This document shows positions 1-64,000 of a stretch of DNA of 64,000 nucleotides, one piece after another. Both the position numbers and the translations under genes were made by a program. How positions within the stretch are numbered: the stretch's first letter is position 1; each line of letters opens with the position of its first letter. Where the stretch lies: NCBI RefSeq assembly GCF_003096415.1, contig NZ_QEKH01000012.1:1-64000 (forward strand), given 5' to 3'. This DNA is from Victivallis vadensis (GTDB lineage Bacteria > Verrucomicrobiota > Lentisphaeria > Victivallales > Victivallaceae). Under the pieces are notes generated by a model. The model was not told where the DNA came from, made no database searches, and was given only the letters and a program-made list of their open reading frames with translations.

Positions 1-1
1 G

Positions 2-94
2 GAGGACTACTGGCAAAAACGTATGCAAATTATCGGCAACGTCGTTATCGGCGTTGGAAACTACAAGTGTGTTTCACAAAATTTGGGACAATAA
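2..94 (+). CDS. C-terminal end of an unknown ORF cut by the left edge
   Basis: A frame open to the left edge reads ...EDYWQKRMQIIGNVVIGVG and continues to a TAA at 92-94. The composition looks protein-like, so this may be the tail of an upstream gene. It overlaps the possible TTG start of the next frame by about 40 bases, and that next frame is also open to the left edge. The two frames could therefore be one gene broken by a frameshift near position 80. No family recognised. Confidence 0.3.
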   Translation, partial: EDYWQKRMQIIGNVVIGVGNYKCVSQNLGQ

Positions 95-746
95 CAAAGA
101 TTTACTTCGGGTTGTGGAAAAAATCAAAGTTAAATATGCGATTCCGCTTAAACAGGATAAAGAAGGCAACTTTTTTGCATCTGCATCTTTGGCTACAGTG
201 GCGGAATTGGAGGAACTGCAAAACCGAATAGCAGTTTCCCAAGCGGAAAATCTGCGTTTGGAACGACAGAAAGATGAGCAGGAAAGCTTTAATAAGAGAG
301 CAGTTGAAGACCTTGCTCGTTTAAGGGAATTAAGTATCTATGATAAACTGAATTCCAGTGAAAAGGCTGAAGTAGAAATGATTTCAGTTCGCTTCAAAGA
401 CAATGGTATGGTAACAGATTATCATTTGGATAAAGCAAGTGGGAAACTCGTGCGGAATGGCGGTAAAAATGAACAAAGAATCAATGATAAATTAAAAGCG
501 GATACCCTTGCTGTTTTGGAAAAACTGATCAAAAGCAATGAAAAAATCATCGCCCTGAATACAGAGAAAATGGCTTTGAATGCCGGGAAAAACGGCATTT
601 GCCGCATTCAATTCCATCTGAATCCTGATAATACGGTCGTTCTTTCCGGCAGCGCGACCGGAAATGCTCCATTGGAACGCTTGCAGGATTTCTGTAAAAG
701 GATGTCCTGGTATGAAGAAAGTAAAACCTGGTTCAACTTTAAATAA
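54..746 (+). CDS. hypothetical coiled-coil protein, start uncertain
   Basis: Unknown protein of about 230 residues. Residues 45-100 are rich in Glu, Gln, Leu and Arg and look like a coiled coil (ELEELQNRIAVSQAENLRLE). A second helical, Lys-rich stretch follows at about 145-180, and the C-terminus is short and globular (ERLQDFCKRMSWYEESKTWF). The first start codon is a TTG without a ribosome binding site, and the frame is open to the left edge, so the true start probably lies outside the window or in the overlapping frame. Base composition is clearly more AT-rich than the bulk of the window, in line with foreign origin. The gene is followed 24 bases later by a copy of the dispersed repeat. No function can be assigned. 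Confidence 0.55.
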   Translation: METTSVFHKIWDNNKDLLRVVEKIKVKYAIPLKQDKEGNFFASASLATVAELEELQNRIAVSQAENLRLERQKDEQESFNKRAVEDLARLRELSIYDKLNSSEKAEVEMISVRFKDNGMVTDYHLDKASGKLVRNGGKNEQRINDKLKADTLAVLEKLIKSNEKIIALNTEKMALNAGKNGICRIQFHLNPDNTVVLSGSATGNAPLERLQDFCKRMSWYEESKTWFNFK

Positions 747-769
747 TTTTCCGCTTCCCCTCCTGGACT

Positions 770-1011
770 TTGCCTCCGGCGGCCGAGGCACTTCGTCCCC
801 CCGGTTCCCCCGACCGGCAGGCTGCCGGCGGCGGGTACGGTTTCGAGCTTTTTGCTGCGCAAAAATCTCAAAACCGGGGTACGATCTATCAGTTTATTTG
901 CTCTATCAGCGGTTCTGCCGACCGGGTGCTACCTGGTCAGGGCCGAACGTCGGCCTCGGTAACCGGGCGAAGCGCCTTGCCCGTCGGAAACACTTTGTGC
1001 GCGTAGGCGGC
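770..1011 (+). repeat. dispersed intergenic repeat, copy 1 (degenerate)
   Basis: Starts 24 bases after the stop of the preceding gene and in the same orientation. It holds the family's modules in order: a GCCTCCGGCGG motif, a CCGGCA-GGC-TGCCGG mini-hairpin, then GGGTACGG leading into a hairpin with arms at 838-855 and 859-876 around a TGC loop (16 of 18 positions pair). A GGGCGAAGCGCCTTGCCC block follows. The last block (TTTGTGCGCGTAGGCGGC, near 995-1011) resembles a module that lies in the opposite orientation in the other two copies, so this copy looks rearranged. Short ORFs through it are by-products of GC-rich sequence. Confidence 0.8.
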
Positions 1012-1047
1012 ATGGCTTCTGTTCTTGAAACTGTGGAACGGCTTTTT

Positions 1048-1524
1048 CTATTGCATTGAATTTCCGTCAGCATCATGCGTAACCGTCAGAAGCTCCCATA
1101 TCACCCAAAGGCCAAGCCCTCCCCAAAGCAATATACAGATCTGCAAGGGAAGCATTCCCGACGCTCCACCTACCCACCATATCACCAAACCGAGCACCCA
1201 GACAAGTGCCTCACACATACCGGCCGTACTTTTTCCAATATAAAAGTTATGGGCCCCCAATCCACCGAAAAACAGTCCGAATAAAATATAGGCGGCCCGG
1301 CTTTTCTTCTGAATCGGCTGCCCCGCATCGTCCAGGAGTTCCCCGCAGTGCTTGCACTTCTTTGCGACAGCCAGAATCTCCTCTCCGCACATCGGGCAGC
1401 GGCGGGTCTTTTCCGGCGCGGAAACCGTGAATGCTTTCCCGCATTTGGAGCATTCCACATTCTGCCCGGCGAAATTTTCTTCCACTTCGTAGTGCTGGCC
1501 GCAGTGCGGGCATTCCGTTTTCAT
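1048..1524 (-). CDS. zinc-ribbon and TM2-domain membrane protein
   Basis: Small membrane protein of 158 residues. The N-terminus carries two zinc ribbons: CPHCGQHY...CSKCGKAF (residues 5-32, like the MJ0042 zinc finger) and CPMCGEEI...CKHCGELL (about 43-64). The rest is a TM2 domain with the signature GLFFGGLGAHNFYIGKSTAG and two hydrophobic helices. The TM2 family has no settled biochemical role; zinc-ribbon/TM2 combinations are common in bacteria. The start MKTECPHCG was chosen because GGGAG lies about eight bases upstream; the frame extends 14 codons further without a better signal. It stands alone on the minus strand among suspected prophage debris, and could be a cargo or an ordinary host gene. 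Confidence 0.8.
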   Translation of the reverse strand: MKTECPHCGQHYEVEENFAGQNVECSKCGKAFTVSAPEKTRRCPMCGEEILAVAKKCKHCGELLDDAGQPIQKKSRAAYILFGLFFGGLGAHNFYIGKSTAGMCEALVWVLGLVIWWVGGASGMLPLQICILLWGGLGLWVIWELLTVTHDADGNSMQ

Positions 1525-1658
1525 CGCTTTTTCTCCCTGTTCGGTTGGAAAACTTCTGAATTTCACGTTTAAAATAGCACAGCTTCAAGTTAACGCAAGA
1601 ATGAAACCGGGAAAAAGCCCCCGAAAGCCTTCCGCTGTTTCCGTCAGATTGTTGACAA

Positions 1659-1689
1659 GGCGCTTCCGGTAAAACGGAGGCGCTTTTTT
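1659..1689 (+). terminator. terminator-like hairpin before the tape-measure fragment
   Basis: GCGCTTCCG and CGGAGGCGC pair (one G-T) around GTAAAA and are followed by six T residues, the form of a factor-independent terminator for plus-strand transcripts. Upstream, positions 1601-1672 form a 23-codon frame ending in TAA that could be the tail of a lost gene. The right arm also contains the GGAGG in front of the next ORF, so it could serve as ribosome binding site instead. Confidence 0.45.
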
Positions 1690-2232
1690 ATGGCTTTGGA
1701 TTTGGGGACGATGTACGCGAAGGTCGAACTCGACCGGCGCGATTACCAACAGGGGATGAAGGAGATTCCGCAACAGGCGGAAACCGCCTTCAAACAGGTG
1801 GCGTCGCTGGCGGGGAAATGGCTTTCCGCCCAGATACTGGTCGGCGGGCTTAACGATTGGCAAAAAGAATTCAGCGCCTCCCTCAACAAAGGGGTGGAAA
1901 ATGCTCTGCGTATCGCGGTTGTCGGTGAAACAGCCCGGCAGACAGCGGAGAAAATTCAAGCCGCCGAAGCACTCAAACAGGCTGCGATGAAAAAAAGCAT
2001 GCTTGTGATGGAGTCCAAACTTACCCGGGACACCATGTTGCAAAAGCAGGAGGCAATCAATGCGCTCAACACCGCAATTGCCGTGGAAAAAGCCAATCTG
2101 CGCAAACAGCAGAGCAGCGAAGCCGCCGCACGCCGGCATGGATGGGCGCTGTTGCGAAGCAGAGGCTCGGAAAATTGTTTTTGCGGCAAAAAAAATGGCA
2201 GTCCTGTAAGGATTCGAACCTCAACAAAGTGA
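1690..2232 (+). pseudogene. phage tail tape-measure-like fragment
   Basis: The first about 140 residues (MALDLGTMYAKVELDRRDYQ...) resemble the N-terminus of phage tail-length tape measure proteins: a short beta-like opening followed by long helices (FKQVASLAGKWLSAQILVGGL, KIQAAEALKQAAMKKSMLVMESK). Real tape measure proteins are many hundreds of residues long, so this would be a severe truncation. The last about 12 codons read through the 3' half of the tRNA-Gln gene in antisense, which cannot be genuine coding, so similarity must end before 2196. I read it as debris of a prophage or satellite whose junction lies near the tRNA 3' end. The family call is by resemblance only; an unrelated helical protein is possible. 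Confidence 0.5.
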
Positions 2233-2269
2233 ACCAGAATCACTTGTGCTACCGTTACACCACAGGACT
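2196..2269 (-). tRNA. tRNA-Gln (anticodon CUG)
   Basis: The reverse complement folds as a complete 74-base tRNA: acceptor AGTCCTG/CAGGACT with discriminator G and encoded CCA, D arm GTGT/GCAC, anticodon arm AGTGA-TTCTGGT-TCACT, four-base variable loop, and T arm TGAGG-TTCGAAT-CCTTA. The anticodon CTG reads CAG, hence glutamine. Eight T residues directly follow the CCA on the minus strand and probably end transcription. The tape-measure-like frame runs into this gene from the 3' side, the side at which tRNA-integrating elements usually recombine. Confidence 0.95.
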
Positions 2270-2297
2270 GCGTATCTTCTATTTCGTTGTGCTGTCT

Positions 2298-2325
2298 AAT
2301 ATAACCGCATTTCGGAACAAAGCAA
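2298..2325 (-). promoter_or_regulatory. putative promoter of tRNA-Gln
   Basis: On the minus strand, TTGCTT and TATATT are separated by 16 bases. The predicted start is about 20 bases upstream of the mature tRNA 5' end. The spacing and the TATATT box match other putative promoters in this window. Confidence 0.5.
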
Positions 2326-2353
2326 GCTCGAATTTTAATTTTTTTCAAACTTT

Positions 2354-3469
2354 TCAGCTGAAAATTGCGTAACGGGCCGCTTTCAGGGCCGCCTTGCCTT
2401 TGAGGCCGATGTCGAGCCAGTTCCGCAGCCGCATCGCGCGGCGGCAGGCGAGGATGCGGTCGGCGTAGGCCGGGCCGATTCCCGGAACCCGGAGCAGCTC
2501 CTCCCGGTCCGCCGTGTTCAGCCGAACCGGGAAAAATTCCGGATGGCGTTCCGCCCAGCGCTGCTTCGGGTCCGTCGACAGGTCGAGGTTGCCGTCCGCC
2601 TCGAATTCCAGTTCGGCGGCGTCGAAATGGTAGCTGCGCATCAGGAAATCCGCCTGGTAGAGCCGGTGCTCCCGGGTCAGCCGCGCGTCGTTGCTGCCGT
2701 CGTCCAGCCGGAATTCGGTCGGCTTCGGCGGCTGATAAGCGGAAAAGTAAACCCGGTCGAAGTTCAGTTTCCGGTAGATCGCCCCGGTGTAGCGCACGAT
2801 ATCCCGGTCCGGCTCGTCCGCCGCCCCCACGATGAACTGGGTCGAACACCGCACCGGCCGCCGGGGATCGCCGCAGGCAGCCTGTTCGGCAAGGAATTTC
2901 AGCGGCCGTACGATGTCCCGTTCAAAATTCTTGTAGCTGGAAAGCTGCGAAAAGTATCGCGCGCCCGGCGCTTCGATGTTCAGCGAAACCGCGCTGGCGA
3001 GGCTCAGCGCCCGCAGGATCGCCGCCTCCGACGCGCCCGGAATCACCTTCAGGTGGATGAATCCCCGGTAGCGGTATTTGCGGCGCAGGATCGCGGCGGT
3101 GTCGGTCAGCAGTTCCATCGTGTGATCCGGCGTGCCGACGATCCCGGAGGAGAGGAAAATGCCGACCAGCCACTGTTTGCGCAGATAGTCCATGAAAAGC
3201 TTCGCGGTTTCGTCCGGCGTCAGCGCACAGCGGTTCGCGACGCCGTCGTGGCGCAGCGGACAGTAACGGCAGTCGCTCGAACACGCATTGGAAAGCAGCG
3301 TCTTGAGCATGATTCCGTAGCCGCCCGCCGCGAGCGGCACCGGGTAGAGCCAGCTGCCGTCGAGCTGACGGCGGCGGCGGTCCTTCGCCGAGGTACCGCA
3401 GGCGCAGGCGAGGTCGTATCTGGAATCCTCCGCCAGCAGGGCCAGTTTTTCGGTCGCGTTCAGTTTCAT
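2354..3469 (-). CDS. radical SAM protein of the DNA modification/repair type
   Basis: 371-residue radical SAM enzyme. The iron-sulphur motif CSSDCRYC (CxxxCxxC) near residue 60 lies in NACSSDCRYCPLRHDG, preceded by CACGTSAKDRRR. A helix-hairpin-helix (RVPGIGPAYADRILACRR) near the C-terminus suggests DNA binding. This matches the family annotated as putative DNA modification/repair radical SAM protein, which in many genomes sits next to a uracil-DNA-glycosylase-like partner; no such partner is present here. The start MKLNATEKL was chosen because a GGAAAA sits upstream, while the longer frame begins 11 codons earlier without a site. It reads towards the tRNA gene. The biochemical reaction of the family is not established. 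Confidence 0.85.
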   Translation of the reverse strand: MKLNATEKLALLAEDSRYDLACACGTSAKDRRRRQLDGSWLYPVPLAAGGYGIMLKTLLSNACSSDCRYCPLRHDGVANRCALTPDETAKLFMDYLRKQWLVGIFLSSGIVGTPDHTMELLTDTAAILRRKYRYRGFIHLKVIPGASEAAILRALSLASAVSLNIEAPGARYFSQLSSYKNFERDIVRPLKFLAEQAACGDPRRPVRCSTQFIVGAADEPDRDIVRYTGAIYRKLNFDRVYFSAYQPPKPTEFRLDDGSNDARLTREHRLYQADFLMRSYHFDAAELEFEADGNLDLSTDPKQRWAERHPEFFPVRLNTADREELLRVPGIGPAYADRILACRRAMRLRNWLDIGLKGKAALKAARYAIFS

Positions 3470-3670
3470 CGTTTTTTCCGGGATGGGGTGAATCATCACC
3501 ATACAATGAAATCGGTGAATTTCAAGAGGCGGAACGGAAACTTTTCCGGTTCCCTCCCTCCTGCGGAGGGGGGAAAGACGGAAAAAATCAGCCGTCTGAC
3601 TTGAAGATTCGGAAAATCACGGCATTTTAAACCATTGACATTGTGTTTTTCCGAGAATTGTAAAGGCGAT

Positions 3671-4558
3671 ATGCAAATAGAACAGTTTTTTTCTCCCGGC
3701 GGCACGGGCGGCAAGGCCCGGATTGCCGTGTTTATGAGCGGCTCCGGCACCAATGCGGAGGCGCTGCTCGAATATGAACGGCGCGGCGAACCCGTTGCCT
3801 TTGAAACCGTTTTGATCGTGACCGATGCTCCCGAAACCAGCCGGGCGCGGGTGCTGGCCGGGCGCTGCGGCCTGCCGCTGGCGGAGCTGGATATCCGGGC
3901 TTTTTACCGGGAGCGGGGTGAAACGGCGATCGCGCTGACCACCCCCCGGCGGCGCCGGCTTCGGGAGGAGTGGACGGAGGCGCTGCGCGCGCTGGTTGCG
4001 CCGTACCGGATTGATTTTGCCGTGCTGGCCGGATTCGTGCCGCTGTGCAACATCACGCGCGACTACCCGTGTCTGAATGTGCATCCCGGCGACCTGACGG
4101 TCGAGGAAAACGGCCGGCGGATTCTGGCCGGGCTTCACTTCAAGCCGGTGGAAACCGCGATCCTGAAAGGATTTCCGGCGCTGCGCAGCAGCGTGATCCT
4201 GGCCCAGCCGTTCGAGGGAAAGGGGGAGGCCGAGATGGATTCCGGACCGGTGCTCGGCGTTTCCGCCCCGATGGCGGTCGGGCTGGAGGGATGCTCCGTG
4301 GAGCAGTTGGCCGCGGTCGCCGCCGCCCGCCGGCAGGCTCCTTACCGCGATCTGCTGCGCGAGGTCGCCGCCGCGAATCTGGAGCGGCTGAAGTTCGCCG
4401 GGGACCATGTGGTGCTGCCGCGCGTGGTCGATGAATTCGCGGCGGGGAGGTTCGGCCGGCGGGATGGGCAGCTCTGTTACCGCAAGGCGGATTGCTCGTG
4501 GATTCCGGTGCGGACCGTGGAGTATTCCGCCGGGAAAGCGGAGCCGGTGACGGTATGA
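3671..4558 (+). CDS. formyltransferase-like protein (PurN fold)
   Basis: 295-residue protein of the formyltransferase superfamily. The N-terminus RIAVFMSGSGTNAEALLEY matches the PurN phosphate-binding loop, and DFAVLAGFVPLCN...LNVHPGDLTVEENGRRILAG matches the region with the catalytic Asn-His around LNVHP. PurN-type enzymes transfer a formyl group from 10-formyltetrahydrofolate to glycinamide ribonucleotide. The loop and C-terminal extension are unusual, and the placement in an envelope-type operon argues that its substrate may differ. The start at MQIEQ was chosen for the AAAGG seven bases upstream; the frame opens 12 codons earlier. It is the first gene of an operon whose next gene overlaps its stop (ATGA). 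Confidence 0.75.
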   Translation: MQIEQFFSPGGTGGKARIAVFMSGSGTNAEALLEYERRGEPVAFETVLIVTDAPETSRARVLAGRCGLPLAELDIRAFYRERGETAIALTTPRRRRLREEWTEALRALVAPYRIDFAVLAGFVPLCNITRDYPCLNVHPGDLTVEENGRRILAGLHFKPVETAILKGFPALRSSVILAQPFEGKGEAEMDSGPVLGVSAPMAVGLEGCSVEQLAAVAAARRQAPYRDLLREVAAANLERLKFAGDHVVLPRVVDEFAAGRFGRRDGQLCYRKADCSWIPVRTVEYSAGKAEPVTV

Positions 4559-7500
4559 AAGTGAAACGGAACAGGAAAAGACGGGGGCGGGGCCGCCGGT
4601 GGCTCTGGGCGGCGCTGGCGCTGGCCTGCTGTCTGGCGGTGGCGCTGGCGGCGTGGAGCGCGTTCCGGCTGCCGCGCAATGTGGCGGCGCGCCGGATCGG
4701 TGAGATTCCGGGGCTGTCGGCCCGGATCGCGGAGGCCGGAGCCGACCGGATCGAGATGACCGCCGTGCGCTACGCGCGCGCGGAGCGCGAGCTGTTCACC
4801 GCTTCCAAGGTCGAATTGCGGTTCGGCGGCGAGAAGCAGGCGCGGCGCCTGATGGAAATCCGGGTCGGAGATGCGCTGGTGCGGGATTTCTCCGGGCTCT
4901 GGAAGCTGGCGGCAAGCTATAAGGAGAGTGTTTCCGCTTTCACCGGCACGATGTCGGCCTCCGGTTTCTGGGGGACGGACCGCAAGAGCGGGATTCCGTT
5001 CAGATTGCGCTGGACTCCCGGCGGGCGCCGGGCGCTGGAGGTGGTTTTCTCGAAGCCGGAGCTGACCGTGACCGGCGAAATGCTGCCGGGAGAGCGGGAG
5101 TTGCAGCTTCGTTTCAGCGGAAACCTGAACCGGACACTGCTGAAAGCGGCTGGAGTGGAGCTTCCGGCAGAGCTGGTGCTGCCGGCGCAGTTCACCGTCA
5201 GCGGGGCGGTGCAGGTGTCGCCCGAGACATTTGAACTGACGACTCCACTGACCGCATCGGGGCTGTTTCTTTCCCCCGCCGTGATTCAGGGCGGCTTCTG
5301 GCAGGTGAATCCGGGCGGGCACTACTCGTTCCGCTGGGAGGGGCCGGGGCGCGCGTGGCGGGTCGGTTTTCCCGAGGCGGAGCTGACCATGCCGTTTGCC
5401 GCGCCGCTGGGCGAACTGGCGGTGCAGGGCGGCGAAGGGCCGGAGTGGCGTTTTTCGGTGGATTCGGTGCCGACGGTCGGCGAGGTGGCGGGCCGGTTCC
5501 GGCTGGAGGGCCGGTTCGATCCGGCGGGAGGGGACTGGGAGTTCCGGCAGGCGGCCAGTTCCGACCAGGCGGTGAAGTGGCAGCTGTCAGGTGCGCCCGG
5601 CACGGTGGGCTGCGTGTGGCGCGCACCGAAGATTTCCGGGCAGGGCAGGGGGATGCGCGGCGAGGTCACGTGGCTGTTCGACTTCGACCGGCTGGACCTG
5701 CGTGTGGCCGGAAACCGCCACGATTTTTCGGCGCGGCCGGGCCGGGTGACCGGCAACTGCCGCTTCGACCTGACCCGGCCGGACGCCGCCTCCTTCCGCC
5801 TCTCCGGAACGCTGCAGGCGAACAAGCTGGAGTGGAGCGACCCGGCGAGCGCCTGGGGGGCGACCCGGGCCGAAGTCGGATTCGAGCTGTCCCGCCGTCC
5901 CGGGGAACAGGAGTGGGAATATAAACTCAATCCGCTGGCCGCGAATGTGAATGTTTACGGCGCGACCCTCCCGAAGCTGAAGCTGGAGAATCCTTCGGCG
6001 GAATTTCAGCTGCGGATGCTGCCGGGGGATGAACGGCGCTATCCGGAGGAGATACGCGGCAGCATGACCGTGGACCGGGCGACGCTGGTGGAATCCAGTT
6101 TCGGGACCGGGGAGATGGAACGGATCCGGCTCTCCGGCTCCGTGTTCCCGGACGACCGCGGCCGGATCGGCCGCCATGAGCTGTTCGGCAGTATCGAACG
6201 CAGTTCGACCCGGCTGGAGCAGTTGGCGCTGGAGGGCGCTTCGATCAGCTTTGAGAGCCGCTTCAATCGCGCGTTGATGGATCCCGGCGCGAATTGCATC
6301 GTCGATTTCCGGGGGACCGGCGGAGTGCTGGGCGTGGAGGAAATCCGGTTCGACGGCGGCCGTTTCGAGGGGCGGGCCGCCGGGGAAATGCGGCAGGATG
6401 AGCTGCTGCCGCCCGGCTGGACGGTGCAGTGGCGCTTCCCTGCCGGAACATTTGCGGGCAACGGTTTTACCGGTTCGACCGGACTCTTTTCCGGCCGGAC
6501 GGAACTGGTGTCGGGCGGAGCACAGGCGCTGAATGTGGAATTGCGCGATCTGAAGGCGGCTTCCTCCGTTGCGGTCTCGAACTGGTCGGCACGGATTCCG
6601 GTCGCCAAACTGGACCTGGTCCGTTCAGGTGCGGAGCTGGGCGGACTTGCGGTCGCCGGACAGGTGGAATTCGACGCGATCGGCGAAGGCGGCCGGCAGT
6701 ACGGGTTTTCCGGCGGAGAGCTTTCGCTGCCGCTGCTGTTCCCGGATTGGGAGAAGGCCAGGCCGGGGACGATCCGGGCCGCTTCCATCCGGGTCCCCGG
6801 CAATTTCCTGTCGGATGCGCAGGGAACTTTGCGCCTGAAGCCGAATGGCCTTTCCTTTGAAGGGCAGGCCGGCTCGCGTTTCTTCAGCGGGCCGGTGCTC
6901 CGGCTCAACGCAATGGCCGGACGGCTGCCGAACGGCGAGTGGAGCATGGACGGCAACCTGGAGCTGCCGGTGACGCAGTTGGCGGAGCCGATCCATTTCG
7001 GGGAGTTTTTTCCGGCCGCCTCCGGGGTTCGGCTGACGGGCAAGGTGGGCGGCGAGGGAGATTTCCGGTTTGCCGGGGGCTCCCGCCGCTGGAACCTGAC
7101 GCTGCGGCCTTCCGGCGCGGAGCTGGCCGGGCCGCAATTCAAACTGTCCGGCATTTCCGGCATGATCCGGGTGCCGGGGGAGGGGGCCGGTTACCGCGAT
7201 TCGGGTGGCGGGCTGACCTTCGACGGGTTCAGCGCGGCAGGAATCACGCTCGGCAAAGGGATGGTGAACTGGCTCTCTTCCCGCCCCGGCGTGCTGGAAG
7301 TTCAGGATGCGTCCGGTTCGCTCTGGGGCGGGCGGGCCAGGCTGGCCGCTCCGCTGGTCTGGACGGCCTCCCGGCCGGGGCCTGAGTTTGCATTGCAGCT
7401 GAACGATATTAACCTCGAAACGGCGGCGCGCATCCTCAATCTGCCCGCCGGGGTGATTGCCGGGCGCGGTGACGGAACCGTCACTTTCCGGGGCGGGGCG

Positions 7501-7845
7501 AAGCCGGAACCGGTGGCGCTGGAACTGATTTCCCGGAGTGTCCGGCACCTGCGGTTCCAGCCGTTGGAGAAGTATGTGGATCAGCGCGGCGGCAATACGG
7601 CGCGACGGCGGATGGTGCTGGAAGCGCTGCGGGATTTCAATTGCCGCGAACTGCGGCTGCGCGCGGTCCGTTCCGGCGATATGACCGACCTTGAACTGGC
7701 GGTCGCCGGGCGTTCCGAACGGCCGCTGACGCTTCCCGACGATAAGCTGAACCGGCTGGTGGACATCGACACGGATATGGAGCTGATGCTCACCTACCGC
7801 ATTCCGGTGCCGGAAGCCGGGCGGAGCGACGGGAAAAAGCCATGA
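4555..7845 (+). CDS. large AsmA/YdbH-like envelope protein
   Basis: 1096-residue protein with a basic N-terminus (MKVKRNRKRRGRGRR), one membrane anchor (about residues 17-37) and a very long region rich in beta strands. The repeated short strands ending in glycine and the C-terminal segment (VTFRGGAKPEPVALELISRS...LNRLVDIDTDMELMLTYRIPVP) resemble AsmA/TamB/YdbH-like bridge proteins, which in proteobacteria span the periplasm and assist phospholipid or outer-membrane protein traffic. The start overlaps the stop of the preceding gene; the longer frame upstream lies inside that gene. The stop overlaps the next start by four bases. Family membership is judged from architecture, so the precise subfamily is uncertain. 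Confidence 0.7.
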   Translation: MKVKRNRKRRGRGRRWLWAALALACCLAVALAAWSAFRLPRNVAARRIGEIPGLSARIAEAGADRIEMTAVRYARAERELFTASKVELRFGGEKQARRLMEIRVGDALVRDFSGLWKLAASYKESVSAFTGTMSASGFWGTDRKSGIPFRLRWTPGGRRALEVVFSKPELTVTGEMLPGERELQLRFSGNLNRTLLKAAGVELPAELVLPAQFTVSGAVQVSPETFELTTPLTASGLFLSPAVIQGGFWQVNPGGHYSFRWEGPGRAWRVGFPEAELTMPFAAPLGELAVQGGEGPEWRFSVDSVPTVGEVAGRFRLEGRFDPAGGDWEFRQAASSDQAVKWQLSGAPGTVGCVWRAPKISGQGRGMRGEVTWLFDFDRLDLRVAGNRHDFSARPGRVTGNCRFDLTRPDAASFRLSGTLQANKLEWSDPASAWGATRAEVGFELSRRPGEQEWEYKLNPLAANVNVYGATLPKLKLENPSAEFQLRMLPGDERRYPEEIRGSMTVDRATLVESSFGTGEMERIRLSGSVFPDDRGRIGRHELFGSIERSSTRLEQLALEGASISFESRFNRALMDPGANCIVDFRGTGGVLGVEEIRFDGGRFEGRAAGEMRQDELLPPGWTVQWRFPAGTFAGNGFTGSTGLFSGRTELVSGGAQALNVELRDLKAASSVAVSNWSARIPVAKLDLVRSGAELGGLAVAGQVEFDAIGEGGRQYGFSGGELSLPLLFPDWEKARPGTIRAASIRVPGNFLSDAQGTLRLKPNGLSFEGQAGSRFFSGPVLRLNAMAGRLPNGEWSMDGNLELPVTQLAEPIHFGEFFPAASGVRLTGKVGGEGDFRFAGGSRRWNLTLRPSGAELAGPQFKLSGISGMIRVPGEGAGYRDSGGGLTFDGFSAAGITLGKGMVNWLSSRPGVLEVQDASGSLWGGRARLAAPLVWTASRPGPEFALQLNDINLETAARILNLPAGVIAGRGDGTVTFRGGAKPEPVALELISRSVRHLRFQPLEKYVDQRGGNTARRRMVLEALRDFNCRELRLRAVRSGDMTDLELAVAGRSERPLTLPDDKLNRLVDIDTDMELMLTYRIPVPEAGRSDGKKP

Positions 7846-9179
7846 AGCTGGAAGAACGGGTACAGTCGAAAATGTCCCGTTTTCTGGACGGGCCGGCCAC
7901 TTTTCAGATTGCGGCGCTGAAGCGCTCAGGTTCGCGGCGTTACCGTTCGAGCAGCCTGGCGCTGGCGGCGTGGAGTTTTGCGCTGTTCCGTTCGGTGTTG
8001 TCTCCGGTGGCGCTGTGGCTGTTGCCGGCGGTGTTTGTGATCGGGGTGTATGCGTCGATTGCGATGGAAGCGCCGATGCGGGTGTGGGTGCTGGTGTTTC
8101 TGGCGGTGTTCCTGGTGGAGCTGGCGGTCGGGGCGCTGTTCCGGCCAAGTGTGGAGATCGACCGGCAAATGCCGGAACGGGTGCGGGCCGGGAGTGTTTT
8201 TCACATCCGTTACCGGGTGCGGAACCGCCGCCGGCTGCCCGCGTGGGACCTGCGGGCGGACCCATTCCGGTTCACGCCGGAGCTGGTGACGGAGCTGCCC
8301 GCCGAATTTCCGGAACTTCCGGGCCGGCAGACCCTGACGGCCCGGGCGACGGTGCGGGCGTTGCGCCGCGGCCGGTGTCTGATCTACGGGCCGCGGGTGG
8401 AATCGGGCTTTCCGTTCGGGCTGATCCGGTGGAGTTCGGGCTGTCGCCGGGATCGGAACATGCTGACGGTCTATCCGGCATTCACTTCGCTCAGGCGTTT
8501 CGACCTGCCGTTCGGGGCGCGCTGCCAGTCCAGCGGCATGGTCAGCTACTCCAAGATCGGCGAATCCACCGAATTGATCGGCGTGCGGGACTACCGGGAC
8601 GGGGACGACGTGCGCCGCATCGACTGGCCCGGCAGCGCCCGGACCGGCAATTTCGTAGTCAAGGAGTTCGAGGAGGATGAGCTGCGCCGGGTTGCGCTGA
8701 TTACGGATACCTTCATCCCGGCTCCCGCTTTCTGGTCGCTGCGGACCACGCCCAAAGGCTATCCGCAGCTGGAAGCGGCGCTGGCCCTGACCGCCGCGTT
8801 GGCGGAGTATCTGTCGCGCGGTGAGGCCGTGGTCGAAATTTTCGCGGTCGGTCCGGCGGTCTACCACTTTGAAACCGGGCGCAGTTCGGGCAGCTTCGAA
8901 TCGGTCTGCGATATCCTGAGCGGAATAGAACCGAGCCGGGAACCGGCGCTGAGCCGGCTGGAACCGGAAGTGTTCCGCGACCTCTCCGCGACCGGCGGGG
9001 CGGTTGTGGTGCTCCTGGGAGTGGATGAGCCGCGGCGCAGTTTCGTGGAGCGCCTGCACGAGGCCGGGGTGTCCGTCCGGGTACTCGTGCTGTCGGAACG
9101 GGCGGTTCCCGATCTGCCGCCGGGCTGGCTGGCGCTTTCGCCCGCCGCGGTGCTGGCCGGAGAGGTGACCGAATTATGA
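7842..9179 (+). CDS. DUF58 domain membrane protein
   Basis: 445-residue protein with two hydrophobic segments (about 40-95) and a DUF58 domain. The DUF58 hallmark is clear at ELIGVRDYRDGDDVRRIDWPGSARTGNFVVKEF (about residues 245-277), followed by a von Willebrand A-like region starting LITDTF. DUF58 proteins are widely encoded beside MoxR ATPases and transglutaminases; their role is uncertain but linked to chaperone-like or envelope functions. Here it is translationally coupled to the transglutaminase downstream (ATGA overlap) and the AsmA-like gene upstream. A MoxR ATPase, the usual third partner, is missing from the operon. Confidence 0.9.
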   Translation: MKLEERVQSKMSRFLDGPATFQIAALKRSGSRRYRSSSLALAAWSFALFRSVLSPVALWLLPAVFVIGVYASIAMEAPMRVWVLVFLAVFLVELAVGALFRPSVEIDRQMPERVRAGSVFHIRYRVRNRRRLPAWDLRADPFRFTPELVTELPAEFPELPGRQTLTARATVRALRRGRCLIYGPRVESGFPFGLIRWSSGCRRDRNMLTVYPAFTSLRRFDLPFGARCQSSGMVSYSKIGESTELIGVRDYRDGDDVRRIDWPGSARTGNFVVKEFEEDELRRVALITDTFIPAPAFWSLRTTPKGYPQLEAALALTAALAEYLSRGEAVVEIFAVGPAVYHFETGRSSGSFESVCDILSGIEPSREPALSRLEPEVFRDLSATGGAVVVLLGVDEPRRSFVERLHEAGVSVRVLVLSERAVPDLPPGWLALSPAAVLAGEVTEL

Positions 9180-11302
9180 GTTTTCCTGTACAGGACGGGC
9201 GTTCCGTGGTATGCCGCGCGGCGGTGGTATTGCTGCCTGCCGCCCTCTATTTTTCAGTGGTGGCCGACCTGCCGCACGTGCTGCTGCTGACCGTCGCCGC
9301 GTTCGGCGTCGCGATTGCGGGAAGGGGCGGGTGGCCGATTTCGGACCGGACGGTGATCTACTCGGTCGTGGCGGCGCTGATCATGACCGCGTTCGGCAAT
9401 TATCTGGTGCCGATGAAGCCGGAGCGGTTCGGATTCATGGCATTTTTCATGCGCCCGGCGCTGCTGGTGCCGTTCTTTCTGTACATGGCGGCGCTGGCCT
9501 CCGGATTCCGGCGCAAGGAGCTGGCGGTCGGATTTGCCGCCGGTTCCGCGCTGTTCGCTTTCGGCGTCGGCGGCGATGTGCGGATCGACCATCTGGCGAC
9601 CGAACGGTGGCCCGGGATCGATTTCGACCTGCCCGGTTTTTGCTGGTTCTACGGGGTGACGGCGGGGATTTCGGTGCTGGGGGCGGTTTTCGGCAGTCGC
9701 TCGATGGAACGGGCGCCGTGGAGCAGGCGTTCGATCTTGCTGGTGCTGCCGGCACTGGTTCTGGCTGGAGGGTTGACCTACGGCGGTTTCCGGGCCTACC
9801 GGGCGCATGAGACTGTGCTGCGCAGTTGGGAGAATGCACTGCTGCGGCTTGGAGTGCGCCAGCTCTACCGGGGGGCGGAAAGGCGCCGGATGCAGCTGGG
9901 CGGTTCGCCGCGGTTGAATACGCCGTTCCCGCCGTATCTGCGTGCGATGGGCAACCAGGTGGCGCTGCGTGCGGTGGGGGAGGCGCCGCCGGGATACCTG
10001 CGTTGCCGCGCCTTTTCCAGTTACAAGTCGGGCGGCTGGGATACCGCCGGCGAGAGCCGCCGCGATATGGTGGAAAGCGAGATGGTGGGCGAGGGCATCG
10101 CCGCCGCCCAGCTCTACAAGCTCTCCCGGTTGGAACGGGCCGCGAAGCAGTGGCTTTTCATCCCCGGCGAAAAGCTGTCCGGCAGTGATATCTGTTACCC
10201 GGGCGGAGCGGTTTCGTTCGAGCTGATGGCGGATCAGGTTTCGATCACGCCGGAGGGGAGGATCGAGCCGGAGAATATGGTGCGCGATGCCGGTTACACA
10301 TTCTATGCGGACTCCGACGCCCCGGAAACCAGTTATCCGCTGCCGGAGACGCCGGGGCCGGAGTTCACCGCGATCCCGGAGCGGCTGAAGCCGACGCTGC
10401 GCAATCTTTCCTTGCAGCTCGGGCTGCAGAAATTGCCGGACGACCGGAGCCGGTTTGACCGGGCGGTTGATTTCTTCAACGACAACTTCCAATATTCGCT
10501 CGACTGGCGCGGCACGGAGCACGGCGAGGAGCCGCTGCGGGTTTTTCTGCTGGAGGAGCGGCGCGGGCATTGCGAATTGTTTGCTTCGGCACTGGCGATG
10601 CTGCTGCGCGACTGCGGCATTCCGACCCGGTATGTGAGCGGCGTGGTCTGTTTTGAACGTCATCCGTCGGGGCGTTATTACATCGCCCGCTTCCGCAACG
10701 CCCACGCGTGGGTGGAGGCTTACGACCGGGAGCGGAAACAGTGGGTGATGCTCGATGCGACTCCCGCTTCGGTCACGGCCGCTCCCGCGCCCGCCGAGGG
10801 GTGGCGTGACAGGTTCGACAGTGAAATCGACTACTGGAAGCTGCTGTGGCAGCAGCTGTTGAGCGACCTGCGGCGGGGCAGGGTGGCGGCGGCGATCATC
10901 GGATTCGCGGTGATGGTCTGGCAGGTGGCGGCGGCATTGGTGCTGCATCCGGTGATCGGACCGCTGCTCGGCCTGGCCGCGATCTGGCTGCTGGTGCGCT
11001 GGTGGAGCCGGCGGCCGCAGCCGGTCCGGCAGCTTTCCCCCGAACGCCGCAAGGTCCAGCGGCAGTTTTTCGCGCTGTGCCGGAAACTGCGGCGCGAACA
11101 TATCCTGACGGGGGCCTCCGAACCGACCGCCGCCGAATTGATGGCGCTGCTGAGGGAACATCCCGCGCTGCCGCCGGAGCGCCGCCGGGAACTGCTCGAC
11201 TGGCTGTCCGGCTACCTGCGGCTGCGTTATGGCGTGGCGAATCAGGTGGGGCAGTGTGAGGAAATTCCTGCTGTTGAAAAAAAACTGATTAAAACTGATT
11301 AG
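9176..11302 (+). CDS. TgpA-like membrane transglutaminase
   Basis: 708-residue protein: about five membrane helices at residues 10-200, a periplasmic transglutaminase-like core, and a further hydrophobic stretch (about 575-605) before a helical cytoplasmic tail. The catalytic triad is visible: Cys466 in RRGHCELFASALAMLL, His510 in FRNAHAWVEAY and Asp527 in VMLDATP. Family members (TgpA and relatives) are membrane proteins with transglutaminase or cysteine-protease activity on envelope substrates. Last gene of the operon; it overlaps the DUF58 gene by four bases. About 55 bases separate it from the promoter of the next transcription unit. Confidence 0.88.
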   Translation: MSFPVQDGRSVVCRAAVVLLPAALYFSVVADLPHVLLLTVAAFGVAIAGRGGWPISDRTVIYSVVAALIMTAFGNYLVPMKPERFGFMAFFMRPALLVPFFLYMAALASGFRRKELAVGFAAGSALFAFGVGGDVRIDHLATERWPGIDFDLPGFCWFYGVTAGISVLGAVFGSRSMERAPWSRRSILLVLPALVLAGGLTYGGFRAYRAHETVLRSWENALLRLGVRQLYRGAERRRMQLGGSPRLNTPFPPYLRAMGNQVALRAVGEAPPGYLRCRAFSSYKSGGWDTAGESRRDMVESEMVGEGIAAAQLYKLSRLERAAKQWLFIPGEKLSGSDICYPGGAVSFELMADQVSITPEGRIEPENMVRDAGYTFYADSDAPETSYPLPETPGPEFTAIPERLKPTLRNLSLQLGLQKLPDDRSRFDRAVDFFNDNFQYSLDWRGTEHGEEPLRVFLLEERRGHCELFASALAMLLRDCGIPTRYVSGVVCFERHPSGRYYIARFRNAHAWVEAYDRERKQWVMLDATPASVTAAPAPAEGWRDRFDSEIDYWKLLWQQLLSDLRRGRVAAAIIGFAVMVWQVAAALVLHPVIGPLLGLAAIWLLVRWWSRRPQPVRQLSPERRKVQRQFFALCRKLRREHILTGASEPTAAELMALLREHPALPPERRRELLDWLSGYLRLRYGVANQVGQCEEIPAVEKKLIKTD

Positions 11303-11356
11303 AAAGTTTGCTTCCCGTATATTCCATAATTTTTCGCTGTTTTTGTAGAACTGCTC

Positions 11357-11385
11357 TTGACTTTTTAATCATTTTGATTCATAAT
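11357..11385 (+). promoter_or_regulatory. promoter of the GntR-SBP regulator gene
   Basis: TTGACT (11357-11362) and CATAAT (11380-11385) are 17 bases apart in an AT-rich gap; a TATAAT overlaps just downstream (11386-11391). It lies about 40 bases before the chosen ATG of the regulator. Confidence 0.55.
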
Positions 11386-11422
11386 TATAATCAGTTGGAA
11401 TCAGCGGAAGGTGGATCATTTC

Positions 11423-12826
11423 ATGAGCAGATCGCGAAAAATCGATAATTTCATCCGGGAGCTGGAGAGATTGATCCGGGAAGGGGTTTCCGGATTCACC
11501 TCCGATCTGCCCTGCCAGCGGGAGATGGCGCAGCGGTTCGGGATTTCGCAGAGTGCCGTCCATATCGGCATGGCGGAGCTGGAACGGCGCGGCCTGATCC
11601 GTGTCGAACCGTACCGCGGCGCGGTTGTGGTGTACCGCAAAGAGGAGGGAGCCGCCGGAAATGCCGGGACGGAAATCAGCCTTGCGATCTGCGAGGAGCT
11701 TACCTACCAGCGGGAATTCTGGCAGGAATCGGTGCGCCGTTTCATCGAACTGCACGGCGGCGTGGGCGTGAAGGTCCGTTTTTTCCCGCCGGATACCAGA
11801 GTGGAGAATGTCGTCACCGGCAAAGAGAACTGCATCGTGGTCCGGCCGGAAAATTACCGGAACGTCCAGCGCCCGCTGGTGCCGCTGAATGCGCTGCTGT
11901 CCGAAAAGATGCTCGCGGAAGTCCGGCGCAATTTTCTGAAAGGGATTCCGGAACCGGATTGGAACGTCGCGCTTCCCTATCAGTTTCAGGTGCCGTCGGT
12001 GATCTGCAACGCCGCCGCCGGCCCGATCCCGCAGGAAAATGATGTGATGCGTTGGCTGGACTGGGCCGGAACACTGGGGAAACATTCGCTTTCGGTACCC
12101 GACCTGAACTTCCTGCGCGACAGCTGCGGCCTGAACCGGATTGCGGTATTCTATGAAAGAAAGGGGCGGATTTCACCGGAATTCCGGCGCTTCTTTGACG
12201 TGTTGGAGAAAATGGCATCCATGCAGCTGATCAATCTGGCCTGCCGGCTGCCGGAGGACTGGCTGCCGCAGTTGCGGCAGGAGATGGTCAGGTGCATCTG
12301 GGCGTTCTCGTACAACTGGGGCAGGAAAGCGCCGGAATCCGGCATGAGGCTGGAGGTCGCGCCGCTGCCGCTGGCCGGAAACACCTGCATCAACTTCTTT
12401 GTGGCCAATGTGATCATGGTCGGGGCGAAGGATGTCTCCGAGGCGGAAAAGGCGTTTTTCCGCTATCTGGTCTCTCCTGAATTCCAGCAGCGGATGCTGC
12501 ATGGTGGCGCCGGGCTTTCTCCCTATCAGGACAGGCTCGCGGAGTACCGCCCGGAGCCGGACGGCCTCGATCTGTCGCGGATGATCCGGTGGGCCGGCGA
12601 GGTGCGTTTCGACGATTCGTTCAACCGGAATTTCAACCGGCTCTGGTTCGAGCTGCTGAAAAAGCTCCGTTCGCCGGTGATCGTGCCGCTGCTGCTCGGA
12701 CGGATTTCCGCCGCCGAGGCGGAAGCGTATGTCGCCGGGCAGAAACTGCTCGCCGAAAACCAGATGGAGACGGCACTGGCCGACGGCCTCTACCGTTTCG
12801 ACGAAGAAGCGCAGTTTTTGCACTGA
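11423..12826 (+). CDS. GntR-family regulator fused to a solute-binding-protein-like domain
   Basis: 467-residue protein. Residues about 1-75 are a GntR winged helix (LPCQREMAQRFGISQSAVHIGMAELERRGLIRVEPYRGAVVVY). The remaining about 380 residues resemble an extracellular sugar-binding protein of the ABC type (type 1 SBP): VPSVICNAAAGPIPQ..., NFFVANVIMVGAKDVSEAEKAFFRYLVSPEFQQRMLHGGAGLSP. There is no signal peptide, so the domain is probably a cytoplasmic ligand sensor. The natural expectation is a carbohydrate-responsive regulator of the secreted-protein genes just downstream. The ATG was chosen because GGAAGG precedes it; an alternative GTG is four codons upstream. Family resemblance of the C-terminal domain is by pattern and composition. 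Confidence 0.8.
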   Translation: MSRSRKIDNFIRELERLIREGVSGFTSDLPCQREMAQRFGISQSAVHIGMAELERRGLIRVEPYRGAVVVYRKEEGAAGNAGTEISLAICEELTYQREFWQESVRRFIELHGGVGVKVRFFPPDTRVENVVTGKENCIVVRPENYRNVQRPLVPLNALLSEKMLAEVRRNFLKGIPEPDWNVALPYQFQVPSVICNAAAGPIPQENDVMRWLDWAGTLGKHSLSVPDLNFLRDSCGLNRIAVFYERKGRISPEFRRFFDVLEKMASMQLINLACRLPEDWLPQLRQEMVRCIWAFSYNWGRKAPESGMRLEVAPLPLAGNTCINFFVANVIMVGAKDVSEAEKAFFRYLVSPEFQQRMLHGGAGLSPYQDRLAEYRPEPDGLDLSRMIRWAGEVRFDDSFNRNFNRLWFELLKKLRSPVIVPLLLGRISAAEAEAYVAGQKLLAENQMETALADGLYRFDEEAQFLH

Positions 12827-12886
12827 CCTCGGTGCGCCGAAGATTTTTTACGCCATGCAAATCACAATAGGGAAAGGGACTGGACG

Positions 12887-13588
12887 ATGGAGAATACATG
12901 TGCGCCGGTACGCCGGAATTTTACGCTGATCGAGCTTCTGGTTGTGGTAGCGATCATTGCGATACTGGCGGCGATCCTGCTTCCGGCGCTGAACAAGGCG
13001 CGGGACCGGGCGAAGAGCGCCAATTGCATTTCCCACCTGAAGCAGTCCGGGCAGGCGCACGTCGCCTATGCCGGCGACAACCGCGATCTTTTTCTGGCAT
13101 CGCGGCTGGGGCCGAACAAACCGGACATCGAGGAGCTGCAGCCGTGGTTTTATGTGCTGGGAGAAAAAGCCGGCTATCTGCCCGCGGCGGAGTTCAGGAA
13201 GTTCAGCATCTGGAACTGCCCGACGGTAATGCGCAACGAGATCGGCAACAACCGCACCTATGGTGTGCCGCAGATTTACGATGCGGCGCGCGCTCCGTTC
13301 GGGGCGAAGATGGCGAGCGGATTTTACATGCGAAGCGGCAAGCGGATGACTTCGGAGGACGTGATGGTGGCGGATTCGCTGGCGCGGGACCCGGCTTTCC
13401 CGATGATCCGCAAGGAGATGTACTATCTGGAGCAGCGCACCGGCACCGAGGCGTCGAAAGACAATTCCGGGGCGATCGGCCTGCGTCACAACGGCCGGGC
13501 GAATATGGCGTTCGGCGACGGACACGTCGGTTCCGTGGGGCGGCAGTGGATCGCCGACCGGAAGCTGTATTATTACGCCGCGATGTAA
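12887..13588 (+). CDS. pseudopilin-like protein with H-X9-DG motif
   Basis: 233-residue protein with a type IV prepilin-like N-terminus: [25 protein letters not shown], including the Glu at position 5 of the mature helix. Cleavage would be before Phe, after Asn rather than the usual Gly. The C-terminus has [17 protein letters not shown], an exact H-X9-DG prepilin-processing-associated motif, common in Planctomycetota, Lentisphaerota and Verrucomicrobiota where these proteins are present in large numbers. Likely exported and anchored by the N-terminal helix. Role unknown; in these phyla such genes often accompany secreted glycan-degrading enzymes, and the next two genes fit that. AAAGGGA precedes the ATG. 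Confidence 0.88.
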
Positions 13589-13606
13589 CCATAAGGAGCT
13601 GAAACC

Positions 13607-16600
13607 ATGTCGATGATCGGAATATGGAAATGGGGCGCCGTGGGCGGGGCGCTGTTGCTGGCCGCGGCGGGAGTCGCCGCCGGGCCGTTGCCGCTGATTG
13701 CGAATTACACGTTTGACGGCGGTGCGGCGGATTCTTCCGGAAATAAGCTGGACGGTAAAGTGACCGGAAATGTGAAGATCGTTTCCGGCGGCAAATCGGG
13801 CGGGGCGCTGGAGGTCGGCTCCGGCGGCGGCGTGGAGGTGCGCCATGCGCTGTTTGACCGGATGACCGCGAACTTCACCGTGAGTCTGTGGGTGAAGCCG
13901 GAGGGCTTCGCCGATAACCGCTGGGAGGATGGCGTGCTGTTCGCGAAAGGCGGCAACGCCGGAGTGCAGCTGTCGATGATGCGGTCCGGGGCTTTGTTTC
14001 TGCACGGCAGCTGGGGCGGCGGCTGGTATCACAGCCCGTGGAGCGGGGCGGGCAGGATTGCTCCCGGCAAATGGAACCATGTGGCGCTGACATTTGAAAA
14101 GGGGGGGACGAGCCGGCTTTACGTGAACGGAGAATGTGTCGGAAAATTCGCGACGCCTTTCGCAATCTGGCCGGTCGGCGATCCGCTGAAAGTCGGCTTC
14201 GGGCGCTGGAAAGGGCTGCTGGACGAGGTTGCGTTTTATGCCGTGACACTGGATGAAAAGCAGGTTCGGGAACTGGCGGCGGGCCGCAGGCCCGCGACCC
14301 GTCCCGCGGTTTTGGCGGATATGCCGGAAAATGATTATCCGGTACGGATGACGCTGGCGGTGTTCGGGCATCCGATGGGATTGCGCGCGCACGATGCGAC
14401 CTGGTTCAAGGCGGCGGAACGGCGCGGCGGGCCGGATGCTGTGGACTGGCCGGAGTTCACGCTCGAAATTCCGACGCGGAAACGGCGGCTGGAACTGTTC
14501 AGGCAGTCGGGGCGGCAGGATTTGGAATTGCCGCTTTTCAGGGATTGGCGCAACGAGCCGGTGTTTCCGCACGAGCTTGATGCGCGGATCGAACCGGGCG
14601 GTCACTGGCTGCGTCCGATCGCATGGCGCTGGGGACAATATTATGTGTACACTTCCGACCGGACCGCGCGGACCGGCAGCGGCGATTACGAGTTGTGGGT
14701 GTTTCCGGTGCGAATCGCCGGAGAAGGCAGGGGGGCGGTCCGTTCCGTGGAGTTGTCCTGCGGCGGCAGGGTGATCTACCGCCGCAGGGAAAAGCTCGAT
14801 TCGCTGACGCTGCTGCTGGCGGCGAACCGGCCCGGCGAGTCTTACCGCATCCGGGTGAACAACGGTGCGGCGGGAGAGTTTGAAGTCGGGCTGCGCCCGG
14901 TCGATCCGGACCGCCCCGTGAATGAGCCGTCGGCAGTCGACCTGAAGCTGGCCGGGGCGATCGAGGTCACGAACCGGCGGGAGGCCGGCTTCCCGAACCG
15001 GGAGGAGTGGGAACGGGATGTGGCGGCGATGGCCGGTGCCGAATCAGCGCTGCCGCGCGCCGCGCTGCCGCCGGGAAAGCCTTTCCTGCGCCGCCTGGGG
15101 CAGGGGGCATACCGTTCGCCGGTGCGGATCGATCTGTACACGGTTCACCACGGCATGAGCGGCGGCATGTGGTTCGACGGCGGGCACCTGACCGGTTTCA
15201 AGGGAACGCTCGCGGAGTATGCCGCCCATCTGGCCGATCTCGGCTTCGACCGCGACTATGAAAATATCGCGAACTGGTACAAGACCACTCCGCTGGATAC
15301 CCGCTACGACGAGTGGCTGGTCGAACTGGCGAAGCAAGGTCTTGAGGGCGGGGTGAATCCGCGCACTGAATCGCTTTCTCACGCGAATCTGCCGCTGTTC
15401 CTGAGGACGCTGCCGGAGTTTTATTCGACCGGGGTGCGCGACGCGCAGCTGGTGGCGGGACGGTTCCGGCGTTATCCGAACTTCCGGGGCATGATGGCGA
15501 TGGGGGACAATGCCGGGTATTACAGCTTCTGGGACTGGGCGCCGCCGATCCCGAACCGGCCGTGGGCGCGGGCGATGACGACCCTCCACGATGAAACCGC
15601 GCCTGTGGTGCCGGTCGGCCCGCAGGTCGGCGTCGGGAAGCGTTTCGAGCGGCGCGGGACGCAGGCGGAATTTGTGGAGTACCTCCGGAGATACGACGCT
15701 GCTTTCAACTCGCTTTCCCTGATCGCCGACGCAATGAAGCGGGCGAATCCTCGCATCGAATTCAATACCACCACCTTCGGCAGCGCCCCCGGTGTGCTCG
15801 CACACGGCGGCTATGCGATCGGTACGATTCCGGGCCGCGCGATTTTCAGCGGCCTCGACCGGGCGATGGCCTACGACTGGAATGAGTCGATGTCCTCGAA
15901 GCCGCTGCACAATGTCGCGCTGCTGGACCGGCTGCGCAGCGACTTCCCCGAAAAAGAGTTGTGGAGCTGCGTCGACGACTTCGGCCTCTTTTTCCGGCGC
16001 GAGCCGCGCCAGCGGGCCTATGCACTGGTATTGAGCCGCGGCGTGAGGGCGATCGGCACGAACTTTCTCGCCCACACCACCGGCGATGCGAAATACACCG
16101 AAAAGGGCTGGTCCGCGACCTTCAAGAAACCGGAAAACCGCGAGGAGGTGATCGCGGGGCAGAAAGAGCTGTTCGCATGGATTCACAAATTCGGGGGCGC
16201 CTATGCCCAGATGCGGGCGGCCGCCCCGGTCGGCATCCTGTACGTGCAGGAGCAGGCGCAATCCCGCCGCTGCGACGCGGCGGACCCGAAAGGACCGCAC
16301 GAAGGCAAGACCTTCGAGGCGTTGTTCCTGTGCCATGCCGCCGGCTGGCCCGCCCGGATCGTAACCCCGGCGGAACTGAAGCGGGGCCTGCCGCCGGAGA
16401 TGAAGGCGCTGTTGCTGGTCGGGTTGAACGAGATCGATTCCACCTGGCGCTGGCATGACGGGCTGGAGCCGGCGCTGAAGGAGTTCGCGGCGCGTGGCGG
16501 ACGGATTCTGCTGGACGACGAATCGGCGTCGCCGGTGGATGCGGTCCGTACCGGAATGTCGCTGGCCGCTTACATCCTGCAGAGCAATCAGGATCTGACG

Positions 16601-18127
16601 CCGCTGCTGCTGGAGCGCAATCGCGGCAATATTGAACTGTTGCGCCGCGCGATGCAGGGAATCGAAGCGCCGGTCGCCTCCAGTGCCGATCCCACCGTCT
16701 GGACCGTGGTTTCACGCGCCGGGGACGTCGATTACGTGACCGTGGTGAACCAGAAACCGGTTCCGGCGGACGAGTCGCCGGTCTTTGAACGGATCGATCG
16801 GTCGATCGACTTCAATTTCGGCTGGGGCAATCCGCTTTCGGTGGGCAAGGGCAAGTTCGATGAAAAGGCGAACCGGTGGCCGGACGACAATTACGATATC
16901 GAATGGCGCGGCTTCATCACTCCGGAAAAATCCGGCGAATACACCTTCAGCTTCCGCCTCAGCCATCAGGATGCCGCGACGTTGTCGATCGATGGCCGTG
17001 AGGTGATCGGCCGGGGCGTGCGTGAAGGGAAAATTTCATTGCAGGCGAACCGGCGTTATGCGTTGGCGGCGACTTTCCACGAGGAAGTCCGGGAAGCGAA
17101 CGTGACCTTGCATTGGAAATCCGGTTCCGGGCAGTCGGCGTCGGTGCCGCCGCGCGCTTTTTCCGTCGATGCGGCGGGAAAGCAGCCGGGGCTGAAAGGG
17201 CGTTACGTGCCGAATACGGCTTACCTCTATAAAAATGCGTCGAAATTCGTCGCGCCGCAGACCGGCACTCTGGTATGGAATACGGACCGCCCGGTTTACG
17301 ACCTGCGTTCCGGCGAACGGCTTGCCGGGCGGGGAGAGGCATCGTGCGACCTGATGGAGGACGGATTCCGGCTCTACGCGCTGCCGCCCGCTGAAATCGG
17401 AGCGGTCGCGTGTCCGGTCACGCGCGGCGGGGACGGGTTCTACTATGCGGAGCCGCAGGTTACGCAACCGTCGGCGATGAAGGGAGTTCCGGTGGAGCTG
17501 ACCCTGTCGCGCGGCGATGACCGGATCACCGTCTATTCCGGCACCGGATTGCGGACCGCGCTGCCGGTCGCCGTCGGCGACGAGCCGGGCGAATACCGTC
17601 TGGAAGTGCGCGAATTGATCGGTGGGCGGACTGCGTCGGAAACCTTTACCGTGGAGGCGGCCGCCGCCGAACCGTCCCGGATGGCGGAACTGGCCGGATT
17701 AGGGCGCATCGCGGAGCCGGAACGGCAGGCGTTGCTGAAGTTTTTCGCCGACCGCCCGGAGCAGCCGCTGGTGATCGCGCTGACTGAAGCGCAGCGGAGA
17801 GACGAGCGGTTCCGCACAGCCGCCGCGAAGCTCGCGGAGCTGGCGCGGAAACAGGGGCGCGGGGAGGTTTCGGTCGGGAGCGCGGCGCCGGGCGGCGTGG
17901 TGCGTTCGCTGCAGCCGGTGCGTTCGATCCAGCCGTATCCGCGCTGGGAAAGCGTGAATGCGGATCTGGTGCTGCTGGGCAATCCGCGCGGCAATCTGCT
18001 GATCTTCGACCAGCAGCGCGGCGGGATGATTCCGGCGGAAGCCGCCGTGGAACCGGGCAAGGTCAAACTGGTGCATACGTTCTCGCCGTTCGCGGCGGGA
18101 TTTGAAGCGGCGAACCTGATTCTGTGA
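13607..18127 (+). CDS. large secreted LamG/PA14 protein, probable glycan-active enzyme
   Basis: 1506 residues with a signal peptide (about 1-25). Residues about 28-224 are a LamG/concanavalin-like domain (TFDGGAADSSGNKLDGKV...NFTVSLWVKPEGF...WNHVALTFEKGG...LDEVAFYAVTLDEKQV). Residues about 500-1000 look like a TIM-barrel-type hydrolase (YTVHHGMSGGMWFDGGHLTG..., MAYDWNESMSSKP, ELWSCVDDFGLFF) with a beta-galactosidase-like A/GATase-like follow-on (GILYVQEQAQ...). Residues about 1064-1184 are a PA14 domain (DIEWRGFITPEKSGEYTFSFRLSHQDAATLSIDG). AAGGAG precedes the ATG. The catalytic family is not one I can name, and no catalytic pair is claimed. The stop overlaps a possible GTG of the next gene. 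Confidence 0.75.
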   Translation: MSMIGIWKWGAVGGALLLAAAGVAAGPLPLIANYTFDGGAADSSGNKLDGKVTGNVKIVSGGKSGGALEVGSGGGVEVRHALFDRMTANFTVSLWVKPEGFADNRWEDGVLFAKGGNAGVQLSMMRSGALFLHGSWGGGWYHSPWSGAGRIAPGKWNHVALTFEKGGTSRLYVNGECVGKFATPFAIWPVGDPLKVGFGRWKGLLDEVAFYAVTLDEKQVRELAAGRRPATRPAVLADMPENDYPVRMTLAVFGHPMGLRAHDATWFKAAERRGGPDAVDWPEFTLEIPTRKRRLELFRQSGRQDLELPLFRDWRNEPVFPHELDARIEPGGHWLRPIAWRWGQYYVYTSDRTARTGSGDYELWVFPVRIAGEGRGAVRSVELSCGGRVIYRRREKLDSLTLLLAANRPGESYRIRVNNGAAGEFEVGLRPVDPDRPVNEPSAVDLKLAGAIEVTNRREAGFPNREEWERDVAAMAGAESALPRAALPPGKPFLRRLGQGAYRSPVRIDLYTVHHGMSGGMWFDGGHLTGFKGTLAEYAAHLADLGFDRDYENIANWYKTTPLDTRYDEWLVELAKQGLEGGVNPRTESLSHANLPLFLRTLPEFYSTGVRDAQLVAGRFRRYPNFRGMMAMGDNAGYYSFWDWAPPIPNRPWARAMTTLHDETAPVVPVGPQVGVGKRFERRGTQAEFVEYLRRYDAAFNSLSLIADAMKRANPRIEFNTTTFGSAPGVLAHGGYAIGTIPGRAIFSGLDRAMAYDWNESMSSKPLHNVALLDRLRSDFPEKELWSCVDDFGLFFRREPRQRAYALVLSRGVRAIGTNFLAHTTGDAKYTEKGWSATFKKPENREEVIAGQKELFAWIHKFGGAYAQMRAAAPVGILYVQEQAQSRRCDAADPKGPHEGKTFEALFLCHAAGWPARIVTPAELKRGLPPEMKALLLVGLNEIDSTWRWHDGLEPALKEFAARGGRILLDDESASPVDAVRTGMSLAAYILQSNQDLTPLLLERNRGNIELLRRAMQGIEAPVASSADPTVWTVVSRAGDVDYVTVVNQKPVPADESPVFERIDRSIDFNFGWGNPLSVGKGKFDEKANRWPDDNYDIEWRGFITPEKSGEYTFSFRLSHQDAATLSIDGREVIGRGVREGKISLQANRRYALAATFHEEVREANVTLHWKSGSGQSASVPPRAFSVDAAGKQPGLKGRYVPNTAYLYKNASKFVAPQTGTLVWNTDRPVYDLRSGERLAGRGEASCDLMEDGFRLYALPPAEIGAVACPVTRGGDGFYYAEPQVTQPSAMKGVPVELTLSRGDDRITVYSGTGLRTALPVAVGDEPGEYRLEVRELIGGRTASETFTVEAAAAEPSRMAELAGLGRIAEPERQALLKFFADRPEQPLVIALTEAQRRDERFRTAAAKLAELARKQGRGEVSVGSAAPGGVVRSLQPVRSIQPYPRWESVNADLVLLGNPRGNLLIFDQQRGGMIPAEAAVEPGKVKLVHTFSPFAAGFEAANLIL

Positions 18128-18141
18128 AAGGGGGCGGAATA

Positions 18142-18933
18142 GTGATCAGGGCGGTGGCAGGGCTGGCGGCGCTTTCAGCCGCCGTGCTGTTGCAGGCGGC
18201 GGAACCGCTGCCGCGGCTGGAAGTGCCGCATACGGCGCGGCCTCCGGTAATCGACGGCGACCTGAGCGATCCGGCTTGGGCGGGCGCGGCGGTGATCCGG
18301 GGGCTGCGTCCGGCGCTGGGATGTTCCTATTGGGACGCGGTCGACCGCGAGCCGACTGAAGTCCGGTTGCTGTGGGACGAACGCTTTTTGTACATCGCTT
18401 TTTCCTGTACCGATCGCGATATCGTGGCCGATCCCGGATTGAAGCGGGACGGCGACGTGTACGAAGCGGATGCGTGCGAATTTTTCCTCGATGTCTCCGG
18501 GGAGGGGAAAGAATGGTTCGAGTTGCAGGTCAGCCCGCTGAATCAGGTGATGGATACGGTCAGCTCTTTCACGGGCGGACCCGGCGGTTGCACCGATACC
18601 TTGCGGATCAGGCCGGAGCTGCTGGAAACGGCTTACCGCACGACCCGCGCGTGGAACGCCGCCGGCTTGCGGAGCGCGGCGGGAAAACTGGTGTGCGGCG
18701 GCCGTGTGATCGGCTGGACCGTGGAATTTGCGTTTCCGGCGGCGGCGGTGAACCTGACGGCCTGGAAGCCGGGCGGATTGCGGATGAACTTCGTGCGTTA
18801 CAATCACGGTTTCACCACGGCAGACGCGGAAAAGCGGTTTTCCTGCTGGAGTCCGGTTCAACACGGTTGTCCCCACATTTCCCCGGCGGCAATGGGCCGC
18901 GTATTCCTGAAGGAACGGCTGCTTGTCCGGTAG
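18142..18933 (+). CDS. secreted CBM9-like carbohydrate-binding protein
   Basis: About 263 residues with a signal peptide (VIRAVAGLAALSAAVLLQA) and one carbohydrate-binding family 9-like (DOMON fold) domain: PPVIDGDLSDPAWAGAAVI, LLWDERFLYIAFSCTDRDI, DACEFFLDVSGEGKEWFELQVSPLNQVMD, GWTVEFAFPAAAV, and RMNFVRYNHG. Such domains bind sugars or haem in secreted proteins. The GTG at 18142 is preferred over the GTG at 18124 because a GGGGGCGG stands seven bases upstream and it leaves a clean signal peptide; the earlier GTG overlaps the stop of the preceding gene. Last gene of the carbohydrate locus, followed by a two-sided terminator. Confidence 0.8.
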   Translation: MIRAVAGLAALSAAVLLQAAEPLPRLEVPHTARPPVIDGDLSDPAWAGAAVIRGLRPALGCSYWDAVDREPTEVRLLWDERFLYIAFSCTDRDIVADPGLKRDGDVYEADACEFFLDVSGEGKEWFELQVSPLNQVMDTVSSFTGGPGGCTDTLRIRPELLETAYRTTRAWNAAGLRSAAGKLVCGGRVIGWTVEFAFPAAAVNLTAWKPGGLRMNFVRYNHGFTTADAEKRFSCWSPVQHGCPHISPAAMGRVFLKERLLVR

Positions 18934-18934
18934 G

Positions 18935-18976
18935 AAAAAGGCGGGAGAAAAATCTTTCCTCTCCGCCTTTTTTCTG
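18935..18976. terminator. bidirectional terminator
   Basis: GGCGGGAGA and TCTCCGCC pair with one bulged G, flanked by five A residues on the left and seven T residues on the right. It sits between two convergent genes and can serve both strands. Confidence 0.75.
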
Positions 18977-18993
18977 CTTATTTACGCGCCTTT

Positions 18994-19782
18994 TCAGATC
19001 GCGCGGGTTTCGCCGGGAGCGACCGGCAGGATGGTGTCGCCCTTTTTGATCCACAGCGTTTCGGCGCTGGGATTGCAGAGCATTTTCCCGTCCGCGGAGG
19101 TCACGGCGGCGCGGATCGCCTGAATGTAGCGGTAGACCTGGAGGTTGGTCGCGTACCAGATGTCGGGCCGGTTGCCCATCATTCCGGCGAACTCCTCCAT
19201 CTCGTTCCAGTTGTCGTCGTTGTCGAATTCGTAGGCGTGCCCCCATACGTACATCAGCGGGAGCGGGTGGCGGTTGAAGTCGAGGAACGCCCTGCCGCGT
19301 TCAAGCATTTCGTGATGATGGCAGGTCCCCTCCCAGTGCATGAACTCCTGCGGCCAGCCGAAGCCGCCGGTGGTGCGCGTGTCGCGGGAGTAGACGATCC
19401 CGGCGGCGCGGGCGATCGCGACGACCTCCTCATTCCACGTGCCGAAGGGATAGGACATGCCGACGACCGGATAGCCGCACAGCGATTCAAGCCCGCGGCG
19501 GTCTTCGAAGATTTCACGGATCACTTCGGTGCGCGGCTGGCGTTCGAGGAAAGGGTGGGTCGCGGTGTGGCAGGCGACCTCGTGGCCCTGATAGAGATCG
19601 TGCACCTCGTCGGCGTTCAGGCGGTTGCCGTGACCGAACGTCGCGTAGTTCAGATGGAACGTGCCCTTGAGACCGTTCCGGTTGAAGATTTCGATCAGGC
19701 GGCGGTCCTGGCGGACGCCGTCGTCGTAGCTCATCGTCAATGCCTTGAGTTTGCCTTCCGGATAGAGAAACGCGATGCCCAT
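18994..19782 (-). CDS. polysaccharide deacetylase (NodB-type)
   Basis: 262-residue carbohydrate esterase 4-like protein. Motifs: TMSYDDG near residue 17 (catalytic Asp and metal-binding Asp), CHTATHP near 71 (the H-x3-H zinc ligands), and GMSYPFGTWNEEV near 108. A conserved His-rich loop (WEGTCHHHEM) follows. No signal peptide, so it would act in the cytoplasm or by another export route. Enzymes of this family remove N-acetyl or O-acetyl groups from chitin, peptidoglycan or other polysaccharides. The last 35 residues (WIKKGDTILPVAPGETRAI) are a small beta add-on. It converges on the CBM9-like gene and shares its terminator. Confidence 0.85.
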   Translation of the reverse strand: MGIAFLYPEGKLKALTMSYDDGVRQDRRLIEIFNRNGLKGTFHLNYATFGHGNRLNADEVHDLYQGHEVACHTATHPFLERQPRTEVIREIFEDRRGLESLCGYPVVGMSYPFGTWNEEVVAIARAAGIVYSRDTRTTGGFGWPQEFMHWEGTCHHHEMLERGRAFLDFNRHPLPLMYVWGHAYEFDNDDNWNEMEEFAGMMGNRPDIWYATNLQVYRYIQAIRAAVTSADGKMLCNPSAETLWIKKGDTILPVAPGETRAI

Positions 19783-19909
19783 GATAGTTTTGATCCTTCT
19801 GTTTTGATGCCGGAATTCAGGTCGGCCGCCTGAGGTACCGGTTTATAAAAATATCCCGGAACAAGGCGGTTTTCAAGCGTTTTTCCCGTGAAAGATGCCG
19901 GAAAAGACA

Positions 19910-19939
19910 CGGCCGGTCCGCGGCAATGCGGACCGGCCG
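19910..19939 (-). terminator. strong hairpin, probable terminator of the lipoprotein gene
   Basis: A perfect 12-bp stem (CGGCCGGTCCGC / GCGGACCGGCCG) around GGCAAT lies 17 bases beyond the stop of the minus-strand lipoprotein gene. The T tract that follows on the minus strand is short (GTCTTTTCC). Confidence 0.6.
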
Positions 19940-19955
19940 GAATAATTGCGGAGAA

Positions 19956-20483
19956 TCAGTTCAGCGGCAGCACGGGAACCGTCATTGAACCGTTGAATTT
20001 CGACGGGAACGCGACATCTTTCCTGACGACGCCGACTTCGGTCCCCGGGAAACCGGTCACGGTGCAGTTGACCACCTTGTAGACGAAGTAGTCGGTCGTG
20101 GTCAGCTCATATTTCGCGCTGAGCAGCATGTCGCACTTGGCCGCCTTGCAGGCGTTGTAGACCGCGGCGGCCTTCGCGTCGCGGATCGGATTCGGGAACA
20201 GCCCGGAGAAGGCGGAGAAGAAGGTCGAGTCGCTGGACATGCCGCCGAGCACGGTGCGGTCGGCAAACGCATTGTCGCCCCACTTGATGAAGTTCAGCAC
20301 GACGTGCATCTGGGCGCTGCCGGAAACCTTCTGGTCCACGTGCCTGATCACCGGTTCATAGACCGCCGGGACCATCGCCTGTTTCGAATCGGAAGCGGCG
20401 TCGTTGGTGTTGATCGACGTGCAGCCGGTCGCAATCATCACGACTCCGGCGGCCATTCCGGACAGCATCCACAACTTCTTCAT
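19956..20483 (-). CDS. hypothetical lipoprotein
   Basis: 175-residue protein with a lipoprotein signal: MKKLWMLSGMAAGVVMIATGC (lipobox IATGC, Cys about residue 21). The mature part includes MHVVLNFIKWGDNAFADR, then DAKAAAVYNACKAAKCDMLLSAKYELTTTDYFVYKVVNCTVTGFPG and ends with a short beta strand. This pattern of an Ala-rich helix followed by CDxLL...Y occurs in unnamed small lipoproteins of gut Bacteroidota and PVC bacteria; no function is known. The chosen ATG follows GAGGTGTAGT, and the frame extends 18 codons upstream without a site. It is monocistronic between two hairpins. Its leader shares 13 bases with that of the XRE regulator gene at 25.2 kb. Confidence 0.7.
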   Translation of the reverse strand: MKKLWMLSGMAAGVVMIATGCTSINTNDAASDSKQAMVPAVYEPVIRHVDQKVSGSAQMHVVLNFIKWGDNAFADRTVLGGMSSDSTFFSAFSGLFPNPIRDAKAAAVYNACKAAKCDMLLSAKYELTTTDYFVYKVVNCTVTGFPGTEVGVVRKDVAFPSKFNGSMTVPVLPLN

Positions 20484-20569
20484 ACTACACCTCATGCTAT
20501 ATTTGATTTGCGCACAATTGCGCCGTGGCGGCACCATGCCGCATATTTTATTATGTCATGGGTTCCCGG

Positions 20570-20600
20570 AAAAAACAACCGTTCCCCGGAGAAAAACGGT
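20570..20600 (-). terminator. terminator of the exosortase operon
   Basis: On the minus strand ACCGTT and AACGGT pair around an 11-base loop and are followed by TGTTTTTT. It starts seven bases after the stop of the last operon gene. Confidence 0.65.
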
Positions 20601-20606
20601 CAAAAA

Positions 20607-21695
20607 TCAATTTGCCCGGTTCTGCGCCGCCGCATTCAGGAACTCTCCGAGCCTGGCGCGTCCCTCTTCCTCCGATGTGAACAGCGGCGTGGAGATCTGA
20701 TACGTATGCCACTGCGTGTCGGCACTCCAGATGCGCCGGAAGCCGAGAAAACTGCCGGTGGAAAAACTCCGGCAGCTGTACCAGACCCACACCAGCAGCG
20801 TCGTGCCGGGATTGGAGGCGACGATTTCGCTGACTTCCAGCTTGCGCCCGCCGATCTCCGCCTCGGTCAGGCGCTCGGAAATGATCCGCCAGCCGCTTGT
20901 GCGCAGGCAATGGCCGGCCGGATGAATCTGGTGCACGTCGTCTCCGCAGGTCAGCGCCAGCACATTGACGATCCCGGAATCGGCGGCGTAAAAAAACTTC
21001 CTCAGCCTGCTGCCGCCGAAGAATCGGCGGTCATCCGCCGTCGGCTCAAGAGAGCGTCCCAGATAACCGCTGAAATTCACCGAATGAAATTCCGGAACAA
21101 ACGCCGCGCTCCGGCGCTGCAGGGTTCCCGCCTGCCACACTGTCATCAGCACCAGCAGCAGCGCCAGGCAGAAGAAAAAGCTTTCACGGCGCACCCGCCG
21201 TTCCCGGAGCAGGCTGAGTCCCAGCCAACCGGCGAACAGCACCGTCAGGATTGCCTTGATCGCCAGTCCGTCCAGCCGGAATATGCTGAAAAAATAGCCG
21301 AGCCAGTAACGGCTGCTGGTGCACATCAGCATCAGGATGCCGTAGGCGGGGAAGATGCAACAGGCGCTCCGCCAGCCCCAGGCCAGCCAGGCCGCCGACC
21401 AGCTGAACGCCACTGCTCCGATGATTCCCAGCGCATGGTTATCCACTCTCAGCGCCAGCAGGAATAGAGCCAGCGACGGCAGCAGGGCGGCCAGCGCCAC
21501 CCCGTCGGGCTTTTCGCGGCGTTCCCGGAGCCGGCTCCACGCGATGCCCGCCGCCGCCAGAAACAACGCGCCGAAAATCCAGTCGAACCGGTCCAGCGGA
21601 GATTGCCGCCATGCCCGGAACATATAGGGCATTTTACAGGCCAGCGGCACGAAGCCGGCGGCGACCGTCATATAACCGGGCAGTCTCTTATTCAT
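20607..21695 (-). CDS. EpsI-like exosortase-associated membrane protein
   Basis: 362 residues: six or seven membrane helices (about 1-190) followed by a soluble domain. The soluble part, FVPEFHSVNFSGYLG...VNVLALTCGDDVHQIHPAGHCLRTSGWRIISERLTEAEIGGRKL...TTLLVWVWYS, has the layout of the EpsI/DUF3485 domain (motif around D-H-P-x-x-C-L, then GW). EpsI domains accompany exosortases in exopolysaccharide and PEP-CTERM loci. Here the domain is fused to an N-terminal membrane region that may complement the exosortase. The start overlaps the exosortase stop by eight bases. Assignment rests on the motif plus the neighbour, so the subfamily is uncertain. Confidence 0.7.
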   Translation of the reverse strand: MNKRLPGYMTVAAGFVPLACKMPYMFRAWRQSPLDRFDWIFGALFLAAAGIAWSRLRERREKPDGVALAALLPSLALFLLALRVDNHALGIIGAVAFSWSAAWLAWGWRSACCIFPAYGILMLMCTSSRYWLGYFFSIFRLDGLAIKAILTVLFAGWLGLSLLRERRVRRESFFFCLALLLVLMTVWQAGTLQRRSAAFVPEFHSVNFSGYLGRSLEPTADDRRFFGGSRLRKFFYAADSGIVNVLALTCGDDVHQIHPAGHCLRTSGWRIISERLTEAEIGGRKLEVSEIVASNPGTTLLVWVWYSCRSFSTGSFLGFRRIWSADTQWHTYQISTPLFTSEEEGRARLGEFLNAAAQNRAN

Positions 21696-22551
21696 GACTT
21701 TCCTCCTTCCGGGCTTTTCCGGTGTCGGGGAACAGTGCTCCGAACCACCAGAACAGCAGCAGTGCGACGATCACCAGCAGATAACCGAGCAGCGTATGCC
21801 GGAAATCATCGAAAGCAGCCGCACCGATCCAATGAAACAACAGTACGGTCGCCGCGATCCGGACCGAATTCGCCGCGATGATCGCAGGCAGCATGAAGAA
21901 ATAATGCAGCACCGCCCACCCCGTCCGGGTATGCTGCCGGCGCACGATCAGGTAGCCGAGAAGCAGCAGCGCTTCGAGCTGGCGTATGCCGCTGCAGGCA
22001 TCCGTGATCGCGATTTCTGCGCCGCCGACCCGGATCGTGGTCAGGTGGTATTCGACGGCGTCGCCGAAGAGCCGGAGCGTTTCGGCCGACAGACAAGTGG
22101 AGATCAGCCGGAGCGGGTAGCTCAGCGCCAGCGTCCAGTATTCCTGATAGGGAATGGCCAGAAAACACAGGAACAGCATCCCGGCCATCCGGAGGCCGAT
22201 TCGGGTTCCGCAACCGAACAGCGCCGCGGCGAGCGCCGCGAACAGAAGTGCGCATCTTCCCGGCAGGCCGGAACTCACCCCCCACGGCAGCACCGCCAGA
22301 ACCAGTCCGGCGCCGAGCAGCCCCCAGGCCGTCAGGCGGGCACCCCGGGACGGCCCGGCGGTTGCCGGACCTTTTACGGCATCCCAACCGGCCACGGCGG
22401 CGAACAGCACCATCACCAGCGCATTTTCCCAGGCGCCGGAGGAGACGCGCCACGCCTGGAATGCCGCATAAAGCAGCGCTGCAGCGCCCACGGCGACTGC
22501 GGGCAGAATGCCGCGGAGCCCTTGTCCGGCAAAACGTGAAAACAGTTTCAC
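21688..22551 (-). CDS. exosortase
   Basis: 287-residue polytopic membrane protein with the exosortase/archaeosortase catalytic set: Cys186 in ITDACSGIRQLEALL, Arg231 in AANSVRIAATV and His252 in DDFRHTLLGY. Exosortases are transpeptidase-like enzymes that process C-terminal PEP-CTERM-type sorting signals at the membrane. The preceding gene is a TPR protein and the following one is EpsI-like, a standard exosortase neighbourhood. No protein with a clear PEP-CTERM tail is encoded in this window, so the substrates must lie elsewhere. The gap to the upstream gene is only seven bases. Confidence 0.88.
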   Translation of the reverse strand: MKLFSRFAGQGLRGILPAVAVGAAALLYAAFQAWRVSSGAWENALVMVLFAAVAGWDAVKGPATAGPSRGARLTAWGLLGAGLVLAVLPWGVSSGLPGRCALLFAALAAALFGCGTRIGLRMAGMLFLCFLAIPYQEYWTLALSYPLRLISTCLSAETLRLFGDAVEYHLTTIRVGGAEIAITDACSGIRQLEALLLLGYLIVRRQHTRTGWAVLHYFFMLPAIIAANSVRIAATVLLFHWIGAAAFDDFRHTLLGYLLVIVALLLFWWFGALFPDTGKARKEESHE

Positions 22552-22558
22552 GGTAACC

Positions 22559-24907
22559 TCACTTTTTGATCAGTTTTTCCGCTTTTTCACGAAATTCGAC
22601 GGCCAGGGGGCTGTTCGGAATCCGTTCCGACAGTTTTCTGCAGGAATTCAGACAGGCGGAATACTCCTTGGTTTCGAACTGTTGCCTGATCAACCCCTCC
22701 ATCGCGGTCCTCCAGGCCTGAATCACCCGGAGCTCCGGCTTCCCGGCGGCGAGGAGCCGCCGGTCCAGCACCGGCACAGCCCGGTCGAAAGCGCCGGTTT
22801 CCGTCAGCCGGATGCCGTAACTCTCCTGTGCCGGGGGCCAATCCGGTTTGGCCAGCCAGGCGCTTTCCGCTGTTTTCAACGCTTCCGCGGACCGGCCGGC
22901 GGCGGCGTAGAGCTCCGACAGGTTCACCCGGATCAGTTCGGGATCGGGGTAGCGGTCGGCAATCCTGCTGTAAAGCCGGATCGCCGGCTCCAGATCGTCC
23001 GCCAGCGCATGCAGCCGCGCGGCGCGGTAAGCCAGTTCGACGTCGGCCGGAATTGCTTTCAGGCCGGTTTCCAGGGTTGCGGCCGCCTCTTTGTTTTTAC
23101 CGGCCGCTTCCTGCGCTTCGGCGAGCCGCAGGTAGAGGCGCGGCAGGGATGGAGCTGCCGCAATCGCTTCGCGCAACAGTTTTTCGGCGGCGGCGGAATC
23201 CTGCTTCAGCACTGCCGATTCCGCCTCGGCGACTGAGGCAAGGACTTTCAGCTCCGTTTTTTTCGCCTGCCGGAGCTCCTCCGCCAGCTGTTTCAATTCT
23301 CCGGCGCGTCGGTTGCGGACACAGAAGCTCAGGTAAAGATCCGCCAGAGCGGTGTCTTCCGGCTGTTTCCGGCGTGCCGCGCCGAATTCGGCGGACACCT
23401 CGTCTAGCTTTCCCAGCCCTTCCCGGGCCGCAAGGAGCTGAAACAGAGTGCCCGGATTGCTTCCGCCCGCGGCCCGGTTCCGTTCCGCCAACTCCAGCGC
23501 GGCGGCAAATTCCCCCTGCTGCAAAGCGCGGGCGGCGGCGGCATTCAGCAGCACCGGGTCTTTCGGAAAGGCTCCCAGCGCCTGTTTCACTTCCGCCGAA
23601 CCCAACCGCCCCTGCCGCAGGTCGTCCGCCGTGATCAGGCGGAGCAGCAGCAGTTCCGGTTTCATCCAGCCCTGCACCAGCCGGGCCAGACGGGTGGCGT
23701 CTTCGATCCGGTTCTCCCGCACCAGTTCGGCGATACAGGGCAGTGCCATCCCTCCGGCGCGTTCCCGGATTGTCGCCGGGACGGCTCCGTCACGCAGCGC
23801 GGTCAATTGCTTTTCCACCTCCGGCAGATCGCGGGTTCCGATTGCGGAATAGAGGCCGATCATGCGCGCCACCGGGGAGCGGACTGCCCCATCCACCAGT
23901 TTCAGATTGGCGGCCAGCCGTTTCGGGTCCTTCTCCAGAAAAGCGGTCAGGCTGTCCAGGTAATAGCCGGCCTGCAGCATCGGTTTATTGCCGATCCGGT
24001 ATTGTTCGCTCAGGGCTTTGAGCTGGTCGAGCTTGTTTTGCGCCGCCAGCGCCTCGCCCAGTTTAACCGCGGTTACGGGGTCCGGGCCGCGTTTCAGCAT
24101 ACTGTGGAAAACCTCGGCGGCTTGCTCGAACTTGCCGTTCTGCAAATAGAAATCGCCGAGCTGCGGTTCGCCGAGCCGGGGATTCGCGTTGGCCGCCGCC
24201 CGCCGGAATTTCTCCGCGCCCTCCGTGTCGCCGAGCGTGCTTCGGACCCGGGCGATGGTTTCGCAGACGTCGAAGGCGACGACCGGATCTTCGGAGCTGG
24301 TCAACTCCTCCAGCTTTCGGAGCAGCTCCGTCCGGGGCAGCTTTTCCCGGTTCAGGTAAAAGCGCACCAGCACTGCCAGCGGACTTTTTTCGCCGGGGAC
24401 CGAATCGATCAGTTCCCCGGCGGCCGCTGCCTTGCCGCTTTTCAGGGTAACGAAAGCGAAAATGACCGTCTGTTCCGGCGTCAGTGCGGATTTCTGTTTC
24501 TGCCGTTCCAGAGCATTCAGCAACTGTTCGTAGCCGCCGCTGCGCAGCAGCGCCTGCTGATAGCGGGCGACATATTCCGTCTGGAAGGCGTTCAGGCCGG
24601 AAGCCCGCCGCCAGAGCTGCGCGGCCCCCTGCCAATCACCTTCCTGCTCCAGCAATTCAGCCAATTTGGCGATTGCGGCTTCATGGTTGCGGTCTTCGCG
24701 GATCGTCTCCAGCAGCAGCAATTTCGCCAGGGAGGAATCTCCGGTCTCCATGGCCCGGACCGCCTCATTGTAACGGACCACCTTGCGGTGGCTGCGGAAC
24801 ATAAACCAGCCGAATACTCCGAGGCACCCCAGCGTCACCAGCGCCAGCAACGCCAGCAGCACATAGTTCAGGCCGGATTTTTTCATTCTTTTGCGGTCTG
24901 CCATCAT
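22559..24907 (-). CDS. membrane-anchored TPR protein of the exosortase operon
   Basis: 782 residues: a short basic N-terminus, one membrane anchor (LNYVLLALLALVTLGCLGVFGWFMF, residues 13-37), then TPR-like helical repeats to the end (for example EAAIAKLAELLEQEGDWQGAAQLWRRASGLNAF, LYLRLAEAQEAAGKNKEAAATLETGLKAIPADVELAYRAARLHAL). The size and placement are similar to the PrsT-type TPR proteins of PEP-CTERM systems, which are thought to support export or assembly. ATG at 24907 or 24904; GGGAGG fits the second slightly better. First gene of the operon. Confidence 0.8.
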   Translation of the reverse strand: MMADRKRMKKSGLNYVLLALLALVTLGCLGVFGWFMFRSHRKVVRYNEAVRAMETGDSSLAKLLLLETIREDRNHEAAIAKLAELLEQEGDWQGAAQLWRRASGLNAFQTEYVARYQQALLRSGGYEQLLNALERQKQKSALTPEQTVIFAFVTLKSGKAAAAGELIDSVPGEKSPLAVLVRFYLNREKLPRTELLRKLEELTSSEDPVVAFDVCETIARVRSTLGDTEGAEKFRRAAANANPRLGEPQLGDFYLQNGKFEQAAEVFHSMLKRGPDPVTAVKLGEALAAQNKLDQLKALSEQYRIGNKPMLQAGYYLDSLTAFLEKDPKRLAANLKLVDGAVRSPVARMIGLYSAIGTRDLPEVEKQLTALRDGAVPATIRERAGGMALPCIAELVRENRIEDATRLARLVQGWMKPELLLLRLITADDLRQGRLGSAEVKQALGAFPKDPVLLNAAAARALQQGEFAAALELAERNRAAGGSNPGTLFQLLAAREGLGKLDEVSAEFGAARRKQPEDTALADLYLSFCVRNRRAGELKQLAEELRQAKKTELKVLASVAEAESAVLKQDSAAAEKLLREAIAAAPSLPRLYLRLAEAQEAAGKNKEAAATLETGLKAIPADVELAYRAARLHALADDLEPAIRLYSRIADRYPDPELIRVNLSELYAAAGRSAEALKTAESAWLAKPDWPPAQESYGIRLTETGAFDRAVPVLDRRLLAAGKPELRVIQAWRTAMEGLIRQQFETKEYSACLNSCRKLSERIPNSPLAVEFREKAEKLIKK

Positions 24908-24982
24908 TCCCTCCCGCCTTTTGCCGGAAAATTCAGTTCAAAAAATAGCAAAATAAATTAAAATACTTTATTTTTAAACGAT

Positions 24983-25010
24983 AATATACCGTTGGAAAAA
25001 TATTCTGCAA
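24983..25010 (-). promoter_or_regulatory. putative promoter of the exosortase operon
   Basis: Minus-strand TTGCAG and TATATT with a 16-base spacer, about 75 bases before the TPR gene, within an AT-rich gap shared with a divergent regulator gene. Confidence 0.5.
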
Positions 25011-25110
25011 GAAACCGCCTGAAAAAATGAGGAGAATTTTCATCCGGGGGGCCGAAGCGGCAAACCGGAGAACATTCCGGAAAAATCTGGACGGGAAATT
25101 CGGATTTGAC

Positions 25111-25139
25111 TTGTTTTCTTGCTATTTACGTCTTATATT
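25111..25139 (+). promoter_or_regulatory. putative promoter of the XRE-GAF-PAS regulator gene
   Basis: TTGTTT and TATATT with a 17-base spacer. The leader downstream carries TATAGCATGAGGT (25168-25180), identical to a stretch directly before the lipoprotein gene at 20.5 kb on the other strand. Confidence 0.4.
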
Positions 25140-25193
25140 GAGAGCGCACAGTTGTTTTCATTTACTTTATAGCATGAGGTCGTCTTTCATACA

Positions 25194-26303
25194 ATGAATT
25201 CCAGTGTCGATAAAAAGAAGGAACTCGGGCTCTGGCTGAAGTTATTGCTGACCAAGCATGGATTGCGTCAGAACAAACTGGCCGCCGAGCTCGGAGTGAC
25301 CTGCCAATACGTCTCCCAGATCTGTGTGGGAAAAACTTCTTTGCCCTTGAACCATTTTGACCGCATCCACAAACTGCTGCTCTCGCAGGGCGCTTCGGAC
25401 GATGATCTGAAAAAGCTTTCCTATTTGTATGTCGACTCCCGTGTATCGCTGCCGGACAGCATGCAGATTTCCAATGACGATTACTATCACCTGCTTCAGG
25501 AATTGAAAGGGTATGTGGAGAAGGAGCGCGTGATCAACGCCTGTCTGGAAACCGCCGTCGGCACCCGCAATTACGATGACGCGATGCAGGCGATCCTGAA
25601 CACGATTTCGACTTATGCCGCCCGGCAGTACTGCTATATCTACCGGTACGAACCCGCCGCGGTGCGGCTGATGTACAGCTGGCACGCTCCGGATGTGCCT
25701 CCGGTCAAGGGATTCGAGCTGATCGATCTGCCCACTCCCACGCTGTGGGATAAAACACTGGAAGCACACGAACTGATCAACATCTACGATCCGGGCGAAA
25801 CCCAGCTGGTGCCGCGGGATATCGCGGAACTTTTCCGCCGCAACAATTTCCGGGCGGTACTGGGCACCGGATTATGGGCGGACGGCAGACTTTACGGCTT
25901 TATCATCCTGGCTTCCCTGAAGCAGATCCGCCGTTTCAGCGAGCTTGAGGAACGCGTGGTACTGTCGGCGGCCCGGGTCATCCAGCTGCTCACCGAGCGC
26001 CAGACCGCCGCGGAGCGGCAGGAGCGGGCGCAGGCCGAAACCGACGCGCTGCTGCACGGAATGCCGTTTCCCGCTTTCCGATTCGGCGAAACGGGCGAGC
26101 TGGTCTCGCTCAATACCGCCGGTGAGCAGCTGCTGGGGAGCTCCGCGGCGGAGCTCTGCGGACGGGACGTTACCGACCTTTTCGGCGTCGCGCCGGATTC
26201 GCCGTTCCCCGTGACGCTGAACCTCAACGGAAAATCCTGTTCCCTGAGTGCGGTCAGGCAGGGAGAGCATACCTTTTATTTCTGCGTTCCGGCGATGGCC
26301 TAG
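25194..26303 (+). CDS. XRE-type regulator with GAF- and PAS-like sensor domains
   Basis: 369 residues. The N-terminus is an XRE/Cro helix-turn-helix (LLTKHGLRQNKLAAELGVTCQYVSQICVGKTSLPLNHFDRIHKLL, about 17-62). Residues about 110-270 look like a GAF domain (DDAMQAILNTISTYAARQYCYIYRYE...FRAVLGTGLWADGRLYGFIILAS...FSELEERVVLSAARVIQLL). Residues about 285-365 resemble a PAS domain (GMPFPAFRFGETGELVSLNTAGEQLLGSSAAELCGRDVTDLFG). It is probably a one-component transcription factor sensing a small molecule or redox state. It is divergent from the exosortase operon, which makes that operon a possible target. No enzymatic output domain is present. Confidence 0.82.
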   Translation: MNSSVDKKKELGLWLKLLLTKHGLRQNKLAAELGVTCQYVSQICVGKTSLPLNHFDRIHKLLLSQGASDDDLKKLSYLYVDSRVSLPDSMQISNDDYYHLLQELKGYVEKERVINACLETAVGTRNYDDAMQAILNTISTYAARQYCYIYRYEPAAVRLMYSWHAPDVPPVKGFELIDLPTPTLWDKTLEAHELINIYDPGETQLVPRDIAELFRRNNFRAVLGTGLWADGRLYGFIILASLKQIRRFSELEERVVLSAARVIQLLTERQTAAERQERAQAETDALLHGMPFPAFRFGETGELVSLNTAGEQLLGSSAAELCGRDVTDLFGVAPDSPFPVTLNLNGKSCSLSAVRQGEHTFYFCVPAMA

Positions 26304-26330
26304 CCGTTTGTCACCCTGTCGGAAGTCAAG

Positions 26331-26378
26331 TCCGTAAACAGGATTTCACTCTTTCAGAAGCGGAATCCTGTTTACGGA
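26331..26378 (+). promoter_or_regulatory. 15-bp perfect inverted repeat downstream of the regulator gene
   Basis: TCCGTAAACAGGATT (26331-26345) and AATCCTGTTTACGGA (26364-26378) form a perfect stem with an 18-base loop. No T tract follows, so it is not a standard terminator. It may be a transcript-end stabiliser, a factor-dependent terminator, or a protein-binding site between the regulator and cysK. Confidence 0.6.
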
Positions 26379-26433
26379 AATTTGCGCTTGGCGAGATTCT
26401 ATCCGGTTCCTCCGAAAATTCCATCGCCTCCAT

Positions 26434-26461
26434 TTGACTTTTTCTCGAAGCATGATATATT
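26434..26461 (+). promoter_or_regulatory. promoter of cysK
   Basis: TTGACT and TATATT with a 16-base spacer, 60 bases before the cysK ATG. Confidence 0.6.
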
Positions 26462-26470
26462 GTCTAAATA

Positions 26471-26498
26471 CAAAACTATACAAGTAGAGTATATTTTG
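26471..26498 (+). promoter_or_regulatory. operator-like inverted repeat at the cysK transcription start
   Basis: CAAAACTATAC and GTATATTTTG are inverted around AAGTAGA, with one unpaired C. The site begins about ten bases after the -10 box, where a repressor would block initiation. Rrf2-type sulphur regulators (CymR/IscR class) use AT-rich palindromes in such places, but the regulator is not identified here. Confidence 0.4.
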
Positions 26499-26523
26499 TT
26501 TTCAGAATGGAGGAGAGATTATT

Positions 26524-27432
26524 ATGAGCAGAATTGCGAATACTGTTACTGAATTGGTCGGGAATACTCCGCTGGTGCGGATCAACCGCCTGAATGAAGG
26601 CAAAGCGGAAATCATCGCCAAGGTGGAATCCTTCAATCCGGGCGGCAGTGTGAAGGACCGGATCGCGCTGGCCATGATCGAGGACGCGGAAAAGCGCGGC
26701 GTGCTGAAACCGGGGGCGCTGATCGTCGAGCCGACCAGCGGCAATACCGGCATCGGCCTGGCGATGGTCGCGGCGGTCAAAGGGTATAAACTGATCCTGA
26801 CCATGCCCGAAACCATGAGCGTCGAGCGGCGCAAGCTGCTTCAGGCATACGGCGCGGAGCTGGTCCTGACCGACGGTATCGCCGGTATGAAGGGGGTCAT
26901 CGCCGGGGCTGACGAAATTCACCGGCGGACGCCGGGCTCCTTTATTCCGCAACAGTTCGAAAACCCGGCCAATCCGGCCTGCCGCCGCGCCGCCACCGCC
27001 GAGGAGATCTGGCGCGACGCCGGCGGCAGGGTCGATGCGCTGATCGCCGGAGTCGGCACCGGAGGTTCCCTGACCGGAATCGGAGAAGTGCTCAAGGAGC
27101 GCAATCCGGCGGTCAAAGTGATCGCGGTCGAGCCGGACGCCAGCCCGGTGCTTTCCGGCGGGCGGCCCGGCCCGCACAGGATTCAGGGAATCGGCGCCGG
27201 TTTCGTGCCGAAGGTGCTGGACAGTGCGATCATCGATGAGGTTGTGCCGGTTTCCGCCGCCGATGCCGGACGGGTTGCGCGGGAAGCCGCCAGACGGGAA
27301 GGATTGCTGATCGGCATCAGTTCCGGCGCGGCGCTTTCGGTTGCGCTGAAAAAGAGCAGGCTTCCGGAATATGAAGGGAAACGCATTGTGGTGATTCTCC
27401 CCGATTCCGGGGAACGTTATCTGTCGACCTAG
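26524..27432 (+). CDS. cysK: cysteine synthase A
   Basis: 302-residue O-acetylserine sulfhydrylase, a pyridoxal-phosphate enzyme that makes cysteine from O-acetylserine and sulfide. Clear motifs: VGNTPLVRI near the start, the PLP lysine in NPGGSVKDR (Lys44), the substrate loop [12 protein letters not shown] (69-80), the glycine loop [10 protein letters not shown], and the closing GISSGAA...[13 protein letters not shown], which is typical of CysK. Length matches the family. GGAGGAG precedes the ATG. The following gene, 52 bases away, is an O-acetylhomoserine sulfhydrylase, so the pair forms a sulfur-assimilation unit. Confidence 0.97.
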
Positions 27433-27484
27433 CTTTTTTCCGAACAGGCCTGATCCACCGTAACCCCAAAGGATATCTGATACT

Positions 27485-28773
27485 ATGAGCGATAAAAAAT
27501 ACCGCATTGAAACCCTTGCGTTGCATGCCGGACAGGTTCCCGATCCGACCACCCTTGCCCGTGCCGTGCCGGTCTACCGCACCACCGCCTACAGCTTCAA
27601 AAGCGCCAGGCACGGCGCGGATCTCTTCGCGCTGCGGGAATCCGGCAACATCTACGCCCGGCTGATGAATCCGACCAACGATGTGTTGGAAAAGCGGCTG
27701 GCCGAGCTTGACGGCGGCGCGGCGGCGCTGAGCCTCTCCTCCGGGACTGCCGCGATCTACTTCACGGTCGCGAATATCCTCCGGCAGGGGGATGAACTGG
27801 TTTCCGCCTCCAACCTCTACGGCGGCACCTACACCCAGTTCGACGCGATCCTGCCGCAGCAGGGCATCCGGGTGAATTTCACGCCGGTCAACGACTTCGC
27901 CGCTGTCGAAGCCGCAATCAACGGCCGCACCCGCGCACTGTACGTCGAAACCGTCGGCAATCCGGTGCTTGATGTGGCCGACCTGGAAAGCTATGCGAAG
28001 ATTGCGAAAAAGCACCACCTGCCGCTGATCGTCGATGCGACCTTTACGCCGCCGACGCTGCTGCGTCCGATCGAACACGGTGCGGATATCGTGATCCACT
28101 CTTTGTCCAAATGGATCGGCGGCCACGGCACCGGGATCGGCGGGGTGGTGATCGACGCCGGGAAATTCGACTGGAGCGATCCCAGATTCGCGCTCTACAA
28201 CGAGCCGGACCGGGGATATCACGGCCTCCGTTTCGCCCACGATCTCGGCGCGAACAACCATCTCGCCTTCATCCTGCGGCTCCGGACGGTCGGACTGCGC
28301 AATCAGGGGCCGACGCTCGCGCCCGATGCGGCGTGGCAGTTTCTGCAGGGAGTGGAAACGCTGCCGCTGCGCATGGCGAAGCACTCCGAAAACGCGCTGG
28401 CGGTCGCGGAGTTCCTGCGGAGTCACCCAAGGTGGAGTGGGTGCGGTATCCGGGGCTGCCGGATGACCCCGCCGGAACGCTTGCCCGGAAGTACCTGAAG
28501 AACGGCTTCGGCGGCATGGTGGTGTTCGGCGTGAAGGGCGGCAGCGCCGCCGCGGTCAGGCTGGTCGACAGCATCCGGCTCTTCAGCCTGCTCGCGAACG
28601 TCGGCGACGCCAAGAGCCTGATCATCCATCCGGCCAGCACCACGCACTCGCAGCTCAGCGACGAACAGCAGCGCGCCGCCGGGCTGATTCCCGAACTAAT
28701 CCGGCTCTCCATCGGCCTTGAGCATATCGACGACATCAAAGAGGCGCTTGCCGACGCTCTGGCGCAGCTCTGA
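27485..28773 (+). pseudogene. metY: O-acetylhomoserine sulfhydrylase, interrupted by a frameshift
   Basis: Two overlapping frames together give a full-length enzyme of about 429 residues. The first frame (27485 to about 28428) holds the N-terminus IETLALHAGQVPDPTT, the PLP region and Lys209 in HSLSKWIGGHGTGIGG. The second frame continues with KVEWVRYPGLPDDPAGTLARKYL to GDAKSLIIHPASTTHSQL at the C-terminus, ending at 28773. The break lies at CACCCAAGG (28424-28432), where one extra C would restore HPKVEW. The enzyme joins O-acetylhomoserine with sulfide to make homocysteine. A recent inactivating mutation and a base-calling error in a short C run are both possible; there is no other decay. Confidence 0.88.
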
Positions 28774-28830
28774 AGCGGCGCCTGCCGGAGAGGAAATCCG
28801 TTTTTACCGGAAATGGAATGGACGGAGGAT

Positions 28831-28859
28831 TTGCTTTCGGCGGATTGAGGCTGTATATT
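28831..28859 (+). promoter_or_regulatory. putative promoter of the nucleotide-sugar operon
   Basis: TTGCTT and TATATT with a 17-base spacer, about 40 bases before the dehydrogenase ATG. Just downstream CTCCCGC (28864-28870) and GCGGGAG (28879-28885) are inverted and the second overlaps the GGGAGGAGG ribosome binding site. Confidence 0.5.
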
Positions 28860-28897
28860 CTTTCTCCCGCGAGTGTCTGCGGGAGGAGGCATTTTTT

Positions 28898-30190
28898 ATG
28901 GATATCGTGGAACGCATTCAGAATGGAACCGTCCGGATCGGGCTGATCGGTTTGGGATATGTCGGGTTGCCGCTGGCGGTCGAATTCGGCAAGGTATTCG
29001 ACACGGTCGGCTTCGACGTGAAACCGGAACGGCTGGAGATGCTGCGCCGCGGCATCGATACGACGCTGGAAACCTCGGAAGAGGAGCTGCGCGCGGCGAA
29101 GCATCTGCGCTATACCGGGGAGATGCAGGAGCTGCAGGAGTGCGATTTCTTTATCGTGACGGTTCCGACGCCGGTGGACAAATACAACCGCCCGGACCTG
29201 ACCCCGCTTTACCGGGCGAGCGAAACCGTCGGCCGGGTGATGCGTCCCGGCAGCATCGTGATCTATGAGAGCACCGTCTATCCCGGATGCACCGAGGAGG
29301 AGTGTGTGCCGATTCTGGAGAAATACAGCAATCTGGCGTTCAACCGCGACTTTTTCTGCGGATACAGCCCGGAGCGGATCAATCCGGGCGACAAGGAGCA
29401 TACGTTGACTAAAATCCTGAAAATCACCTCCGGTTCCACGCCGGAGGCCGCCGACGCGGTGGACGCGCTGTACCGGGCCATCCTGAAGAACGGCACTTTC
29501 CGGGCGAGTTCTTTGAAGGTGGCGGAGGCGGCCAAGGTGATCGAGAACTCCCAGCGCGACCTGAACATCGCTTTTGTGAACGAGCTGGCCAAGATTTTCC
29601 ACCTGATCGGCATCGATACCGGCGAGGTGCTTGAAGCCGCCGGCACGAAGTGGAATTTCCTGAAGTTCCGTCCGGGGCTGGTCGGCGGGCACTGCATCGG
29701 CGTCGATCCCTATTACCTGACCCACAAGGCGCAGGCGCTCGGCTATCTGCCGGAGGTGATCCTGGCGGGGCGCCGGATCAACGACGGCATGGGGCACTAT
29801 ATCGCCGTCGAGGTGGTCAAGCTGATGATCCGCAAGGAGTTGAAGGTGTTCGGCGCCCGGGTGCTGCTGCTCGGCGTCACCTTCAAGGAGAATTGCCCGG
29901 ACATCCGCAACTCCCGCGCGGTGGACGTCGCGAAGGGGCTGCGGGAATTCGGCTGCGAAGTTGATGTGTACGATCCGTGGGCCGATGTGGAGGAGGTCCG
30001 GCGCGAATACGGGTTTGAGGCGACGAACGCTCCGGAACAACTGGCCGGTCGGACATACGACGCGGTGGTGCTGGCGGTGGCGCACCGGCAGTTCAGGGAA
30101 CTGGACCTCGCTCCCCTGCGCAAGCCGGAGGCGGTGGTTTACGATATCAAGGGGATTCTGCCTCGCGAATGTGTTGATGGGAGGCTGTAA
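28898..30190 (+). CDS. UDP-N-acetylhexosamine 6-dehydrogenase (WbpO/TviB type)
   Basis: 430-residue nucleotide-sugar dehydrogenase that oxidises C6 of a UDP-N-acetylhexosamine to the uronic acid using two NAD+. The Rossmann motif is GLIGLGYVGLPLAVEFGK (14-31). The catalytic Cys266 lies in GLVGGHCIGVDPYYL and Lys213 in EAAKVIENSQRDLNIAFVNEL. The VPTPVDKYNRPDL loop and length fit the WbpA/WbpO/TviB branch. The ATG at 28898 was chosen because GGGAGGAGG precedes it; the frame is open further upstream. The next gene is a WbpP-type epimerase, so the likely joint product is UDP-GalNAcA for capsule or O-antigen synthesis. Confidence 0.92.
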   Translation: MDIVERIQNGTVRIGLIGLGYVGLPLAVEFGKVFDTVGFDVKPERLEMLRRGIDTTLETSEEELRAAKHLRYTGEMQELQECDFFIVTVPTPVDKYNRPDLTPLYRASETVGRVMRPGSIVIYESTVYPGCTEEECVPILEKYSNLAFNRDFFCGYSPERINPGDKEHTLTKILKITSGSTPEAADAVDALYRAILKNGTFRASSLKVAEAAKVIENSQRDLNIAFVNELAKIFHLIGIDTGEVLEAAGTKWNFLKFRPGLVGGHCIGVDPYYLTHKAQALGYLPEVILAGRRINDGMGHYIAVEVVKLMIRKELKVFGARVLLLGVTFKENCPDIRNSRAVDVAKGLREFGCEVDVYDPWADVEEVRREYGFEATNAPEQLAGRTYDAVVLAVAHRQFRELDLAPLRKPEAVVYDIKGILPRECVDGRL

Positions 30191-30193
30191 CCG

Positions 30194-31183
30194 GTGAAGC
30201 GCAGGATCGAAAACTGCCGGGTGCTGGTCACCGGAGGAGCCGGTTTCATCGGCTCGAATCTGGTCGAAGCGCTGCTGGCCGCCCGCAACGAGGTGGTGGT
30301 GCTGGATAATTTCATGACCGGCAGGCGGGAGAATCTGGCTCCTTTCGCCGGAAATCCGGCTTTCACGCTGCTGGAGGGGGATATCCGCGACATGGCGATG
30401 TGCCGGAAAGCGGCGGCGGGGGCGGATTATGTGCTGCATCAGGCGGCGCTCGGATCGGTCCCCCGGTCGATCAAGGACCCGATGACCACCACGGAAGTGA
30501 ATATTTCCGGCTTTGTGAATATGCTGTTCGCGGCGCAGGAGGCGAAGGTGAAGCGGTTTGTGTATGCCGCAAGCTCTTCCACTTACGGCGACAGCACGGC
30601 GCTGCCGAAGGTCGAGGAGCGGATCGGCAAGCCGCTTTCCCCTTACGCGATCACCAAATATGTGGATGAGTTGTTCGCGGAGAACTTCAGCGGCATTTAC
30701 GGCGTGGAAACGGTCGGGCTGCGCTATTTCAATGTGTTCGGGCGGCGGCAGGACCCGGATGGCGCTTACGCGGCGGTGATTCCCCGTTTTGTGCGGAGCC
30801 TGCTGCGGCATGAATCCCCGGTGATCAACGGCGACGGCAGTTATTCGCGCGACTTCACCTATATCGACAACGTGGTTGACGCGAACCTGCTCGCGATGGC
30901 GGCGGTGGAGCCGGAGGCGGTGAACACGGTCTACAATGTCGCATTCGGAGAACGCACCACGTTGAATGAACTTTTCCTGTACCTGCGGGAGAATCTGGCG
31001 AAGTTCGATCCGGCGGTGGCGGGGATCGAGCCGCAGTACGGCCCGGTCCGCGCCGGAGACATTCCGCATTCGCTTGCCGACATCGGCAAAGCGCGCCGCC
31101 TGCTGGGGTACGAGCCGGAGATCGGCGTGAAACAGGGGCTGGAGCTGGCGGCAGAGTGGTATTTCAACCATCCGGCCTGGTAG
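30194..31183 (+). CDS. UDP-N-acetylglucosamine 4-epimerase (WbpP/TviC type)
   Basis: 329-residue extended short-chain dehydrogenase. NAD-binding [13 protein letters not shown] (13-25), the catalytic YxxxK in SPYAITKY (Tyr151, Lys155), and [10 protein letters not shown] before it. [15 protein letters not shown] and [24 protein letters not shown] are typical of WbpP/WbgU/TviC, which interconvert UDP-GlcNAc and UDP-GalNAc and also act on the uronic acids. GTG start three bases after the preceding stop, with no separate promoter. No glycosyltransferase genes follow; a dispersed repeat copy comes next. Confidence 0.92.
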
Positions 31184-31189
31184 TAGAAG

Positions 31190-31526
31190 CAGCAGGAGGC
31201 CGGGAGGCCATGCCGCTTTCGCGGCAGGCGGGTCTGCAACCCTGCGGTTTGCAGACCTTGTGCGCTACGCGGCCTGATTTTCAATCGCATCTCCGGTGGC
31301 AAGGGCGCTTCGCCCCTTGACCCCGACCGGCAACGTGCCGGTGCGGTAAATCGCCCATAGACTTCTCACAACCCATGATTAATAAACCCGGTTTTGTAAT
31401 TTTTACGCAGTAAAAATTCAAAACCGTACCCGGCGCCGGCACCTTGCCGGTTTGGGGGACCGGGGGGCGAAGCGCCCCCGGCCGCCGGAGGCATTCCCCA
31501 GTGGGGGGGGAGGCCGCCGGAGGCAT
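31190..31526 (-). repeat. dispersed intergenic repeat, copy 2
   Basis: Reads on the minus strand and begins about 11 bases after the stop of the minus-strand LpoB-like gene. It has two GCCTCCGGCGG motifs (duplicated relative to the other copies), a CGCTTCGCCCCCCGG block, CCGGCAAGGTGCCGGCGCCGGGTACGG, and a hairpin with arms 31389-31406 and 31410-31426 around a TGC loop (17 pairs, one bulge). Then come the CCGGCACGTTGCCGG mini-hairpin, an AAGGGGCGAAGCGCCCTT block, GCCGCGTAGCGCACAAGG, and a final GCCTGCCGC-GAAA-GCGGC hairpin. The copy fills the whole gap between two convergent operons and contains no convincing ORF. Confidence 0.9.
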
Positions 31527-31535
31527 CCCCGTATG

Positions 31536-32147
31536 TCAATCGAAGATCGATTTGGTTTCCTGCTTGCCGATTTCGACGTTGTCCTCCCAGACGGCGAGGC
31601 CGGTCGCGAGGTCGGTCATCACCACGTGGAAGAAGAAATAGGACTCTTCCACCCGGCCGACTTTGCTTTTCTGCTGCACGATTTCGCCGGAGAGGCTCAT
31701 ATCCGGAGAGATCACCGTGCCGCGCTTCTGCACCGTCGCCTGATTGAACAGGTCATCATTTTCCAGTTCGCGCACCTGCCGGGTCGCGGTCTCCTCCGCC
31801 CCTTTCGCGCCGACTGCGGTGGTGGTCACCGCCTTGCCGGATTTCAGGATGGCCTGCCGGATCTTGTCGGTCAGGATACGGGTATTTACCGGAGTGGAGG
31901 TACTGTTTTTGACCTCGCCGACCATCACGACCGTCTTGCGGCCGTCCGTGCGGGCCAGTGCGCCGGACTCCAGCAGAGAATCGATCGATTTCAATGCGGC
32001 GGTCTGCCAGTCTTTCACATCGATTCTGTGGGTGCTGGTCAGCATTTCGTCTCCGGCCGGATCGATCCGGTGGGGGGCGACGGCGCATCCGGCCGCGAGT
32101 CCGAGCGCAATGGCGGCGGCGCCGCCGAACAGGGCGTACTGTTTCAT
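31536..32147 (-). CDS. LpoB-like lipoprotein, copy 1
   Basis: 203-residue lipoprotein (lipobox GLAAGC, Cys at about 21) resembling the penicillin-binding-protein activator LpoB family: KTVVMVGEVKNSTSTPVNTRILTDKIRQAILKSGKAVTTTAVG, then EESYFFFHVVMTDLATGLAVWEDNVEIGKQ. In Escherichia coli LpoB is an outer-membrane lipoprotein that reaches through the periplasm to activate PBP1b. In this operon it is the last gene of seven, and the neighbours (YcfL-like, COG3014-like) match the usual proteobacterial company of LpoB. Its closest relative in the window is the paralogue two genes upstream. Confidence 0.85.
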   Translation of the reverse strand: MKQYALFGGAAAIALGLAAGCAVAPHRIDPAGDEMLTSTHRIDVKDWQTAALKSIDSLLESGALARTDGRKTVVMVGEVKNSTSTPVNTRILTDKIRQAILKSGKAVTTTAVGAKGAEETATRQVRELENDDLFNQATVQKRGTVISPDMSLSGEIVQQKSKVGRVEESYFFFHVVMTDLATGLAVWEDNVEIGKQETKSIFD

Positions 32148-32163
32148 ATCCGATTTCCTTTCG

Positions 32164-32619
32164 TCAGTCGTTCTTTTCCTTGAGGCTCACCATAAAGCCG
32201 CAGCACTTTGAATTCGGCGCGACGCTCTGGAGGTATCTGGTTTCGCCGGGGTAGAAAATCTCGGTCATCCAGTTCGACGACGGCGAAGCGACCTTCATCC
32301 CGTCGGGATCGAACCAGTCGACCCGGTAGTTGATGTAGTAGGGATTCTCGCCGGTGAACCAGCTCCAGATTTCGGGGAAGAAGCCGTAGCGTTCGCTGCG
32401 CAGCGCGACCTGAAGTTTCATCGCGCCGCCTTCGGTCCGCGACCGGTGAACCGACATCACCGCCAGCCGGTCGCGGCAGAAGCTGTCGCTCGAAAAACGC
32501 TGCAAATCCAGTTGCGATACCTCCGGGCCGCCCGAAAGCGTGTTCACGGTGTTCTGGCAGCCCGCCGCCAGCATTGCCAGCGCGGCGGCACCGGCCGCCA
32601 GTAAAAACAATCGTCTCAT
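32164..32619 (-). CDS. YcfL-like (DUF1425) lipoprotein
   Basis: 151-residue lipoprotein with signal MRRLFLLAAGAAALAMLAAGC. The mature part, LAVMSVHRSRTEGGAMKLQVALRSERYG...INYRVDWFDPDGMKVASPSSNWMTEIFYPGETRYLQSVAPNSKCCGFMVSL, fits DUF1425/YcfL: a beta-sandwich with YRVDWFDxxG. In Enterobacteria ycfL lies directly beside lpoB, and here it lies between two lpoB-like genes. The second ATG was preferred because AAAGGA is at a normal distance; the first ATG is three codons upstream. Function of YcfL is unknown. Confidence 0.82.
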   Translation of the reverse strand: MRRLFLLAAGAAALAMLAAGCQNTVNTLSGGPEVSQLDLQRFSSDSFCRDRLAVMSVHRSRTEGGAMKLQVALRSERYGFFPEIWSWFTGENPYYINYRVDWFDPDGMKVASPSSNWMTEIFYPGETRYLQSVAPNSKCCGFMVSLKEKND

Positions 32620-32635
32620 CCTGTCCATCCTTTCT

Positions 32636-33253
32636 CTAATAGAACAGCGGGTAGGTCCCCTGTTTCAGAATTTCCACGGTATTTTCCCACACCGCCAGCC
32701 CGGTCGCGAGATCGGTCAGCGCCATGTGGAACAGAAAATAACTCTCCTCGGTCCGCCCCTGATAGGCGGTCTGCTGGGTGATCGCCCCGGAGAGGCTGAA
32801 GTTCGGCGCGATCACGGTGCCGCGCTTCTGCACGGTGGACTGGTCGAAGAGATCGTCCAGCTCTTTCGCGCGGATGCGGCGTACCGCAAGGTCGATGTTG
32901 CCGCCGACGCCGACCGCCGAGGAGACCTTCGCCTGGCCGGACTGCAGAATCGCCCGCCGTATCTTGTCGGTCAGGATCTGCGACTCCAGGTGCATCATCG
33001 TGTAGTTGCGGATGCGGCTGATCATCACCACCGGCTGTTGCCCGTCGGTGCGGCGCAGTGCGCCGGAGGCCAGCAGCGAACGGATGTTCTCCTCGGCGGC
33101 CCGCTGCCAGTCGGCCGGATCGATGCCGCTGACCGTGACCAGCGCCTCGTCGCTGTCGATGCCGATGATCCGGGCCGGAGAGGCGCAGCCTCCCGCCGCC
33201 AACAGCAACAGCAGAAAACAAAGCCCGGTTATGCCATACAGTACTCTTTTCAC
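32636..33253 (-). CDS. LpoB-like lipoprotein, copy 2
   Basis: 205-residue paralogue of the downstream LpoB-like protein, with lipobox AAGGC after a leader of Leu residues. Shared blocks: ILTDKIRRAILQSGQAKVSSAVGVGG, VQKRGTVIAPNFSLSGAITQQ, EESYFLFHMALTDLATGLAVWENTVEILKQGTYP. The GTG at 33253 was chosen: it overlaps the stop of the upstream gene, GGAG stands eight bases before it, and it gives a clean MKRVLYG signal. A longer frame starts at 33268. Having two divergent LpoB-like lipoproteins suggests distinct partner synthases or a heteromeric complex. Confidence 0.85.
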   Translation of the reverse strand: MKRVLYGITGLCFLLLLLAAGGCASPARIIGIDSDEALVTVSGIDPADWQRAAEENIRSLLASGALRRTDGQQPVVMISRIRNYTMMHLESQILTDKIRRAILQSGQAKVSSAVGVGGNIDLAVRRIRAKELDDLFDQSTVQKRGTVIAPNFSLSGAITQQTAYQGRTEESYFLFHMALTDLATGLAVWENTVEILKQGTYPLFY

Positions 33254-34734
33254 TCCATCGTACTCCACTGTTTCAGGTGAAACTTCCCGCCGATTTCACG
33301 GACGTACACCACGGCGCGGGTCGTGTCCCGGTCGAATTCCAGCTGCCGCCGGAAGAGCGTCTTGCCCTTTGCATCCGCCACCTCGACCGTCACCTTGCGG
33401 TCCTGCGGGATCGGCAGGTGCAGCACCTGATACTGCTGCGCGACCGTGACCCAGCGCCGCCAGTCGGTTTCGTCGATCGACACGCTCGAAGTCGAAGCCA
33501 CCCGCGCCTGCGCCGCCGCGACCGCCAGCGCCTTGCCCTCGAAATCTTTGGAAGCCAGCAGCGCCGCCAGCGCCACTTTGGCCCGGTTGTTCTCGGCGGT
33601 CATCGCCTTGATCGCGGCGGAAGCCGAGCGCACCAGGGACGGCATGGTCAACTGCCAGAACTCATCGCGGAACACCGCGTTCAGGTCGGCAAGTTCGCTC
33701 CCCCGGAAGGTTTCGCCGCCGGCGGCGGCGGAAAGCCGCAAGCCCGCGGAGCTGACGAATTCCGGTTCGCTGAATTTCCAGTGCCCCGGTACGTAATCAG
33801 GCAGCCGCACGGTCGCGCGGCGGTCCTTCCAGCCGGGCGGAACACCCTGCGCCAGAATCACCACCGCGAGGTCGTCGGTCAGCGAATAGTTCCACGGCTT
33901 CATCTTTTCCAGCTCCGGCGGCAGTTTTTCGTCCAGCAGCCGCAGCACCGTCGCGTAGTCGCGGTTGAAAAGCTCGTTGCCCGGTTGGAGCTGATGCAGG
34001 TATTTGAGGTCCAGCGCCGCTTCGTCGAATTCATTGTCCCAGTAATAGCCGACCGCCGACAGATAGAACGCCAGCGGATTGAACAGCGCCGCCAGTTGCG
34101 GCCGCAGCCGGTCGCGGTATTCGCCGAACTCCTTCTGCATTCCGGCCGCCTCGAAGGTGCCCCGGTTCAGGTTGTCCCGCATCAACTGCCCGATCCGGTA
34201 GGGCGGCACTTTTTTGCCGTAGTTTTCGCGGTCGTATTCACGCAGACGGGGATCGGATTCGCGCAGCAGATACTGGTACTGACCGGAACGGATCCGCCGC
34301 ACCTCCACCAAGGCATCCTCCAGCTCCCCCTTGCTGAAATAGGCGAAGAACTTCAACATCCCGAGTATCATGCGGTCGCTGCGGTAGCCCCGGTAGGTCA
34401 GCGCCCCCGGCTCGTGGCAGCGGATGTGTCCCTGCCGGTCGAAGAGCCACAGCAGCTTCTCGGCCCGCTCCAGCGCGGTCAGCGCATCGTCGAAGTTGCC
34501 CGCGTCGAGGTTCACGCTGCCCGCCTCCAGATGCCACAGCAGCGCGTTGCGGCTGGTTTCGCCGTCCTCGGCGTCGCTCATTTTCATGCTGAAAGCGGCC
34601 GCGTCGGCGAGACGGTTGGAGTAGTAGAGCGTGCGCAAATGCTCCTGGTCGCTGCGGGTGTAATCCGTGCGGCAGCCGCACAGCAGCGCCGCCAGTACAC
34701 CGGCCATCCAGAGAATCCGTTTCGCTCCGTTCAC
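33250..34734 (-). CDS. COG3014-like TPR lipoprotein
   Basis: 494-residue lipoprotein (MNGAKRILWMAGVLAALLCGC). The N-terminal half is helical with TPR-like repeats (LWHLEAGSVNLDAGNFDDALTALERAEKLL; PLAFYLSAVGYYWDNEFDEAALDLKYLHQLQPGNELF). The C-terminal half is beta-rich and closes with KVTVEVADAKGKTLFRRQLEFDRDTTRAVVYVREIGG. This arrangement matches the uncharacterised COG3014 proteins, which are encoded beside LpoB- and YcfL-like lipoproteins in gamma-proteobacteria. Its stop overlaps the start of the second LpoB-like gene. It could be a scaffold of an outer-membrane complex, but no function is established. Confidence 0.75.
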   Translation of the reverse strand: MNGAKRILWMAGVLAALLCGCRTDYTRSDQEHLRTLYYSNRLADAAAFSMKMSDAEDGETSRNALLWHLEAGSVNLDAGNFDDALTALERAEKLLWLFDRQGHIRCHEPGALTYRGYRSDRMILGMLKFFAYFSKGELEDALVEVRRIRSGQYQYLLRESDPRLREYDRENYGKKVPPYRIGQLMRDNLNRGTFEAAGMQKEFGEYRDRLRPQLAALFNPLAFYLSAVGYYWDNEFDEAALDLKYLHQLQPGNELFNRDYATVLRLLDEKLPPELEKMKPWNYSLTDDLAVVILAQGVPPGWKDRRATVRLPDYVPGHWKFSEPEFVSSAGLRLSAAAGGETFRGSELADLNAVFRDEFWQLTMPSLVRSASAAIKAMTAENNRAKVALAALLASKDFEGKALAVAAAQARVASTSSVSIDETDWRRWVTVAQQYQVLHLPIPQDRKVTVEVADAKGKTLFRRQLEFDRDTTRAVVYVREIGGKFHLKQWSTME

Positions 34735-34750
34735 CGCTTCGCCCTTCCCG

Positions 34751-36070
34751 TTACGGCGTCGCCATCGGGTAAGCCGGAGGCGCGGCCGGTTCCGAAACCG
34801 CCGGAGCGTCGGCCAGCAGCCGGCAGCGCGCCCCGACCGCCGCTTCCGCCGCCCCGTCCTGCAGCGAAGCGATGCTCATATTGGCCGCGACGGAGTCGAT
34901 CCGCGCAACGCCGACCCGCTTCTCCGCCGTGCCGAGCGGCTTTTTCGTTTTCGGATGGAGCACCGTTTTGCCCGGCGTGTAGATTTCGTAGGTCTGTCCG
35001 GGACGCACTCCGGCGCCTTCGCCCCGGGTCAGATAGAGCAGCTTGCCCTCGATTGCCGCAACCAGCACCGGATCGAGCCGTTCCAGCAGCTTGCGGCCCG
35101 CCTGCTCGGCGGCCTGCTCCATCAGGTCGTTGCGGTAGTCGGCCGCGGTCCAGTCGCGCCGGATGCTTGCCGGAATGTCGGTGGTCTTGCGGCGGCAGGT
35201 CACATTTTCAATCGCGACCAGCGCGCCGGTCTTTACATCGATGATCCGCAGCTCGGCTTCCAGCGTTGCAACCTCGCGGGTCGAAACGCCCGCGATCGCG
35301 GTGCCGGAGGAGAGCCGGTTCACCTCCAGCCGCTTCAGCTTCACCGCGATCAGCCAGTCGCCGACCGCGATCTGCCCGACTTTCACATACTGCCCCGGTG
35401 CGGCCTGCTCGGCGTCGACCAGCGCGGATTCCATTGCGACCAGATTCAGCGCGTCGCGGTTCAGCAGCTCGAAACTGCCGGATTTGAGCAGAAACTCATT
35501 CAGCTTGGCGCCGAATGCGCTCCCATCCTCCCGGCCGATTCCCGGAGCGGCCTGCACCGGCAGCACCGCGAGCTGTTTCAACCCCGCCTCGGTCGGCGGC
35601 AGGTGCAGCAACCCGATCCGGTCGAGCGCGCCGTCGAGCTGGCGGAAGAGCTTTTCCAGATTGTCCGCCTCGATCGCGATGCGGCGGTCGGGGTCGAGCC
35701 TGCCGGTGGTGCAGTCCACCACCATCACGGTCATGCTCAGCTTGGAGCCGATCCTTGCAATCGTCGTCGCCAGCAGGTATTTCACGCCGTGCACCTCGGC
35801 GAGGCGGGCGAGCTGTTCGCGGTCCGCGACTAACCCGGACTCCTGCTGGAACGCGGCCTCCTTGAGCATCGCCTTCAGCGCCGACCGCGAGATCACCTCA
35901 TAGCCGCCGCCGAGCTTCGCCTCGATCCGCTCCGCCAGTCCGGCCACCGAAGCGGCGTCCAGCTTGCCTTTGGTTTCGATCTCCGCCACCGCAATCCGGT
36001 CGAGCGCCGCGAGCGAAGCGCCCGCGCACAGCAGCAGCGGCAGCAGCCGACGGGTCCACGTTTTCATCAT
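34751..36070 (-). CDS. secreted CsgG/LpoB-fold protein with two domains
   Basis: 439 residues with a signal peptide (residues 1-21, ending ASLAA). Two successive alpha/beta regions look like the CsgG/TolB-N fold: DRIAVAEIETKGKLDAASVAGLAERIEAKLGGGYEVISRSALKAMLKEA and, after about residue 165, LKQLAVLPVQAAPGIG...FELLNRDALNLVAMESALVDAEQ. The pattern of an unstable-element helix followed by LLNRD or VISRS is common in this fold. A C-terminal beta domain (YEIYTPGKTVLHPKTKKPLG) follows. Start and stop overlap or abut the neighbours, so it belongs to the operon. Role inferred only from fold and context. Confidence 0.72.
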   Translation of the reverse strand: MMKTWTRRLLPLLLCAGASLAALDRIAVAEIETKGKLDAASVAGLAERIEAKLGGGYEVISRSALKAMLKEAAFQQESGLVADREQLARLAEVHGVKYLLATTIARIGSKLSMTVMVVDCTTGRLDPDRRIAIEADNLEKLFRQLDGALDRIGLLHLPPTEAGLKQLAVLPVQAAPGIGREDGSAFGAKLNEFLLKSGSFELLNRDALNLVAMESALVDAEQAAPGQYVKVGQIAVGDWLIAVKLKRLEVNRLSSGTAIAGVSTREVATLEAELRIIDVKTGALVAIENVTCRRKTTDIPASIRRDWTAADYRNDLMEQAAEQAGRKLLERLDPVLVAAIEGKLLYLTRGEGAGVRPGQTYEIYTPGKTVLHPKTKKPLGTAEKRVGVARIDSVAANMSIASLQDGAAEAAVGARCRLLADAPAVSEPAAPPAYPMATP

Positions 36071-36897
36071 TTCGCCTCCTTTTTCGCAAACCGCTCATTC
36101 ATCGCGGCGGCGGCCTGTCCGACCGCGTTCTTCATCAGTTTTTCGTACAATCCGGTGTCGCGGCGGGTCGTCGCGCCGTGGTCGAGCCGCTTGATTTTTC
36201 CGGTGAAAAGGCCGCTGAACACCACCCGGTTCGTGCCGAGTTCCACCACCTTCACGATCACGTCGAGGGTGTAGAGTTTATTTTTGGTTTCGATGCCGTA
36301 CCCTTTGAAAGAGGTTTCCTCGACCTGAAAATCGGAAACCACCCCGTACAGCGCATGGGTTGCGCCGGTCAGCTTGCCGAACTTCTCTTTCGCCTGCGCC
36401 ATCGCGTCGGCCTGGGTGCCGAGTTCGATCGCGAGCAGCGAGTCGTCCAGCGCCCGCCGGTCCACCGGCGAAAACGCTTCGGGGTAGTCGCCGAGCGCGG
36501 CGATCATGTATTCCGAACCGATCACCGTCGAACGCTGCGGCGAATTCAGGATTTTCGCGGCCAGTTCGTCGCGCCGCGCCAGTTCGCGGTCGTTCAGCTG
36601 CGATTGCCGGTCGCGGTCCTCGCGCCGCTCCTGCAAGGTGGCCTGCACTTCGAGGCCGCGCACCCAGCCGAGCATCCGGTCGTCGATGGTGCCGTAGTCG
36701 GCGGGCGTTAGCTGGTTGTAGACCATCGCGGGCATCCGGTTTTCGGTGTAACGGTAGAACTTCTGCCCGACCGTGTCGATGGTCGAGAAATCGAACACCG
36801 CAATCTTCATCGCCGGAACCGGCGCCGCCTTCTCCGCTCCCGGCAGCAGCAGCGCCGCCGCCGTCAGCAATATTCCGGTCAAACCGATTTTTTTCAT
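36067..36897 (-). CDS. secreted CsgG-like protein
   Basis: 276 residues with a signal peptide (MKKIGLTGILLTAAALLLPG). The mature part starts MKIAVFDFSTIDTVGQKFYRYTENRM and includes a helical, Arg/Glu-rich insertion (LQERREDRDRQSQLNDRELARRDELAAKIL). The C-terminal half, GATHALYGVVSDFQVEETSFKGYGIETKNKLYTLDVIVKVVELGTNRVVFSGLFTG, is like CsgG or curli-assembly family proteins, which form outer-membrane channels. The ATG follows AAGGAG at eight bases; the longer frame opens at a TTG two codons upstream. The stop overlaps the next gene by four bases. Confidence 0.75.
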   Translation of the reverse strand: MKKIGLTGILLTAAALLLPGAEKAAPVPAMKIAVFDFSTIDTVGQKFYRYTENRMPAMVYNQLTPADYGTIDDRMLGWVRGLEVQATLQERREDRDRQSQLNDRELARRDELAAKILNSPQRSTVIGSEYMIAALGDYPEAFSPVDRRALDDSLLAIELGTQADAMAQAKEKFGKLTGATHALYGVVSDFQVEETSFKGYGIETKNKLYTLDVIVKVVELGTNRVVFSGLFTGKIKRLDHGATTRRDTGLYEKLMKNAVGQAAAAMNERFAKKEAK

Positions 36898-36908
36898 CTT
36901 CAATCTCC

Positions 36909-37325
36909 TTACCTGATATGCCTTTCATGCTCCACGACGATCACCCGGTCGGCGTCCCACAGGCTGCGCCGGTCGAGGCTGATCTTCCAGCGGAGCCGGT
37001 CGCGGTAGAGCCGCCCTTGCGCGGTCCGGCCGTTCTCCAGATACACCGTGACCAGCCGGCTGCCGTCGGAAAGGGTTTCGTCAAGCTCCACGCCCGCCGA
37101 TCTTGCGCGCACTCCGATATCGCGCAGCGCGCGGTCGGCGGCCCGTTTCAGCGTTGTCGCGTCGGGTGCCGGCACGCTTTCCGGAACCGTTGCCGGAATG
37201 GCAGCCGGCACTTCGCATGCACGGCTCCGGCTGCCGAAGTACCAGCCCGCCGCGGTCCCGGCGGCCAGCCCGGCCGCGATTGCGGCAACTCCGATCAGCC
37301 AGACTGTCTTTCGCGTCATTTCCAT
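36909..37325 (-). CDS. membrane-anchored hypothetical protein
   Basis: 138 residues: a membrane anchor (VWLIGVAAIAAGLAAGTAAGWYFG) and a small periplasmic alpha/beta domain (ATTLKRAADRALRDIGVRARSAGVELDETLSDGSRLVTVYLENGRTAQGRLYRDRLRWKISLDRRSLWDADRVIVVEHERHIR). No family recognised. First gene of the seven-gene LpoB/CsgG operon, with GGGAG 11 bases upstream of the ATG and a second ATG two codons in that is better spaced from nothing obvious. The putative promoter lies just upstream. Confidence 0.7.
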   Translation of the reverse strand: MEMTRKTVWLIGVAAIAAGLAAGTAAGWYFGSRSRACEVPAAIPATVPESVPAPDATTLKRAADRALRDIGVRARSAGVELDETLSDGSRLVTVYLENGRTAQGRLYRDRLRWKISLDRRSLWDADRVIVVEHERHIR

Positions 37326-37347
37326 AGCTCTGAATTCTCCCTTTCAT

Positions 37348-37375
37348 AATATAGACAACGCAAGGGAAAATGCAA
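37348..37375 (-). promoter_or_regulatory. putative promoter of the LpoB/CsgG operon
   Basis: Minus-strand TTGCAT and TATATT with a 16-base spacer, 25 bases before the first ATG of the operon. Confidence 0.5.
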
Positions 37376-37425
37376 TTCGTATCACGGATTTAAAGAAAAT
37401 ATCGACATTTATTTGCGCGGCCCTC

Positions 37426-37454
37426 TTGACACCGGAGTGCAAGTGTGCTAAAAT
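37426..37454 (+). promoter_or_regulatory. promoter of the GntR-nitrilase operon
   Basis: TTGACA and TAAAAT with a 17-base spacer, near consensus. It sits about 50 bases from the divergent operon promoter, so one regulator could affect both. Confidence 0.65.
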
Positions 37455-37489
37455 TATAGCAGATTATTTGAACACTTTGGAACACGAAA

Positions 37490-38551
37490 ATGCGCACACC
37501 GGAAAAACTGATCTTCCACGACATGGTGGAGTATCTGGAGTCGATGATCGTCAGCGGCAAATATCCGCCGGGGTCGCCGATTCCGACGCTGCGCGAGCTT
37601 TGCCGGATGTTCCACCTCTCCACCGGCACCGCCGCGCGCGGCATCCGGCTGATGGTGGACAACAATCTATTGGAGGTGCGCCACGGCTCCGGCACCTTCG
37701 TCCGCCGCCCGGAGAACGTGTCGGGGCCGGAGCAGGACGCCGCCGAAACCCGGATCGCGGTCTTCATGATCAACAGCGACCCGTCGGAACACTACTGCGC
37801 CCATGCGCTCCGGGGCGTGCAGGAGGCGTCGCGCCACCACAATTGCCGTCTGTACATCCGGTTCCGCAACCATCACGAACTCGGCCGCGCCTTTCTGGAT
37901 GAAGTCGCCACCGAAAATGACGTGCTGCTCTTCCTCGGCGACTACGACACCCGGCTCAAGTACCTGCCGAAGACGCGCCCCTGCGTCGGGCTGGAGATGC
38001 ACGCCTCCTACGACGGGCGCAATTCCACGGTTACGCTCGACCCCTTCTCCGCCGCCGAGACCGCCGCCGCGTTTTTCCGCAGGCGCAAGGTGGAGACGGT
38101 GCGGATTTTCTCCCACCCCGGTTCGATCCACCACACGCGCGGAATTGTGTTCCGCGAGCTCTGGAACCGGTACGGCGGCAGTGAGTTCATCGAATTCGAT
38201 CCCTACGCCGCGCCGCCGCCGGAGGCGTGCGACGTGGAGGATTCCGCCCTCGGCTACTTCTTCGTCAGCGGCACTGTCGCCAATCACTGCGCCGTCCGCT
38301 ACCGGGAGCGGACCGGGGGCTGTCTCGCGGCGGAGCGGCATATCCTCAGCCTCGACGGGAAATCGCGGCTGATTCACTTTTACGAACCGATGAACACCAT
38401 CGGCCCGGACTGGTACGAGGCCGGAGCCGTCGCGCTGGGGGAGAGTCTCCGGCGGGTGGCCCAGCCCGGTTCGGCGGCGCGCCGCATCTACCTGACCGGC
38501 CAGTTTCACGCCTGCAACGCCAGAAAACGCAAATCCACCTTGGAGGAATAG
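37490..38551 (+). CDS. GntR/LacI-type sugar-responsive regulator
   Basis: 353 residues. Residues 1-70 form a GntR winged helix (YPPGSPIPTLRELCRMFHLSTGTAARGIRLMVDNNLLEVRHGSGTFV). The rest resembles a periplasmic-binding-protein-like sensor of the LacI family (TRIAVFMINSDPSEHYCAHALRGVQEASRHHNCRLYIRF...VLLFLGDYDTRL...ETVRIFSHPGSIHHTRG). Such GntR-LacI hybrids (AraR-like) sense sugars. The nitrilase gene starts four bases after the stop. Its own operon and perhaps the divergent LpoB operon are possible targets. Confidence 0.85.
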   Translation: MRTPEKLIFHDMVEYLESMIVSGKYPPGSPIPTLRELCRMFHLSTGTAARGIRLMVDNNLLEVRHGSGTFVRRPENVSGPEQDAAETRIAVFMINSDPSEHYCAHALRGVQEASRHHNCRLYIRFRNHHELGRAFLDEVATENDVLLFLGDYDTRLKYLPKTRPCVGLEMHASYDGRNSTVTLDPFSAAETAAAFFRRRKVETVRIFSHPGSIHHTRGIVFRELWNRYGGSEFIEFDPYAAPPPEACDVEDSALGYFFVSGTVANHCAVRYRERTGGCLAAERHILSLDGKSRLIHFYEPMNTIGPDWYEAGAVALGESLRRVAQPGSAARRIYLTGQFHACNARKRKSTLEE

Positions 38552-38554
38552 ACC

Positions 38555-39592
38555 ATGCCGACCAAATTGACTGCCATTCTGTTGTCCCTTGCCTGCGGAG
38601 CACTGCTGTTCGCCGCGCCGGGCGAATCGGCGGAAAATAAACCGCCCAAAGCTCGCCGCAAGATTGTGGTAAGCTCGCTCGGCCCCTTTCCCCTTCAGCT
38701 CCGGCCCGCCGACAATCAGCAGGCGGTGGATACGATGATTTCGCACTGGAAGCGCGAGCTTGAACAGGTCCTCCCGGACCGTCCCGATCTGATCGTGCTG
38801 CCCGAAGTCTGCGACCGTTATCCGGCGATGAACAAAGAGGAGCGTTTTTCCTACTACCGGTTCCGGGGCGATAAGATCCGGGATTTCTTCCGCGATGTCG
38901 CCCGGCGGAACCGCTGCTACATCGCCTATTCCGCCGCCCGGGAGATGCCGGACGGCACCTGGCGCAACTCCACGCAGCTGATCGACCGCAACGGCGAAAT
39001 CGCCGGAATCTACAATAAAAATTATCCGACTGTCGGCGAGGTCACCGAATGGAAAACGCTTGCCGGAAAAGAGGCTCCGGTGTTCCAGACCGACTTCGGC
39101 CGGGTCGGGATGGCGATCTGCTTCGACCTGAACTTCCACGAGCTGCTGGAACGGTATGCGAAACAGCGTCCCGACCTGATTATTTTCAGCTCGATGTACC
39201 ACGGCGGGCTGATGCAGGGCTACTGGGCCTACCACTGCCGCAGCTACTTCGTCGGCGCGATCGCCGGGCCGGAAAACAACATCCTCAACCCGCTCGGCGC
39301 CCGCGTCGCCTGTTCCACGAACTACCTGCCGCGCGTCACCGCGGCGATCAACCTCGATTATCAGGTGGTCCACCTCGACGAAAACTGGGAAAAGCTCGAA
39401 GCGGTCAAGAAGAAGTACGGGCGCGGCGTGACCGTTTTCGACCCCGGCTTCGTCGGCGCGGTGCTGCTGACGTCAGAACTCGACGACGTGACCAGCGAGG
39501 AGATGGTCAGGGAGTTCGGCATCGAGCTGTGGGACGATTATTACAAGCGCAGCGTCGACCTCCGCAACCGCCCCTCCAGCCTTGAACCGTAA
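38555..39592 (+). CDS. secreted carbon-nitrogen hydrolase
   Basis: 345-residue nitrilase-superfamily enzyme with a signal peptide (residues 1-25). The catalytic triad is visible: Glu84 in LIVLPEVCDRYP, Lys155 in GIYNKNYPTVGE and Cys189 in RVGMAICFDLNFHELLERY. The family cleaves C-N bonds in nitriles, amides or carbamoyl compounds. A Sec signal on such an enzyme is unusual outside PVC and Bacteroidota genomes, where secreted nitrilases accompany polymer-degrading loci. GGAG precedes the ATG. The substrate cannot be inferred from sequence. Confidence 0.87.
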   Translation: MPTKLTAILLSLACGALLFAAPGESAENKPPKARRKIVVSSLGPFPLQLRPADNQQAVDTMISHWKRELEQVLPDRPDLIVLPEVCDRYPAMNKEERFSYYRFRGDKIRDFFRDVARRNRCYIAYSAAREMPDGTWRNSTQLIDRNGEIAGIYNKNYPTVGEVTEWKTLAGKEAPVFQTDFGRVGMAICFDLNFHELLERYAKQRPDLIIFSSMYHGGLMQGYWAYHCRSYFVGAIAGPENNILNPLGARVACSTNYLPRVTAAINLDYQVVHLDENWEKLEAVKKKYGRGVTVFDPGFVGAVLLTSELDDVTSEEMVREFGIELWDDYYKRSVDLRNRPSSLEP

Positions 39593-39619
39593 CTTACCTT
39601 ACCGACAGGAAACCATAGT

Positions 39620-40666
39620 ATGAAAAAAATTCTGCGTACCGCCGTCTCCGGGCTCGGGCGCATCGCCTGGGACTTCCACCTGCCGCAGCTCTGTGCGCAC
39701 GATGGATTCCATCCCGTCGCCGTCGTCGATCCCTGCCGCGAGCGGCTCGCCGAAGCGCAGGCCCGCTTCGGAGTTTCCGCCCTCTATACCGACTTCGAGC
39801 CGATGCTCGAAGAACTGCATCCCGATCTGGTGGTGATCGCTTCGCCCACGGTCTTCCACGCCGACCAGGCGATCTGGGCGATGCGCGCCGGCTGCGACGT
39901 CTTCTGCGACAAACCGCTGGCGCTCTGTTCCGCCGAAGCCGAAGCGATGTTCCGCACCGCCCGCGAAACCGGCCGCAAGCTGATGACCTACCAGCCGCAC
40001 CGGCTGAACGGCGAAGCCCGCGCCGTCCGCGCGATCCTCGACTCCGGCAAGCTCGGCCCCCTCTATCTGATCGAACGCCATCTCAGCAACTATGCCCGCC
40101 GCAACGACTGGCAGGCGTTCCGCAAAAACGGCGGCGGCATGCTGCTCAATTACGGCTCCCACTACATCGATCAGCTGCTGTACCTGACCGGCAGCCGGGT
40201 GGAGCGCGTGCGCTGCGAGTTGCGCCGGATCGCCTCCCTTGGCGACGCGGACGACGTGGTTCACGCGCTGATCACCGCCGGAAGCGGCCTGCTCTTCGAT
40301 CTCGACATCAATCAGGCGGCCGCGCTGCCGCTGCCGGAGTGGCGCATCTGCGGGCAGCGCGGCGCGGCGCTCTATCAGGACGGCGAATGGAAGCTGCGTT
40401 ACTTCCTGCCCGGCGCGCTGCCGGAGATGAAGGCGGATACCGGGCTGGCCGCCGCCGGGCGCCGCTATCCCTCCGAGCCGATCGCCTGGCAGACCGAGAC
40501 GCTTCCGGAACTGCCGGCGGACCGGGATGCCTACTACCGGTACTGTTACGACTACTACGCGCTGGACCGCGCCCCCTTCGTGAAGGCCGATGAAATCCTC
40601 GAACTGGTCCGGACCATCGACGCCTGCCGCCGCAGCGCGGAGGAATTCCGGCCCGTGTTGGTGTAA
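39620..40666 (+). CDS. Gfo/Idh/MocA-family oxidoreductase
   Basis: 348-residue NAD(P)-dependent sugar or cyclitol dehydrogenase. N-terminal Rossmann fold (TAVSGLGRIAWDFHLPQL), the second motif DVFCDKPLALCSAEAEAMF (the EKP-type catalytic lysine), and GGGMLLNYGSHYIDQLLYLTGSRV. Probably oxidises a sugar produced by the polymer-degradation genes nearby, but the substrate is unknown. ACAGGAAACC precedes the ATG; the spacing to the nitrilase gene (27 bases) supports co-transcription. Confidence 0.9.
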   Translation: MKKILRTAVSGLGRIAWDFHLPQLCAHDGFHPVAVVDPCRERLAEAQARFGVSALYTDFEPMLEELHPDLVVIASPTVFHADQAIWAMRAGCDVFCDKPLALCSAEAEAMFRTARETGRKLMTYQPHRLNGEARAVRAILDSGKLGPLYLIERHLSNYARRNDWQAFRKNGGGMLLNYGSHYIDQLLYLTGSRVERVRCELRRIASLGDADDVVHALITAGSGLLFDLDINQAAALPLPEWRICGQRGAALYQDGEWKLRYFLPGALPEMKADTGLAAAGRRYPSEPIAWQTETLPELPADRDAYYRYCYDYYALDRAPFVKADEILELVRTIDACRRSAEEFRPVLV

Positions 40667-40693
40667 AGTCACGGAAATTCTTGTGATCCGAGC

Positions 40694-40722
40694 TTGAAAA
40701 AACGGATTTTTGATCGTATATT
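40694..40722 (+). promoter_or_regulatory. putative promoter of the SulP transporter gene
   Basis: TTGAAA and TATATT with a 17-base spacer, 27 bases before the ATG. Confidence 0.55.
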
Positions 40723-40749
40723 TATCCTTTTCCAACAACAGAAAAGGGT

Positions 40750-42423
40750 ATGATTGTTACGATGTTCCGTCCAGTTCTCTTCTCCGAGCTCAAGCATTAT
40801 TCCTGGAAAAAATTCAGCAGCGATCTTTTTGCCGGCGCCACTGTCGGCGTGGTCGCGCTGCCGCTGGCGATGGCTTTCGCGATCGCATCGGGCTTCTCTC
40901 CGGCGCGCGGCATCTACACTGCAATCGTCGCGGGCTTCCTGATCTCCTTTTTCGGCGGCAGCAGCGTGCAGATCGGCGGTCCGACCGGCGCATTCATCGT
41001 GATCATCTCGTCGATCTACCTCAAGTTCGGCGATGCCGGACTGCTGGCGGCGACGATGATGGCGGGGATCATCCTGATTTTATTCGGGGCGTTCCGGATG
41101 GGGGCGCTGATCAAATTCATCCCGTTCCCCGTCACCACCGGCTTCACTTCGGGAATCGCGGTGGTGATCTTCGCGACCCAGCTCAACGACCTGCTCGGGC
41201 TCGGCCTCGCTTCCATGCCCGCCGGCTTCATCGGCAAGCTGGCCTGCTGCGTCGAAAACGCCGGAAAGATCAATCCGGCCACCGTCGGCGTCAGCGCCTT
41301 CACCGTGATCGCGATCTGTCTGGTGAAGCGTTTCCTGCCCCGCTGGCCCGCGATGCTGATCGGCATGCTGGCCGCCACCGTGCTGACCGCGCTGTGCGGA
41401 TTTCAAGTGGAGACCATCGGTTCGCGTTTCGGCGAACTCCCCCGCACTCTGCCGATGCCAGCCTTCGTCTTTCCCGGCTGGCATGAACTGCCTGAACTGG
41501 TGATGCCCGCTTTCACCATCGCTCTATTGGCCGGCATCGAATCATTGCTCAGCGCGACCGTCGCGGACGGCATGACCGGCGGCCGCCATCGCCCCAATAC
41601 CGAGCTGACCGCACAGGGGATCGGCAACATCGGTTCCGTGCTGTTCGGCGGCATTCCGGCCACCGGCGCGATCGCGCGCACCGCGACCAACATCAAAAGC
41701 GGCGGGCGCACTCCGATCGCCGGAATCATTCACGCGGTGGTGCTCGCGCTGATCCTGCTGCTGCTCGCGCCTCAGGCCAAGCTGATTCCGTTGGCGGCGC
41801 TGGCCGGAATCATGATGGTGGTCTGCTACAACATGTGCGAATACCGCACTTTCCTGCAGATTTTCAAGGGGCCCAAAAGCGACTGGGCGGTGATGCTGAC
41901 GACGTTTCTGCTGACCGTCTTCGTCGACCTGGTCGCGGCGGTGGAAATCGGCGTGGTGCTGGCGGCGCTGCTCTTCATCCGCCGGATGTCCGAAATCTCC
42001 AACGTCAGCGCGATCACCGGTGAACTCGGCGGAGACCGGGTCGAGCCGGTCGACGATCCCGACGCGATCGAACGGCGCGAAGTGCCGGACCATGTCGTGG
42101 TCTTTGAAATTCAGGGGCCGTTCTTCTTCGGAGCGGTGGACGGCTTCCGCGACGCCGCGATGAGCCACCGCAGCACCGAGGACCGGATCATCATCCTGCG
42201 TATGCGCATGGTTCCGGCGATCGACGCGACCGGGCTGAACGTGCTGGCCGACTTCCTGCGCCAGTGCCGGAAGGAGAAAATCGGGCTGATCCTCTCCGGC
42301 GTGCTCTCGGATTCCCAGCCGATGCGCGCGATGGAGCACTATGGCCTTGCCGCCGAAATCGGCAAGGAGAACATCTGCCCCCATATCGACAAAGCGCTCG
42401 CCCGCGCCCGCGCCCTCGTTTGA
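40750..42423 (+). CDS. SulP-family anion transporter with STAS domain
   Basis: 557-residue transporter. About 12-14 membrane segments (residues about 30-415) with SulP features: VGVVALPLAMAFAIASGFSPARGIYTAIVAGF, FGGSSVQIGGPTGAFIVI and GIGNIGSVLFGGIPATGAIARTATNIKSGGRTPIAGI. The C-terminal about 110 residues are a STAS domain (DHVVVFEIQGPFFFGAVDGF...RIIILRMRMVPAIDATGLNVLADFL). SulP proteins carry sulfate, bicarbonate or dicarboxylates. No carbonic anhydrase or sulfate-assimilation gene adjoins it, so the ion is open. AAAAGGG precedes the ATG. A repeat copy starts nine bases after the stop. Confidence 0.93.
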   Translation: MIVTMFRPVLFSELKHYSWKKFSSDLFAGATVGVVALPLAMAFAIASGFSPARGIYTAIVAGFLISFFGGSSVQIGGPTGAFIVIISSIYLKFGDAGLLAATMMAGIILILFGAFRMGALIKFIPFPVTTGFTSGIAVVIFATQLNDLLGLGLASMPAGFIGKLACCVENAGKINPATVGVSAFTVIAICLVKRFLPRWPAMLIGMLAATVLTALCGFQVETIGSRFGELPRTLPMPAFVFPGWHELPELVMPAFTIALLAGIESLLSATVADGMTGGRHRPNTELTAQGIGNIGSVLFGGIPATGAIARTATNIKSGGRTPIAGIIHAVVLALILLLLAPQAKLIPLAALAGIMMVVCYNMCEYRTFLQIFKGPKSDWAVMLTTFLLTVFVDLVAAVEIGVVLAALLFIRRMSEISNVSAITGELGGDRVEPVDDPDAIERREVPDHVVVFEIQGPFFFGAVDGFRDAAMSHRSTEDRIIILRMRMVPAIDATGLNVLADFLRQCRKEKIGLILSGVLSDSQPMRAMEHYGLAAEIGKENICPHIDKALARARALV

Positions 42424-42431
42424 TTCGGGAG

Positions 42432-42775
42432 TTGCCTCCGGCGGTCCGGGGCGTCGCCCCGGAACCCCACCGGGTGCGCTTCGCCCCCCGGCCCCCGACC
42501 GGCAAGGTGCCGGCGCCGGGTACGGTTTTGAGATTTTTGCTGCGCAAAAATCTCAAAACCGAGGGTATTAATAATAGGTTGGATTGGCTCTATGTGCGTT
42601 TTACCGCACCGGCACGTTGCCGGTCGGGTTGCAGGGCAAAGCACCTTGCCCGTCGAAGACAGTCACGGCAGCGGCACCTTGCCGCCGCGTAGCGCACAAG
42701 GTCTGCCGCCCGTCAGGGCGAACAGACCCGCCTGCCTTTAAAACGGCAGGCTTCCCCCGCGACTCGTCTGCGGCA
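42432..42775 (+). repeat. dispersed intergenic repeat, copy 3 (most intact)
   Basis: Starts nine bases after the SulP stop, same orientation. Modules in order: GCCTCCGGCGG; GGGGCGTCGCCCC; CGCTTCGCCCCCCGG; CCGGCA-AGG-TGCCGG; GGGTACGG; an 18-bp perfect stem (42523-42540 with 42544-42561) around the loop TGC; GGTTGGATTGGCTCTATGTGCG; CCGGCA-CGT-TGCCGG; GGGCAAAGCACCTTGCCC; GCCGCGTAGCGCACAAGG; AGACCCGCCTGCC with a closing hairpin (42730-42736 with 42745-42751). Its far end abuts the truncated membrane-protein fragment on the other strand. Confidence 0.92.
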
Positions 42776-42980
42776 GTGCAAAGGTGAAGAACGGCAAAAT
42801 ACCCAGAAATACCCGGAGCATTCGGGGAAACTGCCGTATAAAATCCGCATAAAAGCAACCGATCAGGAGGAAAAGAACTCCCAGAACCGGAAAGAACCGC
42901 CGGGCATGCCGTTCGGCGGCGAGCTGCGCGCGCCTGACTGCAATTACGAACTCTCTCTGGAAGACGGGCGGAAGTTCCAT
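42738..42980 (-). pseudogene. fragment resembling the N-terminus of an ABC-2-type permease
   Basis: An 80-residue frame, MELPPVFQREFVIAVRRAQLAAERHARRFFPVLGVLFLLIG..., with the look of an ABC-2 permease start: a short P-x-F-x-R-E segment, an Arg-rich helix, then a membrane helix (FPVLGVLFLLIGCFYADF). Real permeases continue for several more helices; here the frame ends inside the final hairpin of the repeat. No ribosome binding site is visible, and codons upstream of the ATG are also open. I take it as a remnant truncated at the repeat boundary. The family call is by resemblance only. Confidence 0.4.
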
Positions 42981-43050
42981 GTCTGTATTGTCTCGGCCTT
43001 TCAGAACAGAATTTACGATCTTGCCGGTGCCGGTGCCACGGGAAAGACGG

Positions 43051-44424
43051 TCAGATGCCGAGGCGTTCCCAGATCAGCCGGGCGCGCCAGGCGCGTTCGG
43101 CGGCGAGTTCCGGATTTTTCGACTCCGAAATCAGCCGGAGCAGCGCGTCGGTGGTGGAGAGCCGCAGGCTCAGGAAACCGTCCGGCCAGTCGAACCGCAG
43201 TCCGTCGAGATCCGAACACTCCACTTCCTCGCCGAATTCAAGGCGCAACTGGCGCAACTGCTGGTAGGCGTGCGGGGAGTTGTACGGAATGGTCTGCTTG
43301 ACGATGTGATAACGCGGCAACTCCTGCAATTGCCCGCTGAGCGGCTTTTTCCGCACCGCGATCGCTTCGAGCAGCAATCCGGCCATCAGGAAGCCGTCGA
43401 AACCGCGCTGGGGGCCGAAAGTGAAGGAGCCGCTGCCTTCGCCGCCGGCGACCGCGCCGAGCGCGCGGACCAGATCGATCACATTGGCCTGTCCGACTTT
43501 GGATTTTTCCAGAATGCAGCCGTGGCGGGCGACGATGTCGTCGAGGGCGCGGGTGCTGCAGATATTGGTGACGACTCTGGAACCTTTCGGATACCGTTCG
43601 AGCAGGTAGTCGGCGGCCAGCGGAAAGGTCAGCTCCTCGCTGAGGGGTTCACCGGTATCCGTGACCACTCCCATCCGGGAGAGGTCACGGTTGAAGACCA
43701 GCCCCGCCGCCGCGCCGAGGGGGGCGATGATCGACCGGATCGGGGATTCGCTGCGGGGGCGCGGCTCCGGGTCGCGCGGGATCACTCCCGAAACCGAATC
43801 GTTGACCGCGACCAGCCGGATGCCGAGCAGTTCGGCGAAGCGGGTTGCGTAAGCGGCCCCCGATCCGTTGCAGAAATCGCAGACCACGCGCAGGTCGGCG
43901 GCGGCGATCGCTTCGACGTTCAAATTGGCCGCGAGAAATTCCCAGTAGGCGTCCACGGCTGCGGGCGCCAACGGTGTGGCCGGTTTGATTGCGGAGGCCG
44001 GAACGTAGCGGAAGCGCCGTTCGTGATAGACGTCGAAAAGCTCCCGCTGCCGCAGCGGTTCAAAGTAGGAGCCGTCCGCACCGAGCGGAATCAAGGCGTT
44101 CCACCCGGCGCTCTGGTGGCCGCCGGTGATCAGGATGCCGCCGCCGGCCTTCAGGTGTGGGATCAGGAAGTGCATCATCCCGGCGGTCAATACGCCGCCG
44201 TCGATCACCTCGCAGCCGCTGCCGGTCAGGCTGGAAACCACCGCGCAGCGGAGCATCTCCGAGGAGACGCGCGGATCGACGCCGACCAGCACCGGCCCCT
44301 GCGGGTCCAGCGTGGCGAAAGCCGCCGCGAAATCGCATGCCGCCGCCGGAGTGAGACCGGGGCCGACCACGCCGCGCATTCCGGCTCCGCCCAGGCTGAG
44401 CTGTCTTGTACGAATATCCTGCAT
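43051..44424 (-). CDS. phosphomannomutase/phosphoglucomutase-like protein lacking catalytic residues
   Basis: 457 residues with the four-domain alpha-D-phosphohexomutase layout: LGGAGMRGVVGPGLTPAAACDF (usual FGTDGIRG...), VLVGVDPRVSSEMLRC, DLRVVCDFCNGSG and GGEGSGSF. Key residues differ from the family. The phosphoserine loop TASHNP reads TGGHQS (100-105), so Gly102 replaces the catalytic Ser. The metal loop DGDADR reads NRDLSR (245-250), keeping one Asp of three. The sugar loop GGEQSGH reads GGEGSGSF. The frame is intact over its full length, which argues for a retained non-catalytic or altered function rather than decay. No recognisable operon partner. Confidence 0.82.
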   Translation of the reverse strand: MQDIRTRQLSLGGAGMRGVVGPGLTPAAACDFAAAFATLDPQGPVLVGVDPRVSSEMLRCAVVSSLTGSGCEVIDGGVLTAGMMHFLIPHLKAGGGILITGGHQSAGWNALIPLGADGSYFEPLRQRELFDVYHERRFRYVPASAIKPATPLAPAAVDAYWEFLAANLNVEAIAAADLRVVCDFCNGSGAAYATRFAELLGIRLVAVNDSVSGVIPRDPEPRPRSESPIRSIIAPLGAAAGLVFNRDLSRMGVVTDTGEPLSEELTFPLAADYLLERYPKGSRVVTNICSTRALDDIVARHGCILEKSKVGQANVIDLVRALGAVAGGEGSGSFTFGPQRGFDGFLMAGLLLEAIAVRKKPLSGQLQELPRYHIVKQTIPYNSPHAYQQLRQLRLEFGEEVECSDLDGLRFDWPDGFLSLRLSTTDALLRLISESKNPELAAERAWRARLIWERLGI

Positions 44425-44503
44425 AATGGCAAATCACCTCGCGTTTTTCAAAGATAGCACGGCAAGGGAGGTTTTGCCACTTCCGCCGCCGGAAAATATG
44501 AAG

Positions 44504-44680
44504 TTATGCCGGCTGCTGTCCGGTCCAGACGGTCAGCCCGGAGAGGTCGCGGCGGTTCGGCCACAGGAAGCCGAGCAGATAGCCGACCGGCCAGAGCACG
44601 CCGTTGACCGCGATCGTCGTCCAGTAGGGATGGATCGGCAGGAAGCTGTAAAACGTGTTGAACATGAACGCGACGCCGTG
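44504..44680 (-). pseudogene. C-terminal remnant of a sodium:solute-symporter-like protein
   Basis: The minus strand encodes HGVAFMFNTFYSFLPIHPY, a membrane segment (AVNGVLWPVGYLLGFLWP), and NRRDLSGLTVWTGQQPA followed by a stop. This resembles the tail of a sodium/solute symporter. Upstream of about 44680 the frame loses protein character exactly where an unrelated plus-strand remnant begins, so a junction is likely. Confidence 0.5.
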
Positions 44681-44681
44681 C

Positions 44682-44768
44682 GTGACCGATCTGGACGGGA
44701 ACGGCAGCCCCGACCTGCTGGTTGACGCCGAGGACGGCAAAGTCTACTACTTCCTCGATCCGCGCTGA
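44682..44768 (+). pseudogene. C-terminal remnant of an FG-GAP/VCBS-repeat protein
   Basis: The plus strand encodes TDLDGNGSPDLLVDAEDGKV followed by YYFLDPR and TGA at 44766-44768. DxDGNGxxDLLV is a calcium-binding FG-GAP/VCBS repeat, common in large secreted proteins. Only the last 28 codons remain and no start or body is present. Confidence 0.55.
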
Positions 44769-44773
44769 CGTCC

Positions 44774-44808
44774 AAAAAACAGGCTCCACCCGGATTCGGA
44801 TGGAGCCT
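44774..44808 (-). terminator. terminator of eno
   Basis: On the minus strand AGGCTCCA and TGGAGCCT pair (with an inner CCG/CGG pair) and are followed by GTTTTTT. It starts 18 bases after the eno stop. Confidence 0.8.
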
Positions 44809-44825
44809 GACGGGAAATCGCCGGA

Positions 44826-46130
<1,305 letters not shown>

Positions 46131-46147
46131 TTAAAGGTGTCTAATTC

Positions 46148-46175
46148 ACAATATCACCTTTGCGCGGAATTTCAA
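46148..46175 (-). promoter_or_regulatory. putative promoter of eno
   Basis: Minus-strand TTGAAA and TATTGT with a 16-base spacer, about 48 bases before the eno ATG. Confidence 0.45.
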
Positions 46176-46182
46176 GTTGAAG

Positions 46183-46211
46183 TTGTAAAATGAGCGGGCA
46201 GGTGCTATCTT
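46183..46211 (+). promoter_or_regulatory. putative promoter of the lemA operon
   Basis: TTGTAA and TATCTT with a 17-base spacer, 36 bases before the lemA ATG, back to back with the eno promoter. Confidence 0.4.
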
Positions 46212-46247
46212 TTTAACAGAGACGGAACAGATTAAGGAGAAAACGAA

Positions 46248-46820
46248 ATGAAAGCATTGTTTATCACGCTCGGCGTGGTGGTCGCGGTGGTGGTGATCAC
46301 GGTGATCGCCTGCATCGGCATCCGGAACGGACTGATCGACCGGGATGAAAAGGTCCGGGAACAGTGGAGCCAGATTGAGACGCAGCTGCAGCGGCGCGCC
46401 GACCTGATCCCGAATCTGGTCAATACCGTGAAAGGGTACGCCAAACACGAGGAAAAAATCTTCACCGAAGTCGCCGACGCGCGCAGCCGTCTGCTGAGCG
46501 CGCAGGGGCCTGCCGCCAAGGCGGAGGCCGGTGCACAGCTCAACAGTGTGCTGGGACGGCTGCTGGCGGTCGCGGAAAACTATCCGCAGCTGAAAGCCAG
46601 CGACAACTTCGTGCGGCTGCAGGATGAACTGGCCGGCACGGAAAACCGGATCAGCGTGGCCCGCACCCGCTACAACCAGACCGTCCGCGACTTCAACGCC
46701 GCGATCCGCAAATTCCCCGGTTCGCTGTTCGCGCCGGGGCTGGATTTCAAGGCCGCCGAATACTTCCAGCCGCCGGAGGGCGCGGCGGCGGTCGCGAAAC
46801 CGCCGGCGGTGAGTTTCTGA
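46248..46820 (+). CDS. lemA: LemA family protein
   Basis: 190 residues: one N-terminal membrane helix (ALFITLGVVVAVVVITVIACIGI) and the LemA helical domain with its signature EQWSQIETQLQRRADLIPNLVNTVKGYAKHEEKIFTEVADARSRL, then ENYPQLKASDNFVRLQDELAGTENRISVARTRYNQTVRDFNAAIRKFPGSLFA. LemA proteins are membrane-associated, often encoded beside TPM-domain proteins of unclear role in envelope maintenance; the next two genes are such proteins. AAGGAG precedes the ATG. Confidence 0.93.
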   Translation: MKALFITLGVVVAVVVITVIACIGIRNGLIDRDEKVREQWSQIETQLQRRADLIPNLVNTVKGYAKHEEKIFTEVADARSRLLSAQGPAAKAEAGAQLNSVLGRLLAVAENYPQLKASDNFVRLQDELAGTENRISVARTRYNQTVRDFNAAIRKFPGSLFAPGLDFKAAEYFQPPEGAAAVAKPPAVSF

Positions 46821-46824
46821 TACG

Positions 46825-47532
46825 ATGAGAACATACGGCAAAATCATTCTGGCGGCGGTCGCGCTGTGCGGCGCGCTGTGGCTGGGAGCGGTGGAGGTGC
46901 CGCCGCTGACCGGCCGGGTGGTCGACCGGGCCGGGGTGTTCGGCGCGGGAGCGTCGCGGGTGGAGGCGGCGGTGCTGGCGCTGGAGAACGCCTCCGGCGG
47001 GCAGATGGCGGTGCTGACGGTTCCGACGCTGGACGGCGAACCGATCGAGGATTTTTCGATCCGGGTGGCCGAAGCGTGGAAGATCGGGCGCAAGGGCAAG
47101 GATAACGGCGCGATTCTGGTGATCGTGCCGGATGACCGCGAAATGCGGCTTGAAATCGGTTACGGCTGGGAAGGCGAGATCAACGATGCGAAGGCCGGGG
47201 ATGTGATCCGGGATATGGCGCCGTTTTTCCGTGCCGGAAATTATGCCGACGGCGCGGTTTACGCGGTCGGCAAGGTGCAGGAGTTCGTGACCGGGAAAGC
47301 GCCGGAAGGGCAGCCGGTTCCGCCGAAACGGCGCGATTCGGGGGACAGCCCCGTGGCGGCGATCATCGTCTTTGTGGTGATCCTGCTGCTGGTCCTCGGA
47401 CGGGGGCGCGGCTTCTTCTTCCTGGGCGGCGGCGGCTTCGGCGGAGGCGGCGGCTTCCGTGGCGGCGGGGGAGGCAGTTTTTCCGGCGGCGGAGGCGGCT
47501 TCGGAGGAGGCGGCGCTTCGGGCAAGTGGTGA
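46825..47532 (+). CDS. TPM-domain membrane protein, copy 1
   Basis: 235 residues: signal peptide (about 1-20), TPM domain (VPPLTGRVVDRAGVFGAGASRVEAAVLALENASGGQMAVLTVPTLDGEPIEDFSIRVAEAWKIGRKGKDNGAILVIVPDDREMRLEIGYGWEGEINDAKAGDVIRDM), a membrane helix (VAAIIVFVVILLLVLGRG) and a Gly-rich tail ending GGGFGGGGASGKW. The layout is that of YgcG-like proteins. TPM proteins include a thylakoid phosphatase, but bacterial roles are uncertain. Immediately downstream of lemA, the usual arrangement. Confidence 0.9.
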   Translation: MRTYGKIILAAVALCGALWLGAVEVPPLTGRVVDRAGVFGAGASRVEAAVLALENASGGQMAVLTVPTLDGEPIEDFSIRVAEAWKIGRKGKDNGAILVIVPDDREMRLEIGYGWEGEINDAKAGDVIRDMAPFFRAGNYADGAVYAVGKVQEFVTGKAPEGQPVPPKRRDSGDSPVAAIIVFVVILLLVLGRGRGFFFLGGGGFGGGGGFRGGGGGSFSGGGGGFGGGGASGKW

Positions 47533-47565
47533 ATCAAGAATTGTTACGGAAGGAGGCGGGGCTGG

Positions 47566-48312
47566 ATGCGGAAGTTTATGCTTGCGGTTTGGGTGGCGGT
47601 GTTCACCTTTTCGGTATGGGCTGTGACGGATGTGCCGGCGCTGACCGGCCGGGTGGTGGACAGGGCGGGAATTTTCCCGGAAAGCGATCGGCGGGAACTG
47701 ACGGAGCAGTTGGAGGCGTTTGAACGGATCACCGGCGGGCAGATGGCGGTGTTGACGGTGCCGACGCTGGATGGTGAACCGATCGAGGATTTCTCGATCC
47801 GAGTGGCCGAAGCATGGAAACTCGGTTATCAGGGAAAGGACAATGGTATATTGCTGCTGATCGTACCGCCGGAGCGGCAGATGCGTTTGGAAGTCGGCTA
47901 TGGCTGGGAGCATCTGGTTACCGATGCCCGTGCCGGTGATGTGATCCGTGCGATGGCGCCTGGTTTCCGGGAAAAGCAGTATGCACAGGCCGTGGCGCAG
48001 GCGATCCGGCATTTGCAGGGGTTTATCGGGACGGGAAATGGCCCGACTGCAAAAGACGGATTGATATTCTGGGGAATATTGGCAGCTTTTGTGACTGCGG
48101 TCGGCTGGTCTGTCTATAAGTTTGGCAAATGGGTATTGAAGCCACAGTCTCCAAAAGAAATACGGAAATTTTCGCTTAAAACCAAAGGTGGTTCGTCATA
48201 CTCCTGCCACTCTGGTGGTTTCGAAGGCGGCGGCTTCCGTGGCGGCGGGGGAGGCGGTTTTTCCGGCGGCGGAGGCGGCTTCGGAGGAGGCGGCGCTTCG
48301 GGCAGGTGGTAA
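47566..48312 (+). CDS. TPM-domain membrane protein, copy 2
   Basis: 248 residues, a tandem paralogue of the preceding gene: VPALTGRVVDRAGIFPESDRRELTEQLEAFERITGGQMAVLTVPTLDGEPIEDFSIRVAEAWKLGYQGKDNGILLLIVPPERQMRLEVGYGWEHLVTDARAGDVIRAM. The region between the TPM domain and the tail (about residues 140-220) differs and is lower in GC. The last 80 bases, encoding the Gly-rich tail, are nearly identical to those of copy 1, with about two changes. GGAGGCGG precedes the ATG. Confidence 0.9.
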   Translation: MRKFMLAVWVAVFTFSVWAVTDVPALTGRVVDRAGIFPESDRRELTEQLEAFERITGGQMAVLTVPTLDGEPIEDFSIRVAEAWKLGYQGKDNGILLLIVPPERQMRLEVGYGWEHLVTDARAGDVIRAMAPGFREKQYAQAVAQAIRHLQGFIGTGNGPTAKDGLIFWGILAAFVTAVGWSVYKFGKWVLKPQSPKEIRKFSLKTKGGSSYSCHSGGFEGGGFRGGGGGGFSGGGGGFGGGGASGRW

Positions 48313-48316
48313 GTTC

Positions 48317-48345
48317 TTGAACTTCCGCCGCCGGAATGGTATATT
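48317..48345 (+). promoter_or_regulatory. putative promoter of the amidohydrolase gene
   Basis: TTGAAC and TATATT with a 17-base spacer, directly after the preceding stop and 28 bases before the ATG. Confidence 0.55.
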
Positions 48346-48373
48346 ATCTCCTCCTGAGGAGGATTGGTGTATT

Positions 48374-49249
48374 ATGAAGATTATCGATGCGCATCTGCAC
48401 TTTTCAAAGTTCGACGGTTTCGACGAGCGGGCCCGCGAAGCCGGGCATATCAACAGCGCCGAACATCTGCTGGCCGAATTCGACCGGCTCGGCATTGAGG
48501 CGGCGGTCGCGATGGGGGCCGGGCGCGGCGGTTCGCCGGAGGGGGAGTGCCTGCCGATGACGGTCAATCTGGCCGGTCCGTTTGATCCGGTCCGCTACGG
48601 CCAGCCCCGGCGCATCGCCTATTGTGCTGGCGTGGAGAGCGACGTGCTGAACAAGGCCAATCAGAAGCGGTCCGTCGCGCTGTTCGAGGAGCGGCTGCGC
48701 GATCCGCACTGCGTCGGAATCAAGATGTATCCCGGCTACAACCGCCGTTATCTGAACGATCCGTTGCACTATCCGCTTTACGAACTGGCCGAACATTACG
48801 ATGTGCCGGTCGCGATCCACACCGGCGATACCGCGACGGCCAACGCGCTGGTCAAGTATTCGCATCCGCTGACGGTGGACGAGGTGGCGGTGAACTTTCC
48901 CCGGGTGCGCTTCGTGATGGCGCACTACGGGAATCCGTGGGTGATCGACGCGACCGAGGTGGCGGCGAAGAATCCGAATGTGTTCATCGACCTCTCCGGC
49001 CTCGCGGTCGGGAACTTCGACCCGGAGTGGTTCTGGAACGACTATTCCGGCTACCTCCAGCATCTGAAAACATGGATGAACTACCTGTCGGATTACGGCA
49101 AATTCATGTACGGCACCGACTGGCCGCTGGTGAACCTTGAAGCCTACCTGACCGTGCTGCGCCGTCTGGTGCCGGAGAAGGCTCACAATCTGGTTTTCCG
49201 GGAAAACGCGCTGCGCATCTATTCGAAACTCAACGCATTGCTCGCATAA
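48374..49249 (+). CDS. amidohydrolase-family (type 2) metal-dependent hydrolase
   Basis: 291 residues, a TIM-barrel amidohydrolase. MKIIDAHLHFSKFDGF holds the HxH metal motif. VPVAIHTGDTA, RVRFVMAHYGNPWVIDATEVAAKNPNVFIDLSGLAVG (His of the third strand) and KFMYGTDWPLV (the final Asp) complete the set. This group includes decarboxylases and lactonases acting on aromatic or sugar-acid compounds; no substrate can be named. GAGGA stands before the ATG. Flanked on the right by a broken gene, so the transcription unit is single. Confidence 0.88.
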   Translation: MKIIDAHLHFSKFDGFDERAREAGHINSAEHLLAEFDRLGIEAAVAMGAGRGGSPEGECLPMTVNLAGPFDPVRYGQPRRIAYCAGVESDVLNKANQKRSVALFEERLRDPHCVGIKMYPGYNRRYLNDPLHYPLYELAEHYDVPVAIHTGDTATANALVKYSHPLTVDEVAVNFPRVRFVMAHYGNPWVIDATEVAAKNPNVFIDLSGLAVGNFDPEWFWNDYSGYLQHLKTWMNYLSDYGKFMYGTDWPLVNLEAYLTVLRRLVPEKAHNLVFRENALRIYSKLNALLA

Positions 49250-49264
49250 CATAAGGAGGTGCCT

Positions 49265-49536
49265 GTGCTGAAATTCAATGAGATTCAGGAAGCGTATGAT
49301 TATGCAGCTTTCTGCTGAGCGGGCCGGAGCAGGACGAAGTCGAACGAATTTTTTCGCACCGGGGCGCCTACGGCAACTGGAAAGACTTTTTGTGTGAGCG
49401 GGGACTTCTGCAGGAGTGGTACGACTTTTCCGAGCAGGCCGAGGTCGAAGCCCTGAAAGACTGGCTCGATTTTAATCAGGTCGCCTACGAGGATGAGAAC
49501 GGGAATGTAGTGACCCCGTCGCCGAAGGAGTGGTAA
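49265..49536 (+). pseudogene. UPF0158-family gene with internal deletion and frameshift
   Basis: The GTG at 49265 has a perfect AAGGAGG before it. The first frame gives LKFNEIQEAYDYAAF and then hits TGA. A shifted frame continues LLSGPEQDEVERIFSHRGAY, NWKDFLCERGLLQEWYDF, VEALKDWLDFNQVAYED and stops at 49534-49536. These are the N-terminal and C-terminal ends of UPF0158 proteins, which are normally about 140 residues; the acidic middle section is missing. Adding one C at TTC (about 49311) joins the frames. So the gene has lost its middle and is out of frame. Confidence 0.65.
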
Positions 49537-49651
49537 ACCGTCATATCATGAAGGCCGGTATGATGGAACTGCCAGCGGTGACACGGTTTCGGCCATGCGA
49601 TGCGTCAGAGCAATTATGACAGGGATAAGGCATTGCTGCGTGTTTTGAAGA

Positions 49652-50305
49652 ATGCGCCGTTTCTCCCACTTTCCTTACAAGCAGCACCAATATACATTTG
49701 CTATGGAAATGAAAGTATTGAAACCTGTAAGGCTTGGGGGACCACCATTGGTTCAAATTGGAGGAATAATATTTTTATCTCTATTTATTGGAGGTATTTA
49801 TATCCCATTATATCAGGAAAATGTTGCTTTTCGGAATCTTTTGTTCAGCACTTGGTGGCCCTGGGTACTTCCCTGCTTCCCCTTAATGTGGCTTTTATGG
49901 TTTATCGCAGAGTCCATGATTGTTCTTCAGGCAAAGCATCGTATGTTGCAGCTGCTTGATTTTCAGTTCGACAAAAGAAATGAAAACATCCGGATTACAT
50001 TTAAGCTCATTGGTGTTCCGCAGTCGCAGGTAACAGAAAAAATGTTGAAAGCAAAATATCAGCCTGTTTACGGAGGAGGTCTGCCGAGTCGTTTTAAATA
50101 CCAGCAGATGATTTATGATGCCGATGAAGATTTGTATGAGATCATAATCAATACCTCGGGCCTGCTGATCGAAATCAAGGATATATTTATTTACGTGGAG
50201 CAAAAAAAGGGGATAATACCATATCACTGTATTTATTTAGTTCACCGATTCGGCGGAGCAAAGCAATCGGCATGTCTGATTTTCGATAAAAGGCAATTGA
50301 AGTGA
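49652..50305 (+). CDS. hypothetical membrane protein, AT-rich
   Basis: 217 residues (or 200 if MEMKVLKP at 49703 is the start). Two membrane segments (LVQIGGIIFLSLFIGGIYIPL and LLFSTWWPWVLPCFPLMWLLWFI) are followed by a soluble domain that alternates strands and helices (NIRITFKLIGVPQSQVTEKMLKAKYQ, DEDLYEIIINTSGLLIEIKDIFIYV). No family recognised. Codon use is markedly AT-rich compared with every neighbour, as is the next gene, which points to recent transfer. No convincing ribosome binding site at either start. Confidence 0.55.
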   Translation: MRRFSHFPYKQHQYTFAMEMKVLKPVRLGGPPLVQIGGIIFLSLFIGGIYIPLYQENVAFRNLLFSTWWPWVLPCFPLMWLLWFIAESMIVLQAKHRMLQLLDFQFDKRNENIRITFKLIGVPQSQVTEKMLKAKYQPVYGGGLPSRFKYQQMIYDADEDLYEIIINTSGLLIEIKDIFIYVEQKKGIIPYHCIYLVHRFGGAKQSACLIFDKRQLK

Positions 50306-50406
50306 TTTGAAGGTCCGGGATAAGTTGCGAGCCGGCAGCCGGTTGTTTGCCGCAGATGAGGCACGAGTGACGTTCTGTCATTTCTCAATTTTGGCTGGGT
50401 GCCGGT

Positions 50407-50793
50407 TTATTGCAAAGTTTTTTCTTCGCCATTTTCTACCGCCGTTGTGATGATTTTCTGGACAATCGCTTTAATGTAACATCCATAGCTTGAATATAAA
50501 TAAAACACATATTTCCCGGAATACTCATCAAAACGAACCTTAGTGCCGTCTGTTTCTTTGATGAAGATTTTATCAAAATCATCCCGCGTGATATTTTTCA
50601 ATTCAAAGATCTCGATATCCAGAATGATATTTCCCTCTTTGAGTTCCGAACAATAAAAATATTGAATATCAATCAGATGGATATTGTAAAGTCTGGGCGT
50701 TTCTGTAAAGCATTCAGAAAATGAAAGAACAATTTCCTTTGATGACATGTTGATATTGTACAGATTATAATCATGCAAAAAATGGATATCCAT
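50407..50793 (-). CDS. hypothetical protein, AT-rich
   Basis: 128 residues, no membrane segment and no known family. Mostly beta strands: EIVLSFSECFTETPRLYNIHLIDIQYFY, NIILDIEIFELKNI, GKYVFYLYSSYGCYIKAIVQKI. AGGGA is seven bases before the ATG. Strongly AT-rich, like the gene convergent with it. The pair could be an acquired two-gene module, but I see no toxin-antitoxin or defence signature. Confidence 0.6.
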   Translation of the reverse strand: MDIHFLHDYNLYNINMSSKEIVLSFSECFTETPRLYNIHLIDIQYFYCSELKEGNIILDIEIFELKNITRDDFDKIFIKETDGTKVRFDEYSGKYVFYLYSSYGCYIKAIVQKIITTAVENGEEKTLQ

Positions 50794-50847
50794 GATATTT
50801 CCCTGGTTAAATGTGACTGGCGGCGGAACCGGAGTGGAGCGGGCATG

Positions 50848-50878
50848 AAAAAAGACGTTCCGGTCGGGGAACGTCTTT
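50848..50878 (-). terminator. terminator of the RRM-protein gene
   Basis: On the minus strand AAAGACGTTCC and GGAACGTCTTT form a perfect 11-bp stem with a six-base loop, followed by three further T residues. Confidence 0.8.
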
Positions 50879-50894
50879 GGCTGTTGCGGTGGGA

Positions 50895-51212
50895 TTACCA
50901 GCGGCTGCCGCCGTCTCCGCCGCCGAAACCGCCGCGGCGCTCACCGCCGAAGTTGCCCCGCGGACGCTCTTCGCGCGGACGCGCTTCATTCACGACCGCC
51001 TTGCGGCCGCCGATCTCCTTGCCGTTCAGCTCTTCGATCGCCTGGCGGGCTTCGTTGTCGTTCGGCATTTCGACAAAGCCGAAGCCTTTGGATTTGCCGG
51101 ATTCACGATCGGTTACGATCCGGGCGGTGCTGACTTCGCCGAAAGCGCCGAAGGTCGACTTCAATTCGTCACGGTCGGTGGAGTACGGCAGATTGCCCAC
51201 GTAGATGTTCAT
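50895..51212 (-). CDS. RNA-binding protein with one RRM domain
   Basis: 105 residues. MNIYVGNLPYSTDRDELKSTF holds RNP2 (IYVGNL), and SKGFGFVEMPNDNEARQAIEELNG holds RNP1 (KGFGFVEM). The C-terminal tail is Arg- and Gly-rich (RPRGNFGGERRGGFGGGDG), as in bacterial Rbp-type cold- or stress-associated RNA-binding proteins. The ATG AAC start has AAAGGA ten bases upstream; a GTG two codons earlier is an alternative. A putative promoter lies about 300 bases upstream, giving a long leader. Confidence 0.92.
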   Translation of the reverse strand: MNIYVGNLPYSTDRDELKSTFGAFGEVSTARIVTDRESGKSKGFGFVEMPNDNEARQAIEELNGKEIGGRKAVVNEARPREERPRGNFGGERRGGFGGGDGGSRW

Positions 51213-51513
51213 CCTCACTCATTCCTTTCTCTCTTCATTGTTCCGGTTTTCCGGACCCCCCGGAATCCCTGTTGATCTTGTCGCCTGTGCCCCGATGGTT
51301 TAAACTTCTGGTTGAATCTGCGCTGGAAAATGCCGAACCGTCAGGGGAATACAGGCGGAATGCTGATGTCGGGAATCGCCGGCGAGATTAAAGGAAACGT
51401 CTTCCGAAATCTGGAAAACGGTGCCAACTGGCTGAAAATTGTAGACTTAGCAATACTTTGAATAAATAAGATCCAATCGAAAAATGACTAAACCATCATC
51501 AAAATCTACAAAT
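51213..51513 (-). other. long 5' leader of the RRM gene, no ORF seen
   Basis: About 295 bases lie between the predicted transcription start and the RRM start codon. I see no credible gene and no riboswitch I can name. Long leaders are a feature of temperature-regulated RNA-binding and cold-shock genes. Confidence 0.4.
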
Positions 51514-51541
51514 ATTATACCGGAAAAAAACTCAATGTCAA
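51514..51541 (-). promoter_or_regulatory. promoter upstream of the RRM gene
   Basis: Minus-strand TTGACA and TATAAT, both consensus, with a 16-base spacer, inside a strongly AT-rich stretch. Confidence 0.65.
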
Positions 51542-51695
51542 TAGCTGGAAGGAAAAAATGTGAAAAAACATCGAAAAAAAATCGCTTTTGAAGTTGATTT
51601 TCCGAAGTTGTGACGAATTTTTCCGGCAGAAACCGTCAGGAGGGAAAGCAACGGAGCGAAACCGGTCTGCTTTCCGGGAATGACGCGGAAAAAGG

Positions 51696-51724
51696 TTGAT
51701 TTTTCCGGCGGCGGCGGTTATATT
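51696..51724 (+). promoter_or_regulatory. putative promoter of the polyene-type cluster
   Basis: TTGATT and TATATT with a 17-base spacer, 57 bases before the first cluster gene. No further promoter is seen up to the right edge, in keeping with one long operon. Confidence 0.55.
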
Positions 51725-51781
51725 AAACGGATGGCTATGAGTTATTTTATCAGATGAAATATAAGGTAAACCGCACATTCA

Positions 51782-52528
51782 ATGAAACGTGAAAGTTCGG
51801 ATGGCAACAGAATCGCGCTGGTGATCGGCGGCTGCCGCGGCATCGGCCGCGCCATTTCGCAGCGGCTGGCGGAGGATGGATTCGATATCGCGGCGACCGC
51901 GCGGCAGGCGGGGCCGGATTCGGAAGAACTGGCGCGGCAGGTCGCGGCGGCGGGGCGGAAATTCACGCTGCTGGCTTTCGATGTGCGCGACCGTGAAGCG
52001 GTGCGGCGGGAGCTGGAACGGGTGTTCGGCGACGGCGGCGCTCCCGAAGTCGCGGTTTACAACGCCGGAATCGCGCGCGACAATCTGATGGCGTTCATGT
52101 CCCCGCGGGAGTGGGACGAGGTGATCGAAACCAATGTGAACGGTTTTTACAATACCATCCAGCCGCTGGTGTTCGGGATGCTCGCGAAAAAGCGCGGCCG
52201 GATCGTCGCGGTCAGTTCCGCCTCCGGGCAGACCGGGCAGGCGGGGCAGGTGAACTACTCCGCCTCCAAGGCGGCGCTGATCGGCGCGGTGAAGGCGCTG
52301 GCGCGCGAAGTCGGGCGCAAGGGCGTGCTGGTCAACGCGGTCGCGCCCGGTTTCATCCATACCGAAATGACGCGGGAGATTCCGGAGGAGCGGGTGCTGC
52401 CGCTGATTCCGTTGAACCGGGCGGGGGAGGCCGCGGAGGTCGCCGGCGCGGTCAGTTTCCTGTGCGGGCCGGACAGCAGTTATATCCACGGTCAGGTGAT
52501 CGCCGTCAACGGCGGACTGGTCATCTGA
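51782..52528 (+). CDS. 3-oxoacyl-ACP reductase (FabG/ApeQ-like)
   Basis: 248-residue short-chain dehydrogenase. NADP loop VIGGCRGIGRAISQRL (residues 14-29), NAG motif VYNAGIARDNLM (92-103), and the catalytic Ser of SSASGQ with Tyr159 and Lys163 in VNYSASKAAL. It would reduce the 3-oxo group of an ACP-bound chain. The closing RVLPLIPLNRAGEAAEVAGAVSFLCGPDSSYIHGQVIAVNGGLVI is typical of FabG. First gene of the cluster; the ketoreductase of aryl-polyene clusters (ApeQ) belongs to the same family. The ribosome binding site is weak. Confidence 0.92.
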   Translation: MKRESSDGNRIALVIGGCRGIGRAISQRLAEDGFDIAATARQAGPDSEELARQVAAAGRKFTLLAFDVRDREAVRRELERVFGDGGAPEVAVYNAGIARDNLMAFMSPREWDEVIETNVNGFYNTIQPLVFGMLAKKRGRIVAVSSASGQTGQAGQVNYSASKAALIGAVKALAREVGRKGVLVNAVAPGFIHTEMTREIPEERVLPLIPLNRAGEAAEVAGAVSFLCGPDSSYIHGQVIAVNGGLVI

Positions 52529-52544
52529 AAAGGAGCGAAAAGGG

Positions 52545-54020
52545 GTGGGGCATTCCGGAGTACATTCGGTCGTGGTCGGCGGCGGTATCGGCGGCATGAG
52601 CATGGCGCTGCTGCTGGCGGCGGCGGGGCGGCGCGTGACGCTGCTTGAGGCGTGCCCGAAGATCGGCGGCTTCATGCAGCGTTTCCGGCGCGGCGGCGTG
52701 CCGTTCGACACGGGGTTCCACTTCACCGGCGGTTTTGAGAATGTGCTCGCGCAGATGCTGCAGGTGCTCGGAATTGACGACATGGTCAAAGAAGCGCCGT
52801 TCCGCAGCCGGATCTTTTTCGGCGAATCCGGCCGCAGGCTGGAGCTGCCCGGCGGCGGCGTCGATGCGCTCGCCGATTACCTCGCCTCGGAATTTCCGGA
52901 AAAGCGCGACGCGGTTTACGGCTATTACAAATGCGAAAAGGCGGTGGTGGAGCATACTCCGATGTTCGACCTGCGCGACCGCGACCTGGCGGAGAAGCTG
53001 ATGCTCAACGAGTACGACCTGATGACGCTGGACGAGTTTTTCGACCGGCTCGGCGTTGCGGGCGAGCTGCGCGCGGCGCTCGGCAGCGCGGCGATGTGTC
53101 ACGGCACGCCCCCGTGCGAATCCTCGGTCACGAACCATTGCCGGGTCAGCTTCGGGCTGGGCAACCATATCGCGCGGGTGGAGCGCGGGGGAGACGCCTT
53201 TATCGACGGCTTCCGGCGCGAGGCGGAAAAATTGGGAATCGAGGTGCGTACCGGAGTGCGCATCGCGAAGTGCCCCGAAGTGGTCGGCCGCCGCGAGTGC
53301 CGCCGGGCGGTATTGAGCGACGGTTCGGAACTGGAATTCGACGATGCGTTTCTGGCGATTCACCCGAAGGCGATTCTGGAACTGCTGCCGCCGGAGGCGG
53401 TGAATGCGTTCTTCCGCCGCCGGGTCGGGGAGATGGAGGACAGCTGCGGTTTCTTTACGGTTTCCGGCGTGATCGATCCGGCCGCAGAGGCGGTGCCGGA
53501 ATTGACTTCGTACCTCTCCACACCCGACCTGAACCGGATTCTGCTGCCGGGCGGCGGCGGCACCGGCACCGGCATGGTGATCGCGGAGGAGCGGGACGCG
53601 GCGGGGAAGCCGGTCCGGACTTTCACCGCGTTCGGCAGCGTGTGGCCGGAGGCGACCGCCCGCTGGAGCGAAAAGCGCGACGCCGCGTATTTTGAATACA
53701 AAGAGCGTTATGCGCAGAAGATTTATGATGAAGTGTACCGGGTCTATCCCGGATTGCGCGGCAGGATCGACTGGAGAGCGACCTCTTCGCTGCTGACCTG
53801 CCGCGACTATGCGCCGCCGACCGGCTGCGCTTACGGCGTGCGCCAGAAGCTGGGGTGTTCCCGGATTTTCGGACGGCTGCCGGTGCGGAATTTTTACGCA
53901 ATCGGGCAGAGCGCGCTGATTCCCGGGATGCTCGGCACGATGATGGCCTCTTTTCTGATGTTCCGGCAGGTCGCCGGGGAGGCCGCGTACTGGAAACTGA
54001 TCGAGGCGCGGCTGCGGTGA
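52545..54020 (+). CDS. CrtI-like FAD-dependent desaturase/oxidoreductase
   Basis: 491-residue flavoprotein of the phytoene desaturase/retinol saturase group. FAD motif VVVGGGIGGMSMALLLAAAGRRVTLLEACPKIGGFM (residues 8-43), with GGVPFDTGFHFTGGFENVLAQML typical of CrtI/CrtISO relatives, and a C-terminal flavin motif (VRNFYAIGQSALIPGMLGTMMASFLMFRQVAG). GTG start with AGGAG upstream. No other carotenoid gene is nearby; phytoene synthase is absent. Its position between the ketoreductase and ketosynthase suggests action on a polyene or acyl chain (desaturation, isomerisation or aromatisation). The canonical APE set has no such enzyme. Confidence 0.87.
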   Translation: MGHSGVHSVVVGGGIGGMSMALLLAAAGRRVTLLEACPKIGGFMQRFRRGGVPFDTGFHFTGGFENVLAQMLQVLGIDDMVKEAPFRSRIFFGESGRRLELPGGGVDALADYLASEFPEKRDAVYGYYKCEKAVVEHTPMFDLRDRDLAEKLMLNEYDLMTLDEFFDRLGVAGELRAALGSAAMCHGTPPCESSVTNHCRVSFGLGNHIARVERGGDAFIDGFRREAEKLGIEVRTGVRIAKCPEVVGRRECRRAVLSDGSELEFDDAFLAIHPKAILELLPPEAVNAFFRRRVGEMEDSCGFFTVSGVIDPAAEAVPELTSYLSTPDLNRILLPGGGGTGTGMVIAEERDAAGKPVRTFTAFGSVWPEATARWSEKRDAAYFEYKERYAQKIYDEVYRVYPGLRGRIDWRATSSLLTCRDYAPPTGCAYGVRQKLGCSRIFGRLPVRNFYAIGQSALIPGMLGTMMASFLMFRQVAGEAAYWKLIEARLR

Positions 54021-54037
54021 CGAAAGGGAGAATGAAT

Positions 54038-55264
54038 ATGGAAAAACGACGGGTGGTGGTTACCGGCGCGGGCGTGGTCAGCGCCCTCGGCGGCAGCCGC
54101 GCCGAACTCTTTGAAGCATTGCTGGCGGGCCGCTGCGCGGTGCGCCGGATGCCGGAGTGGTGCGCCGAACTGCCGGGCGTGCCGCTGGCCGCCCCGGTGG
54201 AGCTTGACCCGGAGATCGCGAAGCGGATCAACCGCAAGTTCCGGCGCTCGATGGGCCCGGCGGCGCTGTTCGCGTCGTTGGCGGCTTTGCAGGCGGCGGA
54301 GGAGAGCGGGCTGGATGCGGAGCTGCTCGGCTCCGGCCGCACCGGCTGCGCGGTGAGTTCGACGATGGGCAGCTCTTCGAGCATCGTCGAGGCGACGGCG
54401 CTGCTGCTTTCGGGCCGCCGCGAGGAGATGCCCGCGACGCAGTTTTTCAAGTGCGCATCGCATTCGTCGGCGTTCAACGTGGCGAACTTGCTCGGCATCA
54501 ACGGAGTGCAGCTTTCGCCCTGTTCGGCGTGCGCTTCCGGGCTGCAGTCGGTCGGGGCGGCGATGGAGCAAATTCAGCTCGGCAAACAGGATGTGATGCT
54601 CGCGGGCGGTTCCGACGAAGCGACTCCGGCGGTGGCCGGCTCTTTTGAGCAGCTCTTTGCACTGGCGGGCGGCGACGTGGAGCCGGAGCGGGCTTCGCGG
54701 CCGTTCGATGCGGACCGGCGCGGGCTGGTCTGCGGCGAGGGGGCCGGAATCCTGGTGCTTGAGGAGTACGGCCACGCGGTGCGTCGCGGTGCGCCGCTGC
54801 TGCTGGAGCTGACCGGCTATGCGACCAATTGCAGCGGGGTGCATGTGAGCCAGTCCGACGCTGCCTCGATCGAACGCTGCCTGAAGCTGGCGCTGGCGGA
54901 TGCGGGGCTGGAGCCTGCCGGAATCGACTATGTGAGCGCCCATGCGACCGCCACCGTGGCGGGGGACCGCGAGGAGGCCGCCGCGCTGCGGAACGTGTTC
55001 GGCGGTGGGGTTCCGGTATCGAGTCTGAAGGGGCATCTCGGCCATACGCTGGGGGCTTCCGGGGCGATCGAACTGGCGGCGGTGTGCGAGATGGCGCGCC
55101 GCGGCGTGGTGGTGCCGACGCTGAATCTGGAGCGGGTCGGCGCGGAGTGCGCCGGACTGGATTTGCCCGTCGCGCCGCGTGAAAAGCGGATCGGCGCTTT
55201 TGCGAAGTGCTGCATCGCGTTCGGCGGAGTGAACGCGGTGCTGATCGGTAAGAAATTATCATAA
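54038..55264 (+). CDS. beta-ketoacyl-ACP synthase (FabF-like)
   Basis: 408-residue condensing enzyme with the full catalytic triad: Cys165 in SPCSACASGLQSVGAAM, His302 in YVSAHATATVAGDREEAAAL and His336 in LKGHLGHTLGASGAIEL. It would elongate ACP-bound chains with malonyl-ACP. Starts MEKRRVVVTGAGVVSALG. The ATG at 54038 is seven bases after GGGAG; an ATG two codons earlier is too close. It pairs conceptually with the partial ketosynthase at the right edge, as ApeO/ApeR and ApeC do in aryl-polyene clusters. Confidence 0.93.
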   Translation: MEKRRVVVTGAGVVSALGGSRAELFEALLAGRCAVRRMPEWCAELPGVPLAAPVELDPEIAKRINRKFRRSMGPAALFASLAALQAAEESGLDAELLGSGRTGCAVSSTMGSSSSIVEATALLLSGRREEMPATQFFKCASHSSAFNVANLLGINGVQLSPCSACASGLQSVGAAMEQIQLGKQDVMLAGGSDEATPAVAGSFEQLFALAGGDVEPERASRPFDADRRGLVCGEGAGILVLEEYGHAVRRGAPLLLELTGYATNCSGVHVSQSDAASIERCLKLALADAGLEPAGIDYVSAHATATVAGDREEAAALRNVFGGGVPVSSLKGHLGHTLGASGAIELAAVCEMARRGVVVPTLNLERVGAECAGLDLPVAPREKRIGAFAKCCIAFGGVNAVLIGKKLS

Positions 55265-55293
55265 TTCATTATAGAATCGGGAAATACGGAAAC

Positions 55294-55572
55294 ATGACCA
55301 GAGAAGAGATCATAGCCGAAATCAATTCGATCTTCGTCGAGCAGTTTGAACTGGACCCGGCGGAGCTGACGGCGGAGAAGAAGATTTTTGACGACCTCGG
55401 GCTGGACAGCCTCGACATCGTCGATCTGATGATCGGGCTTCAGCGCAAGTTCGGGATTCCGCTGCGGCAGAACGAGGAGATCCGCAAGATCGTGACCCTC
55501 GGCGACGTGTATGAATTTTTCGTGAAACTGGCGAAGGAACGGCCGGAGTTCGCCGCGAACCTGAAGAAATGA
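55294..55572 (+). CDS. acyl carrier protein
   Basis: 92-residue acyl carrier protein. The phosphopantetheine attachment site is Ser39 in FDDLGLDSLDIVDLMIGLQRKFG. Acidic first helix (REEIIAEINSIFVEQFELDPAEL) and a longer than usual C-terminal tail (KLAKERPEFAANLKK). It would carry the growing chain between cluster enzymes. Only one ACP is seen here, while aryl-polyene clusters often have two; a second could lie beyond the right edge. The stop overlaps the next start. Confidence 0.95.
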   Translation: MTREEIIAEINSIFVEQFELDPAELTAEKKIFDDLGLDSLDIVDLMIGLQRKFGIPLRQNEEIRKIVTLGDVYEFFVKLAKERPEFAANLKK

Positions 55573-56321
55573 CGATGGCGCAATGGCGGCCGACACCGCT
55601 GATTTACACGTCGATGCTGCTCTGGACCGTTGGGTATTGCGCGGTGATGCTGCTGCCGTTCTGTGTGGCGTCACTGCTGCCGGAAGAGGCGCGGGGACGG
55701 TTTTCCCGGTGGGTGATTCTGCAGTACGGGCGCGTGATGGTCTACCGGGCGGTGTGGCCCTTTGTGCGCGTGAAGTTTGAAGACGGCGCGGCCGGGGAGA
55801 CGCGGCCGGGGATTTATGTATTCAACCACCGTTCAGCTTCGGACCCGTTCCTGGTCGCGACGTTGAACATTCCGGTGATCCAGGCGGTGAACGGCTGGCC
55901 GATGCGGCTGCCGTTCTTCGGCTTTTTCGCGCGGCGCGGCGGCTATATCGACACGACGAAACTGAGCTACGAAGAAGCGCGCGACCGGATGGGGCGGATG
56001 CTGGAGCGCGGGGTGTCGGTCGCGGCGTTCCCGGAGGGGACGCGCTCGGGCAGCCGCCGGATGAACCAGTTCCGCAGCGGGGTGTTCAAGGCCGCGCGGG
56101 AGCTGGGGGCGGTGATCTACCCGTGCTGCATCGTCGGCAACGAGGAGCTGCCGGACCGGCGGTTCCGGTTCCGGTGCGGACGGATCCGGGTGCGGTTGTT
56201 GCCGCCGCTGGCGCCGGAGGAGGTACGGAGCTTCGGCAACGCGTTTTTATTGAAGAATCACATTCGGTCCCGGATTCAGCGGGAGATCGAGCGAATGGAG
56301 GGAATTGCGAGCGATGAGTGA
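55569..56321 (+). CDS. PlsC-like acyltransferase
   Basis: 250-residue membrane-associated acyltransferase. One or two membrane segments near the N-terminus (about 12-40), the HX4D catalytic motif NHRSASDPF (His87, Asp92) and the phosphate-binding FPEGTRSGSRR (about 154-164). It would move the finished acyl chain from ACP onto a lipid or glycerol-like acceptor, the role proposed for ApeD/ApeJ-type proteins in aryl-polyene anchoring. It overlaps the ACP gene by four bases and the next gene by eight. Confidence 0.9.
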   Translation: MTMAQWRPTPLIYTSMLLWTVGYCAVMLLPFCVASLLPEEARGRFSRWVILQYGRVMVYRAVWPFVRVKFEDGAAGETRPGIYVFNHRSASDPFLVATLNIPVIQAVNGWPMRLPFFGFFARRGGYIDTTKLSYEEARDRMGRMLERGVSVAAFPEGTRSGSRRMNQFRSGVFKAARELGAVIYPCCIVGNEELPDRRFRFRCGRIRVRLLPPLAPEEVRSFGNAFLLKNHIRSRIQREIERMEGIASDE

Positions 56322-57603
56322 CTATTTCAGGTTGGAGCAGGCGATTGATTTTGCGCCCCCGGAGGAGATCCGGCAGATTCAGACGAAGCTGCTGAATGAG
56401 CACCTCGCCCGCTGCCGGAGCCGTTCGCCGTTCTACCGCAGGCGGTTCGCCGGGCTGCCGGAGCGGGAGGTTTCGCTGGAGGAGCTGGCGCTCTTTCCCA
56501 CCACCTCCAAGCAGGACCTCGCCGAATGTAACGACGATTTCACGGCGGTGCCGGAGGAGGAAATTTCGGATATCAGCTTCACCAGCGGCACCACCGGCGT
56601 CCCGTGCCGGATCTGCTACACCCGGAGCGACCTCGACCGGCTCGGCTACAACGACGCGCTCGGCTTCCTCGCCGCCGGGATGCGGGCGGGAGACCGGGTG
56701 CTGTTGACCTGCACCATCGACCGCTGCTTCATCGCCGGGCTGGCCTATTACAACGGGGTGGTGAAACTGGGGGCGGCGGCGATCCGCAACGGGCTCAACA
56801 CCATCGAGAGCCATGCGGAAATCATCCGGTTCCAGAAGCCGCAGGCGGTGGTCGGCGTGCCCAGCTTTCTGGTGCGGCTCGGCAACTACCTGCGCGAGAA
56901 CCGGATCGACGACAGTTCGATCCGCACGCTCGTGTGCATCGGCGAACCGATGCGCAACCGGCGGCTCGAACTGACTCCGCTCGGCGAACGGCTCAACGAG
57001 TTGTGGCCGGACCGGATTCACTCGACCTACGCTTCGAGCGAAATTGTGACCAGCTTCACCGAGTGTTCCGCCCGTTCCGGCGGGCATCCCCCCGCCGATC
57101 TCGCGATTGTGGAGATTCTGGACGAGGCGGGCAAGCCGCTGCCGCCGGGCGTTCCGGGGGAGGTCACGGTCACGCCGCTGCAGGTCGCGGGAATGCCGCT
57201 GGTGCGGTTCCGGACCGGCGACGTGAGCTTTCTGGTGCCGGAGCCGTGTCCGTGCGGCCGCCATACCCTGCGGCTCGGGCCGGTTCTCGGGCGCAAGGCG
57301 CAGATGCTGAAGATCCGGGGCACGACGCTGTTCCCGAATTCGTTCTTCGCCGCGCTGGACGGGATGCCGGAGGTGGCCGAATACTATCTGGAGGTTTCCG
57401 GGCGCGGCCTCTCCGACGAGGTGGAGATTTTCGTCGCGCTGAAGGAGCCGGGCATCGCCCTTGAGGAGGTCGCCGCCCGGCTGTACGGCCGTACCCGCAT
57501 CCACGTGCCGGTGCGCCGGGTCAGGCTGGAGGATGCGCATGCGAGGGTGTTCGGCGTGTCGCGCAAGCCGGTGCGGTTTTTCGACCGGCGCATTACGGAG
57601 TAA
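56314..57603 (+). CDS. PaaK-like adenylate-forming ligase
   Basis: 429-residue ligase of the phenylacetate-CoA ligase/coenzyme F390 synthetase type. ATP loop ISFTSGTTGVPCRICY near residue 88, YASSEIVTSFTECSARSGGHPP as the adenylate-binding region, and PLVRFRTGDVSFLVPEPCPCGRHTLRLGPVLGRKAQMLKIRGTTLFP, typical of PaaK. It would activate a carboxylic acid as AMP ester and load CoA or ACP, the step done by ApeH in aryl-polyene clusters, though ApeH belongs to a different subfamily. A PaaK-type enzyme favours an aromatic starter acid. No ammonia-lyase is seen in the window. Confidence 0.88.
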   Translation: MSDYFRLEQAIDFAPPEEIRQIQTKLLNEHLARCRSRSPFYRRRFAGLPEREVSLEELALFPTTSKQDLAECNDDFTAVPEEEISDISFTSGTTGVPCRICYTRSDLDRLGYNDALGFLAAGMRAGDRVLLTCTIDRCFIAGLAYYNGVVKLGAAAIRNGLNTIESHAEIIRFQKPQAVVGVPSFLVRLGNYLRENRIDDSSIRTLVCIGEPMRNRRLELTPLGERLNELWPDRIHSTYASSEIVTSFTECSARSGGHPPADLAIVEILDEAGKPLPPGVPGEVTVTPLQVAGMPLVRFRTGDVSFLVPEPCPCGRHTLRLGPVLGRKAQMLKIRGTTLFPNSFFAALDGMPEVAEYYLEVSGRGLSDEVEIFVALKEPGIALEEVAARLYGRTRIHVPVRRVRLEDAHARVFGVSRKPVRFFDRRITE

Positions 57604-57608
57604 GTGAG

Positions 57609-59057
57609 ATGTTCGATTCCGCGATATTTGATTTTACCGATGCCGAAATCCGCGAGGCGGCCGCCGCGAACCGGCTGCTGTCGATCGAGATAGAATTCAA
57701 CCGGCTCTGCAACTACCGCTGTCCGTACTGTTACGCGGGCGACCCGGAGACGGAACTGCCGGAGATGAGTTCCGAACTGGCCGATTCGGTGATCCGGCAG
57801 GCGGCGGAGCTGGGCGCGCGCAAGGTGGTGATCCTCGGCGGCGAACCGCTGCTCTACCCGGAGCTGGAACGGAAAATCGAGCTGGTGAACTCCCTCGGCA
57901 TGGGGGCGGAGATCTTCACCAACGGCGCGCTGCTCGACGAGGCCGCGGCGCGGATGTTCGCCGCGCACAACTGCCGGGTGGTGGTCAAGCTCAATTCACT
58001 CGACCCGGCGGTGCAGGCGCGCATGACCGGCGAACCGGAGGCGCTGGAGCTGGCGCAGCGGGCGCTCCGGCTGCTGCGCGAAGCGGGCTGCGGTGCGGGA
58101 AGAGTGGCGGCCAGTTCGGTGATCTGTTCGGAAAACGTGGACGGGATGCCCGCGCTGTGGCGTTACTTGCGCGAGCGGGAGATCCTGCCCTACTTTGAAA
58201 TGATGACGCCGCAGGGACGGATGCTGGAAAACCGCCATCTGATGGTGGAGCCGGCCCGGCTCCGGCAGGTGTTCGAGGAGATCGCCGCGATCGACGCGCA
58301 GTTCGGCTTTTGCTGGGAGCCGCAGCCGCCGCTGGTCGGCGGGAAGTGTTTCCGCCATATTTATTCGTGTCTGGTGAATGCGTCCGGCGACGTGATGCCG
58401 TGCGTCGGCGTGACCACGAAGCTCGGCAGCGCCGCGGAGCGGCCGGTCCGGGACATCCTTTTCGACAGCAGCGTGATCCGCGACCTGAAGAATTACCGGA
58501 AGATGATCAAGGGCCCCTGCCGCACCTGCCGCAAGGCGCAGGAGTGCTACGGCTGCCGGGGCGCCGCCTACCAGATGACCGGCGACTACCTCGCGTCGGA
58601 TCCGCTCTGCTGGCACAACATCGGGCGCGAAAGCGAGATTGCGGTCTTGCCGTGCGACGCGCGCAGCCTGGTGCCGCACAAGCCGCCGATGGTGATGGTG
58701 GACGAGGTGCTGTCGAGCGGGCAGACCAGCGAAGTGCTCGCGGTGATCCGGCCGGACAACCGGTTTCTGGACGGCGGCGGGGTGCTGGACCGCGCCGCGC
58801 TGCCGGAGCTGGTGTCGCAGGCGGGCGCGGCGGCGGATGCGTTCCGCAACGACGGCGCGGTGAAGCCCGGTATGCTGGTCGGCTGCCGGAAGATCGAATA
58901 TTTCCGCGATATCCGTGTCGGCGACCGGCTGGTCGTGTCGCTGGAGGAGACCGCCGCGCTGGACGGCTGGCATATCGTGGCGTTCAACGTCGTCAAAGAG
59001 GGGGAGCCGGATACGGTCGCCTCCGGGGAGCTGAAATTATGCGTACTGGAATCCTGA
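57609..59057 (+). CDS. radical SAM/SPASM protein fused to an ApeP-like dehydratase domain
   Basis: 482 residues. Residues about 22-250 are a radical SAM domain: CNYRCPYC (Cys34, Cys38, Cys41) and VVILGGEPLLYPEL. Residues about 250-340 hold a SPASM-like Cys-rich region (GGKCFRHIYSCLVNASGDVMPCVGV..., GPCRTCRKAQECYGCRGAAYQ, DPLCWHN). From about 345 the protein turns into a hot-dog domain: LVPHKPPMVMVDEVLSSG..., DNRFLDGGGVL, GMLVGCRKIEYFRDIRVGDRLVV, which matches ApeP-type 3-hydroxyacyl-ACP dehydratases (PHxPPM and xxGGx). The frame is continuous with no internal start site that stands out. The fusion implies a SAM-radical step linked to ACP-bound chains. No such fusion is part of the described APE set. 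Confidence 0.9.
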   Translation: MFDSAIFDFTDAEIREAAAANRLLSIEIEFNRLCNYRCPYCYAGDPETELPEMSSELADSVIRQAAELGARKVVILGGEPLLYPELERKIELVNSLGMGAEIFTNGALLDEAAARMFAAHNCRVVVKLNSLDPAVQARMTGEPEALELAQRALRLLREAGCGAGRVAASSVICSENVDGMPALWRYLREREILPYFEMMTPQGRMLENRHLMVEPARLRQVFEEIAAIDAQFGFCWEPQPPLVGGKCFRHIYSCLVNASGDVMPCVGVTTKLGSAAERPVRDILFDSSVIRDLKNYRKMIKGPCRTCRKAQECYGCRGAAYQMTGDYLASDPLCWHNIGRESEIAVLPCDARSLVPHKPPMVMVDEVLSSGQTSEVLAVIRPDNRFLDGGGVLDRAALPELVSQAGAAADAFRNDGAVKPGMLVGCRKIEYFRDIRVGDRLVVSLEETAALDGWHIVAFNVVKEGEPDTVASGELKLCVLES

Positions 59058-59668
59058 TCGCGCTGCTGGCGGCGTCTACGGCGTGCGCCGCGCCGCTGTC
59101 GGCGCAGTTCCGGGAGAAGCTCGCCGCGAACCTCGGCAAGGTGGAGACGGTCGAAGCCGCCTTCATCCAGAACCGCAGGCTCAAGTCGCTGGATATGACG
59201 CTGGCGATCACCGGCCGCCTCGCGTTGGAAAAGGGGAAGCGCATGGCGTGGCTGGTCCGCGAACCGATGCGCTACATGTGCGTGATTTCGGAGCAGGGCC
59301 TCGCGCAGTGGGACGGCGATTCCGGCGAGGTGCTGAAGCTCTCCGCAAAGCGGATTCCGTGGCTGCGGCTGATTTACGGCAGCCTCTCCGGCTGGTTGTC
59401 GGCGGACCTCGACGCGCTGGAAAAGGAGTTCACGGTCGAAACGTCCGGTGAACGGTCGCTGCGGCTGACGCCGCTGGACGCCGGCTTTTTCAAAGAGTAT
59501 GTGAAAACGGTCGAATTCGAGTTCGGCCCCGGTCTCGACCGGGTGGAGCGGCTCCGGATCGTCGAGAAAAACGGCGACGAGATGGAGATCGTGTTCCGTG
59601 ATGTGGTGAACAATCAACCGATTCCGGGGGAGAGATGGCAGCTTCCGCCTCCGTCGAACGCTTTCTGA
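59039..59668 (+). CDS. LolA-like outer-membrane carrier (ApeL-like)
   Basis: 209 residues with a signal peptide (MRTGILIALLAASTACAAPL). The mature part is like LolA: LGKVETVEAAFIQNRRLKSLDMTLAITGRLALEKGKRMAWLVREPMRYMCVISEQGLAQWDGDSGEVLKLSAKRIPWL...FTVETSGERSLRLTPLDAGFFKEYVKTVEFEFGPG. In aryl-polyene clusters a LolA-like protein (ApeL) acts with an MMPL exporter. The start lies 19 bases inside the previous gene, with GGGGAG upstream; the end overlaps the exporter by 34 bases, so translation is coupled. Confidence 0.88.
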   Translation: MRTGILIALLAASTACAAPLSAQFREKLAANLGKVETVEAAFIQNRRLKSLDMTLAITGRLALEKGKRMAWLVREPMRYMCVISEQGLAQWDGDSGEVLKLSAKRIPWLRLIYGSLSGWLSADLDALEKEFTVETSGERSLRLTPLDAGFFKEYVKTVEFEFGPGLDRVERLRIVEKNGDEMEIVFRDVVNNQPIPGERWQLPPPSNAF

Positions 59669-62600
59669 CCCGGCTGCTGATCCGGGTGATCCGGCGCCGC
59701 AGACTCCTCTGGCTGGTTTGCTGCGCCGCGGTCGCCGGTGCCGTCGCGCTGGCGGTGTTCGCCGGGAATTACGGCAACGATCTGGGCGAGCTCTTTCCGC
59801 CGGACTCCGAGTCGGGCCGCACTTTCCGGGTGATGCAAAAGAGCGGCCTGACCAACCGGGTGCAGCTGGAATTCGACACCGGCGACGCGGGGATCGAGCA
59901 GGCGAAGCTCGCGCCGTGGCTGGACCGGCTCGCGCCGCGCCTTGCGGCACTGCCGCAGGTGCGGCAGGTGGACTACCGGTTCCGCACCGCGCCGCTGGCC
60001 GATTCGATGCGCGAACTGCTGTCGTTCCTGCCGCAGTTGCTGCCGGCTCCGGCCCCCGGGGAGGCCGATCCGGAGCGGGCGGCGGCCAATGCCCGGCGGC
60101 AATTGATGTTTCCCGCCGCCGGAGCCGCCGCGATGGCGCGCGAGGATCCCTATGGACTGCGGGGAAAGCTGATGCTGCGGCTCAACGCGCTGAATGCGGT
60201 GTCGGGGCTGGCCTTTTCCCCCCTGTACCCTTTTATGGTGTCGGAGGACGGCAAGCGCGCTTCGATCGTACTGGATGTGACCGCATCGAGCGCCGACGCG
60301 GCGGCGAGCCGGGAGCTGGTCGGCGCGCTGGAGCGGGAGTTCCGCGACGCGCCGCCGGGCGTGGCGTGCCGGATTATCGCACCCCACTTGCACACCCTCG
60401 GCAACGAGGAGGTGTTGAAAAGGGATATCACGCGGGTCGGTATCTTTTCGGCGCTGTTCCTCGCGCTGCTCTTTTTCGCGATCTACCGGGGGCGGCTGGA
60501 GAGTTTCTGGATTCCGGTGATCCCGCTCGGCGCGGCGCTGCTGGTGCTCGGGGCGATGGCGCTTTTCTGCGACGAGCTTTTCTTCTTCATCATCGGCATG
60601 GGCGGCGGCATTCTGGGGCTGGCGGTGGATCACGGCATTCACGTGTACGCGGCGCGCCACGGCAACATGGGGATGCGGCGGCTCGGACGGGTCGGATTGC
60701 CGCTGCTGCTCGGCGCGGCAACCACGGTGGGCGTCTTTGGGCTGCTGATGCTGACCGGCATCGCGGCTTATGCGCAGCTCGGGATTTTCGCCGGAGCGTC
60801 GTTGCTGACCAGTCTGATCCTCTCCTATTTGCTGCTGCCGACGCTGCTGCCGGGGAGCGGCGGGCGCAGGCCGCGCTTCCCGGTTCCGCATCCGCCGGAG
60901 CGGTGGGCGGGCCGCACGGCGGCGGTCTGGCTGGTGGCGCTGGCGGCGGCGGTCTGGTTCGCGTCGGAGCTGCGCGTGAAGCTGTCGCTGTCGGAATTCG
61001 ACGGTTCGCCGCGTGAAGTCATCGAGGCGGAGGCGGCGTTCAACCGGGCGTGGCGGGTCGCCCCGGCTCCGGCTGTGCTGATGGTGCTCGCGCCCGACCC
61101 GGAGACGCTGGCGCGGCGCGGCGAGGCGTGGTCGGCGCGGCTGGCGGCGCTGCCGGGGATGGCGGGGCGTTCTTTTTCGCCGACCGACCTGTGGCCCTCC
61201 GAAAAGACGCGGCAGGAGAATCTGACAGCATGGCGCGGCGTCGATCTTGACCGATTGGAGCGGGAACTGGCCGCCGCAGCGCGGAAGCGGGGACTGCCCG
61301 CCGGGTTTTTCGCGCCGTTCTTCGCCGGAGTCCGGCAGGGAGTGGCGGAGCCGGGGACGGAGCCGCCGGCATTGGTGCGGGCGGTGCGGGACCGGATGGT
61401 GCGCGCAAATGGCGGCGGATATGCTGCGGTGCTCTTTTTCCCGGACGAGCCGGAGCTGGTGCGGGCGGTGCGCGCCGCCGCGGCGGGCGAGCCGGAGTGC
61501 GCGGTGGTGTCGCCGGGCGCTTTCGAGCAGATGCTGGCCGACGACTTCGGAGGGCGCTTCCTGAAGGTGCTGGCGGCGGCTGCGGCGGGGGTGCTGGCGT
61601 TGGCGGCGTTCTTCTTCCGCTCGGCGGCGCTGACTTTCCTCGCGGCGGTGCCGGCGGTGACCGCGATGGCGGTACTGGGGGCGGTGTTCGCGCTCTGCGG
61701 CACGGCGCTGAATCTGATCGTTTGCTTCACCGGGATCATGTTGGCCGGGCTGACCATCGATTACGGTATTTTCGCGGTGTACGCGGCGAAAGAGGGACGC
61801 GGTTCGACGCTGCCGGCGGCGATGGGGATTTCGGCGGCTACCACGGTGTTCGGCGCGGCGGCGCTGCTGTTTTCGTCGCACCCGGTGCTGTTCCATACCG
61901 GCTTTGCGCTGGTGGTCGGGGTGTCCGTCGCGTGTGCGGCCGGGCTGCTGGTGGTTCCGGCGCTGTGGACGCTTTTCAAGCGGCGCGGCTGGGTGGCCGG
62001 GGCGCTGCTGGCGGCGGTGCTGCTGGCCGGGTGCCGCAGCGATGTGTTTGAGGCGCCGGAGTACCCTCCGCTGGAACTTTCGCCAGCCGAAACGGCGGCG
62101 GAGCTGGCGGAGTGGAACCGGACGGCGCTGCCCCGGTTCCGCGCGCAGGCGAATCTGTCGATCGAATACTGGCGGGTCACGGTTCCGGCGCTGGCGCTGG
62201 TGCGCGGCGATTTGCCGGCGGAGCGGCTGGCCGCCGCCGGGCTGGCCCCCGCCGGGGCGAAGGTATTCGAGGCGGCGGGGGCGGGCGGCGTTCTGGAGCG
62301 GTGGGAACTGGCCCCGTACTTCCCCGGCGGCGACCGCGAGGCGGCGGCGCAAAGTGTGTACCGCGATCTGGCGGCGGTCTGGCTCGGCAATGCGCCGCAG
62401 CCGCAGGAGGGGATCGCGCCGGAGGGGCGTTTCGTGGAGTTTTCGCTGCCGCTGCCGGATGGGGACGAATTGCGTTACCGCTTCGCCGGAAAGCCGTTGC
62501 AGCTGGTGGAAAAGAGCTGCCGCGGTTTCTGGAAAAGGCGTTGGCGGGTGCGCTATTACGACTGGAAACGGACCGGCGGGCGCTGGAGCGTCGGCAATGC

Positions 62601-62682
62601 GGTTCTGGATGATGACGCTTCCGGGTGCCGGATCGTGGTCCGCACCCGCACGGTGACGCCGGAAGGAGGAAAAATTGAGTGA
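59635..62682 (+). CDS. MMPL-type exporter with a C-terminal lipoprotein-like domain
   Basis: 1015 residues. Residues about 1-785 are an RND/MMPL exporter: first helix at 22-42, a large loop (FPPDSESGRTFRVMQKSGLTNRVQLEF...), and two blocks of helices near 265-410 (GIFSALFLALLFFAIYRG...) and 645-780 (RSAALTFLAAVPAVTAMAVLGAVFAL...GIMLAGLTIDYGIFAVYAAKEG). After FKRRG at about 785 come GALLAAVLLAGC (lipobox, Cys800) and a beta-rich region with SIEYWRVTVPALALVRGDLP...WRVRYYDWKRTGGRWSVGNAVLDDD, which resembles the lipoprotein partner in aryl-polyene clusters (ApeN). One open frame covers both. Confidence 0.85.
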   Translation: MAASASVERFLTRLLIRVIRRRRLLWLVCCAAVAGAVALAVFAGNYGNDLGELFPPDSESGRTFRVMQKSGLTNRVQLEFDTGDAGIEQAKLAPWLDRLAPRLAALPQVRQVDYRFRTAPLADSMRELLSFLPQLLPAPAPGEADPERAAANARRQLMFPAAGAAAMAREDPYGLRGKLMLRLNALNAVSGLAFSPLYPFMVSEDGKRASIVLDVTASSADAAASRELVGALEREFRDAPPGVACRIIAPHLHTLGNEEVLKRDITRVGIFSALFLALLFFAIYRGRLESFWIPVIPLGAALLVLGAMALFCDELFFFIIGMGGGILGLAVDHGIHVYAARHGNMGMRRLGRVGLPLLLGAATTVGVFGLLMLTGIAAYAQLGIFAGASLLTSLILSYLLLPTLLPGSGGRRPRFPVPHPPERWAGRTAAVWLVALAAAVWFASELRVKLSLSEFDGSPREVIEAEAAFNRAWRVAPAPAVLMVLAPDPETLARRGEAWSARLAALPGMAGRSFSPTDLWPSEKTRQENLTAWRGVDLDRLERELAAAARKRGLPAGFFAPFFAGVRQGVAEPGTEPPALVRAVRDRMVRANGGGYAAVLFFPDEPELVRAVRAAAAGEPECAVVSPGAFEQMLADDFGGRFLKVLAAAAAGVLALAAFFFRSAALTFLAAVPAVTAMAVLGAVFALCGTALNLIVCFTGIMLAGLTIDYGIFAVYAAKEGRGSTLPAAMGISAATTVFGAAALLFSSHPVLFHTGFALVVGVSVACAAGLLVVPALWTLFKRRGWVAGALLAAVLLAGCRSDVFEAPEYPPLELSPAETAAELAEWNRTALPRFRAQANLSIEYWRVTVPALALVRGDLPAERLAAAGLAPAGAKVFEAAGAGGVLERWELAPYFPGGDREAAAQSVYRDLAAVWLGNAPQPQEGIAPEGRFVEFSLPLPDGDELRYRFAGKPLQLVEKSCRGFWKRRWRVRYYDWKRTGGRWSVGNAVLDDDASGCRIVVRTRTVTPEGGKIE

Positions 62683-63046
62683 AAAATCATTGTTGGCCAA
62701 AGCGTTGGAGGAGCGGATCGTCCGTTTCGGCGCGGCGGGGGAGGGAAAATTCGAGGCGGAACTCCGGTTCGACCCGGAGTTCCCGGGCTTTGCCGGGCAT
62801 TTCGAGGGCAATCCGCTGGTTCCCGGCGTCTGCCTGATTCAGGCGGCGGAGCTGCTGGCGGAACGGGCGCTGCAAAAGCCGGTCGCGATCCGTTCGATCG
62901 GGCAGGTGAAGTTTTTCCGCCCGCTGCAGCCGGGTGACAGCGGCGTGTTCACGCTGGCGGTTGAGGGAAGCCGCCTTTCCGGCTCGGTCGCGACCGGGCC
63001 GGGGGAACGGGTCTGCAAATTCACGATGGAGCTGGAAATGAAATGA
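62675..63046 (+). CDS. 3-hydroxyacyl-ACP dehydratase (ApeI/FabZ-like)
   Basis: 123-residue hot-dog dehydratase with the FabA/FabZ-type helix: FPGFAGHFEGNPLVPGVCLIQAAELLAER (His in AGHFEGNPLVPG, Glu or Gln on the helix). It would remove water from 3-hydroxyacyl-ACP to form the trans double bond that builds up a polyene. TTG start with AGGAGG five bases upstream; it overlaps the exporter stop. The canonical APE cluster has two dehydratases, ApeI and ApeP; here ApeI is this gene and ApeP is the hot-dog half of the radical SAM fusion. Confidence 0.9.
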   Translation: MSEKSLLAKALEERIVRFGAAGEGKFEAELRFDPEFPGFAGHFEGNPLVPGVCLIQAAELLAERALQKPVAIRSIGQVKFFRPLQPGDSGVFTLAVEGSRLSGSVATGPGERVCKFTMELEMK

Positions 63047-63516
63047 GAAGGCGCAAGCACTATTTCGACGCCTTGCCGGGCGATCCGGCCCCGGTGGCCG
63101 TGGAGGTGAAACGCAAACTGCGCTTCAGCGAGGTGGATGCGCTCGCGATCGCGTGGCACGGCCGCTATCTGCAGTTTTTCGAGGACGCGCACACCGAACT
63201 GATGCGCAAAGTCGGCCTGACCTATGAGAACTACGGCAAAAGCGACATCGGCGCGCCGATCGTGCAGTGTCATGTGGACTACTATATCCCGCTGGTGCTG
63301 GACGAGGAGTTCACGGTGCGCGCCTCGCTGTGCTGGAGCGACGGCGCACGGCTCAACGTGGAGTACCTGATCCTGAATGAAAAGGGTGAAACGGCGGCGA
63401 CCGGCTATACGGTGCAGATGTTTTTCCATGTGCGCACCCATGAACCGTATCTGTTGACTCCGCCGTTGTTTGAAGCCTGCCGCGAGCGGTGGCGGAAAGG
63501 GGAATTCCATGCGTGA
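63043..63516 (+). CDS. acyl-CoA/ACP thioesterase (4HBT type, ApeK-like)
   Basis: 157-residue hot-dog thioesterase. KRKLRFSEVDALAIAWHGRYLQFFEDAHTELMRKVGL is the 4-hydroxybenzoyl-CoA thioesterase signature (Asp at D-x-x-x-I-x-W-H-G-R-Y), followed by IVQCHVDYYIPLVLDEEFTVRASLCWSDGARLNVEYLIL. It would release or proofread ACP-bound chains. ATGA overlap with the previous gene and eight-base overlap with the ketosynthase that follows. Confidence 0.9.
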   Translation: MRRRKHYFDALPGDPAPVAVEVKRKLRFSEVDALAIAWHGRYLQFFEDAHTELMRKVGLTYENYGKSDIGAPIVQCHVDYYIPLVLDEEFTVRASLCWSDGARLNVEYLILNEKGETAATGYTVQMFFHVRTHEPYLLTPPLFEACRERWRKGEFHA

Positions 63517-64000
63517 CGCGGTGATCGCCGCCGCCGGGATGGCGACCGCCCTCGGCGACGGCGTGCGGGAAAATGTCGCAGCGCTGCTGGCCGGGAAGCG
63601 CGCTTTTTCGGAGCCGCGCCACTTCGACGGCAAGGGCGTGAAGCTCGGACTGTGTCACGAGCTGGACGGCGGTGACGGTTCCCGTGCGGGAAAGCTGCTT
63701 GATCTGCTGGCGGCCTCTTTCCCGGAAGCCGCGAAGCTGCCGCAGGAAGCGCCGCTCTATCTTGCGACCACCGTCGGCGCAATCGACCTGCTGGAACGGC
63801 AGGATTCAGAGGCGGAGCCGGCGGACGGCAGCGATGCGCTGCTGAAGCTCGCCCTCGATCGTTTCGGGCGGAGGCGGGGGATGCTGGTCGCAGCGGCGTG
63901 CGCCTCCGGCCAGCAGGCGATTGTGCTGGCCGCCGGAGCGGTCCGGCGCGGCGAACTCGATTGCGCGCTGGCGGCAGGCTGCGATATCGCGAGCGAATTT
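63509..64000 (+). CDS. beta-ketoacyl synthase, cut by the right edge
   Basis: 164 codons are visible and the gene runs off the window. It starts MRDAVIAAAGMATALGDGVRENVAALLAGKRAF and reaches MLVAAACASGQQAIVLAAGAVRRGELDCALAAGCDIASEF, where Cys of AACASGQQA is the condensing-enzyme nucleophile. The N-terminal half is shorter and more divergent than in FabF, which fits an ApeC-like second ketosynthase. The remaining catalytic His residues lie outside the window. Confidence 0.85.
   Translation, partial: MRDAVIAAAGMATALGDGVRENVAALLAGKRAFSEPRHFDGKGVKLGLCHELDGGDGSRAGKLLDLLAASFPEAAKLPQEAPLYLATTVGAIDLLERQDSEAEPADGSDALLKLALDRFGRRRGMLVAAACASGQQAIVLAAGAVRRGELDCALAAGCDIASEF

Follow-up and report, generated by a model that had tools for sequence, protein, structure and literature searches.

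Near the end of the 64,000-nt stretch of Victivallis vadensis DNA that was analysed here (the window; positions 1 to 64,000 of contig NZ_QEKH01000012.1), a radical SAM/SPASM enzyme and a dehydratase-like hot-dog domain seem to share one reading frame, which raises the questions of whether the two halves truly make up a single protein and what a radical enzyme might do when tied to a dehydratase. An earlier note, drawn from the sequence alone, had taken this fusion to mean that ACP-bound chains undergo a radical step when they are dehydrated. If the two-domain reading favoured below is right, a radical SAM enzyme and a polyketide dehydratase would be joined physically, and radical SAM enzymes that so far lack an explanation would be assigned, as a whole group, to the stage of the ACP-bound polyene.

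Translation of positions 57609-59057 on the forward strand, on which the other features located below within the window are also encoded, revealed 482 codons without an internal stop, as the earlier note had read the frame, with residues 1-338 making up the radical SAM/SPASM part and residues 342-482 the hot-dog part. The ATG has a Shine-Dalgarno-like GGAG 8 nt upstream, and no internal start near the domain border was found to have a convincing ribosome site upstream. The chance of one stop-free run of 482 codons at the local composition is about 1e-5. An AlphaFold2 model, built from 39 fused homologues, was confident over the full length (mean pLDDT 93.5), and a Foldseek search with this model gave the SPASM radical SAM enzymes SuiB, SkfB, anSME and PqqE as leading matches of the N-terminal part; for the C-terminal part, FabZ appeared from rank 28 onwards.

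A search for the same fusion in Lentisphaerota and other genomes, which the earlier note had suggested, returned dozens of full-length homologues from Verrucomicrobiota/Lentisphaerota, Omnitrophota and Geobacteraceae in which the fusion frame is kept; it is therefore due neither to chance nor to an assembly error. That most carriers are draft genomes, and that one pair of contigs shares an identical, evidently misbinned copy, could be cited in favour of an artefact of assembly or gene calling, but the full-length fusions are 40-57% identical and stem from independent assemblies, including the single-contig genome G080, and we regard the probability of an artefact as negligible. The expression of two separate proteins from the locus was likewise rejected, on the grounds of the frame being kept in dozens of genomes and of the lack of an internal ribosome site. 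In line with what had been noted before, no description of a protein joining a radical SAM/SPASM enzyme to a dehydratase hot-dog was found in the literature searched; the fused architecture appears to be undescribed, and it sits in a known type of cluster.

In Verrucomicrobiota, the protein was detected in 37 of 388 sampled whole genomes, with 29 intact full-length fusions, two copies with a degenerate radical core, five contig-end fragments and one radical SAM half alone; fusion is near-universal among these carriers. Omnitrophota contributed 12 carriers among 193 genomes, eight of them fused, and the phylum of a Geobacteraceae carrier 17 among 297, comprising one intact fusion, one degenerate copy and otherwise the radical SAM half alone. 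Nitrospirota and Bacteroidota were each represented by one record with a fused protein. Bacteroidota was rejected as a host, as its sole fused copy, in a Bacteroidales draft (L019), is identical to that on a contig of an Omnitrophota draft (L020), and either contig has probably been binned wrongly. The protein is absent from seven further Victivallis species, and its distribution is therefore patchy, in keeping with a secondary pathway that is mobile or easily lost. Two unusual frames were encountered in the survey. One of 727 aa (L045, genome G246) contains radical SAM, hot-dog and LolA parts with a signal-peptide-like stretch inside, and is either a true triple fusion or due to a stop that was missed in a draft genome. 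The other (L147, genome G1026) stems from Bacteroidota and is related to the radical SAM half; its 825 residues begin with a ferredoxin-like [2Fe-2S] stretch in the N-terminal part and include a long tail of unknown kind.

The radical SAM/SPASM identity of the N-terminal half, previously proposed from the CNYRCPYC motif and a later Cys-rich region, was confirmed by Pfam analysis. The radical SAM core covers residues 29-163 (57693-58097; PF04055, E 4.4e-21, above cut-off) and includes the CX3CX2C motif at residues 34-41 (57708-57731), which is intact in 35 of the 39 fused homologues, as well as a GGEP motif at residues 77-80. The SPASM domain (58347-58610) was matched by Pfam over residues 247-307 (PF13186, E 4e-6, 27.4 bits against a cut-off of 21.5). 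Seven cysteines (C247, C265, C304, C307, C313, C316 and C334) are invariant in all 39 fused homologues and are the presumed ligands of auxiliary Fe-S clusters; their spacing includes CX2CX5CX2C, the textbook SPASM spacing being CX2CX5CX3C. The CX3CX2C motif, the PF04055 match above cut-off and the radical SAM folds heading the Foldseek list place this half in the radical SAM superfamily, and the PF13186 match above cut-off together with the seven-cysteine set places it in the SPASM subfamily.

Assignment of the C-terminal half (residues 342-482; 58632-59054), with its PHKPPM motif at residues 356-361 and GGG at residues 389-391, required more than a Pfam search. Searched alone, the C-terminal 142 residues had no match in Pfam, and PF22817, the ApeP family of Pfam, found nothing in the genome, the hot-dog of the window included; the link to ApeP therefore rests on the family profile. 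Among the 39 family members, 24 matched PF22817 at E values up to 1, the best being 1e-5. As sole judge of this half, Pfam was rejected as misleading, since the family profile and the models give a hot-dog of the FabZ/ApeP kind. When the profile of the 39 hot-dog domains was searched against the PDB, the top match was 6qsr_B (E 2.9e-17), with an alignment spanning the whole domain, followed by the best FabZ at 1.4e-8; this chain B belongs to a structure entitled 'The Dehydratase Heterocomplex ApeI:P from Xenorhabdus doucetiae'. Comparison by hhalign over the whole domain gave E 2.1e-16 for ApeP of E. coli CFT073 versus 3.3e-11 for a canonical FabZ control. By structure alone, in the AlphaFold2 (pLDDT of the domain, 95) and Foldseek/VIA analysis, ApeP and FabZ were tied as relatives (Z 17.4 and 17.7). 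The ApeP-like identity suggested earlier is thus well supported by homology, the fused half being predicted from its sequence profile to be an ApeP-type hot-dog closer to ApeP than to FabZ.

Canonical FabZ, as in E. coli, has a catalytic pair consisting of the His of a GHF motif and a Glu of the next helix. An alignment, together with the title of a structure, revealed that the H48N mutant of an anammox FabZ alters exactly this GHF His. In the fused hot-dog the GHF His is absent, and the FabZ-type Glu (E400; 58806-58808) is present in 39 of 39 homologues. The His of PHKPPM was considered as the catalytic residue and rejected, being replaced by Gln in five of the 39 homologues and in most Omnitrophota copies; an anammox FabZ likewise has Gln at this position in the profile alignment.

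A candidate for the complementary residue is encoded 3.6 kb downstream of the fused gene, at 62675-63046, where the family profile of an ApeI-type hot-dog protein returned 3esi (E 8.8e-17) and 6qsr_A (E 6.6e-16) as its top PDB matches and aligned with E. coli ApeI by hhalign at E 6e-15. Its GHF His (H42) is present in 28 of 28 sequences, and the position of the Glu is variable and mostly occupied by Gln. According to published work (PMC8041823), ApeI and ApeP associate as a heterodimer that has only one active site. Since the Glu is kept only in the fused half and the His only in the partner, the predicted dehydratase would need both genes, and its active site is probably split between the fused hot-dog and the ApeI-like protein. 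The heterodimer and its catalytic residues are predicted at the level of sequence; going beyond the earlier note, the hot-dog is likely only one half of a heterodimeric dehydratase. Alternatively, the hot-dog may merely serve the radical SAM enzyme as a module for acyl-ACP docking or dimerisation, as might be argued from the lack of the GHF His and from its divergence from Pfam ApeP. This is improbable, however, considering that E400 and Q404 are invariant in 39 of 39 homologues, even where the radical motif is gone, that the partner with the complementary His is present in most fused loci reaching far enough, and that ApeP of the solved heterodimer aligns across the entire hot-dog.

The putative dehydratase halves are part of a cluster spanning 51.8-72.3 kb of the contig, past the end of the window. 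It begins with a FabG-type ketoreductase in the ApeQ/FlxB position (51782-52528), a CrtI/phytoene-desaturase-like FAD oxidoreductase (52545-54020), the ketosynthase KS1 (54038-55264; start set by homology), an acyl carrier protein (55294-55572), a lysophospholipid acyltransferase with an ApeD-like role (55569-56321) and an AMP ligase of the PaaK/FlxY type (56305-57603; FlxY E 8.7e-118, under its cut-off). The fused gene is followed by a LolA-like protein (59039-59668), the start of which overlaps the stop of the fused gene, an MMPL/RND exporter (59635-62682) with a lipobox-bearing C-terminal extension in the ApeN position, the ApeI-type gene, a 4HBT thioesterase with an ApeK-like role (63043-63516) and the ketosynthase KS2 (63509-64000 in the window, running to 64615). 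Outside the window, the contig continues with U1, a conserved 200-residue protein without a Pfam match (64612-65214), two B12-radical SAM enzymes (65205-67794) and, up to 72345, genes for GT2, an LpxL-like protein, ACP, KS3, KS4 and ACP. In total, the cluster contains four ketosynthase-type genes, three ACPs, two acyltransferases and three radical SAM enzymes including the fused one, and no enoyl reductase was seen in it.

The order of ligase, fused gene, LolA, MMPL, ApeI-like gene, thioesterase and KS2 is kept in most fused loci, ape-type neighbours being found in order in several phyla, while the B12 enzymes vary. No protein of the cluster is better conserved than the first B12-binding radical SAM enzyme (up to 81% identity), although several carriers lack it. 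The lipobox of the exporter (LLAGC) is located at residue 796, and the similarity of the extension to E. coli ApeN is marginal; in Geobacteraceae and several other loci, the exporter and the part in the ApeN position are separate frames.

The claim of a radical step at dehydration, as a consequence of the fusion, was not supported in the form given. The CX3CX2C motif is missing in four of the 39 fused homologues (L064, L074, L075 and L092), all of which have kept the seven SPASM cysteines and the hot-dog Glu. In a tree calculated from the SPASM and hot-dog part of the fused homologues, the loss of the motif needs three changes, and a single origin of all four degenerate copies was rejected (p 0.0006), whereas a single origin of L064, L074 and L075, from Verrucomicrobiota-type genomes, was compatible with the tree (p 0.44). 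As the four are not one clade and three of them may be, at least two independent losses must have occurred. A link of motif loss with the loss of the B12 radical SAM enzyme was considered and found not convincing, the first B12 gene being missing in three of the four degenerate loci but also in several intact ones. In L064, L074, L075 and L092, the presumed SPASM clusters would be present without SAM chemistry.

The radical SAM half, moreover, stands alone in most Desulfobacterota carriers; near these unfused enzymes no separate ApeP-like hot-dog was found, only canonical FabZ in two loci. The Lentisphaerae genome G394 has two versions, namely a degenerate fusion in the cluster and, elsewhere, a stand-alone radical SAM half that is intact and groups phylogenetically within the fused proteins. 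We conclude that the radical half is dispensable or replaced in the four copies without the motif. With the motif lost and the half split off, radical chemistry does not seem to be required for dehydration, and, from the sequences compared, the fusion is better viewed as a probable association of two catalytic modules than as proof of a radical step at dehydration. Because the domains can part, the radical step likely tailors the chain or its starter.

The reading that we favour with moderate confidence is that of a two-domain enzyme of a type II aryl-polyene-like pathway, in which a half-dehydratase acting with an ApeI-type partner is combined with radical tailoring of the polyene or its starter; the carriers of the pathway are mostly anaerobes. 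According to this proposal, the hot-dog would be the ApeP-type subunit of a heterodimeric 3-hydroxyacyl-ACP dehydratase, providing the acid E400, and would pair with the ApeI-type protein, providing the GHF histidine. The pair would dehydrate each 3-hydroxyacyl-ACP made by the ketosynthase and FabG, and the outcome would be a polyene, since the cluster showed no enoyl reductase. The SPASM-type half would cleave SAM at the [4Fe-4S] cluster of CX3CX2C and abstract a hydrogen, the auxiliary clusters serving in the oxidative tailoring of the same ACP-bound polyene or of a carrier-bound starter, and the tether to the dehydratase would hold the radical enzyme at the assembly line. From cysteine conservation, fold and context, tailoring of the ACP-bound polyene or its starter is the most likely task of the radical half, and either of these is its presumed substrate. 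It seems rather doubtful that the radical half, built into the dehydratase of a type II polyketide line, would specifically form C-C bonds in the ACP-bound polyene or rearrange it by other radical chemistry, and that its stand-alone relatives would include the radical SAM enzymes suspected of ladderane synthesis.

The strongest rival is starter-unit chemistry in conjunction with the adjacent ligase, where the radical half would make or modify a starter acid, for instance an aromatic one activated by the PaaK/FlxY-type ligase, and the tether would only position it. The ligase is the usual direct upstream neighbour of the fused gene and adjoins the radical SAM gene in several unfused loci (L097, L098 and L100), and aromatic ammonia-lyase (PF00221) and UbiC (PF04345) are absent from the genome (99.5% complete), so that a 4-hydroxybenzoate or cinnamate starter is unavailable by those known routes. 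However, the fused loci L122 and L127 lack a ligase match beside the radical SAM gene, the degenerate locus L099 has none within 20 kb, and the fusion partner is a chain-processing enzyme; we consider this explanation unlikely. For the favoured two-domain enzyme, the fusion together with the splits and motif losses found in nature names a substrate class, polyene-ACP or starter, and supplies built-in controls, and the open question thereby becomes testable in vitro. This would also give a handle on the role of radical enzymes in lipid clusters, including those suspected for the strained 'ladderane' lipids of anammox bacteria, where related enzymes have been candidates since 2009 without a substrate for an assay.

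A resemblance that the earlier note had not covered is that to published candidate clusters for ladderanes or polyunsaturated lipids (kuste3335-3352 of Kuenenia, Desulfotalea and Geobacter; Rattray 2009, Javidpour 2016). Rattray 2009 described the same kinds of genes in these three organisms and suggested that polyunsaturated lipids or ladderanes are synthesised anaerobically. Shared are radical SAM, phenylacetate-CoA-ligase-like and phytoene-desaturase-like genes as well as GT, ACP, several FabF and a membrane protein; different are that no fusion is mentioned and that FabZ is listed as a separate protein in the anammox cluster. At the unfused locus L100, the order is GT, FabZ, ACP, FabG, radical SAM, radical SAM and ligase, and Javidpour 2016 lists the functions of kuste3335-3344 in the same order, so that, judged by gene order, the radical SAM half would be related to a kuste ladderane candidate. 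Together with the antiSMASH calls of 'ladderane' clusters in Verrucomicrobiota and Omnitrophota (PMC9902471), these parallels speak for a cluster making ladderane-like or otherwise cyclised lipids, the radical half performing the C-C bond cascade proposed for anammox. Yet ladderanes are reported from anammox bacteria only, and Desulfotalea, which has such a cluster, produced polyunsaturated hydrocarbons instead. When the anammox genes were expressed in E. coli, no new fatty acids appeared and the kuste3342/3343 proteins were not detected; in addition, an ape-type polyene is suggested by the ApeI:ApeP pair, LolA, MMPL and thioesterase. Ladderane-type cyclisation by the radical half is hence possible but unsupported, and we consider it very unlikely.

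With the SPASM enzymes of the SuiB, anSME, PqqE and AhbD/NirJ families, the fused protein shares the fold, CX3CX2C, GGEP and a seven-cysteine SPASM domain; it differs in scoring far under every NCBIfam equivalog cut-off, in being tied to a dehydratase subunit and in being encoded in a polyketide-type cluster. Flexirubin clusters are similar in the FlxY- and FlxB-like matches of ligase and reductase, which are under the cut-offs, but here the genome is without aromatic ammonia-lyase and B12 and SPASM radical SAM enzymes are present. The cluster is close to the ape gene set of E. coli (Table 1, PMC8253772), to which it adds three radical SAM enzymes and the oxidoreductase; for this canonical cluster, a stand-alone ApeP and no radical SAM enzyme were found, as had been stated beforehand. 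As in the known ApeI:ApeP systems (6QSR; c1196/c1188 of E. coli CFT073; ApeH-ApeI/ApeP of A. baumannii), two unlike hot-dogs are encoded in one ape-type cluster, each of them most like one chain of 6QSR, and the PHxxPM motif and the FLDxxGxL loop are shared, a single composite active site being expected here as well from the sequences. Whereas ApeP is a separate gene in E. coli, and the A. baumannii fusion joins ApeI to the ligase ApeH, it is here the ApeP-type subunit that is fused, forming the C-terminus of a radical SAM/SPASM enzyme.
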